In this document: piece by piece, positions 1-34,920 of the stretch | How the letters are laid out: each line of letters begins with the position of its first letter | How positions within the stretch are numbered: the stretch's first letter is position 1 | Virus record (IMG/VR): IMGVR_UViG_3300033149_005121 | Location: 1-34,920 of that record | DNA: 34,920 nt | From: a virus | Direction: 5' to 3' (one strand) | Made by a program: the position numbers and the translations under genes | Notes under the pieces: model-generated | Databases searched by the model: none | Seen by the model: only the letters and a program-made list of their open reading frames with translations | Told to the model about the DNA's origin: nothing

Positions 1-114
1 CCCTCCACAACCTCAGCATGGCTACAGGCATACCCAAGAACCTTCTAATCGGGGCCCAGGCGGGGACAATCGCGGGCAGCGAGACCAACCTACGGAGCTA
101 CGAGAAGCTGATCT
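1..114. repeat. Left copy of 114-bp terminal direct repeat
   Basis: These 114 bases are identical to positions 34807-34920. The repeat lies inside the portal gene, and the reading frame continues unbroken when the two ends are joined. The simplest explanation is a circular assembly with an unresolved overlap, giving a unit length of 34,806 bp. A true short terminal repeat cutting through a portal gene is much less likely. Confidence 0.95.
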
Positions 115-431
115 CAGGGGAGCAAAAGGCCATCGAGCCCTTTGTCCGAGAGCTAATAGACATCCTGATCAACATCGGCCAAATAGATGTGGACCCCTCA
201 GTCCAATACAAGATCGTCTGGAACCCCACCTTTGAGCCAAGCCCCGAGGAGGCCGCCAGAACCACACTCCTCCAGGAAAACGCCTACTCCAAGATGCTGG
301 ACTACATGACGATAAACGAGGTGCGCGACTTGAAGGGCTTGGAGCCCGTGGAGGGCGGCGACATCATACCAGGGCTCCTAAAACTGCTTAAGCCTACTGT
401 GGAAAAGAGGGCTGAGGCTGATCACCAGTGA
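3..431 (+). CDS. Portal protein, C-terminal part (continues from 33801-34806)
   Basis: This is the last 142 codons of the portal gene; the rest lies at the right end. Joined across the repeat, the gene runs from ATG 33801 to TGA 429-431, 478 residues. The segment GIPKNLLIGAQAGTIAGSE followed by NLRSY resembles the conserved core of DUF1073-type phage portals. The portal forms the dodecameric ring at one capsid vertex through which terminase pumps DNA and to which the neck attaches. The stop codon overlaps a possible GTG start of the next gene (GTGA). An ATG at 18 is internal and is not the start. Confidence 0.85.
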   Translation, partial: LHNLSMATGIPKNLLIGAQAGTIAGSETNLRSYEKLISGEQKAIEPFVRELIDILINIGQIDVDPSVQYKIVWNPTFEPSPEEAARTTLLQENAYSKMLDYMTINEVRDLKGLEPVEGGDIIPGLLKLLKPTVEKRAEADHQ

Positions 432-709
432 AGCCAAACCTGGAGAACAAAAGCCTAAATAAAGGTTTAAAAAATAGTAAAACCATGGATGATGGTGAGA
501 GTGGAATCATCCCAAATCCACAAGTCGCGGCGCTGCCTCGAAGCGAGTTCGAGAGGTATGCGAAACAACAGGAAAAAATATGTGCAGCATATCGGGACCA
601 CATGAAGGACCTGATAGAACAAATCCGAGACGAGATTAAAAACACTATTTATATAACTACTGCCTTAATAGGAATATTGATCACAGTCTTGAGGCTGTTG
701 GGTGTATGA
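428..709 (+). CDS. Small protein with C-terminal membrane helix
   Basis: The product has up to 93 residues. The last ~22 (ITTALIGILITVLRLLGV and flanks) form one hydrophobic segment. Before it lies a charged helix-forming stretch (KQQEKICAAYRDHMKDLIEQIRDEIK) that could be a coiled coil. The start is uncertain: GTG at 428 overlaps the portal stop, while ATG at 485 follows a TTTAAAAAA tract and would give 74 residues. The stop overlaps the next ATG (ATGA). I recognise no family. Its place between portal and protease is unusual for a membrane protein; it could be a coiled-coil morphogenesis factor or an expressed membrane anchor. Confidence 0.65.
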   Translation: MKPNLENKSLNKGLKNSKTMDDGESGIIPNPQVAALPRSEFERYAKQQEKICAAYRDHMKDLIEQIRDEIKNTIYITTALIGILITVLRLLGV

Positions 710-2307
710 GGAAAAGAGCATTTGATCAGATTCAACTGGAGGGCAAGCCAGAGCAACTCACCCACCCCCTCTGGGGGAAAGTGTTGGTTTTCCGAGACGT
801 GGTTATTGCCCGTGAGATGGTCCAAGAGTATTTAGACGGGAGGGCCTGGAAGCCCGCGGAAGAGTTGGAGAAGGCCGCGCCCTTCGCGGGGCCCAGATGG
901 GCAATATCTGGGAGGCACCCCGAGACAGGTCTCCTCATGGACCTTGATGATATTCACGGCCTGATCGACAACCCACGGTTTGTTAAAAACCTTAGAGACC
1001 ATGGGAGGACTGAGCGCCAAAACAACAGAGGCATCATGGTGGACCTCTATGTTTTCAAAGACAGAGTTAGTCCCAACATTTTAAACGAGATTCTACGCGG
1101 CAAGCGGTTAGACGTCTCAATCGGCTTCACCTACATACCCGAGGAGTCCCCTGGTGTTGTGGAGGATGGCCCGCTGAAGGGCGAAACATACGACTACATT
1201 CAGCGGGATATATTCATAGACCACTTGGCCTTCGGAATACCCCAAGGCAGGTGCCCCATGCCCTATTGTGGGATTGGCGCCGACAGTGTACCAAGCACCA
1301 CTGAGAACGCCCAGAGCATCCTAAACAGCATCGTTAGGCGATTCCCAACACCAGAGCTAACCTTGGTGGAGCTAAACGCCAAGATCGACCAAAAGAAAAC
1401 CGAGCTAGAGGCAATCCATGAGGCCCTGAAAACCGACCAGGTAGCCGCCTTGGAGCCAGTGTGGTTCGAGGCTTACTCCAATCTTGTCGCGCTCAGGGAG
1501 GCAAAGCTACTGTATTTGGCCGAGAAGGCCGTGGAGCAAAGCAAGTACGGCCCAGACGCCGAGGAAAAGGCCCTCGAATACTACAACCTTGCGGATGATG
1601 TCTGGACAAACCTAAGTCCAGAGTTGAGACAAGTCCTGCTTAAACGGGTGCCTGGACTAGACGAGCCCTCCATCGAGAGGGCTAGAGCCATATTCTACTC
1701 CTATTTAGAGCCCCAGAACGACCAAGTGAAGGCAGCCGTGGAGCTAGCCCTGGTTGGAATCGAGGAGGGGAAGCCAGTGTTGGCAAACGATGTGTATCGG
1801 AAATTCACGATGGCTGGGCTCTGCTGGACCTGCCTGGACAAAACTGAGGGAGACTACTCGAAGGCCCCCGAGGACACCCCGTGGGACTTTGACCCAGCCG
1901 ACTACACCCCCGAGCAATTAAGCTACGCCTCAGCCTATGTGGAGATAGACGGGGAGGTCCATGAGTATGGTTACACTGGTGAGGGGCTAACCAAGGATGC
2001 TTGCCACCTTCCCCACCATGAGCCTGGAGACGGCAGAAGCCATGGCGGCCGCCTTGTGTGGAGAGGAGTCGCCGCGGCTGGAGCCGCCATCATGGGGGCT
2101 AGAGGAGCAAAGATCACAGGGAAAGCCGCGGAGGTAGCTAAAGCCCACCTGGAGAAGCATTACAGGGAGTTTGAAAAGACTCCCCCATGGGAAGAGGAGG
2201 AGGGTGAAACCGAGGACAGTAAAGAGCCCCTATACATGGTGCTAGCCGAAGGCAGGAGAGAGATGGATAGATACAAGGAAGTCCTCGGACACCTTAAGAA
2301 GCGATAA
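706..2307 (+). CDS. Prohead maturation protease (DUF2213-like) with long C-terminal extension
   Basis: Residues 22-195 match the DUF2213 pattern of phage head maturation proteases of the herpesvirus-assemblin fold. They include KVLVFRDVVIARE, a conserved HPE near 71-73, RLDVSIGFTY (Ser138 the likely nucleophile) and a DHLAFG motif with His173 before GRCP. Such enzymes cleave scaffold and capsid termini during head maturation. Residues about 200-360 are helical and charged. Residues 370-480 form a second domain with CWTCLDK, CHLPHH and a WRGVAAAGAAIMGARG helix, which I have seen in other phage head proteins but cannot name. At 533 residues it is longer than a bare protease, suggesting a built-in scaffold or delivery segment. 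ATG 706 overlaps the preceding stop. Confidence 0.8.
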   Translation: MRKRAFDQIQLEGKPEQLTHPLWGKVLVFRDVVIAREMVQEYLDGRAWKPAEELEKAAPFAGPRWAISGRHPETGLLMDLDDIHGLIDNPRFVKNLRDHGRTERQNNRGIMVDLYVFKDRVSPNILNEILRGKRLDVSIGFTYIPEESPGVVEDGPLKGETYDYIQRDIFIDHLAFGIPQGRCPMPYCGIGADSVPSTTENAQSILNSIVRRFPTPELTLVELNAKIDQKKTELEAIHEALKTDQVAALEPVWFEAYSNLVALREAKLLYLAEKAVEQSKYGPDAEEKALEYYNLADDVWTNLSPELRQVLLKRVPGLDEPSIERARAIFYSYLEPQNDQVKAAVELALVGIEEGKPVLANDVYRKFTMAGLCWTCLDKTEGDYSKAPEDTPWDFDPADYTPEQLSYASAYVEIDGEVHEYGYTGEGLTKDACHLPHHEPGDGRSHGGRLVWRGVAAAGAAIMGARGAKITGKAAEVAKAHLEKHYREFEKTPPWEEEEGETEDSKEPLYMVLAEGRREMDRYKEVLGHLKKR

Positions 2308-2313
2308 TCGAAA

Positions 2314-2324
2314 AATTTTTAAAT
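2314..2324 (+). promoter_or_regulatory. TATA-type promoter before scaffold gene
   Basis: A TTTTTAAATATT tract lies 20-30 bases before ATG 2344, with no GGAGG-like ribosome site in between. This spacing fits a leaderless archaeal transcript starting at or near the start codon, and suggests that scaffold and capsid genes have their own promoter separate from protease read-through. Confidence 0.55.
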
Positions 2325-2343
2325 ATTCCCACTTTTATTTGGA

Positions 2344-2808
2344 ATGTCGCAGGATGCGAACTGGTCGGGGGACCAGTCTAATCTAATTCTCTCGCCGAGG
2401 AGGGGCGAAAAAATACCCAAACCCGAGAGGGGAAAAGAAATAAGCACCAAGAATCAGGATGGGAATCCAACCGCCACAGACGTGGAGATACTGAGAATAA
2501 CCACCGAGAACGAGAAGCTGCGGGAGGAAAACAAGCAACTCAGGGAGCAGCTTGACGAGCTAACCAAACAGCTCAGAGCTGCAAACGACCTCATAGAGAG
2601 CCAGACGAGGGCCCAGCTCATCGCACAGATTCAGTCCCGAAGCGACTACGGGATTGAATACCTCTCCAAAAAGACGGTGGATGAGCTTCGCGAAATCCTC
2701 GCGCACTTCGACCACATCAAGGTTCCAGGCCTCCTAATGGGCAAGGACACCAGTGAAAAGGTACGCCCAACTCTCGCCGACCTATACGGCACCTGGAGGG
2801 TGAGCTAA
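2344..2808 (+). CDS. Capsid scaffold-like coiled-coil protein
   Basis: The protein has 154 residues. The first ~40 are polar and apparently disordered. Residues 45-100 form a long heptad-like coiled coil (ILRITTENEKLREENKQ, then LREQLDELTKQLRAANDL), followed by a compact helical tail containing TVDELREILAHFDHIKVPG. Position between protease and capsid gene, length and coiled coil are typical of head scaffolds, which are consumed by the protease. I see no specific sequence signature, so the call rests on architecture and context. It overlaps nothing and sits one base before the next gene, which has a GGAGGGTGAG ribosome site inside this gene's end. Confidence 0.6.
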   Translation: MSQDANWSGDQSNLILSPRRGEKIPKPERGKEISTKNQDGNPTATDVEILRITTENEKLREENKQLREQLDELTKQLRAANDLIESQTRAQLIAQIQSRSDYGIEYLSKKTVDELREILAHFDHIKVPGLLMGKDTSEKVRPTLADLYGTWRVS

Positions 2809-2809
2809 G

Positions 2810-3277
2810 ATGGGTCAGTGGCCAGTTGCAAGCAGCCAAAGCATTTTGGTTGCAGGCGTACCCCTAGAGATGGAGTTTGAGGCCGCTGGGGACATATACC
2901 CAGGGGACCTCGTAGAGTTTGACACCTCCGACTGCCCGAGGATCAAGGCTGCCACCGCCGACAGTAATGGCGTGATCGGCGTAGCCGACATATCCATGGG
3001 CAGCTACACGGGGAGAGGCGCCAAGCGGACCGTGAATTACGAGGCAGGGGACCAGGTGAAGGTGATCAGTGGGGATATTCTGGTGATGCTACGGTTGGCG
3101 GCAAGTAATGCTATCACCTGTGGGGACCACCTCCAGCCAGCTGAGTCTGGGGAGGTGAAGCCCTTTGTGTGTGGTACGGATAACGATTGCCAGCTAGTAG
3201 CCCAGGCTCTAGAGTCCAAGGCTGAGGACACAACCCAGATGCAGTGGATTCTCGCCAAGTGGTTGAAGGGAGGTTAG
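2810..3277 (+). CDS. Head decoration/cement-like beta protein
   Basis: The protein has 155 residues and is almost all predicted beta strand. The signature elements are an early GDIYPGDLVEFDTSD, a GVIGVADIS strand, YEAGDQVKVISGDILVML, GDHLQPAESGEVK and a QLVAQALESK strand near the end. This GD-repeat layout is the one seen in DUF2190-like capsid decoration proteins, which bind the outside of HK97-type shells and stabilise them. It lies directly before the capsid gene. A good ribosome site (GGAGGGTGAG) precedes ATG 2810. The N-terminal half of the protein at 28725 has a comparable strand pattern. Confidence 0.65.
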   Translation: MGQWPVASSQSILVAGVPLEMEFEAAGDIYPGDLVEFDTSDCPRIKAATADSNGVIGVADISMGSYTGRGAKRTVNYEAGDQVKVISGDILVMLRLAASNAITCGDHLQPAESGEVKPFVCGTDNDCQLVAQALESKAEDTTQMQWILAKWLKGG

Positions 3278-3280
3278 TAG

Positions 3281-4183
3281 ATGCAGCCTTTAAGTTACAC
3301 GGGTGATGCCTTCGCAAGAGACGAGGGCATACTCACCCAGGAAGAGGTGCTCTATATTGAGTCCCAGATAATCCAGGCGATCAAGCCCCAGCTTGTCGCC
3401 AGGAAACTCTTTAGGACCAGACCACTCGACAACGCTGGGCGGATGTGGATCAAGAAATACACCCAGACCGAGATGAGTGAGGCCGCCATCAGTATGTATG
3501 GCGACAGCCAAGCTGATGACCTCATACTCTTCGAGGCAGGCGATGTCCTCCCGATACCAGTTATCAGCAAGACCTTCAAGCTACGCTGGAGGGACAACCT
3601 AGCCAGCAGGAATGTTGGACAGCCCCTAGATGTCCAATACCCCTTGGAGGCCGCATGGCAAGTCGGCAAAGTCGAGGACAAGTTATGCCTAACTGGGGAA
3701 TACACTGGGTGGGATGCTATGGGCATCGAGGGCCTTGCAACCGCGACTGGGAGACAGACCCAGGCCTCCGCTGGGGCATGGCCCGCAAACGCAATCACAG
3801 ACATACGGAACGCCAGGGCCCTCCTAAAGAACGTGGGCATCACAGGCGACCAGCCCTTTGTGCTGGTTGTGACTCCCACGTTTAGGGAGAGGCTTACCAG
3901 CCCACTCGCCAACACTGAGATCACCTACGAGATGTTCCTGATAAACAACAGGATCATCGACGGCATCGTGGAGAGCCCGTATCTCTACGCCGCTGATGGT
4001 GGACAAGACTCCGCCATACTGACTGTCCCAGACCCCATGAACTTTGAACTCATCGAGGCCATGCCTCTACGAGTCGGTTGGTGGGAGTATAAGGACGGGA
4101 ATATGTACGGCAGAGTCCGTGAGTGTGTGGTTCCCATGATAAAGAGACCTACGACCATCGTGGAGATCACTGATCTAACGTAG
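3281..4183 (+). CDS. Major capsid protein, HK97 fold, encapsulin-like
   Basis: The protein has 300 residues, with an N-arm containing AFARDEGILTQEEVLYIESQ, then LVARKLF, a strand with IPVISKTFKLRWRD, and a long helix from LDVQYPLEAAWQVGKVEDKL into the GIEGLATATG element. Those features, especially FKLRWRD and GIEGL, recall encapsulin/linocin-type HK97-fold shells and their viral relatives. The C-terminal half has the P-domain sheets ending in RECVVPMIKRPTTIVEI. It assembles the icosahedral head. GGGAGG at about 3268 sits eight bases before ATG 3281. The gene closes the head operon; a T-run with a small hairpin follows. Confidence 0.82.
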   Translation: MQPLSYTGDAFARDEGILTQEEVLYIESQIIQAIKPQLVARKLFRTRPLDNAGRMWIKKYTQTEMSEAAISMYGDSQADDLILFEAGDVLPIPVISKTFKLRWRDNLASRNVGQPLDVQYPLEAAWQVGKVEDKLCLTGEYTGWDAMGIEGLATATGRQTQASAGAWPANAITDIRNARALLKNVGITGDQPFVLVVTPTFRERLTSPLANTEITYEMFLINNRIIDGIVESPYLYAADGGQDSAILTVPDPMNFELIEAMPLRVGWWEYKDGNMYGRVRECVVPMIKRPTTIVEITDLT

Positions 4184-4211
4184 GCGTAGGGCCTCAACTC
4201 TTTCCCAAACC

Positions 4212-4236
4212 TTTTTTTTAAAACTCATGAGAGTTT
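4212..4236 (+). terminator. T-run plus small hairpin after capsid gene
   Basis: Eight T residues (4212-4219) are followed by a six-base inverted repeat AAACTC/GAGTTT with an ATGA loop (4221-4236). Archaeal terminators are mainly T-tracts, so the run alone may end the head transcript. The hairpin lies after the T-run, unlike a bacterial intrinsic terminator. Confidence 0.5.
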
Positions 4237-4250
4237 AGCAGAGTAAAACA

Positions 4251-4260
4251 TAATATTTAT
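4251..4260 (+). promoter_or_regulatory. TATA-type promoter before surface-protein genes
   Basis: TAATATTTAT lies about 30 bases before ATG 4286, downstream of the capsid-gene T-run. It probably starts the 4286-5361 transcript. The evidence is spacing and base composition only. Confidence 0.4.
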
Positions 4261-4285
4261 GAAATAAACTAGCGGTGTTTAAACC

Positions 4286-4657
4286 ATGAGTACGTTTTCC
4301 GAGAATGTGCCTAGACCTGGATATGAGTACGAGACGGTCCAAGACGGCGTAGCCCTCACGGTCTCAGGAGGCGCCACACCCTCCAATACAAGTGGAGCCA
4401 AACAGGTGAAAATGTCGGATTCAATCTTAATCCAGATTGAAAACGGAGACAGCACAGACCTACTTGTCGAGGTGTTTGCAAGCGTGGATGGGAGCAACTT
4501 CGACACAGTTGCATACGCCTCCACAAGCCTCGGGGCAAGCGAAACCAAATCCCTTGCCGTGACCCCTGGACCCCACAGCATCAAAATCAAAGTCACAAAC
4601 CGAGATAACTCAAACGCCACAGTCGTAACAACCAGACTAGGTAGAAGATACAGATGA
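4286..4657 (+). CDS. Small beta-sandwich virion surface protein (putative)
   Basis: The protein has 123 residues with alternating short strands and polar loops. The N-terminal half is rich in Gly, Ser and Thr; the middle reads ILIQIENGDSTDLLVEVFASVDGSNFDTV, and the end is basic (TRLGRRYR). This is the look of a small immunoglobulin-like or fibronectin-like head or tail ornament. I cannot assign a family. Its stop overlaps the next ATG (ATGA at 4654), so it is translated with the LamG gene, suggesting the two form one surface structure. Confidence 0.6.
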   Translation: MSTFSENVPRPGYEYETVQDGVALTVSGGATPSNTSGAKQVKMSDSILIQIENGDSTDLLVEVFASVDGSNFDTVAYASTSLGASETKSLAVTPGPHSIKIKVTNRDNSNATVVTTRLGRRYR

Positions 4658-5361
4658 GGCTTCCAACCACACTCCAAAGACCCATTAGGCTCCCACTAAC
4701 CAGACCCCTCCCCCACATGGCCAGGTACTTCCCGCTTGACGAGGTAACACAGATAAAACAGGACTACCAGCTTGACGTGATGGGAGGGGTTGAGGGGGTT
4801 TTCTCAGCCCAAGAAGCCGTGGGCAGGATAGCCGAAGCCCTCAACTTTAATGGCTCCTCACACTACTTAAACCTGGAATACTCACGTGATGTCGAGGCTA
4901 CAGAGGCCCTCACAATAGCCTTTTTCCTGAAGGCAGCAGCGGGCTCAACTGGTGTAATCCTTGGGGTGGGTAATGTTTTTCCCGATACGAGTTGGAACCG
5001 CATCCAATTCAACTATTCAACCCCCAATTTAAGGCTCTACGTCAAGGATGATGCGGGGAATGTGAGGCAACACACCACCACAGCCACGGTTTTAGACTCG
5101 GCTTGGCACAGCATCGTGGGAGTGATCTCACCAGTCGATAATGTCGTGAAAGTCTTTGTGGATGCTAGCCTAGACGGACAAGCCTCGGGTGCCCTCGGCA
5201 AAATTACTCTTGACGGTAATAAATTCCACGCTGGGTGCCTCTATAACGATGGATCACGGGGCGACTACGCGCCAGGGACCCTTGACGAGATAATATTCGC
5301 CGAGGAGGCTTGGACTAAAAACCAGGTGATAGACTACCATAACGGCGTCTTTATCCGTTAA
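4654..5361 (+). CDS. LamG/concanavalin-like lectin-domain protein
   Basis: The protein has 235 residues. After a short basic, proline-rich leader (residues 1-25), residues 30-235 form a LamG-type jelly roll with ALNFNGSSHYLNL, LTIAFFLKAA, WNRIQFNYS, LRLYVKDDAGNV, SAWHSIVGVI and a final LDEIIFAEEAWT. The fold usually binds carbohydrate or protein, so the likely role is a virion-surface adhesin on head or tail. The same domain, with close matches such as RIQFN, RLYV and WHSI, is embedded in the tail hub at 17638, indicating duplication within this genome. No active-site residues are expected. Confidence 0.8.
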   Translation: MRLPTTLQRPIRLPLTRPLPHMARYFPLDEVTQIKQDYQLDVMGGVEGVFSAQEAVGRIAEALNFNGSSHYLNLEYSRDVEATEALTIAFFLKAAAGSTGVILGVGNVFPDTSWNRIQFNYSTPNLRLYVKDDAGNVRQHTTTATVLDSAWHSIVGVISPVDNVVKVFVDASLDGQASGALGKITLDGNKFHAGCLYNDGSRGDYAPGTLDEIIFAEEAWTKNQVIDYHNGVFIR

Positions 5362-5366
5362 ATTTA

Positions 5367-5386
5367 TATATCCAACATAGGATATA
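5367..5386 (+). promoter_or_regulatory. Palindromic TATA promoter element, copy 1
   Basis: TATATCC and GGATATA arms are separated by six bases. The left arm is part of a TTTATATATCC TATA box. The same arrangement recurs at 5526, 26149, 27357 and 30657, where a gene start follows 25-36 bases after the left arm. Here no start codon follows. Confidence 0.55.
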
Positions 5387-5525
5387 ACTCCTGGAAGCCT
5401 CCACCTGAAAAGGCTTCTATCACGCTTCCTCGAAAAAAAGAGAAAACCCCACCGAGGAACGCACTGAGGGGGGTGGGCCCCCACCCCCCACCCCCCTCCC
5501 CCATGAAGGCTTCTAAAAAACTTAA

Positions 5526-5543
5526 ATATCCTAAGAGGGATAT
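5526..5543 (+). promoter_or_regulatory. Palindromic TATA promoter element, copy 2
   Basis: ATATCC and GGATAT arms are separated by six bases, within TTAAATATCC. The left arm begins 25 bases before ATG 5551, which fits a leaderless start. This is the main reason for choosing 5551 rather than the longer upstream reading frame. Confidence 0.6.
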
Positions 5544-5550
5544 ACAAACC

Positions 5551-6201
5551 ATGGTCTCTAAATGCCTAATGGTTTTCAAGGGCGGCAAAAACGCACCTGC
5601 AAACTATGTCGTGGGAGTAGTCTATAACCTACCATGTAGGCATCTCAACTACCCGTGGTTTACCCCTCTCCCAGAGGGCGTAGAGGTAAAGGAGGGCGAC
5701 TACGTGGGGGTGAGACAAGAGGAACCCGAGGAGAACCCACCCCAGAGGCGCCTCCCGAGAAAACGCTTCTCAAACCTGGTTAAAACCAGGAGCACAGAAT
5801 ACAAGGAGGAGGGGCGCCTATTCAAAATGCGCTTCCAGAGGGTGAAAGACGGCCACCCCATAAAGGGCGCGCCAGCCAACTATGTGCATGGGGAGATATA
5901 TGAGATGTCTCTCCGACACATGAGCCTACCCTGGTGGGAGCTTGTGGAAAACATCGAACCCCTCCCACTGGAGGATGACAGCATATTTGTAGAGCCAGAG
6001 GCTCTTTCAACAGTTGAACCAATTGAGGAGCCCGACTTCGAGGAATACTCCCAAGAGCCAAGCCAAGACGAGTTTGAGAAACTAAACAAGGCGGCCTTAA
6101 TCGCATATCTTAGGGGGCATGGGGTACGAGCATCCAGACAAATGAGGAAAGCAGAACTCGTAGAGCTAGCCAAGAAAACCCGCGAAAACTTAAACCACTA
6201 A
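5551..6201 (+). CDS. Two-repeat protein with C-terminal HeH/SAP-like domain
   Basis: The protein has 216 residues from ATG 5551. Two copies of a module occur near residues 9-37 and 92-120: each has a basic F-x-x-G start, PANYV-x-G-x-x-Y in the middle and a RH-x-x-x-PW end. An acidic Pro/Glu-rich linker follows. The last ~40 residues (KAALIAYLRGHGVRASRQ, then KAELVELAKK) form a helix-extended-loop-helix or SAP-like fold, common at the ends of phage head-region proteins and often DNA-binding. I do not recognise the repeat module. An upstream extension to 5473 reads through a C-rich tract as MGPHPPPPSP and looks spurious. Confidence 0.7.
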   Translation: MVSKCLMVFKGGKNAPANYVVGVVYNLPCRHLNYPWFTPLPEGVEVKEGDYVGVRQEEPEENPPQRRLPRKRFSNLVKTRSTEYKEEGRLFKMRFQRVKDGHPIKGAPANYVHGEIYEMSLRHMSLPWWELVENIEPLPLEDDSIFVEPEALSTVEPIEEPDFEEYSQEPSQDEFEKLNKAALIAYLRGHGVRASRQMRKAELVELAKKTRENLNH

Positions 6202-6209
6202 AAGTTTTT

Positions 6210-6824
6210 GTGGGGATACCATGGCTCTACGATGATCCTCACTATTCATGGTGCTTGGAGGCTTGCATGGCAAGCATAAAGGCCCAGAAAACCACAAGCG
6301 AAATAGAGGTTATGGAGCCATATAAAACCCCTACACTTAGAAAGCACTATAGAACTTCAAACGAGAAAATTGAATACATAACAAGGTGTTTAAACAATAT
6401 TGTTGAAACAGCTTTAAAAACAGACTGCACACACATATTCTTTGTAGATGCCGATGTTGTCTTACCACTCGATGCACTACAGAAACTAATCCTACTTGAC
6501 GTGGATATTGCAAGCGGAGTCTATCCATCACATCAGGACCCAAGGTATCTTATCGCGGGTAGCAGGGAACACGGCCAATATGAGACCAGCCAACTAGCCA
6601 TGAGAGTAGTCGGGGAGGGTGAGACTGTTTGGGCGGGTAATGGCTGCCTACTGGTGAAGCGGAGGGTATTCCAGGACTACGGCCACTTGCTGGGCCCTCT
6701 ACGGTTTAGATGGGAGGGTGGGGGTCCAAGCTCAGACGTACGGTTTTTCTACGAGGCCCAAAAACGAGGCTTCTCCGCCAGGCTGCATGGCGGGGTGTAT
6801 TGCTCACATCTGAGGAGACCCTAG
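6210..6824 (+). CDS. Glycosyltransferase, GT-A fold
   Basis: The protein has 204 residues. The start region (VFVGIPWLYDD) is the first strand of a GT-A Rossmann-like fold; residues 76-86 (IFFVDADVVLP) supply the DxD metal site (Asp80, Asp82), and VWAGNGCLLVKRRVF is the usual acceptor-side strand. Such enzymes move a sugar from a nucleotide donor to protein, lipid or DNA bases. GTG 6210 is the only usual start nearby, although the strand seems to begin two or three codons earlier, so the N-terminus is uncertain. The gene abuts the next glycosyltransferase without a gap. It is more AT-rich than the capsid genes, suggesting separate acquisition. Confidence 0.72.
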   Translation: MGIPWLYDDPHYSWCLEACMASIKAQKTTSEIEVMEPYKTPTLRKHYRTSNEKIEYITRCLNNIVETALKTDCTHIFFVDADVVLPLDALQKLILLDVDIASGVYPSHQDPRYLIAGSREHGQYETSQLAMRVVGEGETVWAGNGCLLVKRRVFQDYGHLLGPLRFRWEGGGPSSDVRFFYEAQKRGFSARLHGGVYCSHLRRP

Positions 6825-8300
6825 ATGAATGTAAGCATCATAATCCCGCACTACGAGAAACAGAGGGCCCTAGTGAATAGCTTTGTGAGGTGGATTCCCC
6901 AACTTGAACGTGGGGATGAGATTATAATTGTCGATGACCACAGCCCTAATGGAGTACCAATAGAAGCCAACACCTCAACAAAAATAGTGAAGCCAAAAAA
7001 AATCACTCCCCATATTTACAGGCTAAACACTCTGAGAAACCTCGGTATTTCAAAAGCTGAAAACGATGCAATAATATTGGCTGATCCAGACTGCATCCCA
7101 AATAAAAATCTGGTGAAAAACGCTAGAACCCTATATGATCCAGCAATCCTGTATGGCGGGGTTATCCACTATTTTAACGAGGAGGGGGTGCTACGGAAGG
7201 ATAGGAGGGAGACCTATGAAAATGGCTTTGTGGATTACACAAACATCGATTGCGCTAAAATCTACGGAGGACTGATGTTTTTTTCCAAGAAGCGTGTCTC
7301 TATTGTAGGGTTGTTTGACGAGGCTTATAATGGAAGCTGGGGGTGCGGGGAAAACGATTTCGCCTCTGCTTGTAGAAACTCTGGGATGAGGCTGAAAATC
7401 GAAAGAGGTCTAACCGTATTGCACCAATATCATCCTAAAGTAAAATATGGCGACTACAATAGAAACAGAGAGATTTTCCTGGAAAAAATAATGCTCCATC
7501 GAACACAGTTAGACTTAGTAACAAATTACACTCCAAACATAATGGCTTTAATGGTATCATTATTCAGACCATATTATATAAACAGCAGTGTGATGGCGTT
7601 ATTCAGGCAACCAATACCAGTAAAACTGAGGCTGGTCAATAATGGGGATAACACACAAGAACAAAGAAAAGCCCTGGACCCTTGGAGAGACAGATGGGCA
7701 GTCGAGCTAATAGAATACAAGGAGAGACAGCTGCTTTCAGAAATTCGCAACCATGCAATTTTAGACGCGATGGATATGGGCTACAAATACTTATTGCTTC
7801 TAGACGATGATATGCGTCTTTCCCCCTACGCTTTATCGAGGCTCTACGAGGCGGCAGAGACCCATCCAGAATATGATCTGATTGCTGGGACCATGTATGC
7901 CCATGGTGTTGTGAGGATGCTTGGAGGCGTGGTGATAAATGGAGAGCATCGGCCTTTCCCCAGGCGGCCAGGAGTCCATGAGACAGACTATGTTAGCGCT
8001 GGGATTGTCTTGGTTCGACTAGAGGACCCGATATTTTTCACGGAGGGCTGGGGCATCGGCTGGTGTGATTGGGACTGGTCAAATAAATACGTGGAGGCGG
8101 GGAGACGAGTAGCTTGCTGTGGAGACGCCTTGGGGTATCATCGTATGATACCTAGCAGCGATAAACTCATAAAAATCCAAGATTCTGAGACATATCTATC
8201 CTATAGGCAAAACAAGGCTGAACATAAGGAAATGGCAGACTGGTTTGAATCAAAGTGGGGTTATAGGCCGAAACTAGGTAAAACACTTAAAAACTTATAA
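6825..8300 (+). CDS. Double-domain glycosyltransferase (two GT-A domains)
   Basis: The protein has 491 residues. Domain 1 (1-245) is GT2-like, with VSIIIPHYEK at the start, IIIVDDHS near 33-40, a DPD metal site at 87-89 and GCGENDF near 173-179, followed by LHQYHP. Domain 2 (about 255-480) restarts with LRLVNNG, has LLLLDDDMRLS near residues 324-334 as its own metal site, and GWCDWDWSNKY in the acceptor position. It resembles the single-domain protein just upstream in layout. Two active sites suggest stepwise or alternating sugar addition. The target (virion protein, host surface or modified DNA) is not visible, but DNA methyltransferases lie directly downstream. Confidence 0.75.
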   Translation: MNVSIIIPHYEKQRALVNSFVRWIPQLERGDEIIIVDDHSPNGVPIEANTSTKIVKPKKITPHIYRLNTLRNLGISKAENDAIILADPDCIPNKNLVKNARTLYDPAILYGGVIHYFNEEGVLRKDRRETYENGFVDYTNIDCAKIYGGLMFFSKKRVSIVGLFDEAYNGSWGCGENDFASACRNSGMRLKIERGLTVLHQYHPKVKYGDYNRNREIFLEKIMLHRTQLDLVTNYTPNIMALMVSLFRPYYINSSVMALFRQPIPVKLRLVNNGDNTQEQRKALDPWRDRWAVELIEYKERQLLSEIRNHAILDAMDMGYKYLLLLDDDMRLSPYALSRLYEAAETHPEYDLIAGTMYAHGVVRMLGGVVINGEHRPFPRRPGVHETDYVSAGIVLVRLEDPIFFTEGWGIGWCDWDWSNKYVEAGRRVACCGDALGYHRMIPSSDKLIKIQDSETYLSYRQNKAEHKEMADWFESKWGYRPKLGKTLKNL

Positions 8301-8320
8301 ACCTCAAACATCATTATAAA
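8292..8320 (+). promoter_or_regulatory. Modification-island promoter element, copy 1
   Basis: AACTTATAAACCTCAAACAT and the following ATTATAAA form an element that recurs before the next three genes (9181, 10441, 11909). It contains a TATA box and overlaps the end of the glycosyltransferase gene. The downstream start is TTG 8336 with a GAGGGAAG ribosome site. Confidence 0.55.
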
Positions 8321-8335
8321 AGAAGAGGGAAGCCT

Positions 8336-9142
8336 TTGAAAAAAGCATCTCAAAAAGTTTTAGATTATAGGATTAGATTAGCCAAGCGCCATCCTAATAG
8401 TTGCCTCTCACCCGAGGAAATTATTGCTAAGGCTCTTGAGAGACGAGTTTATGTTGCTTGGAGTGGTGGGAGGTGTAGCACCATGGTGGTTCACCTTGCA
8501 ATACAACAGGACCCAGATATACCAATTGTATTCACAAATACTGGAGTAGAATACCCTGAGACAGTCAAATTTGTTAGAAATCTTGCCAAAGAGTGGAGCC
8601 TGAATTTCACCGAATTAAAACCTGATTTTGTGTTTTGGGATATAGTAAAAGAATATGGATTCCCACAGTTAAGAGGCTCCACTAAGAAAAAAGGGGTGCC
8701 AAGACGCCCTAAATGTTGTGAATTACTTAAAGAAAAGCCGCCTCTCGACTTTATGGAGAAACATGGCTTAGAGGGTGTGATAACAGGAATACGAGTTGAG
8801 GAGTCAAGGCCTAGAGCACTTGCAATATATAAAAAAGGACCATACTATTATGCGAAGCGTGATAGGATGTGGAAGTTTCACCCAATAGCGCTGATATCCT
8901 TAGAGGAATTGATGGATTATCATAGAGCATACAATATACCTATGAATCCACTTTATAAAAAAGGGCTTCCAAGAATAGGTTGTATGCCCTGCACAGGGTT
9001 CATAGGTTGGAGAGAACAATTGAAAGCTACAAATCCAAAGCTATTTATGTGGCTAAATCGAGAGTATCAAAAATGGAAGGGGACCCCAACCTTATGGGAG
9101 TACCAAGACATATATGATATATGCGATGAGAGTCTAAATTAA
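8336..9142 (+). CDS. PAPS reductase-like ATP pyrophosphatase
   Basis: The protein has 268 residues. Residues 38-50 (VYVAWSGGRCSTM) are the PP-loop that binds ATP in PAPS reductase/DndC/N-type pyrophosphatases, although the usual SGGKDS is SGGRCS here. VFTNTGVEYPET follows, as in the family, then KCCELLK (Cys127, Cys128), GIRVEES (151-157) and a CMPC pair (216, 219), which could hold an Fe-S cluster or zinc. Family members activate a substrate with ATP for reduction or sulfur transfer. In a viral island with methyltransferases, a role in base modification or sulfur chemistry is plausible but unproven. It starts at TTG 8336 and is AT-rich compared with its neighbours. Confidence 0.75.
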   Translation: MKKASQKVLDYRIRLAKRHPNSCLSPEEIIAKALERRVYVAWSGGRCSTMVVHLAIQQDPDIPIVFTNTGVEYPETVKFVRNLAKEWSLNFTELKPDFVFWDIVKEYGFPQLRGSTKKKGVPRRPKCCELLKEKPPLDFMEKHGLEGVITGIRVEESRPRALAIYKKGPYYYAKRDRMWKFHPIALISLEELMDYHRAYNIPMNPLYKKGLPRIGCMPCTGFIGWREQLKATNPKLFMWLNREYQKWKGTPTLWEYQDIYDICDESLN

Positions 9143-9180
9143 TAAAGTAAAGAGATAGTGATATTCCTGTAATGCCTTAA

Positions 9181-9208
9181 AACTTTTAAACCTCAAACAG
9201 TATTAAAC
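9181..9208 (+). promoter_or_regulatory. Modification-island promoter element, copy 2
   Basis: AACTTTTAAACCTCAAACAG with ATTAAAC matches the elements at 8292, 10441 and 11909. The element begins 34 bases before ATG 9215, exactly as copy 3 does for the second methyltransferase. Confidence 0.6.
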
Positions 9209-9214
9209 ACCTGG

Positions 9215-10441
9215 ATGAGTGTGTTAGATGACTACGTGAATAGAATCATAACGGGGGACTGCTGTGAGGTAATGAGGCAGCTCCCAGACAACTCTATTGA
9301 TCTTGTTGTTACTTCCCCACCATATTGGGCCCTACGCGATTATGGGGAGGAGACGGCGCGTGTGTGGGGAGGAGAACCAGAGTGTGAGCATGATTTTGAA
9401 CTCAGGAAAGTCCCATCACGGGGCAACAGAGACATAAGCTTTAATGAGCGATGGGGGAATTCACCTGGACAGAGGAAAGTAGAAAAAAAGAATAAAATAG
9501 ACGCGAGTGTTGGATTCTGCTCTAAATGCGGAGCCTGGAAAGGGCAGCTCGGACTAGAACCCCACCCAGAGATGTATATCCAACACTTAACCGAGATATG
9601 CAGGGAGATCAAGAGGATATTGAAACCATCTGGGAGCTTTTGGCTCAACCTCGGAGACACATACTTTGGCGGAGGAGGAACCTATGGAAAACCAAAGGAC
9701 TGGAAAGACCTCCACACTAACCAAAACTACCCAGATGGCTCATTCTTCAAGAATAGGAACAAGCTCCGCTCGAATTGGCTTCAGCCCAAGCAGCTTCTCG
9801 GAATCCCTTGGAGGGTTGCTATAGCTCTTCAAGAGGATGGATGGATTCTACGGAACTGCTTAGTGTGGTACAAACCGAATCACCTACCAGAATCAGTTAA
9901 AGACAGGCTTACGAAGAGCTACGAGTTTTTCTTCTTCTTCGTGAAGAAGCGTAAATACTTCTTCGACCTTGATGCAATAAGGGTTCCTTATAAACAAAGC
10001 ACATTAAAGAGGGAGAGATATGGATATAAGACTGCTATGCGTGGGAGGTATATGGGCCCATGGGAGAAGCGTGATAGAGTCAAGGATCAAGAGTTTTTAA
10101 ACCCACTAGGAAAAAACCCTGGAGACGTTTGGGCGATACCAGTCCAGCCATTCCACGATGCACACTTTGCAGTTTTTCCTCCTCAGCTAATTGAACCAAT
10201 AATTAAAGCAGGTTGCCCAGTTGGAGGTATTGTCCTTGACCCCTTTGCTGGGACTGGGACCACGCTTAGAGTGGCTCGGGGCCTTGGAAGGCATTTTATT
10301 GGTATTGAGTTGAACCCCAAATATGTTAAAATGGCCCACGCAAGGGTGAAAGCCTCTAAATACGTTAATAGGCCAGACGGTGTTGCTTCTCTCACTGAGA
10401 TATTGAATGGGGAGGGTGCGGAATCTTCCAAGAAACCCTAA
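9215..10441 (+). CDS. DNA methyltransferase, beta class (SPPY type)
   Basis: The protein has 408 residues. Motif IV (TSPPYW, residues 33-38) precedes motif I (VLDPFAGTGTT, near 339-349), the order of beta-class amino methyltransferases. SPPY is most frequent in N4-cytosine enzymes, DPPY in N6-adenine enzymes. The middle (40-330) is the target-recognition region; it contains C-x-x-C-rich EHDFEL and CSKCGAW elements that may bind zinc. The enzyme would transfer methyl from S-adenosylmethionine to DNA. No restriction partner is adjacent, so it is probably protective. Its first ~95 and last ~40 nucleotides are nearly identical to the next gene. Confidence 0.88.
   Translation: MSVLDDYVNRIITGDCCEVMRQLPDNSIDLVVTSPPYWALRDYGEETARVWGGEPECEHDFELRKVPSRGNRDISFNERWGNSPGQRKVEKKNKIDASVGFCSKCGAWKGQLGLEPHPEMYIQHLTEICREIKRILKPSGSFWLNLGDTYFGGGGTYGKPKDWKDLHTNQNYPDGSFFKNRNKLRSNWLQPKQLLGIPWRVAIALQEDGWILRNCLVWYKPNHLPESVKDRLTKSYEFFFFFVKKRKYFFDLDAIRVPYKQSTLKRERYGYKTAMRGRYMGPWEKRDRVKDQEFLNPLGKNPGDVWAIPVQPFHDAHFAVFPPQLIEPIIKAGCPVGGIVLDPFAGTGTTLRVARGLGRHFIGIELNPKYVKMAHARVKASKYVNRPDGVASLTEILNGEGAESSKKP
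9242..9300 (+). repeat. 59-bp identical block, copy in methyltransferase 1
   Basis: This stretch is identical base for base to 10502-10560 in the second methyltransferase, and similarity extends back to both start codons. It encodes IITGDCCEVMRQLPDNSID. Identity at third codon positions shows recent duplication or gene conversion. Confidence 0.9.
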
Positions 10442-10470
10442 ATTTTTTAAACCTTAAATGATATTAAATT
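10441..10470 (+). promoter_or_regulatory. Modification-island promoter element, copy 3
   Basis: AATTTTTTAAACCTTAAATG with ATATTAAATT aligns with copies at 8292, 9181 and 11909. It begins at the stop codon of the first methyltransferase and 34 bases before ATG 10475. Confidence 0.55.
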
Positions 10471-10474
10471 CCTA

Positions 10475-11908
10475 ATGGGCGTGTTAGACGACTACGTGAA
10501 CAGAATCATAACGGGGGACTGCTGTGAGGTAATGAGGCAGCTCCCAGACAACTCTATTGACCTTGTTGTAACAGACCCGCCTTATGGTATTGGCTTTATG
10601 GGGAAGGACTGGGATAAAGCCCTGCCTCCAAGGGATGCATTCGAGGAAATGTTACGAGTGTTGAAACCTGGGGCCTTGGCCTTCATAATGAGTAGCCCTC
10701 GGCAGGATGTGCTCTGGAGGATGCTGGCCATGCTTGAAGAGGTGGGCTTTGAACTCAAACAGAGCTTTATTTCCTGGATATATAAGACTGGGTTCCCGAA
10801 AGCCTACGACATAAGCAAAGGGATTGATAGAAGGCTTGGTGCAGAACGAAAGAAGGTGAAAGCAAAGGTAAGATCACACACAAAATATCATTCGAGGGCT
10901 GGGAATACGCGCCCTTGGTTTAAACTAGCTGAAGAGGGTAGATGGATGGTGGACAGCGATGAACCTGTGTCTGAGGAGGCCAAGCGGTGGAATGGTTGGA
11001 AGTCAATCGCTGGTTTGAAGCCTGCCCTCGAATGTATTTTGATGGTGTATAAGCCTCTCAGCGAAAAAACAATAGTTGATAATGTGTTAAAGTGGGGAAC
11101 GGGGGCGATAAACGTGGATATATGTCGAATACCAACAAAAGAAGATTTAGGACGACCAATAAGCAAACGAGAGGAAGCCTCTTCAGTTGTAGCATATAAT
11201 TGGAGCAAATACCCCAATCCCTTAAGAGGACAATTTATTGATAATTCAAAGGGAAAAGGACGTTTTCCAGCTAACCTTCTCGTATCCGATAGGGCACTTG
11301 ACACTGGGAAAATAACTAAATCAAAAATAAGAAAACCATCGAAAACAGAGCTTGAAAACGATGGTTATAAAAAAATGAGTGTCTATGGCAAATATTATGA
11401 GATTAGATCAACTCGCGGTGTGGAGGATATAGGTGACCAAAGTCGATTTTTTGACCTTGATGCTTGGGCTAAACACCATGGGTTCCTAGACGTACCTAAA
11501 CCATCTAAACGAGAACGAGACATGGGGTTAAACAGATTCCCTATTAGAAAAGTGGAGGCTCTTAGAGGCAATTTTGATGGTTCGATAAACAAAAGAACTA
11601 AGGGGCAGCCCAGCTATGCGAGGAACACTCACCCCACGGTTAAGCCTGTAAAACTGATGGCCTATCTAATAGAGCTTGGATGTCCTCCTAGTGGGGTTGT
11701 CCTTGACCCTTTTGTTGGGAGTGGGACCACTTGCATAGCCGCCAAGCAGCTACGCCGTAAATGGATAGGTATTGAGTTGAACCCTGAGTATGCTGAGATG
11801 GCCCGCGCGAGGGTGGAAGCTGCGAAATATGTTAAGAGGCCAAATCGTGTTATCCCCCTCACTGAAATATTGAATGGGGAGGATGCGGAATCTTCCAAGA
11901 AACCCTAA
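10475..11908 (+). CDS. DNA methyltransferase, beta class (DPPY type)
   Basis: The protein has 477 residues. Motif IV is TDPPYG (33-38) and motif I is VLDPFVGSGTT (near 408), again in beta-class order; DPPY points to N6-adenine or N4-cytosine as target. The middle contains RFPANLLVSDRA and a HPTVKP-LMAYL element just before motif I, as in many phage solitary methylases. The central region shares little with the neighbour, whereas both ends are nearly identical. That suggests the pair arose by tandem duplication followed by replacement of the recognition region, or by gene conversion of the ends. It probably modifies a different sequence from methyltransferase 1. Confidence 0.88.
   Translation: MGVLDDYVNRIITGDCCEVMRQLPDNSIDLVVTDPPYGIGFMGKDWDKALPPRDAFEEMLRVLKPGALAFIMSSPRQDVLWRMLAMLEEVGFELKQSFISWIYKTGFPKAYDISKGIDRRLGAERKKVKAKVRSHTKYHSRAGNTRPWFKLAEEGRWMVDSDEPVSEEAKRWNGWKSIAGLKPALECILMVYKPLSEKTIVDNVLKWGTGAINVDICRIPTKEDLGRPISKREEASSVVAYNWSKYPNPLRGQFIDNSKGKGRFPANLLVSDRALDTGKITKSKIRKPSKTELENDGYKKMSVYGKYYEIRSTRGVEDIGDQSRFFDLDAWAKHHGFLDVPKPSKRERDMGLNRFPIRKVEALRGNFDGSINKRTKGQPSYARNTHPTVKPVKLMAYLIELGCPPSGVVLDPFVGSGTTCIAAKQLRRKWIGIELNPEYAEMARARVEAAKYVKRPNRVIPLTEILNGEDAESSKKP
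10502..10560 (+). repeat. 59-bp identical block, copy in methyltransferase 2
   Basis: This is the partner of 9242-9300. The two copies could recombine to delete one gene and leave a chimera. Confidence 0.9.
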
Positions 11909-11937
11909 AACCTATAAATCTTAAATATAACTAAATG
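11909..11937 (+). promoter_or_regulatory. Modification-island promoter element, copy 4
   Basis: AACCTATAAATCTTAAATAT with AACTAAAT is the most divergent copy of the repeated element. It follows the second methyltransferase stop and precedes ATG 11962, which has its own GAGAGG ribosome site, so a short leader is expected here. Confidence 0.45.
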
Positions 11938-11961
11938 GATATAAAAACGAGAGGATGCTAA

Positions 11962-12318
11962 ATGAAAAAGGCCATTAAAAAGCGATTCCAGGAGATGATC
12001 CTTGAAATAGTTGATCGTTGGCTCCCATCCTATTCTAGCCCTTATTACTCAGATACCACTTTTATTGCACGAGAATTAGCACGGCAGCATAGAAAGGAAT
12101 TAATTGAGATGGGCCTCCTCCCTCCCAACAGAGAGGAAACCCACTATCACCATCCCGATGTAGAAGATGGTTGGTATATTCAGAGCGCGGTTCTAAGACA
12201 ACTCAACAACCTCCACAAAGAGGGGAAAATCAAAAAGAAACTAGATTATGGGGGCAGGGGAAAGGGGCGGAACTTTACTTATATTCGATGGGGGCCAATA
12301 ATCAACTCAAAGGAATGA
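11962..12318 (+). CDS. Small helix-rich, possibly DNA-binding protein
   Basis: The protein has 118 residues, predominantly helical. A basic start (KKAIKKRFQEM) is followed by FIARELARQHRKELIEMG, a YHHPD segment and SAVLRQLNNLHKEGKIKKK, which has the form of a winged-helix recognition helix followed by a wing (YGGRGKGRNFTYIRW). A local regulator of the modification island is a reasonable guess. No family is recognised. It is the last gene to carry the island promoter element, which ties it to the methyltransferases. Confidence 0.6.
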   Translation: MKKAIKKRFQEMILEIVDRWLPSYSSPYYSDTTFIARELARQHRKELIEMGLLPPNREETHYHHPDVEDGWYIQSAVLRQLNNLHKEGKIKKKLDYGGRGKGRNFTYIRWGPIINSKE

Positions 12319-12340
12319 GTTAAACCAAAACAATCCTAAA

Positions 12341-12348
12341 ATTTATAT
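12341..12348 (+). promoter_or_regulatory. TATA box before 12379 gene
   Basis: TTTATATA lies 31-38 bases before ATG 12379; a second AT-rich tract (ATTTAAAA, 12361-12368) lies nearer. It probably starts the 12379-12940 pair. Confidence 0.5.
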
Positions 12349-12378
12349 ACCTTTGTGGGGATTTAAAACCTGGTTAGA

Positions 12379-12714
12379 ATGGAGTTAAACTTCGAGAGAC
12401 GCCAATACGACACAACTAAAAACGTCTTATGGCTGTGCAGGAACCATCCATCAGCCAAAACAAGCTACAAAGCCCTCCTATTCCTCTATTGGGAGTGGAT
12501 AGACGGTTTGATGCAAAGAGACCCCTCCACTCAAATATGCTTCATACATGAAAAAGACATCCTGAAACTAACCCCGCCTGAGAGCATCACAAGGGCTTTC
12601 AGGAAACTTGTTGAGGAGGGGAGGATCGAGCTAACCGAGGAGGAGAGGGCTAGACGGGGGGCCCTGGAAGCCGAGTATCGGGGCTACTATGGAGGCAGAC
12701 AACATGAGTTTTAA
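12379..12714 (+). CDS. Winged-helix-like phage protein
   Basis: The protein has 111 residues. SYKALLFLYWEWIDG forms a helix, then LTPPESITRAFRKLVEEGRIEL is a helix-turn-helix with a recognition helix, and the end (EERARRGALEAEYRGYYGG) is a charged helix. This layout recurs in small phage proteins that bind DNA as a winged helix and are often regulators. The exact role is unknown. The next gene's ATG at 12704 lies within its last codons and its ribosome site (GGAGGC, 12691) is inside this gene, so the two are translationally linked. Confidence 0.65.
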   Translation: MELNFERRQYDTTKNVLWLCRNHPSAKTSYKALLFLYWEWIDGLMQRDPSTQICFIHEKDILKLTPPESITRAFRKLVEEGRIELTEEERARRGALEAEYRGYYGGRQHEF

Positions 12715-12940
12715 CGCTGTTTGTATGTGGTGTGATAATTACGACCCCAAGGAGAAGTGGTGTTACACCAAATCTGGGACCATCTTACACCCATTTAGAC
12801 CCAAGCGATGCCCCTACTTTAAAGGCATACCCTTGAGCCAAGATGATATTAACTATGCGCTCAAAAAGCATGAGGAGTTAAGACGGGTGGACCTCACACT
12901 CTACGAGGAATTTAAAAAGAAAACAAAACGCTTTAAATAA
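12704..12940 (+). CDS. Small cysteine-rich (zinc-site-like) protein
   Basis: The protein has 78 residues from ATG 12704. Four cysteines are spaced C-x-x-C, then C, then CP (VCMWCDNYDPKEKWC, and RCPYF), consistent with a single zinc or Fe-S site; the C-terminal half is a charged helix. The CPY/CP ending recalls the Cys miniproteins at 26185-26666, although the spacing differs. An in-frame ATG at 12689 would add five residues, but 12704 has the correctly spaced GGAGGC. Confidence 0.6.
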   Translation: MSFNAVCMWCDNYDPKEKWCYTKSGTILHPFRPKRCPYFKGIPLSQDDINYALKKHEELRRVDLTLYEEFKKKTKRFK

Positions 12941-12961
12941 CCTTCTAACCTATTTTTGATC

Positions 12962-13306
12962 ATGAGTTATTGCTCAGTGGACCAAGTTAGGGCCATAGTG
13001 GACACTGATATGGTGGACTCTGATATTTCAGAGATTATTGATGAGGTAAGCGCCGAGATGGACCTGGTGCTCCCCACCAGCTCCCTCTCCTCAACAATAC
13101 TCCAAGCAATTTGTAGGCGCAAGGCAGCCCTCGATGTATTCCTCAAAGACCCGAACGCTTCAAGCGCTGGGGAATACAGAGAGGACCGAGGACAAGCCAT
13201 AGAAAATCTGAGGCGGAGAATCCGTGAGCTAGAGCTTGCAGCTGATGGCGGCCTCACTTTTGTGGTTGCATACGAGAATCTGACGGATGAGCTTGAGACC
13301 AGTTAG
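12962..13306 (+). CDS. Head-tail connector (HK97 gp6-like adaptor)
   Basis: The protein has 114 residues from ATG 12962. It is helical: SVDQVRAIVDTDMVDSDISEIIDEVSAEMD, then a conserved-looking ILQAICRRKAALDVFLKDP and a long final helix (QAIENLRRRIRELELAAD). This is the pattern of phage gp6-like adaptors that form a ring under the portal. Its place at the start of the neck genes agrees. CTTTAAATAA at about 12930-12939 lies 23-32 bases before ATG, so the transcript is probably leaderless; TTG 12956 is less likely. Confidence 0.65.
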   Translation: MSYCSVDQVRAIVDTDMVDSDISEIIDEVSAEMDLVLPTSSLSSTILQAICRRKAALDVFLKDPNASSAGEYREDRGQAIENLRRRIRELELAADGGLTFVVAYENLTDELETS

Positions 13307-13344
13307 ACAAAACATAAAAAGCCATGCTCTGATTTAAATACAGT

Positions 13345-14412
13345 ATGTCCTTTAGCAAACCATACCCTCCTGATCCAATAACGTATCAAGAATATGATGC
13401 GATTGTGGATGCCCTGGAAACTAGGGGTGGTGGAGGGTTTTCTGGGTATTGGAAGGATCGAACACAGATCATCAATAGCCGTGGGAATCTCTGGGACTTT
13501 GAACCTGGGAATGTCCAGAAGGCCATAGACGACTTGTTAGACAACTCTGAGGGAGGGGCTGTTTGGCTTCCCAAGGGCAAGGTGGTGGAAACTGATCAGT
13601 GGTTGATCGACACAGCATATCCAATCCACATCTTTGGGGCGGGAATGTGTTGGCATGGCCTTGATCGAGGCACCATGATCGAGTTTCAACTAGCTAATGG
13701 CAAGAACTGCATCGAGTTTTACGAGTCTGGGCAGACAGGACACTATGGCGGCCTCTACGACTTCACCATCTACCCGACATCTGGGGATCAAGATGTAATC
13801 TACATTAACTCTTGGAGCGATTTCCATATTGAACGCATATACATAAACCAGGCCAAGAAACACGGGATAAACATCGAGAGTGAGAGTGATGCTTGGAATA
13901 TCTGGGTCAAGGACTGCTTGATCGAGAACTGTGTGAACGATGGCATCAGGCTTGACGGGGGCTTGGGTGCTGGAGTGGTCTTAAAGAGCTATTTCCTCAA
14001 TAACTATTTCTACTCGAACAACATCGATGTGGAGGCGGGGAACCTTGGCGGGGATGATGGCCAGGTAAGGCTTTGTCAATTCCACAACAACCAGCACTTC
14101 AACACAGACACCATAGGTATGAAGCTCTACAAGAAGGTTGAGAGTTTCCTGATCATGGGGGCCATATTCTACGCTTGTGGGGGAGACGCCATAGATATAA
14201 GCGATGATGGGCCAGCCAACAAGTGCACAAGGATAAACATCGGTCCAGTGATCATCGATGGGAACGGGGCAACTCCAAACGGAATAGACATCCAGGGGAA
14301 CACGGACCGAGTGGTTATCGACAACTTCCAGATATTCGACTTCACTAATGCAGCCATAAACCAAGGCGGAAGCGTAACAAACATAAAAATAGGGGATGGG
14401 CATCAGGCTTGA
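13345..14412 (+). CDS. Right-handed beta-helix (pectate lyase-like) spike protein
   Basis: The protein has 355 residues. Residues ~55-90 (NVQKAIDDLLDN, then GGAVWLPKGKVVE) are the usual opening of phage beta-helix spikes. From there to the end come short repeated strands with Asn/Asp turns: GLYDFTIYP, DFHIERIYINQ, NIWVKDCLIENC, DGIRLDGG, RVVIDNFQIFDF. The fold supports tail spikes that bind or cut polysaccharides. No catalytic site is identifiable. It is unusual for a spike to interrupt the neck genes; it may decorate the collar instead of the tail tip. Its end overlaps the next start (TTGA). Confidence 0.75.
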   Translation: MSFSKPYPPDPITYQEYDAIVDALETRGGGGFSGYWKDRTQIINSRGNLWDFEPGNVQKAIDDLLDNSEGGAVWLPKGKVVETDQWLIDTAYPIHIFGAGMCWHGLDRGTMIEFQLANGKNCIEFYESGQTGHYGGLYDFTIYPTSGDQDVIYINSWSDFHIERIYINQAKKHGINIESESDAWNIWVKDCLIENCVNDGIRLDGGLGAGVVLKSYFLNNYFYSNNIDVEAGNLGGDDGQVRLCQFHNNQHFNTDTIGMKLYKKVESFLIMGAIFYACGGDAIDISDDGPANKCTRINIGPVIIDGNGATPNGIDIQGNTDRVVIDNFQIFDFTNAAINQGGSVTNIKIGDGHQA

Positions 14413-14801
14413 GCTATAATCCTTGTCACTTTGGAGAGGGGTTTGAACTAGCCAACCCCTCTGCAACCATGTGGAGGTTTAAAAGCCTCCTCGACCGACA
14501 AGGACTAGACGCAACCCTGATCAAGAGAACGGTCTCAACCTACGACAACTATGGGCAGCCAGAGACCTGGACTGAATCCGAGGAGGACATTAAACTCTTT
14601 GAACACAACAAGGGCTTTAATGTCCCCACTGAGGCAGGCGACTTGATGGATACGACTACGAGGTTTTTAACCAGTATATGCTACATAGTAAGCCTGGATG
14701 ATTTACTTCTTTTAAACGGTGTTTACTATGATATTCAGGCCGTATTGGACCGTAGGGCCTACCTTGAGTTGTGGTGCAAGAGGCGAGTAAATAATGGATG
14801 A
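14409..14801 (+). CDS. Head closure/adaptor protein (putative)
   Basis: The protein has 130 residues if TTG 14409 is used; ATG 14469 would give 110. The body is beta-rich: SLLDRQGLDATLIKRTVSTYD, then a Leu-rich SLDDLLLLNGVYYDIQAVLDRR followed by the edge strand YLELWCKRR. This strand order matches small head-closure proteins that cap the adaptor ring. No strong signature is present; the call rests on gene order between connector and tail completion genes. The gene overlaps both neighbours by a few bases. Confidence 0.55.
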   Translation: MSYNPCHFGEGFELANPSATMWRFKSLLDRQGLDATLIKRTVSTYDNYGQPETWTESEEDIKLFEHNKGFNVPTEAGDLMDTTTRFLTSICYIVSLDDLLLLNGVYYDIQAVLDRRAYLELWCKRRVNNG

Positions 14802-15207
14802 TCCGAAAATAACTCTCCTAAACTTGTTGGAATCGAATTGGGATGCAGCCACCCTTGGCTTCACACCCAAGTTTTCAGCCGACTGGTATGAGAAAACACA
14901 AGACCTCCCACAAATAACCATCACACAGGAAATCACAAACCAGCGCCACGTTTTCTTTAGCGATGATGTGACCACTACAGACCGCCTATGTAATGGCCAA
15001 TATACAATTGATGTCTGGACCTTTGATAATGAGCAAAGGTGGCAGATGGTGGAGGAGGTGCTTAGAATAGTGAAGGCCAACTGTAATGCCCCAGGCGGAG
15101 GACTAGAATTTATCCAGGTACTCAACTGGTTTGACTTAGACGAGGCAGCCTTGCACCCAAAACTATTAAGAACAAGAATAAGGTTGAATATAATGTATTG
15201 GGGTTGA
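14794..15207 (+). CDS. Tail completion/terminator protein (putative)
   Basis: The protein has 137 residues. An N-terminal helix (ITLLNLLESNWD) is followed by LPQITITQEITNQ, YTIDVWTF, a central helix (RWQMVEEVLRIVKAN) and edge strands ending LLRTRIRLNIMYWG. This alpha-beta order is typical of siphovirus tail-terminator/neck proteins, which join tail tube to head. It sits directly before the tail tube gene, as expected. Family membership is inferred from order and layout. Confidence 0.6.
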   Translation: MDDPKITLLNLLESNWDAATLGFTPKFSADWYEKTQDLPQITITQEITNQRHVFFSDDVTTTDRLCNGQYTIDVWTFDNEQRWQMVEEVLRIVKANCNAPGGGLEFIQVLNWFDLDEAALHPKLLRTRIRLNIMYWG

Positions 15208-15212
15208 AATAG

Positions 15213-16085
15213 ATGGTTTATTTTAAGAGTAAGGATGCAATTGAAATCGGGTATTACCCATACGACGAGGCAAACTATGGTTCAACACCTGGGGCAGTAA
15301 CCCTCTACAGAATAGGGTTTGCAACTGAGATAGCTCCTCGGTACGACCCCGAGCTAACCAGGGTTTGGGTGCTGACTGATGAGACCACCCACCAGCCAAT
15401 TACCCTGATGCGGAAAAAGGAGAACGTGGGCCTGAGAATAACTTGGCTCCAAGGCCAACTAACCGATTACTTCCAAAAAGCGGTTTTAAACGACCACTCC
15501 AACTTTTTCATGGAGGCCAAAATAAAGCGGAGCACAGATGAATACTACGTATGGTGGAAGGGCCTCAAGGTGAATGTCCTCCGTGTTATGTGCAGCATAG
15601 GTGAACTCGTCACCTGGATTGCTGAGATGATAGGGCAGGCCATGGATACAACCAACAGCACCACAAGAAGCTATGGCTCTAGGCCAGGCGCCCCCTACGA
15701 GTGGGATGATACCTATGTCCAAATATCTACGGATGATGTGGACTACTCCACCCTCACAGGCTTAACCGATTGGGAGTTTGTGATAAACAACAACCTACGG
15801 CCCAACTACGTTTTCACCTCCTCTGGGTCAAAGCAGCTAGCCTCACTGGAGGAGATGGAGCAAGAGGTAACAGTGAACCTAACCATAAACTTCGAGGACA
15901 ACACATATCTCGAATACCTGCTGGACCAAGATGAGCTATATCTCAAGGTTTTTGTTGGCGGAGGAAAATACTTGAAGGCCATGAAGGGGAAATTCGCCGT
16001 GGTTGATCCAGTTATCAAACCCGAGGACTTAATCGCTTGCAGGTGCAGGTTTGAAGGCAAATACCTTGAACACAACTACACCTAA
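15213..16085 (+). CDS. Major tail tube protein
   Basis: The protein has 290 residues and is dominated by beta strands. It starts FKSKDAIEIGYYPYDEAN, continues through PITLMRKKENVGLRITW and a middle WEFVINNNLRPNY, and ends with repeated strands VTVNLTINFEDN and ELYLKVFVGGGKYLKAM, then the edge FEGKYLEHNY. The position between tail terminator and tail chaperones is diagnostic for the tube protein of siphoviruses. The length suggests an added outer domain. No close family is named. Confidence 0.7.
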   Translation: MVYFKSKDAIEIGYYPYDEANYGSTPGAVTLYRIGFATEIAPRYDPELTRVWVLTDETTHQPITLMRKKENVGLRITWLQGQLTDYFQKAVLNDHSNFFMEAKIKRSTDEYYVWWKGLKVNVLRVMCSIGELVTWIAEMIGQAMDTTNSTTRSYGSRPGAPYEWDDTYVQISTDDVDYSTLTGLTDWEFVINNNLRPNYVFTSSGSKQLASLEEMEQEVTVNLTINFEDNTYLEYLLDQDELYLKVFVGGGKYLKAMKGKFAVVDPVIKPEDLIACRCRFEGKYLEHNYT

Positions 16086-16118
16086 ACCTTTATTAGTTTA
16101 CTAAACACTGTTTTAACC

Positions 16119-16445
16119 ATGATCCGAATCACAATTGAAAACCACGACTTCGATGTCGAGCCCTGGAATTATGGGCAAAAACAAGAGGCCGTAAGAAAAG
16201 CGACTAAATTCAAGAAGTTTTCAGAGGATTTCGAGGTGGACCCATGGCTCCTTAACGACCTCATGGTGGTGACTTGCGTTAAACGCTGGACACTACTTGA
16301 CGAGGATGGTATATCCCCCCTCCCAATAACCCTGGAGGGCATTAAGAGGGCCAGGCCCCCAGAGATCATAGAAGCCCTCATAAACGAGCTACACAAACTG
16401 AACTCGGTCTCCCCTAGTGAGCGAAAAAAATTATATCGGCAGTGA
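16119..16445 (+). CDS. Tail assembly chaperone (G-like)
   Basis: The protein has 108 residues, alpha-helical. It starts MIRITIENHDFDVEPWNYGQ and has a middle LLNDLMVVTCVKRWTLL and an end PEIIEALINELHKLN. Size and position between tube and tape measure match the G-type tail chaperone, which holds the tape measure before tube assembly. Close to its end is a perfect A AAA AAA slippery sequence (16424-16430), in the correct frame to shift ribosomes by -1 into the next ORF, giving a ~172-residue G-GT fusion. A TTTATTAG tract before ATG 16119 may be its promoter. Confidence 0.65.
   Translation: MIRITIENHDFDVEPWNYGQKQEAVRKATKFKKFSEDFEVDPWLLNDLMVVTCVKRWTLLDEDGISPLPITLEGIKRARPPEIIEALINELHKLNSVSPSERKKLYRQ
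16424..16430 (+). promoter_or_regulatory. Predicted -1 ribosomal frameshift site
   Basis: Seven A residues stand in the phase A AAA AAA relative to the G-like ORF (codons CGA AAA AAA TTA). A -1 slip continues through ATT ATA TCG GCA GTG into the downstream 64-aa ORF without a stop. This is the classical arrangement for tail assembly chaperones. Confidence 0.7.
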
Positions 16446-16636
16446 AGCGTGAGAAAGCAGAGCCACTTCTCGAAGATGTCTTAATATGCTTAAATACAGG
16501 GTGGACCTATGAACAATTGTTAATGCAACCCTCAAAATTCATAGAGAAACTGAAAATCTATCTAACCACCACAAGCGACCTCCAAATACGTGAGAGAAAA
16601 CGGTTTGAAGAGGAGTTGAGGAGGCTTCAAAAATGA
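16442..16636 (+). CDS. Tail assembly chaperone T segment
   Basis: The ORF has 64 codons from GTG 16442, helical and charged: LLEDVLICLNTGWTYEQLL, then KFIEKLKIYL, then IRERKRFEEELRRLQ. It overlaps the G-like ORF by four bases in the -1 frame. It is probably made mainly as the C-terminal part of a frameshift fusion; independent initiation at GTG is possible, as no good ribosome site was seen. In well-studied siphoviruses the T part binds the tail tube protein while the G part coats the tape measure. Confidence 0.65.
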   Translation: MKREKAEPLLEDVLICLNTGWTYEQLLMQPSKFIEKLKIYLTTTSDLQIRERKRFEEELRRLQK

Positions 16637-17016
16637 GGGTTGTTGTAACCATAGAGCTAGAGGAGTTTCAACTGAAACTTGAAAACCTACCTAAAATATT
16701 GGAGGAGGCGGCTAGGCTAGCCTTAGAACAAAACAAGATTGTTAGCCAAGCCAAACGATTCTGTCCAGTTGATACAGGGGCCCTCCGAAGCTCCATCAGA
16801 GAGGAGTGGGCTGGGAATCTGCATATTGTTTTTAAGGCTGGTGGGAGGGACTACATTAACCCCAAGACAGGCCACTGGGTGGACTACGCAAGATATGTGC
16901 ATGAGGGGACTAGCAAGATGGCCCCCAGGCCATTCTTGCGTCAAGCCATGTATGTGGAGAAAAACACAATTAAAAAAAACATTAGGAAAAACGTATTGGT
17001 GAAGGTAAGTGAGTGA
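16633..17016 (+). CDS. HK97 gp10-like tail completion protein
   Basis: The protein has 127 residues. Residues 30-55 include AKRFCPVDTGALRSSI, and later VDYARYVHEGTSKMAPRPFLRQAM; P-x-D-T-G-x-L-R-x-S and the Y-x-x-x-x-E-G-T then P-R-P-F-L motifs are the hallmark of the HK97-gp10 family. Members finish or stabilise the tail and neck. It overlaps the previous and following ORFs by a few bases. Here it lies after the chaperones, whereas many phages place it before the tube gene. Confidence 0.85.
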   Translation: MRVVVTIELEEFQLKLENLPKILEEAARLALEQNKIVSQAKRFCPVDTGALRSSIREEWAGNLHIVFKAGGRDYINPKTGHWVDYARYVHEGTSKMAPRPFLRQAMYVEKNTIKKNIRKNVLVKVSE

Positions 17017-17638
17017 TAGAGACGAGATTGAATTTCACATACGGGTTACAGGGATAACTGAGGCCGAGGCTGAGACGGCTGAGACAGCTGAAACAGCAGC
17101 CCAGGCGACTCAATCACTCCAAAATGCTCAACAGGCGGCTACAGACAGCATCAGGCCCGTTATATCAAGTGTGAGGGCTTTAAACGCCGCCAGGCTAGCG
17201 GTCCAACAGACGGCTAGGGCCATAGAGGAGCTTGACCCAACTTATGTGCTTTATGCTTTTCTAAACATGGTGCAAGTGGTTTACAACTTGGTAAACCTCA
17301 TGAGAATCCTCCAAAAATCAACTGCAAGCGCGGCCTCAACTCAGGCCGCCTTAGCCGCTCTAACAGGGCGATGGTATCTTATTCCCCTTGCTTTGGCTGC
17401 TGCTGGTCTTGTTTACAGCCAACTTAGAAGCTACCAGCAGGGGGGTTTGATCCCAGAGACAGGCATCTACTTACTCCACAAGGGTGAGTATGTGGTCCCT
17501 GCAAACCAGATTACCAATCAGAGCTTTGGACCAATTTTTGTATCGATAACACAGGGAGGCATCCAGAGCCTAAACATGAGGGAGCTATTAGATTCAATAG
17601 GACCCGAGATTATGAGGAAAGTTAGGAGGGGTGGTTAA
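17009..17638 (+). CDS. Very short tape measure protein (putative)
   Basis: The protein has 209 residues. It starts at GTG 17009, has an Ala/Thr/Glu-rich coiled coil (AEAETAETAETAAQATQSLQ), two hydrophobic helices (YVLYAFLNMVQVVYNLVNLM and WYLIPLALAAAGLVY) and a C-terminal G-G-L-I-P-x-T-G-x-Y-L-L-H-x-G-E-x-V-V-P motif, which is common at the end of tape measure proteins. Position after the chaperones and before the hub agrees. Typical tape measures have 600-2000 residues; at roughly 1.5 angstrom per residue of helix, 209 residues would set a tail of only about 30 nm. Confidence 0.65.
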   Translation: MSDRDEIEFHIRVTGITEAEAETAETAETAAQATQSLQNAQQAATDSIRPVISSVRALNAARLAVQQTARAIEELDPTYVLYAFLNMVQVVYNLVNLMRILQKSTASAASTQAALAALTGRWYLIPLALAAAGLVYSQLRSYQQGGLIPETGIYLLHKGEYVVPANQITNQSFGPIFVSITQGGIQSLNMRELLDSIGPEIMRKVRRGG

Positions 17639-20388
17639 TGCCCACGTACTCCCCGCAGCCTCCTTGGGCCCAGGTTCACCTTGAGTTTTTCGAGCAACCA
17701 GGCTTTATAGACGACTGTTTTAGAAGCTCCACCTGGACCAAAATCCAGAGCGCGGCTAGTGAGAGCTTCACAGTCACCACTAATATCTCTGGGGACTACG
17801 CCGTTATGAGCGTAACAGAGGGGGCAGTTGTAAATGGGGCTGGGTGGGAGAGAGACATTAGCAGCCTTGCACTCCAAACAGACGATTATCCTATTCTGTT
17901 TTGCAGGATACGAGGAGGAGGCACCACCCCTCAATACAAGCTGGAGGTGGAATACACGGATGCAACCACCTCAGATACGGGCTGGGTGAATGCAACCACC
18001 CAATTCTTCCATGCTGGTCTCCAACTAACCGCTGGTAAGACGATAAACGCCATAAGGCTTTATGCGCGGTCCAACACGGCGAACGCCACAGCCACGATAG
18101 ACTATGATTATGCGATAATAGCGGCCAGGCCCCCCATCATACCCTTCGAGCACTATGATCTTGAGGCAGAGCTAACACACACAGTCGCCAATAGCAGCTT
18201 CAACTTCAAAACTATCTGGGACAAGCTCCAACCATGGATCATACGGAAATACTTGTTTGATTGGGGGACTTCAATCATAGTAGGAGCCACCAAAATATAC
18301 GATTTAAGCGACCATGAGGATATTCAAACAGGCCAAAACATCACCTTCACAACAGGGTATAACGGCTATTGTCTGTCTTTTGCAAGCGCTTTAAACAGCA
18401 GGGTCTCCACAGGCTGGAAGCCAAACATCGCCGCAGATGAGGCTAGGACCATAATGTTTAGGGTTAAAGCCTCTCCAGGGGAGACAGGGGTTTTAATGGG
18501 TGTGGGGGACTCGGCTGGGGTTTGGAGGCGAATCCAATTTAACTGGAGTAACGACAAAGTAAGGCTCTACGTGAGGGATAATAATGGGAATGTGCTACAA
18601 TATACCACCACAACCACAATTGCAGATAATTCTTGGCACAGCATAATCGGGATCATAGACCCAGATAACAACAGGATCGCCGTTTACGTGGATGGAGACT
18701 ACGATGGAGGGGCAAGCGGAACACTTGGCGCAATAGACATATCGAGCTATGAGTTTACCCTCGGATGCCTGAACAACTCAAATGTTTACAGCAACTACAC
18801 TGATGAGTATCTTGACGAGGTTGTGATATTAAACAAGGCTCTAAGCGTGGAGGAGATCAACTATTTCCTATCCTTCGAGGAGCCCTTACCAGGGGCCTCT
18901 AGGGTGGACCCTGGGGCCTGGTGTTTCCTCTACGTAGCCGCAGACGGGGAGAGCCTTGTGCATGGCCTGGTGAAAGGGAGGGTGATAGAGATTGTACGAG
19001 GCGGAGACCCAGATGCACCATACAAGGCTTTCTACTGTGAGGACCGTGGGGAAATCATCCATGAGAGAACGTTTAGCGAAAACTACACATCTGCAACCCA
19101 GATCAGCACAGTCGTGGATGATATTGTGGATAACTCAATTGAGGAGCTTTACCAGGATAAGGATACCACAAACAGGACTATTCAAAACAAGTTTGTAAGG
19201 GAGAACTGTTGGAGTCTCCTCCAAAAACTAGCGGAGGCAGCAACCTTTGCAACAGGCGAAACAGGGGCTAACTTCTGGGTGGACCCAGGCGGGGCCCTCA
19301 AATTCAAGAAGTACGGGGCCTTTTCAAGCCCTGAAACACTCACAGATGGCTCAGACGGAAGCGACCCCAACATACTTGAAATCCAATACAAGGAGAGCAT
19401 CAAGGAGGAGCCCAAGCTCGTAAACGACTGCAAGGTGGTGATATTCGAGGAGGAAACCTACCCGATAGACGGGGATGCTCTCACAGAATCGGCTGAGGGC
19501 TGGAGCAGCCCAGACCCAACAGATGGAGGGTTTCCTCAAAGCGATGCGGGAGACAAAGTAGAGGGCACAGCCAGCATCCACTTCAACACCACTAACCCAG
19601 GCACCATATACCGTATGCGCCTCAGCTTCCCAGACTTCGACATCACAGGCTGGGACACCCTGAAATTCTACCTGAAACACGGGGCAACTCTAAACATAGA
19701 CAACTTCAGGGTTAGAATATGGCGAAGCTCAATATGGACCACAGACTATTATGAAAAAGACCCTGTGGCAGCTGGTGTGGCTAATGCCTGGAATGAATAC
19801 ACCATAGACCTAAGCACCATGAGCAAAACAGGGAACCCTGGACCAATAATAAACGTGATTGAAATAGCAGCCGAACACTCAACCCAAATAGGAACAGGCG
19901 GGTTCCTAATAGACAAACTGAGATTTGTAAGGGAGGAGAAATATGGCTCTCACCAAAATGCAGCCAGCATATCAGCCTTCGGCCGTAGAAGGCTGAGGAT
20001 CGTGGACAAGTCCATCACAAACCTGGACTTTGCAGAAGACCTAGCCGAAAACATCGTGGAGAATAGGAAATACCCAATAACCATAATAAAAGCCAAGGTT
20101 CCAGGAAAAGGCCAAAGCGCATATATTCCCCCTCAAATAATCACGGTTTACTGTGAGAAAGAGGGCCTGGTTGGAGACGACTTCCAAATCCAGAAAGCAA
20201 CACACAAAGTAGATACCAAGCAGGGCTACACTGTGGACCTGGTTCTAATAGCCGCCAAAACAGCCCACGGAGTTTACTCGACAAACTTAAGTCCAGTGCT
20301 AACCGATATAAACGAGGAATTCGCACGCCTTAGAAAAACAGGCGATACGACAGGCCTCAGCACCCTCCACAACACTTACCTCGAATAA
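17638..20388 (+). CDS. Tail hub/tip protein with LamG and second lectin-like insertion
   Basis: The protein has 916 residues. The outer parts (1-200, 425-610 and 765-916) look like a distal tail/hub protein, with a late segment of small strands (ITIIKAKVPGKGQ, then DFQIQKATHKVDTKQGYTVDLVLI) typical of gp27/gp44-like hub domains. Residues about 222-418 are a LamG jelly roll closely related to the protein at 4654. Residues about 611-763 form a second insertion (EGTASIHFNTTNPGT, then LKFYLKHG and IDKLRFVRE) resembling carbohydrate-binding beta sandwiches. It is the best candidate receptor-binding protein. ATG 17638 overlaps the tape measure stop. Confidence 0.72.
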   Translation: MPTYSPQPPWAQVHLEFFEQPGFIDDCFRSSTWTKIQSAASESFTVTTNISGDYAVMSVTEGAVVNGAGWERDISSLALQTDDYPILFCRIRGGGTTPQYKLEVEYTDATTSDTGWVNATTQFFHAGLQLTAGKTINAIRLYARSNTANATATIDYDYAIIAARPPIIPFEHYDLEAELTHTVANSSFNFKTIWDKLQPWIIRKYLFDWGTSIIVGATKIYDLSDHEDIQTGQNITFTTGYNGYCLSFASALNSRVSTGWKPNIAADEARTIMFRVKASPGETGVLMGVGDSAGVWRRIQFNWSNDKVRLYVRDNNGNVLQYTTTTTIADNSWHSIIGIIDPDNNRIAVYVDGDYDGGASGTLGAIDISSYEFTLGCLNNSNVYSNYTDEYLDEVVILNKALSVEEINYFLSFEEPLPGASRVDPGAWCFLYVAADGESLVHGLVKGRVIEIVRGGDPDAPYKAFYCEDRGEIIHERTFSENYTSATQISTVVDDIVDNSIEELYQDKDTTNRTIQNKFVRENCWSLLQKLAEAATFATGETGANFWVDPGGALKFKKYGAFSSPETLTDGSDGSDPNILEIQYKESIKEEPKLVNDCKVVIFEEETYPIDGDALTESAEGWSSPDPTDGGFPQSDAGDKVEGTASIHFNTTNPGTIYRMRLSFPDFDITGWDTLKFYLKHGATLNIDNFRVRIWRSSIWTTDYYEKDPVAAGVANAWNEYTIDLSTMSKTGNPGPIINVIEIAAEHSTQIGTGGFLIDKLRFVREEKYGSHQNAASISAFGRRRLRIVDKSITNLDFAEDLAENIVENRKYPITIIKAKVPGKGQSAYIPPQIITVYCEKEGLVGDDFQIQKATHKVDTKQGYTVDLVLIAAKTAHGVYSTNLSPVLTDINEEFARLRKTGDTTGLSTLHNTYLE

Positions 20389-20411
20389 TTTATATATTAC
20401 TCCATCGGTAT
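20389..20411 (+). promoter_or_regulatory. TATA promoter before holin-like gene
   Basis: TTTATATATTAC (20389-20400) is followed by CGGTATAAAA. It lies 22-33 bases before ATG 20422, consistent with a leaderless start. It resembles the palindromic TATA elements elsewhere but the left arm does not pair well. Confidence 0.6.
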
Positions 20412-20421
20412 AAAACATGAG

Positions 20422-20769
20422 ATGATGAGAATAATACTCGCCCTAGCAACCCTAGCCATGGACACCACAATCGTACAGGCCATCCTAATACTCGTCACCC
20501 TCCTCGGCGCCATAGCCGCAGCCCTACTCGGATGGGCTGAAAGCGGGCAGCCATTCGACAAGCGGAAATTTGCAGCTTCAATCGGGAGGGCCATCATAGC
20601 AGGACTGCTTTCAAGCCTCGTTTTCCAGAATCAGACTGAGATAGATGTCTGGGTGCTGGTGCTTGCTTTTCTAACTGGTGCTGGTTTAGATGTGATAGGC
20701 CATAGGGGCATAGGCGCTCTTAGAACCCTCCAACAAGAAAACAGTGGAGACGTGGAAGAGGATAATTGA
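20422..20769 (+). CDS. Holin-like membrane protein
   Basis: The protein has 115 residues. Hydrophobic helices occur at about 17-42 (VQAILILVTLLGAIAAALLGW), 56-73 (RAIIAGLLSSLVF) and 78-96 (VWVLVLAFLTGAGLDVIG), and the C-terminus is acidic and polar. Size, three membrane helices and position right after the tail genes match phage holins, which open the cell membrane for lysis. No lytic enzyme was found beside it, so its part in archaeal lysis is uncertain. ATG 20422 or 20425 both follow the TATA box. Confidence 0.6.
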   Translation: MMRIILALATLAMDTTIVQAILILVTLLGAIAAALLGWAESGQPFDKRKFAASIGRAIIAGLLSSLVFQNQTEIDVWVLVLAFLTGAGLDVIGHRGIGALRTLQQENSGDVEEDN

Positions 20770-20888
20770 TGAGTAAACGCAAGATTCAAAGCGGAGAAAT
20801 GACGGAGGAGGTAGAGCTAGATAAAATGTTGGCCAAAGACGGGAAAAACAGGAAATACAAGGAGGAGGAGGAAAATGAGGCTGGTTAA
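20769..20888 (+). CDS. Tiny charged ORF (39 aa)
   Basis: ATG 20769 overlaps the holin stop (TGATG) and the ORF ends with TAA at 20886-20888, inside the next gene. The peptide is lysine- and glutamate-rich (about half charged) with no hydrophobic part. Translational coupling at both ends and the dense GGAGGAGGAGG at its end, which serves the next gene, argue that it is transcribed and may be translated. The function is unknown; it could be only a coupling ORF. Confidence 0.4.
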   Translation: MSKRKIQSGEMTEEVELDKMLAKDGKNRKYKEEEENEAG

Positions 20889-21060
20889 ACTATTCATTCA
20901 AACCCTGCTTTACATCGCAATTTATCCAGTTATATATTGCTTTGCTGAATATTTATTCAGCATAAACCCTGAAATTCCATTTATATATTGGTTCATAATC
21001 TCAGTTATATACATAGAAATCATGTATGCTATTAGACAGGTTCTAAGGGGTGATTGGTAG
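20875..21060 (+). CDS. Small two-helix membrane protein
   Basis: The protein has 61 residues and is almost wholly hydrophobic: LVKLFIQTLLYIAIYPVIYCF and IPFIYWFIISVIYIEIMYAI are two membrane helices, ending in a basic RQVLRGDW. A strong ribosome site (GGAGGAGGAGG) lies just before ATG 20875. Pairing with the holin-like gene suggests a lysis or membrane-perturbation role, for example a second holin or antiholin, but nothing specific is recognised. Confidence 0.6.
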   Translation: MRLVKLFIQTLLYIAIYPVIYCFAEYLFSINPEIPFIYWFIISVIYIEIMYAIRQVLRGDW

Positions 21061-21327
21061 ATGGAGAATCCTGGTGTTAAAACTCTTTATGAGTTTCTGA
21101 AGATAATTAAGGAGAAACAGCCAACTACCTTCAGCGAACTAGCAGCCATTAAAAACGATGGTTTCGGCATAGTCTCACGGTACTTGAAATTCTGCCTGAA
21201 ACACGATCTAATTGAGATCGTGGAGACCAGGAAAACAAGGGGAAGGTTCCTATCAAAGCTCTACGCTCTCACTGTAAACGGCCATAGCTTCCTCAGAGTT
21301 TTCAGGGGGTTTGATGATGGTCTATGA
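21061..21327 (+). CDS. Winged-helix DNA-binding protein
   Basis: The protein has 88 residues. TLYEFLKIIKEKQPTTFSE is the first helix, LAAIKNDGFGIVSRYLKFCLKHDLIEIV a helix-turn-helix with recognition helix, and TRGRFLSKLYALTVNGHSFL the wing and last helix. This fits the ArsR/PadR-like archaeal winged-helix group of transcription regulators. The start follows the previous stop directly (TAGATG). A regulator here could act on the operator-rich gap 21545-21703. Confidence 0.7.
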   Translation: MENPGVKTLYEFLKIIKEKQPTTFSELAAIKNDGFGIVSRYLKFCLKHDLIEIVETRKTRGRFLSKLYALTVNGHSFLRVFRGFDDGL

Positions 21328-21544
21328 GGTTAAACGTAAACTCCTGCATCGCCTGCTTTCCCCTCTAACTAACTACGTGGAGCACAGGAAATATCCTGGT
21401 TGGAGTGGGTTCCTCCCATTCTACAGGATCAAATGTCCAAGACACGGGGAGCAAATAACCTATCCCCACGGGTTCAGGAAAACGCTAGTTTGCTTGGAGT
21501 GTCTTAAAGAAGCTGGGTTCACGAGGCCCCTTCAAGGCGGATAA
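21314..21544 (+). CDS. Small zinc-ribbon-like protein
   Basis: The protein has 76 residues from ATG 21314 (21317 also possible), overlapping the winged-helix gene by 14 bases. A KCPRHGEQITYPHGFRK stretch is followed by LVCLECLKEAG. The C-x-x-H and C-x-x-C pairs could bind one zinc ion; the N-terminal part is basic. No family is recognised. Confidence 0.55.
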   Translation: MMVYEVKRKLLHRLLSPLTNYVEHRKYPGWSGFLPFYRIKCPRHGEQITYPHGFRKTLVCLECLKEAGFTRPLQGG

Positions 21545-21581
21545 TGTAGGTTAGGCGACAAAATAATCCTTCATTAAAGCT

Positions 21582-21697
21582 ACTCTTAGTGGTAACAAAT
21601 AAGAGTTTATTACCCAGATAAGTAACATCTATCCCATGCTTTCTAGTTGTTACCATGGTGGGAAAACTTATATATCGATTTTACCCCTAATGGTAAT
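21582..21697 (+). promoter_or_regulatory. Candidate operator array upstream of 21704 gene
   Basis: Perfect inverted repeat TGGTAACAA (21590-21598) and TTGTTACCA (21647-21655). Further GGTAA/TTACC half-sites lie near 21610, 21681 and 21691, the last two flanking the transcription start region. A separate hairpin ACTCTTA/TAAGAGT (21582-21588 with 21600-21606) surrounds the first half-site. The TATA box is CTTATATAT at about 21667-21675. The arrangement suggests a DNA-looping or cooperative repressor. Confidence 0.5.
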
Positions 21698-21703
21698 AGA
21701 AAA

Positions 21704-21985
21704 ATGCCCTTCACAAAAAGACAAATTGAGATTTTAGAGGCCCAAGGCCGCTATGGCCAGAGAAAGCAGGTTGCACACTTGAAGCTGGGTGTGAGCCAAA
21801 GCGCGATCAACAAGAACAACACCATGGTTTACAAGGACTTTCTCACCGCGCTTGACCTCATGTTAGAATATTTCCCTCTCTTCAAGCGGAGGCTTGTACG
21901 AGACAGCGAGGAGGTGAGGAGGAAGCTGCTATTGTTAAACCGCAAGATACGTGAGTCGGCCAGGGGGGAGGATGGTGTTTTATAA
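21704..21985 (+). CDS. Helix-turn-helix regulator
   Basis: The protein has 93 residues from ATG 21704. TKRQIEILEAQGRYG-QRKQVAHLKLGVSQSAINKN is a sigma-region-4/LuxR-like helix-turn-helix with recognition helix SQSAINKN, followed by a helical dimer-like region (FLTALDLMLEYFPLFKRRL). Archaea have many such small regulators. TATA at about 21667 and the GGTAA operator half-sites just before the start suggest that it regulates its own expression. The longer frame from 21647 would begin inside the TATA region and was rejected. Confidence 0.7.
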   Translation: MPFTKRQIEILEAQGRYGQRKQVAHLKLGVSQSAINKNNTMVYKDFLTALDLMLEYFPLFKRRLVRDSEEVRRKLLLLNRKIRESARGEDGVL

Positions 21986-22067
21986 TTCTCATGTAATGAG
22001 AGTAACCCGAATTATTCTATTGTTATTTTTATAGTTAGTATTATCAAATGAGAATAATAACTCTTTT
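21985..22067 (+). terminator. Dyad-rich gap and T-run before ASCH operon
   Basis: Inverted repeats ATTCTCAT (21985-21992) / ATGAGAAT (22048-22055) and ATTATTCT (22011-22018) / AGAATAAT (22051-22058) precede a T-rich run near 22062-22069. The set could terminate the 21704 transcript, or the dyads could be operators for the ASCH operon whose TATA box follows at about 22110. Confidence 0.4.
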
Positions 22068-22109
22068 TTCCTCTCACGGCTACAAAAACAATATTCTCAA
22101 CCCCGTAGA

Positions 22110-22138
22110 AAAATATATAAACTAACAATCGAGGTATA
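22110..22138 (+). promoter_or_regulatory. TATA promoter of the ASCH/ParB-ABC-GNAT operon
   Basis: AAAATATATAAA is followed about 18 bases later by GAGGTATAAT, then the GTG start at 22143. This right-hand GGTATA occurs at several promoters in this genome. It is the only promoter seen for the four-gene operon to 25503. Confidence 0.5.
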
Positions 22139-22142
22139 ATAT

Positions 22143-22460
22143 GTGCGGGGCATACTCTTTAAAAAACACTTCATAGACAAAATCCTAAGCGGAGAGAAAA
22201 CCCAGACAAGGAGGGTTCATAAAAAGCCTCTATATCGCGGCGAATTGGTTGCAGTGAAAACGAGTTATTCTAAATGCTCAGGCATCGTTTTAAGAATCCT
22301 TAAAGTGTGGAAAGAGCGGCTTGGAGACATCTCTGAGGCCGATGCAAGGAAAGAGGGCTGTGGAAGCATCGAGGGGTTCAAGCAGGAGTGGATTAGGATA
22401 AACAAGGTTTGGGACCCAAACCTGGAAGTGACCGTTTACGAGTTCGAGGTGGTTAGATGA
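22143..22460 (+). CDS. ASCH-domain (PUA-like) protein
   Basis: The protein has 105 residues. ILFKKHFIDKILSGEKTQTRR is the classic ASCH opening (K-x-I-L-x-G-x-K-T-x-T-R-R); then YRGELVAVKTSYSKCSGIVLRILKV and a helix with EADARKEG, W and a last strand VTVYEFEVV. ASCH domains have a PUA-like barrel and bind RNA or modified bases; some act as nucleases. It starts with GTG 22143, 33 bases from the TATA box. It overlaps the next gene by four bases and leads an operon ending in the ParB-ABC-GNAT fusion, suggesting nucleic-acid modification sensing. Confidence 0.8.
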   Translation: MRGILFKKHFIDKILSGEKTQTRRVHKKPLYRGELVAVKTSYSKCSGIVLRILKVWKERLGDISEADARKEGCGSIEGFKQEWIRINKVWDPNLEVTVYEFEVVR

Positions 22461-23416
22461 GCATAAGTATTGGGGCCAAATTCGAGGAATTTACCTTCGA
22501 CAATAATGTCCTTGTCAATTTGCAAGAGATATTTGATATATCTCTAGACGATGCTAAAATATTATATGTGTTTTTAAGAGCCAAACATCCTGTATCTTCA
22601 TATATGCTTATCAATTTCATAGATACTCGAAACATAAGCCAGACCTTAAATTACCTGTGTGCTAAAGGACTAATAAAGCCAACATTCAAGAATATAAATG
22701 ACTCTTTCAACATTAAGGGGCAGTCAATTTCAAATTTCCTTGACTACAGGCGTTTTTCAAATAAATGCAAGTTTTTCAAAATATCAAAAGTGGCCATTAT
22801 TACTATAATAGAAACAATAAAAAAACACAAGGAAACTCTAAGAACCCTGTCAAATGTGTATGATTTCCTCATATCCCGACCAGAGAAAACGTTTTCATTA
22901 CCAAGAATACCAGTAGTCTCGGATTACTCCCTGGTTAGTCGTAATTCCTCTCTTAAGCAGCATCTCCCTCAACTATATTTCCCAGAGGATAAACAGCTTT
23001 TAAATGATGTGTCAGACTTCATAAATCTACTAGGTAAGACCATATACGAGTTTGAAGTATTATCCACGGCTATTCTAGCCTCCAGGCCGTTTATCATCAC
23101 AGAGAACATTAAGAACATAACACAGCCACGTAGTAAGCGTTATCACTCCGCCAAAAACTTGTTGATGTCTGGGTTCTTAAGGGAGATTAAAATCGACCCA
23201 AACACGATCAAATATAATGAGTTATACGAGTATTGGAACAAGAGAAAGCGGAATCAATATGATAGAGCACATTTAAAGGACGTAACCTTTCTAACCCTGG
23301 ATAAAGACAACACTCTTAGAATAATTGAAGTGTATAAACACAAGTATTCTGAGAGCATTAAATGCCTTCAATCTGTTTTGGAGGGTGTTTTCTATGAACA
23401 GCGTGTGGGGGATTAA
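22457..23416 (+). CDS. AT-rich winged-helix protein of unknown role
   Basis: The protein has 319 residues. The N-terminal 80 (EIFDISLDDAKILYVFLRA and SQTLNYLCAKGLIKPTF) are shaped like a TrmB-type winged helix. A second winged-helix-like segment appears in the middle (VLSTAILASRPFIITENI, then SAKNLLMSGFLREIKI). The C-terminal part is mixed strand and helix (DVTFLTLDKDNTLRIIEVYKHK). No family is recognised. The base composition is clearly AT-richer than the flanking genes, a sign of different ancestry. It overlaps the ASCH gene by four bases and the 62-aa gene by 23. Confidence 0.6.
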   Translation: MSISIGAKFEEFTFDNNVLVNLQEIFDISLDDAKILYVFLRAKHPVSSYMLINFIDTRNISQTLNYLCAKGLIKPTFKNINDSFNIKGQSISNFLDYRRFSNKCKFFKISKVAIITIIETIKKHKETLRTLSNVYDFLISRPEKTFSLPRIPVVSDYSLVSRNSSLKQHLPQLYFPEDKQLLNDVSDFINLLGKTIYEFEVLSTAILASRPFIITENIKNITQPRSKRYHSAKNLLMSGFLREIKIDPNTIKYNELYEYWNKRKRNQYDRAHLKDVTFLTLDKDNTLRIIEVYKHKYSESIKCLQSVLEGVFYEQRVGD

Positions 23417-23582
23417 GAAGCCTGAGACACGGGAGGAGCACCATATATTCTTAAATGAATTGTATGGGGCTGTGGAGGATTTGAGGAAACTTGGCTTTAA
23501 GGCTAGGTTTGACTTTTCCTCCTCTAAAGATATTCTCTTGGTGATACGGCGTGAAACTGCCCAAAAGTGTTTGGAAAGATAA
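23394..23582 (+). CDS. Small conserved-looking protein linked to ParB-ABC-GNAT
   Basis: The protein has 62 residues from ATG 23394, with a GGAGGG ribosome site at about 23380. EEHHIFLNELYGAVEDLRKLG is a helix and KARFDFSSSKDILLVIRR a strand pair. It overlaps the next gene, whose GTG start is at 23551, by 32 bases, so coupling is tight. It may be a partner subunit of the fusion protein. A longer upstream frame from 23325 lies inside the previous gene and is unlikely. Confidence 0.55.
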   Translation: MNSVWGIKKPETREEHHIFLNELYGAVEDLRKLGFKARFDFSSSKDILLVIRRETAQKCLER

Positions 23583-25503
23583 GGTCAAGATTGCAATCCC
23601 AAAGCAATATGAGCATCTTGTCGAGGATATTACAAGACTTGTGAAAGACAGGGATAATCCTAATCGGATGACTCAGGCACAACACAGGGCTCTACGTGAG
23701 AGCCTTCGAGAGTTTGGCTGGGTGTATCCTCTTGTTGCTGATAGACAAGGGGTTTTCGCGGATGGGGAGCAAAGGCATTATGTGGCTCTTGAGATGGGGG
23801 AGAAGTATGCTCCAGTGCTTCGATTGGAGCTTACAGATGCGCATAGAAGGCTTCTTAGGCAAATCTTGAACAAGTTAAAGGGCAAACACGATAGGGCCTT
23901 GGATGCGCTTGAGTATAAGCGGCTGGTGGATGCGAACCTGGAATACGAGTTGAAAACGATGCTAACCCTCAAGGACATAGACGTCAAAAAGACCTTGCAG
24001 CTTTTGGAGCCCCAGAAAACTCCTCCTAAAACTAAGCCTAGTAAACCGAGGAAAGCAGCACAAAAGCCAAAGGAGAGGAGGGTGGAGAAAAAGCCAAAGG
24101 AGGCTGTGGAGAAGCATAACCGTTTTCACTTTGAGCTTGCCTTTGAGTCCAGGCCTGTGAGGGTGTCTGATCGAATACTGGACATTCAACAGGCTTTTGG
24201 TATCGGGGTGGAGGAGGGGATTAGCTTCCCCGTTTACAAAGATTTTAGCTTCCAATATGATGATGGGGACATTATTTTTGTGACTGGTGATAGTGGGGCG
24301 GGGAAGAGTGTGTTTTTACAGGCTTTCAAGGATCACTTGGAGTCCAAGGGAAAAATCGTATTCACTATGAGGGATATAACACCTGGGGAGGGGGCCATCG
24401 TGGAGCATATTGGTGAGTCCACGGATGAGGCCATTAAGTTTCTCAGTGTTGCTGGGATGGCGGAGGCCTACCTGATGCTCAGACGTTTTGAGGACTTAAG
24501 CGATGGCCAGAAATATCGTTATCTGCTTGCTAGGCTATTCTGTAGTGAGGCCGATGTCTATTTTGTGGATAACTTCGCGGAGAGCCTGGACCGAATAGCG
24601 GCGAACGTGGTGGCCTACAATATCCAGAAGTGGGCTAGGAAAGCTGGGAAAATGGTTGTGTTGGCCTCCACTCATCGGGATTTCCTCGAAAACCTTAAGC
24701 CAGATATTCTTATCGATAAGCGGTTTGGAGACGAGGTGGATGTACGGTATTTCAAGCCCTCCAGGGGGCCAATTAGCTTCCAAAAAGATATGCAAATACA
24801 AAAGGGCTCAATAGAGGATTTTAGGAGGCTTGAACGCTTCCACTACATCACGGCGCATAGTTTTCCAGGTCTCCAGGTTTGGAAGCTGGTTTACGGCGAG
24901 GAGCTAGTCGGGGTTGTGGTTTACACGCCTCCCGACATATCGCTTAGTCTCAGAAATCAACTATTTCCAGAGTATCGGGGGAGCATGAAATACAAGAGCA
25001 TCAGGGTGAGGCTGAATAACGAGGTTTGCAGGCTAGCGCGGATAATAATCCATCCGAAGTGGAGGGGCGCGGGGCTAGCCCATCACCTCGTACGGGAGAC
25101 CCTCCCCCTCCAGGGTAAGCGGATCGTGGAGTGTATTGCAGCCATGCCCAAATACAATCCATTCCTAGAGAAAGCAGGGTTTAAACTGGTGGGTGAGATA
25201 CCGTTTTCAGAGGGGCAGCAAAAACTGGTCTCTCTCCTAGAGTCCTACGGGATAGATATTTGGAGGCTTCCAAGCAAGCACTACAGACAACAGTTTCTAG
25301 CGGGGTTAAGCGAGGCCCAATTGGAGGCCCTCAAAGATGCTGTGTTGGCCAACATAAGCGGCATCACAGGGCTTATGAACCTGGGTAGAAGCCGCATAAA
25401 GCAGCTTCTAGAGGCTGGTGTGACGGAGGGCTTAGATGGTGTGTTGGGGTATTTGGCACCCACTAGGCGGCTTTACCTGTATTGGGAGAACCCTGGTTTG
25501 TAG
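23551..25503 (+). CDS. ParB-ABC ATPase-GNAT fusion protein (COG2401-like)
   Basis: The protein has 650 residues. Residues 1-150 are a ParB-like domain with the DGEQRHYVA box (71-79). Residues 155-188 are a Lys/Pro linker. Residues 190-435 are an ABC ATPase: Walker A GDSGAGKS (246-253), signature LSDGQ (316-320), Walker B VYFVDN (336-341), switch His375. The residue after the Walker B Asp is Asn, not the usual Glu. Residues 440-600 are a GNAT acetyltransferase (LARIIIHPKWRGAGLAHHLV); the last ~60 may be a helix-hairpin DNA-binding tail. ABC-plus-acetyltransferase proteins are known in archaea as COG2401 with unclear function. A DNA-bound, ATP-gated acylation role, by analogy with Mu Mom, is an inference. 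Confidence 0.82.
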   Translation: MKLPKSVWKDKVKIAIPKQYEHLVEDITRLVKDRDNPNRMTQAQHRALRESLREFGWVYPLVADRQGVFADGEQRHYVALEMGEKYAPVLRLELTDAHRRLLRQILNKLKGKHDRALDALEYKRLVDANLEYELKTMLTLKDIDVKKTLQLLEPQKTPPKTKPSKPRKAAQKPKERRVEKKPKEAVEKHNRFHFELAFESRPVRVSDRILDIQQAFGIGVEEGISFPVYKDFSFQYDDGDIIFVTGDSGAGKSVFLQAFKDHLESKGKIVFTMRDITPGEGAIVEHIGESTDEAIKFLSVAGMAEAYLMLRRFEDLSDGQKYRYLLARLFCSEADVYFVDNFAESLDRIAANVVAYNIQKWARKAGKMVVLASTHRDFLENLKPDILIDKRFGDEVDVRYFKPSRGPISFQKDMQIQKGSIEDFRRLERFHYITAHSFPGLQVWKLVYGEELVGVVVYTPPDISLSLRNQLFPEYRGSMKYKSIRVRLNNEVCRLARIIIHPKWRGAGLAHHLVRETLPLQGKRIVECIAAMPKYNPFLEKAGFKLVGEIPFSEGQQKLVSLLESYGIDIWRLPSKHYRQQFLAGLSEAQLEALKDAVLANISGITGLMNLGRSRIKQLLEAGVTEGLDGVLGYLAPTRRLYLYWENPGL

Positions 25504-26098
25504 TTTTCCCGTCCTCACACCCGCAGTCTTTTTTCTCAACCCTGGGCATAGGGTTTTCAGCATAGTATTCTTGGAGGGCTGCTCCAATATCCTTTGCCCC
25601 CAAGTCCTCGAAGCGGCTATAATCAAGTCCAAGTATCCTAAGCTCCCCGCTTCTAACCGCCAACTCGATGCAGCTTAAAAACTGGTTTATCTGAGGAGGA
25701 GGAGGCGGCAGGGCTTGCAGCACACCATTCACCCCCTCTTCTCTGAGGGCTTCCAAGACTTTCTCACCTTGCTTCGAGAAGCGGATCACCAGGACTGTCC
25801 TCTGAGGGTTTTCCACCATGTCTTGGAGGGCCCTAGCCAAGACAAAGGGCTCGGTGATCCTGGTTTGGAAAGTCTTACGTATCTCACGGCCCACAAGGAG
25901 GATGGCCGTGGTCAAATTCCTGGAGGCCGATACAGCCAAGATATGCTTAGGGCCCCGCATACATGGACCCTGGACCTTCAACACCTCACTAATCGGGACC
26001 TCACACACTCCTCCCCCACCCATAAAGGAGGCTTGAACCGTTTTCTCTCCTACTTGTTGGACTTTAAGGGCTACTAGAATGTAGTCGCCTTTCCTCAT
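25463..26098 (-). CDS. Unknown leftward protein, convergent with ParB fusion
   Basis: The protein has 211 residues. The N-terminal part is beta-like (DYILVALKVQQVGEKTVQAS), then a mixed region ILAVSASRNLTTAILLVGRE and VLARALQDMVENPQRTVLVI, a PPPPP hinge, a helix and a Cys-x-Cys near the end (KKDCGCED). No family is recognised. It is one of only a few leftward genes. CATATATG on the minus strand (about 26123-26131) lies some 30 bases before its ATG, giving a divergent promoter with the Cys-miniprotein operon. Its 3' end overlaps the ParB-ABC-GNAT gene by 41 bases. Plus-strand ORFs in this stretch are judged to be shadows. Confidence 0.65.
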   Translation of the reverse strand: MRKGDYILVALKVQQVGEKTVQASFMGGGGVCEVPISEVLKVQGPCMRGPKHILAVSASRNLTTAILLVGREIRKTFQTRITEPFVLARALQDMVENPQRTVLVIRFSKQGEKVLEALREEGVNGVLQALPPPPPQINQFLSCIELAVRSGELRILGLDYSRFEDLGAKDIGAALQEYYAENPMPRVEKKDCGCEDGKTTNQGSPNTGKAA

Positions 26099-26148
26099 GG
26101 CCCATATTAACTCTTTTTCAGCATATATGTTTATCGGGGAAAAATATA

Positions 26149-26166
26149 TATACTCCTAACGGTATA
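26149..26166 (+). promoter_or_regulatory. Palindromic TATA promoter element, copy 3
   Basis: AAAATATATATACTCCTAAC is followed by GGTATAAA; the arms TATAC and GTATA pair. It lies 19-36 bases before ATG 26185 and 51-68 bases from the divergent minus-strand start at 26098. Confidence 0.5.
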
Positions 26167-26184
26167 AATGAGTCGGCGAAAGCC

Positions 26185-26388
26185 ATGGACAAATATGAGA
26201 AACTCCTCTCTCGGCCAATCCCCGAGGAGGAAAAAAAGAGACTCAGGGCTAAATGCCCTGATTGGGAGCCCCGCTGCATATTCCGAGTAGGAATAACGCT
26301 TTGTGCGGAGGAAAAGGGCGTAAAATGCCCCTATGTTGATTATGGAGGTGCATACGAGGAGGAGGATGGAGACGAGCAAGGAACCTGA
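26185..26388 (+). CDS. Four-cysteine miniprotein A
   Basis: The protein has 67 residues. The core is KCPDWEPRCIFRVGITLC followed by AEEKGVKCPY: C-x6-C-x8-C-x7-C-P. The N-terminus is a charged helix and the C-terminus acidic (EEEDGDEQ). Two paralogues with the same core follow directly (26366, 26508). Four regularly spaced cysteines suggest a zinc or Fe-S site in a compact fold. Function unknown. Confidence 0.65.
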   Translation: MDKYEKLLSRPIPEEEKKRLRAKCPDWEPRCIFRVGITLCAEEKGVKCPYVDYGGAYEEEDGDEQGT

Positions 26389-26533
26389 TAAATGCCCAGA
26401 CTGGGAGAGATGCATAATTCGAGTGATGATCTCGATGTGCTCGAAAGACAAGGGCATAGAATGCCCTCTTAAGGACTTAGAGCTTGCAGAGGAGAGGAGA
26501 ATCACTAATGAGAATCAAGGAACTCAAGGATAA
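26366..26533 (+). CDS. Four-cysteine miniprotein B
   Basis: The protein has 55 residues from ATG 26366, overlapping A by 23 bases. The core KCPDWERCIIRVMISMC followed by SKDKGIECPL is C-x5-C-x8-C-x7-C-P. It is clearly a paralogue of A and C, with a short acidic/polar tail. Independent conservation of the cysteines and of the KG-[VI]-x-CP end in three tandem genes is strong evidence that these short ORFs are real. Confidence 0.62.
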   Translation: METSKEPDKCPDWERCIIRVMISMCSKDKGIECPLKDLELAEERRITNENQGTQG

Positions 26534-26666
26534 ATGCTCACACTGGACCCACGGCTGCATATTCAAAATAGGAGTGGTTCAGTGTGCAGAGGCGAAGGGC
26601 GTAGAATGCCCTTATGATGAAATAGACTTAGAGGAGGTGATGGCTGAACTTGACGCTATTGAGTGA
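26508..26666 (+). CDS. Four-cysteine miniprotein C
   Basis: The protein has 52 residues from ATG 26508, overlapping B by 26 bases and preceded by a GGAGAGG ribosome site. The core KCSHWTHGCIFKIGVVQC followed by AEAKGVECPY is C-x6-C-x8-C-x7-C-P; the tail is acidic (DEIDLEEVMAELDAIE). It is closest to A in the core. The following zinc-ribbon gene starts within its end. Confidence 0.62.
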   Translation: MRIKELKDKCSHWTHGCIFKIGVVQCAEAKGVECPYDEIDLEEVMAELDAIE

Positions 26667-27027
26667 ATCCCTACCTATCTATTACTGTCCTCACTGTGGG
26701 TACATCTGGGAGGGCATAATCGTATGCCCTAAATGCAAAAAACAAGTCGATCAAGAACACAGGCTAGACACCCCGCTGCCAGACCTATCGCCCTACTCAG
26801 GCGCGGTTTTCCTGGGGGCAGACACAGGGGAAGGCGCCATTTACTACTTTGACCCACTCTATAATGTGGTTCTCGAATTCTACGGGGAACCCCCCAACAT
26901 CTTTGATCGCGTGGTGGAATACAAGGGGCGCCCAGAGGACTTGAAGGAAAACCTCGAAAACGCCTTAAATGCAAACGAGTGGACCTATAACCGAATCGAG
27001 GAGGCTTTAAAACGCATCGAACCCTAA
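26650..27027 (+). CDS. Zinc-ribbon protein
   Basis: The protein has 125 residues from TTG 26650 (TTG 26659 also possible), with GGAGGTG about 11 bases upstream. Residues 10-33 are a zinc ribbon (YYCPHCGYIWEG, then CPKCKKQ); the rest is a small alpha-beta domain (GAVFLGADTGEGAIYYFDP, NVVLEFYGE) and a C-terminal helix. The ribbon resembles those of TFIIB/TFS-type or generic nucleic-acid-binding proteins. It completes the Cys-protein operon. A seven-T run follows. Confidence 0.65.
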   Translation: MTLLSESLPIYYCPHCGYIWEGIIVCPKCKKQVDQEHRLDTPLPDLSPYSGAVFLGADTGEGAIYYFDPLYNVVLEFYGEPPNIFDRVVEYKGRPEDLKENLENALNANEWTYNRIEEALKRIEP

Positions 27028-27030
27028 CCA

Positions 27031-27037
27031 TTTTTTT
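27031..27037 (+). terminator. T-run after Cys-protein operon
   Basis: Seven T residues begin three bases after the stop of the zinc-ribbon gene. This fits an archaeal T-tract terminator. Confidence 0.45.
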
Positions 27038-27041
27038 AAGT

Positions 27042-27113
27042 GTAGTTGAGATTGTGGGGGAGCTTGTGATCCTCTATTATGTGCTTAAAAGACTGAGGAG
27101 GAGCTTCAAGTGA
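27042..27113 (+). CDS. Possible tiny membrane peptide
   Basis: An open frame from a possible GTG at 27042 to TGA 27111-27113 encodes 23 residues (VVEIVGELVILYYVLKRL then basic RRSFK), a hydrophobic helix with a basic end. The stop overlaps the next GTG start (GTGA), and that gene's GGAGGAG ribosome site lies inside it. Nothing else supports translation. Confidence 0.2.
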   Translation, partial: VVEIVGELVILYYVLKRLRRSFK

Positions 27114-27304
27114 AATACTACATCTGTAAAAAATGCGGATGGCCTGTTGCCACATCGGCCGATGAGGAAAAACCCCAAAGCTGCCACTGTGGGGGAGGGT
27201 TTGAAAGAGTCAAGGGGATAGAGGTGATAGAAAGGCTTAGAGGGAAATCTGAGCAAGAATATCAACAAGAATACGAGAAATTCTTGCAGCTGAATAAAAG
27301 ATAA
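27110..27304 (+). CDS. Small zinc-binding-like protein
   Basis: The protein has 64 residues from GTG 27110 with a GGAGGAG ribosome site 10 bases upstream. KYYICKKCGWPVATSADEEKPQSCHCGGGFERV has C-x-x-C and C-x-C pairs, a rubredoxin- or zinc-ribbon-like knuckle; a charged helix follows (EQEYQQEYEKFLQL). Unknown function; similar small ribbons are common in archaeal viruses. Confidence 0.6.
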   Translation: MKYYICKKCGWPVATSADEEKPQSCHCGGGFERVKGIEVIERLRGKSEQEYQQEYEKFLQLNKR

Positions 27305-27356
27305 TTTTACTATTTTTATATTCCTAAATGGGGGTATGGGAACATGGAAAATCTTT

Positions 27357-27376
27357 TATATCCCCCGAGGGATATA
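27357..27376 (+). promoter_or_regulatory. Palindromic TATA promoter element, copy 4 (perfect)
   Basis: TATATCCC and GGGATATA, eight-base perfect arms around CCGA. The left arm is the TATA box and begins 26 bases before ATG 27383, fitting a leaderless start. This is the best copy of the element. Confidence 0.65.
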
Positions 27377-27382
27377 TGAACC

Positions 27383-27607
27383 ATGGAGGCTGAGGAACTC
27401 CCTAACTTGAAACGAGGTTATAAGGGGCTTTGTGGGGCTAGGCTTGAAACCACCTTCTACCCTACGCATCAAGTTACCATCTGTGAGGCCAGGAGGAACG
27501 CAATAATCTACACTTTCCAGGAACCCCCCTACGACATACCCAGCATCGCCTGCCTGGGGTGCAGGGTGCTAAAGAAAATGAAGAAATCAAACAAGCCTAA
27601 ACCATGA
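27383..27607 (+). CDS. Small cysteine-containing protein
   Basis: The protein has 74 residues. Four cysteines (GLCGARLE, TICEARR, then ACLGCRVL) and a basic, Lys/Pro-rich tail (KKMKKSNKPKP) suggest a zinc site in a nucleic-acid-associated protein. ATG 27383 lies at leaderless distance from the perfect palindromic TATA element; an ATG at 27376 runs into an early stop. Unknown function. Confidence 0.6.
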   Translation: MEAEELPNLKRGYKGLCGARLETTFYPTHQVTICEARRNAIIYTFQEPPYDIPSIACLGCRVLKKMKKSNKPKP

Positions 27608-27617
27608 GGCCGCCTAA

Positions 27618-28193
27618 ATGGTTAGTGACCCGCTAAGTTTTTTCTCCATTATATGGCCTGATCGTTTTGACGAGGAGGGCCGCCCTATTTGTAGGGTTTG
27701 CAACAACCCCGTCACCCCTCCCAAGAAATATTATTGCAGTGATAGATGTTATGAGTTAGCCGTTAATGCGCTTTATTGGGGCCATGCGCGTTATCTTGTC
27801 TGGGAGCGCTCAGGCGGGAGATGTGAGTTTCCTGGTTGTGGGAAAAAACTCCCTCTAAACTATGGGGGCGGGGAGGTCCACCACATAATTCCTGTGAGAG
27901 ATTTATACTGGTTTGTCTGGGATGAGCTTAAAAAAGACCCTGATTTTGAAAAGCTCTCAGAAGAGGAGCAACAGAGGGCTCGGCTTAGGGCTTATGCTTT
28001 TCTCCACAATCACCCAGATAACCTCCTATTTCTATGCCATGAGCACCATAAAATGGTTCATGCAGCTGAAAGGAGGAGAGCTTTTGGGGTTAAAGATAGA
28101 TGGGACCGTTATGAGGTGGGGGAGGGGTGGAGGGCATTTTGGATGAGTAGCAGCCAGACCTCTTTAAAGGCGTTTTTAAAAGGAGGCATTTAA
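27618..28193 (+). CDS. HNH endonuclease with N-terminal zinc knuckle
   Basis: The protein has 191 residues. The N-terminal part has CRVCNNPVTPPKKYYCSDRC, a treble-clef-like knuckle. The HNH core follows: GRCEFPGC (zinc), EVHHIIPV (the HH catalytic pair near 97-98), NLLFLCHEHHKMVH. The long insertion between them (about 100-135) is helical. Phage HNH enzymes may act in packaging, as homing nucleases, or in restriction of competing DNA. It is distant from the terminase, so a free-standing nuclease is more likely. It overlaps the next gene (TAATG). Confidence 0.82.
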   Translation: MVSDPLSFFSIIWPDRFDEEGRPICRVCNNPVTPPKKYYCSDRCYELAVNALYWGHARYLVWERSGGRCEFPGCGKKLPLNYGGGEVHHIIPVRDLYWFVWDELKKDPDFEKLSEEEQQRARLRAYAFLHNHPDNLLFLCHEHHKMVHAAERRRAFGVKDRWDRYEVGEGWRAFWMSSSQTSLKAFLKGGI

Positions 28194-28672
28194 TGTTAGG
28201 CTTTGATAAACCAATAGGGCCGCTTAAAGTAGCTTATGATAAACGAGCAAGAGATGGAACTTGGTGCACTCTACCTTATCCTGGACACCCCAGAGGTTGC
28301 CCCAATTACCCAGACTGTGTGAACTCACGACCAGACTTTAAAACGTTTTCAGGTTATGAATGGTATGCTGTAGTGGAGCCCTTTGATCTTAAAGCTCATG
28401 CTGATAAAATGCATCGTAAACACCCCCACTGGACCGAGAGACAGTGTAAAAACGTTTTATATTGGCAAGGGGCCGTTAGAAAAAGACTTAAAGAAAAAGC
28501 AAGGAAATTTCTTAACCCACTTATGGGCGATGTTTTATTAGATATTCCAGAGGCATCAGGGGTTAATCTCTTTAAAACCATGGCTCAAGTAGGCTTATAT
28601 CTTAAAGCTAACCCAGACTTTGTTTATAAAATCATGTTAATAGGTAAAAACCCCCACTGTTGGGCTAAATAG
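28193..28672 (+). CDS. Conserved-looking Cys/His protein of unknown function
   Basis: The protein has 159 residues. WCTLPYPGHPRGCPNYPDC near residues 24-42 is a distinctive metal-site-like motif with three cysteines and a His, followed by KMHRKHPHWTERQCKNVLYW and a C-terminal NPHCW. I have an impression of similar proteins in other phages and archaea but cannot name a family. It is co-translated with the HNH nuclease and, like it, more AT-rich with different codon use from the capsid genes. A metal- or Fe-S-dependent partner of the nuclease is one possibility. Confidence 0.55.
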   Translation: MLGFDKPIGPLKVAYDKRARDGTWCTLPYPGHPRGCPNYPDCVNSRPDFKTFSGYEWYAVVEPFDLKAHADKMHRKHPHWTERQCKNVLYWQGAVRKRLKEKARKFLNPLMGDVLLDIPEASGVNLFKTMAQVGLYLKANPDFVYKIMLIGKNPHCWAK

Positions 28673-28724
28673 GATGGGTGTTATCTAACAATATGTTTTT
28701 CACTTTCCTCCCCATATTTAGCTC

Positions 28725-29636
28725 ATGCCCTATTCTATTGGACTCTTAGAGCAAGGCGATGGCTTCATACTCAGGGCCCTTGCTGGGGAGGCCATCCCCA
28801 AGAAGCGGGTGGTGTATCCTGCTGCTGATGGCTATTGGTATCAGGCTGATGCTGATGCAGCCAAGACTAATGTGAAGGGCCTCAGCCTGGAGAACATATC
28901 CAAGGGGAAGGTTGGCCGCATATTGCTCTGGGGGATTGTTGGATATGCTTCTTGGAGTTGGACCCCTGGGAGCCTCCTCTACCTCAGCACCACAGCTGGG
29001 GCCCTCTCTGAGACCCCTCCCGATGAGAACGCCGAGGTTGTGGCCAGGGCTTTGAGCGCAAACTACATATTGTTTTCACCCCAGGGCATCCCGAGGAGCC
29101 TCCAATACTTGGAGGGGAATGAGAACCAGTGGGATGATATGCCTGTCACAGCCTCCAACGTACGCATCCCCTCGGTGAATGGCGCGAACTACGGGGAGGT
29201 GGGCTCCACAGGGCTCTACCTTCCAAGATACGAGGCGGGGAAAGACCAGAGCGTACGCTTCACAGTCCAGTTAAGCCATAGGTATGAACCTGGGACTCCC
29301 CTCCACTTCCACATCCACTACGTGGTGGAGGAGGGCTATCCCTTGGCTGAAATACGATGGAAATTAGAGTACGCCATCGCTAGCATCGGAGACAACTTCC
29401 AAACAGGCGACAGCGGGGCAGACCTATACCACACCCCCGAGTCGGGGAGCCTAAAACACCAGCTAGCCGAAACCCATATAATTCCAGGCACAGGCTTGAA
29501 GGAAAGCTTATGCATTTTCGGAAACCTAACACGACTTGGAACTCAGGACGCCTTTCAGGGTTCCGCATACCTTGTAAGCCTGGACCCCCACTTTAAACAA
29601 AACAAACTAGGAACCTACGTGGAGTTTCCCACCTGA
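28725..29636 (+). CDS. Fibre-like protein with N-terminal decoration-like and C-terminal jelly-roll domains
   Basis: The protein has 303 residues. Residues 1-125 (GDGFILRALAGEAIPK, KRVVYPAADGYWYQAD, GRILLWGIVGYASW, GSLLYLSTTAGAL, ENAEVVARALSANYIL) have the strand pattern of phage decoration/fibre-root domains. Residues 130-303 (QWDDMPVTASNVR, LHFHIHYVVEEG, IRWKLEYAIA, ADLYHTPES, THIIPGTGLKES) resemble a jelly-roll domain frequent in phage fibre or head-fibre proteins. It lies far from the tail cluster, just before the minus-strand operon. ATG 28725 follows AT-rich sequence. Probably on the virion surface. Confidence 0.68.
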   Translation: MPYSIGLLEQGDGFILRALAGEAIPKKRVVYPAADGYWYQADADAAKTNVKGLSLENISKGKVGRILLWGIVGYASWSWTPGSLLYLSTTAGALSETPPDENAEVVARALSANYILFSPQGIPRSLQYLEGNENQWDDMPVTASNVRIPSVNGANYGEVGSTGLYLPRYEAGKDQSVRFTVQLSHRYEPGTPLHFHIHYVVEEGYPLAEIRWKLEYAIASIGDNFQTGDSGADLYHTPESGSLKHQLAETHIIPGTGLKESLCIFGNLTRLGTQDAFQGSAYLVSLDPHFKQNKLGTYVEFPT

Positions 29637-29667
29637 TCATCGTTTTCACGCTTGATCATCGTTTTCA
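29634..29667. repeat. Two 15-bp direct repeats with internal TGATCA
   Basis: TGATCATCGTTTTCA occurs at 29634-29648 and 29653-29667, a 19-base period. The first copy begins at the fibre-gene stop. Each contains the palindrome TGATCA. It lies in the 138-base gap between convergent transcripts, suitable for an iteron, terminator or binding site. Confidence 0.7.
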
Positions 29668-29751
29668 ACCCAGCCTTGGACCACACACTCCAAACCCCAC
29701 TTGGACCCCCAGGGCCCTAAGACAACCTGCCTATTGGACTCTTGGGGACTT

Positions 29752-29758
29752 AAAAAAA
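29752..29758 (-). terminator. T-run ending the leftward operon
   Basis: Seven A residues on the plus strand read as T7 on the minus strand, 17 bases after the last leftward stop codon. It sits between convergent operons. Confidence 0.45.
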
Positions 29759-29774
29759 GAGAGTAGAGGGGAGG

Positions 29775-30098
29775 CTAGGCCATGCCCACTTTTCCCTCAT
29801 ATCTGGCGACTGCCACCATGCCCTTCCACCGCTCGCCAGTATATTCATAGCCCTGCTTCACCAGCTCCACCGCCTCCTCTGGGGTGACTTGGCGGTAGTC
29901 CACCATCCGAGGCTCCTCCTCGGGCTTCACCTCCTCCACATAGGGCAGAGCAGCTTCAGGAATCACCGCAGTCCACCCATAGAACGCCACTTTGTCGCCA
30001 GGAGTGTCTAGATAGACCACGTTCTCATCCTCATAAGTCTCAACAGACTTGGCTTCCACCATGTAGTCCCCATAACGGGTCTTCACCAACATCTTCAA
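29775..30098 (-). CDS. Leftward operon, gene 4: small acidic beta-rich protein
   Basis: The protein has 107 residues from TTG 30098, seven bases after GGAGG; ATG 30092 is the alternative. LVKTRYGDYMVEAKSVETYED, NVVYLDTPGDKVAFYGWTAVIPE suggest a small beta barrel, followed by a Glu/Pro-rich linker and a helix-strand end (EEAVELVKQGYEYTGERWKGMVAVARY). No family recognised. It is the last gene of the leftward operon; small barrels of this kind are common among viral accessory and anti-defence proteins, but nothing specific is seen. Confidence 0.6.
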   Translation of the reverse strand: MKMLVKTRYGDYMVEAKSVETYEDENVVYLDTPGDKVAFYGWTAVIPEAALPYVEEVKPEEEPRMVDYRQVTPEEAVELVKQGYEYTGERWKGMVAVARYEGKVGMA

Positions 30099-30102
30099 GG
30101 TT

Positions 30103-30165
30103 CTACCTCCTTCGGAGCCCCACGGCGTTTAGGTAGGACTTGATCTCCTCAACCGTTAGGCCCAT
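30103..30165 (-). CDS. Leftward operon, gene 3: 20-codon micro-ORF
   Basis: ATG 30165 overlaps the previous stop (TAATG) and the ORF ends at TAG 30103-30105. It encodes MGLTVEEIKSYLNAVGLRRR, a single basic amphipathic helix. A GGGAGG ribosome site lies at proper distance and the next gene's GGAGG is within its end. Exact packing between two genes supports translation; the function could be only coupling. Confidence 0.4.
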   Translation of the reverse strand: MGLTVEEIKSYLNAVGLRRR

Positions 30166-30395
30166 TATACATCCTCCCCGATTAGGTACTCCACGGCCTT
30201 CTTGGCGTCGCAGTGGCAGTTGCCCACATAGTCGAACCACACTTTGGGGGCCCCAGAGAGAGGCTTGTCCGTGAAGATCAGCACATTCCGCGTACCGACT
30301 TCCACGATGGTCCCCTCCTCATCTGGGGGGTACACGGTGAACTTCACGCCTGCGCCTAGCAGCCTGCTGAAAAACTCAATCTCAGCACACAGCAC
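30165..30395 (-). CDS. Leftward operon, gene 2: small unknown protein
   Basis: The protein has 76 residues from GTG 30395. LCAEIEFFSRLLGAGVKFTVYPPDEEGTIVEVGTRNVLIFTDKP is alpha then beta; a NCHCDAKKAVEYLIGED end has a Cys-x-Cys before the last helix. It overlaps the preceding gene by 14 bases and the micro-ORF by one. No family recognised. Confidence 0.55.
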   Translation of the reverse strand: MLCAEIEFFSRLLGAGVKFTVYPPDEEGTIVEVGTRNVLIFTDKPLSGAPKVWFDYVGNCHCDAKKAVEYLIGEDV

Positions 30396-30651
30396 TCGCC
30401 TTCACCTCCTTCTTGTTTTTCTTGTAGTACGTAAGAGCCCTGATCATACTCCACGCACAATCCACACACTCCCCCAAGGGCAAATAGTGCGTTAGGGGCT
30501 CAAGCTCCCCCTCCTCACCCTCAACCCCAAGGGCATACCTAACTGCCTGATCAGGCTGATAACTCATCAACCTAATAGGCATATCCATCTCCGCGGCCAA
30601 CGCCTTGACCGCAACCTCGAGGTCCCTTCTTGTCCTTCTCATGGTCCTCAC
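30382..30651 (-). CDS. Leftward operon, gene 1: small unknown protein
   Basis: The protein has 89 residues from GTG 30651 or 86 from ATG 30642. A basic start (MRRTRRDLEVAVKALAAEM) is followed by VRYALGVEGEEGELEPLTHYL and an ECVDCAWSMIRALTYYKKNKK helix with C-x-x-C. GTG 30651 lies 25 bases from the palindromic TATA arm, the same distance as at 5551 and 27383, so a leaderless GTG is favoured. Unknown function; it heads a four-gene leftward operon. Confidence 0.6.
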   Translation of the reverse strand: MRTMRRTRRDLEVAVKALAAEMDMPIRLMSYQPDQAVRYALGVEGEEGELEPLTHYLPLGECVDCAWSMIRALTYYKKNKKEVKASAVC

Positions 30652-30656
30652 ACCAC

Positions 30657-30676
30657 ATATACCCCCAGAGGTATAT
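30657..30676 (-). promoter_or_regulatory. Palindromic TATA promoter element, copy 5 (leftward)
   Basis: On the minus strand the element reads TATATATACC, six bases, GGTATAT; the seven-base arms pair perfectly (30657-30663 with 30670-30676). It drives the leftward operon and lies about 93 bases from the terminase start on the other strand. Confidence 0.65.
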
Positions 30677-30721
30677 ATATCTTTCCCCCAGGCCCCTCCA
30701 GGACAGAAACCCGCCTGAAAA

Positions 30722-30731
30722 AAATTTTTAA
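30722..30731 (+). promoter_or_regulatory. TATA promoter of terminase operon
   Basis: AAATTTTTAAAGG lies about 40 bases before the TTG start at 30769, leaving a short leader of 10-15 bases. It begins the packaging operon. Confidence 0.45.
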
Positions 30732-30768
30732 AGGTTCGGGTGTATTGGACTTAGGGGCGTGAACCTGC

Positions 30769-31335
30769 TTGGAGTTGTACCTGCTGGAGCGGCGTAGGCG
30801 TATGTTGGACGCTGCTGATATGGGTATTCGCCCCGAGGTGTTTTTGGCTCAGATGGCGGAGGAGGAGGTCCAACACATCACTAATCCTGAGAAACAGCAG
30901 GAGCAATACCAGCGGGTGTTGGCGCGGCTTCAAAGGGACTGGAATAGGCGGTTTGGGCCGAATGGGTGGCTACGGAAGGTTGTGCGGCTGGAGACCAAGG
31001 AGGACTTGGCCCATCAGATGATACACACCACCAGGCAGGTGCGCCAGTTGGCCATGCGGATGGTTCGCGACATAAGCCTCAGTCCAAGGCAAAGGCTTTG
31101 GGCGATGCAGCGCGTGTATGAGGGCATACGCTTGGAGTGCCAGGTGCTCGGCCTGGAGCCCCCGCAGCTGCCAGTGCCAAAGCAAAGCGGCGCCTCCAAG
31201 CGGGAGCTTGGGGATGTGCTGTACGAGTTCCTCAAGGGCCTGGAGAACCATGAGGAGCTAATCGCCCAATACTTGGAAAACGCCGACTCCGACCCCCAAC
31301 TGGACGACTTAGAAAAAATTTTAACTCAGCGGTGA
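30769..31335 (+). CDS. Terminase small subunit (putative)
   Basis: The protein has 188 residues. It is helical and basic: LYLLERRRRMLDAADMGIRPEVFLAQ could be a helix-turn-helix; long helices follow (QQEQYQRVLARLQRDWNRRFGP, then LSPRQRLWAMQRVYEGIRLECQVLG) and an acidic C-terminus (ENADSDPQLDDLEKIL). Position 13 bases before the large subunit, size and composition fit the small subunit, which recognises the packaging site. No family signature is recognised. TTG 30769 is the only suitable start in frame. Confidence 0.6.
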   Translation: MELYLLERRRRMLDAADMGIRPEVFLAQMAEEEVQHITNPEKQQEQYQRVLARLQRDWNRRFGPNGWLRKVVRLETKEDLAHQMIHTTRQVRQLAMRMVRDISLSPRQRLWAMQRVYEGIRLECQVLGLEPPQLPVPKQSGASKRELGDVLYEFLKGLENHEELIAQYLENADSDPQLDDLEKILTQR

Positions 31336-31348
31336 GATAATTACGCCT

Positions 31349-32932
31349 GTGGGTGAGGCGATAGATCAGGTCCTTGTGCGGGGCAGTCGGGACAAGTTCC
31401 GAATCTTCGCGGATTACTGCTGGAGGCTGGAGCCTGGACACATCAGACCGTGGTCCAATCGCCGATACCAGCAATATGTTTTGAAAAGGGTGGAGGAGTG
31501 GTGTGCTGCCAACAAGGTGCCAGTCCAAGGCTACTTGGACGACTTGAGGCGGCGCGGCGTGGTGCTGGAAAAACTGGAGTTCTACCAGAATGAAATCACC
31601 CAGCTGCTTGGACGCGCCGACAGGCCGAAGCGCATCCACATCCAAGCCCCCCGCGAACACGCCAAGACCACACTCCTCAGCGTCAAGTACCCGATTTGGA
31701 GGCTTGGCCGAAACCCCAACCTCCGAATCCTGATTGTGTCCAAGACGGCCACCTTGGCCCAAGCCATCGTGCGGGAGATACGGCGCAATATCGAGTCCAA
31801 CCCGAGAATCCACAAGGTGTTTCCAAACCTGAAACCCGCCACGCCCTGGAGCGACACCGAGATATGTGTCCAGCGGGACCGCGTGATGAAAACCAGCACC
31901 CTCCGCGGGATTGGGCTGTACGGGAGCATCACGGGGTTCAGGGCCGACATCATCATTTTGGACGACCCGTTTGACCAGCATGAGACCAGAACCGAGGGCC
32001 AAAGGCTGAAGATCGAGGAGTTCATAGAGAAGGTTGTTATCCCGATCCTGGACCCCGAGGGGGAGGTGATATATGTGGGCACCAGGTGGCACTACGATGA
32101 TTATTGGGGGAAGCTACTCTCACGGAGCCAGGAGACGGGAGGGGAGGTGTTCTGCAAGGTGTACCAAGCCATCAACTACCTGGACCCAGACGACCCCGAG
32201 GGAGGGCCCAGATACTCGCTGTGGCCCCAGAAGTGGAGCCTGGAGAAACTGGAGGAGCGGAGGCGGGACATCGGCACACCAAACTTCAACTGCCTCTATC
32301 AGAATGATCCGCGGGGCCTGGAGGGCCTGTTTTTCAAAAAGGAGTGGATCACCTGGTACGACCCCCACATCCTCAAAACCATCCCCGAGCTATACATTTT
32401 CCAGGGCGTGGACCCAGCCATCGGCGAGTCGCCTGAGTCCAAGCGGACCGCCATCGCCACGGTGGCCTTGGACCCCCGAGACATGGGTATATTCATGTTG
32501 GACATCTACGCGGCCCAAATAGACTTCCCAACACAGCTGAAAAAGATAAGCGAATACTCCAAGCGGACCGCGTGGCTCACCATACCCGAGAAGCGCGGCC
32601 TAAAACCACTGAAACTTGGAGTAGAAGCGAACGCCTACCAGAAGGCCCTAAGCCGCACAGCCCAGATGGCAGCCCTCCCAGTGGTGGAATGCAAGACTAC
32701 GGAGGGGAAACCCGACCGAATGCTCAGTCTCCAACCCCACTTCGAGAACGGCCGCATACGATGGCCCGACCCCAAGAAACTAGGGTACACGCCGAGGTGG
32801 CTGGAGGAGTTGTTGAACGAGTACCTCAGCTTCCCGAGGGGCAAATACACGGATATGTTGGACGCCTTAGACTTCGCCATCGAGGTGGCCGACAAAAGCG
32901 GGAGCGCGGAGGTCACGGCCTTTTTCGGCTAA
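31349..32932 (+). CDS. terL: Terminase large subunit
   Basis: The protein has 527 residues. A Walker A-like loop APREHAKTT (100-108), Walker B IIILDDPFD (201-209) and coupling motif YVGTRW (242-247) form the ATPase; the nuclease begins with GVDPAIGES (Asp355) and ends with an acidic DMLDALDFAIE helix. The order matches phage TerL, the packaging motor that cuts concatemers and pumps DNA through the portal. The Walker A is of the R-E-H-x-K-[ST]-T type found in several TerL lineages. Start is GTG 31349. Downstream small genes separate it from the portal. Confidence 0.92.
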   Translation: MGEAIDQVLVRGSRDKFRIFADYCWRLEPGHIRPWSNRRYQQYVLKRVEEWCAANKVPVQGYLDDLRRRGVVLEKLEFYQNEITQLLGRADRPKRIHIQAPREHAKTTLLSVKYPIWRLGRNPNLRILIVSKTATLAQAIVREIRRNIESNPRIHKVFPNLKPATPWSDTEICVQRDRVMKTSTLRGIGLYGSITGFRADIIILDDPFDQHETRTEGQRLKIEEFIEKVVIPILDPEGEVIYVGTRWHYDDYWGKLLSRSQETGGEVFCKVYQAINYLDPDDPEGGPRYSLWPQKWSLEKLEERRRDIGTPNFNCLYQNDPRGLEGLFFKKEWITWYDPHILKTIPELYIFQGVDPAIGESPESKRTAIATVALDPRDMGIFMLDIYAAQIDFPTQLKKISEYSKRTAWLTIPEKRGLKPLKLGVEANAYQKALSRTAQMAALPVVECKTTEGKPDRMLSLQPHFENGRIRWPDPKKLGYTPRWLEELLNEYLSFPRGKYTDMLDALDFAIEVADKSGSAEVTAFFG

Positions 32933-32957
32933 CCAGGCATATTATACGTGGAAAGGG

Positions 32958-32966
32958 TTATATACC
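32958..32966 (+). promoter_or_regulatory. TATA box before 32988 gene
   Basis: GGTTATATACC lies 22-32 bases before ATG 32988 and just after the TerL stop. It fits a leaderless promoter for the small-gene and portal operon. Confidence 0.55.
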
Positions 32967-32987
32967 TGGGCCAGCATAGCCTATAAT

Positions 32988-33194
32988 ATGTCGAAAGAGG
33001 GATGGGCCAAGCCCTTCAACACGCGGAAATACCACTACTTTGTGAAGTCCAAAAGCCTGTGCGGGAGGTGGATGTTTTTCGGCAAAGACCTCACCCCCCA
33101 CGATGGAGGGCCTTTAACCAAGGTGGACTGTAAAACTTGTTACAGGCTTCTCCAAAAAAGGCTGCAAAAACAAAAGGAGGAGGGGTCTGAGTGA
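32988..33194 (+). CDS. Small Cys-motif phage protein
   Basis: The protein has 68 residues. KYHYFVKSKSLCGRWMFFGKDL, then DCKTCYRLLQKRLQKQK: one Cys in a L-C-G-R-W context and a C-x-x-C before a basic helix. I recall this H-Y-F...S-L-C-G-R-W...C-x-x-C pattern from small phage zinc-finger-like proteins of unknown function. Leaderless start at ATG 32988. It overlaps the next gene's GTG by four bases, with a GGAGGAGGGG ribosome site. Confidence 0.62.
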   Translation: MSKEGWAKPFNTRKYHYFVKSKSLCGRWMFFGKDLTPHDGGPLTKVDCKTCYRLLQKRLQKQKEEGSE

Positions 33195-33538
33195 AAAAAC
33201 TAGACGATTACGAGGAAATACTGAGAGAGCTTGAGGCCGAGCTACCTCCAGAACAAGAACCAGAGCCGTATGTGGCTTCATGGGGTTGGAGGTGGTTTGA
33301 GATCATGCGGGAGTACCTGGAAAGCGGCGAAAAAGTCAAGGCCATCTTGGATGGGAGAACACCCTGTGAAATATGCTCACTCCGCACCAAGCCAGTGGGG
33401 GTATTCCAAGGCTGTGACCGCTGTGGGTGCTTGTTCGCCTATATGTACGGGCTATTCAAGGAGATGAGGATGGAGGCAGAGGAATATCTGAAAGAGAATG
33501 AGGGGGACTATGATGCTGTGGACCTCCGAGGAGCTTGA
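33191..33538 (+). CDS. Small protein with two C-x-x-C pairs
   Basis: The protein has 115 residues from GTG 33191. The N-terminus is acidic (EEILRELEAELPPEQEPEP), the middle a helix (WFEIMREYLESGEKVKAIL), then PCEICSLR and GCDRCGCLF suggest a zinc knuckle. Unknown function. The gene overlaps both neighbours. Confidence 0.58.
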   Translation: MKKLDDYEEILRELEAELPPEQEPEPYVASWGWRWFEIMREYLESGEKVKAILDGRTPCEICSLRTKPVGVFQGCDRCGCLFAYMYGLFKEMRMEAEEYLKENEGDYDAVDLRGA

Positions 33539-33791
33539 AATACTGCGCACACACTACCAGGCGGGGAGGCTCTTCGAGGACATATTGGAGATGCTTCCCA
33601 ACAGAACGAGTAACGCCGTACGGCTGAAAGCCTCAAGGCTTGGAATCAGGCGGCCAGTCCCAGAGGTCCCTGAGAGAAACTACCGCTACGATGCAGACAC
33701 CAACACACTATACATCACAGGCGAAGTGAACACCAAGGAATTAGTGGAGTTCCTGAAGTCTATCAAAAAAAATAATAACCCTAACGGGTAG
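33510..33791 (+). CDS. SANT/Myb-like or GcrA-like helix-turn-helix protein
   Basis: The protein has 93 residues from ATG 33510 (33513 also possible), preceded by GAGGGGG. LWTSEELEILRTHYQAGRLFEDILEMLPNRTSNAVRLKASRLGI is a classical three-helix W-T-x-E-E...L-x-x-R-T-x-x-A-V-x-x-[KR] fold. Phages use such domains as transcription or packaging-site binding proteins. The C-terminal part (YDADTNTLYITGEVNTKELVEFLK) is a beta hairpin and helix. It lies ten bases before the portal start. Confidence 0.72.
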   Translation: MMLWTSEELEILRTHYQAGRLFEDILEMLPNRTSNAVRLKASRLGIRRPVPEVPERNYRYDADTNTLYITGEVNTKELVEFLKSIKKNNNPNG

Positions 33792-33800
33792 GTTATTCTC

Positions 33801-34920
33801 ATGAGCTTTATTAAGCGGCTGCTTGGAGTCTCCAGGGCCGAGGAGCAATTGAGACAAGTCTCGGATGAGCTTGAACGCCTCAAGGCGGACCACGCTATGG
33901 CCTTGTTTGGACTAGACGCCCAGAGGATGTACCAGCAGGACAGCCCCAGCCGATATGGGAGCTTCTACATCGACCCCTACTATCCCGCCAGGGGGCCCGT
34001 GTTTGGGACCAGGAACATCAGCGACAGCGAACGCCTCTTCGGCAGCCAGCGCGAGCCCATCGTGATCTGGTATGTCGTGAAGATGGCCATCGACATATTC
34101 GACAACTGGTTCAAGGTGGTGGAGATTGGGAATGAGGAGGATGAGACCCTAGACGAGAAAGTCCAAGAAGTGTTGGAGGCCCTGAACGCCAAGCAAGAGC
34201 TAACCAGGGCAGCCATTTTTGAGAGGCGCTACGGGACAAGTCTCCTGGTCCTCAGCACAACCAAGACCTCGGATAATGAGACTTGGAAAACGCCGCTATA
34301 CGAGGAGAGGAACGGCCAGCGGGTGTATCAGGGCAACCGCGAGGTAATAGCCATCACCCCCTACCCGAAAACCAAGTTTTCAGTGCTTGAATACGACTAC
34401 GATGAGTCCAGCACCAGGTACGGGGAGCCCCTAACATACAAGATACGCCGAGGCGCCAACCTATCCAGCTTCGAGGTGCATTACAGTCGGGTAATCAAGA
34501 TCGCCACCAACTTGGACGAGGACCCGATCTGGGGAGTCTCCAAGGTGGACTCCATCTACGATGATGCCACGGGGTATCGGAACCTACGGTGGGCCCAATA
34601 CCAGGCTTGGTGGAGGATGGGGACAGGCTTCGCCCACCTCAAATTCCCGAACGCCTCGCAAGACCAGATCAAGCAGTGGATACAAGACGGCTACTTTAAC
34701 GATATTTTCACCAGGAGCTACTTTGTGAGCGGGAGGGGCCAGGAGGACCTGGAGTTCAAGGGCATGAAGGGCAGCATGGTGAACCCCGCGCCCTTCAACG
34801 ACACAGCCCTCCACAACCTCAGCATGGCTACAGGCATACCCAAGAACCTTCTAATCGGGGCCCAGGCGGGGACAATCGCGGGCAGCGAGACCAACCTACG
34901 GAGCTACGAGAAGCTGATCT
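33801..34920 (+). CDS. Portal protein, N-terminal part (continues at 3-431)
   Basis: The gene starts at ATG 33801 and stays open to the end of the window; the last 114 bases repeat the first 114, so the gene actually continues to 431 (478 residues). The first 40 residues are a charged helix (EEQLRQVSDELERLKAD). The body has the DUF1073-like portal features WYVVKMAIDIFDNWFK, FERRYGTSLLVLS, VIAITPYPKTKFSVLEYDYD, VIKIATNLDEDPIWGVSKVDS and a stem region leading into GIPKNLLIG. It forms the DNA channel at the packaging vertex. Confidence 0.85.
   Translation, partial: MSFIKRLLGVSRAEEQLRQVSDELERLKADHAMALFGLDAQRMYQQDSPSRYGSFYIDPYYPARGPVFGTRNISDSERLFGSQREPIVIWYVVKMAIDIFDNWFKVVEIGNEEDETLDEKVQEVLEALNAKQELTRAAIFERRYGTSLLVLSTTKTSDNETWKTPLYEERNGQRVYQGNREVIAITPYPKTKFSVLEYDYDESSTRYGEPLTYKIRRGANLSSFEVHYSRVIKIATNLDEDPIWGVSKVDSIYDDATGYRNLRWAQYQAWWRMGTGFAHLKFPNASQDQIKQWIQDGYFNDIFTRSYFVSGRGQEDLEFKGMKGSMVNPAPFNDTALHNLSMATGIPKNLLIGAQAGTIAGSETNLRSYEKLI
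34807..34920. repeat. Right copy of 114-bp terminal direct repeat
   Basis: Identical to positions 1-114; see the left copy. Removing one copy gives an unbroken portal gene and a circular 34,806-bp unit. Confidence 0.95.

Follow-up and report, generated by a model that had tools for sequence, protein, structure and literature searches.

What does a viral protein that joins ParB-like, ABC ATPase and GNAT domains in one chain do, and does it belong, as the initial annotation of this locus proposed, to an undescribed four-gene system for modifying DNA? The word "undescribed" cannot be kept, since PMC7824862 cites Iyer et al. (2013) for the prediction that a GNAT coupled to an ABC ATPase puts an uncharacterised acyl group on a DNA base; the comparative evidence for the function of such proteins given below, the exchange of gene cassettes between related phages, looks new. 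Our limited literature search returned nothing on COG2401, nor on SSU5 with ParB/ABC/GNAT genes.

The locus and the domains of its 650-residue product

The window (the whole stretch of DNA analysed here) is a virus record of 34,920 bases. Its left end carries the genes for protease, scaffold and major head proteins, TerL is at 31349-32932 and the portal lies at the right end; the virus is tailed, and its host is probably an archaeon. The sequence TTTAWATA occurs in it 11 times where 2.5 are expected, an excess that fits archaeal promoters. The features of the locus are as follows:

22110..22122, plus strand: TATA-like element AAAAATATATAAA, putative archaeal promoter about 22 bases 5' of the ASCH start (TTTAWATA copy read from the minus strand)
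22143..22460, plus strand: ASCH-domain protein, 105 aa, GTG start (PF04266, 2.8e-8, over cut-off)
22457..23416, plus strand: 319-aa protein, ATG start (no family over cut-off)
23394..23582, plus strand: 62-aa protein, ATG start (no relatives found)
23551..25503, plus strand: ParB-ABC-GNAT fusion, 650 aa, GTG start (domain matches; full-length relatives L092 and L093)
23608..23997, plus strand: ParB/Srx-like domain, ~residues 20-149 (phrog_620, 2e-16; phrog_498, 1.4e-18)
23998..24150, plus strand: Lys/Pro-rich linker, ~residues 150-200 (sequence)
24163..24735, plus strand: ABC ATPase domain, ~residues 205-395 (PF00005, ABC_tran, 5.1e-11, over cut-off; alignment)
24286..24309, plus strand: Walker A, GDSGAGKS (alignment)
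24496..24510, plus strand: ABC signature, LSDGQ (alignment)
24571..24573, plus strand: codon AAC, Asn341 at the position of the Walker-B catalytic Glu (FVDN; DE in relatives; motif comparison)
24790..25230, plus strand: GNAT domain; His-Tyr dyad at residues 431-432, acyl-CoA motif RGAGLA at residues 505-510 (alignment, pLDDT 91, Foldseek)
25231..25500, plus strand: C-terminal, mostly helical domain, ~residues 561-650, common to the SSU5/archaeal branch (alignment and model)

The four frames, said at the outset to overlap by 4 to 32 bases, were confirmed; all are intact, they run in the order ASCH, 319-aa, 62-aa, ParB-ABC-GNAT with overlaps of 4, 23 and 32 bases, and an SD-like sequence precedes each. 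That they form one conserved system is a different matter: no relatives of the 319-aa and 62-aa genes were detected by our searches, and the four-gene unit was therefore rejected. The search for co-occurrence elsewhere that had been proposed found ASCH with ParB-ABC-GNAT recurring but did not recover the full set. Nor was the winged helix assigned to the 319-aa protein borne out, as this protein has no Pfam or PHROGs family over cut-off and its single-sequence model (pLDDT 33) is unusable; its gene is probably an accessory insertion.

The last gene encodes ParB-like, ABC ATPase and GNAT domains in one 650-residue chain, as first read. The ParB/Srx similarity was found through PHROGs; the ParB chain 5k5d is matched weakly (E 0.0055) and a Pfam search of the window chain gave no ParB match, while the separate ParB gene of a related locus (L044) matches PF02195 at 4.8e-10. 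GNAT Pfam models reach 7e-4 to 5e-3 on the 650-aa chain alone, below their cut-offs, and the PF00583 cut-off is exceeded in one relative (L300). An AlphaFold model of the GNAT region built from 50 alignment rows has a pLDDT of 91, and its best PDB matches in Foldseek are GNAT structures; the motif R/Q-x-x-G-x-G/A is present as RGAGLA, so that the acyl-CoA motif and the GNAT fold are intact, in support of the initial annotation. The chain is 39% identical over its full length to L092 and L093, a pair with a mutual identity of 88% that we count as one lineage; apart from these two and the window, we recognised the triple fusion in none of the loci that we collected. PADLOC gave weak ATPase and methyltransferase-ParB matches alone on the window and called no defence system.

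The ABC site departs from its relatives at one position. Walker A, the signature, the D-loop and the H-loop are preserved. At the place of the Walker-B catalytic Glu, however, the window protein has Asn341, where every relative with a readable motif has Glu (read by pattern in 149 and by eye in L063, L092 and L093; the pattern missed L054, which reads VWAADEF). Because of this Asn, the ABC domain of the window protein may act as a switch that binds ATP but turns over little of it, and its site is possibly hydrolysis-deficient. The ATP gating of the transfer suggested earlier is doubtful in the window copy. The same residue raises the possibility that the gene is a decayed copy, descended from a modifier, whose ATPase is inactive and which persists, perhaps, as a DNA-binding or competitive relic. 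We consider this unlikely: although Asn in place of this Glu was seen in the window alone, and the cassette lies away from TerL (5.8 kb) with two orphan genes inside it, the 650-aa frame is open with no loss in Walker A, signature, D-loop, H-loop or GNAT motif, and natural ABC sites without the Glu can retain a role in binding ATP.

The GNAT dyad and the ASCH partner

The His-Tyr dyad of the GNAT domain is invariant in the ABC-GNAT alignment (50/50 rows). It also occurs in all of the Mom (9/9) and TmcA (5/5) sequences, and it is absent at the corresponding place from the 15 RimI-like and 28 other GNATs checked (HY occurs elsewhere in one RimI-like sequence and in one control, and one further control is itself an ABC-GNAT). 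This pattern suggests, but does not prove, that the domain is a nucleobase acyltransferase. TmcA and NAT10 are among the Foldseek structural matches of the GNAT model, at rank 2. A special link to them was considered and dropped because, in hhalign profile comparison, a cleaned RimI set scored the same as TmcA (92.1% and 92.8%, respectively, with Mom weaker).

The tie between ASCH and ABC-GNAT is supported, as ASCH genes are a recurring partner found in 20 of the 154 ABC-GNAT loci (window counted), mostly adjoining the ABC-GNAT gene and often convergent rather than co-directional with it; one of them (L044) is below the Pfam cut-off, at 18.5 vs 21.2 bits. As a control, 80 ParB loci (405 kb) yielded none. 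The PDB matches of the ASCH family profile are only N4-acetylcytidine amidohydrolases of the YqfB type (8.6e-5 and 6.3e-4). YqfB activity requires Lys21, Thr24, Arg26 and Glu74 (PMC6972931), and K19, T22, R24 and E71 of the window ASCH protein are their equivalents, so that the Thr-Lys-Glu triad and the Arg oxyanion residue of YqfB-type enzymes are kept. However, YqfB Asp27, His70 and Tyr89 have no match in the window protein, which scores far below the NCBIfam NF003443 equivalog cut-off (14.5 vs 93 bits). We hypothesise that the ASCH protein is an eraser or a reader of a base mark. Base acetylation has been proposed for (PIN)-GNAT-EVE operons with ASCH genes (PMC7641849), which resemble the window in bringing GNAT together with PUA/ASCH-type domains and differ from it in their EVE fusion, in having no ABC or ParB and in being otherwise organised operons.

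Exchange with Mom and methyltransferases, and the terminase neighbourhood

The strongest indication of function comes from what replaces ABC-GNAT in related phages. Contigs found by a ParB-alignment scan (the alignment was built from members with either partner, Mom or ABC-GNAT) and having flanking DNA blocks mostly 77-93% identical were compared, and the slot in the order ParB-[slot]-TerS-TerL was found to hold ABC-GNAT in one (L300), Mom in two (L302 and L303) and a C5-methyltransferase in two (L289 and L291), while another (L293) carries a fusion of ParB with an N6/N4-methyltransferase; the Pfam matches of these genes are firm (Mom 2.2e-50, C5 methylase 8.5e-46, N6_N4_Mtase 1.2e-14). Two Arthrobacter phages show the same exchange, with Mom (6.6e-59) in Wyborn and ABC-GNAT in EastWest at one position between flanking proteins that are 67, 62, 71 and 54% identical. 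A ParB tree requires no fewer than 7 switches of partner between Mom and ABC-GNAT. A DNA-modification gene, called by similarity within 1.5 kb, lies alongside or is fused to ParB in 43 of 80 ParB-like loci (26 methyltransferase, 9 Mom, 4 ABC-GNAT, 3 QueC and 1 TAGT). ParB-type proteins also occur near DNA-modification systems elsewhere (DpdB, DndB, ParB-methylase).

Because ABC-GNAT is swapped with Mom and DNA methyltransferases in one slot beside the same ParB-like gene, it most likely modifies DNA bases, and the DNA-modification role first put forward for it gains comparative backing. All of the swaps seen are in the compact ABC-GNAT branch (phrog_11143), whereas the window protein belongs to the SSU5/archaeal branch, has the C-terminal extension and is divergent from the compact branch; phrog_11143 matches it at 9.7e-32, over the ABC domain and part of GNAT. 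The function indicated by the swaps would therefore extend to the window protein by homology.

These exchanges also bear on the idea that the GNAT serves host takeover by acetylating a host protein or RNA, in the manner of phiKMV Rac or tRNA acetyltransferases. The generic GNAT fold, the presence of TmcA and NAT10 among the structural matches and the precedent of phage GNATs that modify RNA polymerase (PMC7824862) would all accommodate it, but ABC-GNAT is exchanged with Mom and DNA methyltransferases and has the ParB-like partner in common with them, and RimI-like GNATs lack the His-Tyr dyad, so that we regard a host target as quite improbable.

The family is widespread. We collected 153 ABC-GNAT relatives, giving 154 loci with the window; the weakest genome loci were ordinary ABC ATPases and were removed by score. 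Relatives are in 62 phage records and 907 plasmid records (mostly enterobacteria and Acinetobacter), and among 78 genome loci, of which many are Bathyarchaeota, with other Thermoproteota/Thaumarchaeota and Planctomycetota. A scan of viral contigs with the single 650-aa chain as query found nothing, but with an alignment as query it yielded at least 524 confirmed ABC-GNAT matches, of which 80 were kept. The carriers include archaeal proviruses, SSU5-like phage-plasmids and actinophages, so the earlier view of ABC-GNAT as archaeal was too narrow: bacterial phages and phage-plasmids carry it too.

In 101 of the 153 loci, ABC-GNAT has a TerL gene of the same strand within 3.5 kb, either upstream or downstream. 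The order is ParB, ParB, ABC, GNAT, small HTH, TerS, TerL in SSU5-like phages; ParB, ABC-GNAT, TerS-like, TerL in Pseudoalteromonas phage SL25; ASCH, ParB-ABC-GNAT, an HTH-like gene at the place of TerS, TerL in L092 and L093; and ASCH, ABC-GNAT, ParB, a gene at the place of TerS, TerL in L044. In bathyarchaeal proviruses TerL is mostly directly upstream of ABC-GNAT, and archaeal relatives mostly have no ParB-like gene alongside. Such proximity, together with TerS/TerL following soon after ABC-GNAT in L008, L010 and the SSU5-like phages, might mean that ParB-ABC-GNAT is a packaging factor that aids DNA choice or processing by terminase, in which the ABC domain would clamp DNA and the GNAT would acetylate a protein of the terminase or the capsid. 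However, since Mom or methyltransferases occupy the same terminase-side slot in sister phages, adjacency to terminase is a property of the slot, and a packaging role is thereby weakened; moreover, EastWest has no annotated terminase within ~4 kb of its ABC-GNAT gene, and that of L114 adjoins ribonucleotide reductase and replication genes. We judge such a factor rather unlikely.

Proposed mechanism and relation to known systems

The 650-aa protein is thus, we believe with moderate confidence, a viral DNA-modifying enzyme of the Mom functional class that belongs to a different protein family. Its ParB-like domain would engage viral DNA, the ABC domain would bind ATP and dimerise on it, and the GNAT domain would move an acyl group from acyl-CoA onto the exocyclic amino group of a base; the genome, marked before or during packaging, would be shielded from host restriction, and the ASCH protein would act on the same mark by reading it or, like YqfB, by stripping it from free nucleotides. 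In this scheme the DNA substrate, the acyl group, the base that receives it, the succession of steps and the part played by ASCH are inferred. Several observations count against DNA modification by the window protein: swaps confined to the compact branch, archaeal relatives mostly without a ParB-like gene alongside, the 5.8 kb separating the cassette from TerL, the Walker-B Asn, which may impair ATP turnover, and a GNAT domain that profile comparison places as near to RimI as to TmcA and less near to Mom. A bolder reading, to which we give a low probability, is that archaeal and bacterial viruses have a DNA acyltransferase, dependent on ATP, that adds an N-acyl mark (N4-acetyl-deoxycytidine, for example), so far unreported, at packaging, accompanied in some by an ASCH eraser.

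How does the window cassette compare with what is known? With the system predicted in 2013 it shares the domain pair, an ABC ATPase coupled to a GNAT and here borne by a virus, and the predicted function; it differs from that prediction, as it is relayed in PMC7824862, in its fused ParB, its upstream ASCH gene and its Walker-B Asn. Mom of phage Mu (PF25680) shares with ABC-GNAT the GNAT superfamily and the His-Tyr dyad, is immediately preceded by a ParB-like gene in several phages and is interchangeable with ABC-GNAT at one locus; it has no ABC domain, and PF25680 does not match the window chain (among 50 relatives, 1 gave a hit at E 0.1). The SSU5-like ParB/ParB/ABC/GNAT cluster has the domains and order of the window, the C-terminal extension included, but its ABC and GNAT are separate genes, no ASCH was seen and terminase is directly downstream. 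The genes of this cluster are annotated merely as ABC transporter or similar. The window cassette is therefore made of known parts in an informative arrangement, with a rare fusion, and is a credible variant of the predicted kind.

The decade-old ABC-GNAT prediction can now be tested, as the swaps pinpoint phages that carry ABC-GNAT and whose sisters carry Mom, so that comparison of their virion nucleosides should reveal the mark. Given the spread of the family through viral contigs, plasmid records and many bathyarchaeal proviruses, the mark, if confirmed, would be a common DNA modification that has hitherto gone unseen, and would bear on restriction evasion and on the SSU5-like phage-plasmids of enterobacteria.

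Methyltransferases, small ORFs and a possible host signal in the window

The following genes and ORFs lie in the window, the PAPS reductase-domain gene adjoining the two methyltransferase genes:

8336-9142, PAPS reductase-domain protein (PF01507, 4e-28)
9215-10441, N6/N4 DNA methyltransferase, first of two
10475-11908, N6/N4 DNA methyltransferase, second of two
26185-26666, three small ORFs that overlap, alike in sequence and Cys-containing

Because the two methyltransferases are nearly identical in their N-terminal ~37 residues and at their C-terminal ends and differ in the middle, the pair is a duplication in which the centre was replaced. Two of the three small ORFs were searched against Pfam, and neither had a match. 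The motif TTTAWATA is enriched in the whole window (11 observed versus 2.5 expected), an excess in line with an archaeal host for this virus.

ABC-GNAT loci in archaeal and viral contigs

At least six loci encoding an ABC ATPase coupled to GNAT (ABC-GNAT) are present in a single Bathyarchaeota assembly, A05DMB-2 (L016, L019, L026, L035, L043 and L046), and since the terminase gene TerL adjoins most of them, they are several proviruses. On L100 and L114, viral contigs of 45 kb and 109 kb, ABC-GNAT is adjoined by a class II ribonucleotide reductase gene, whose identity a Pfam match confirms in L114, and by genes judged by eye only to be PolB-, PCNA- and RFC-like.

Neighbours in two phage loci

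Phage Jace (L007), 7065-7490, aspartate decarboxylase (PF02261, 2e-33)
Gordonia phage NHagos (L008), 1826-2473, formyltransferase-domain gene (PF00551, 2.1e-8)

In Jace the decarboxylase gene directly follows ABC-GNAT; the product of aspartate decarboxylases is beta-alanine. The NHagos formyltransferase-domain gene is flanked by ABC-GNAT and terminase, and could bear on the acyl group.
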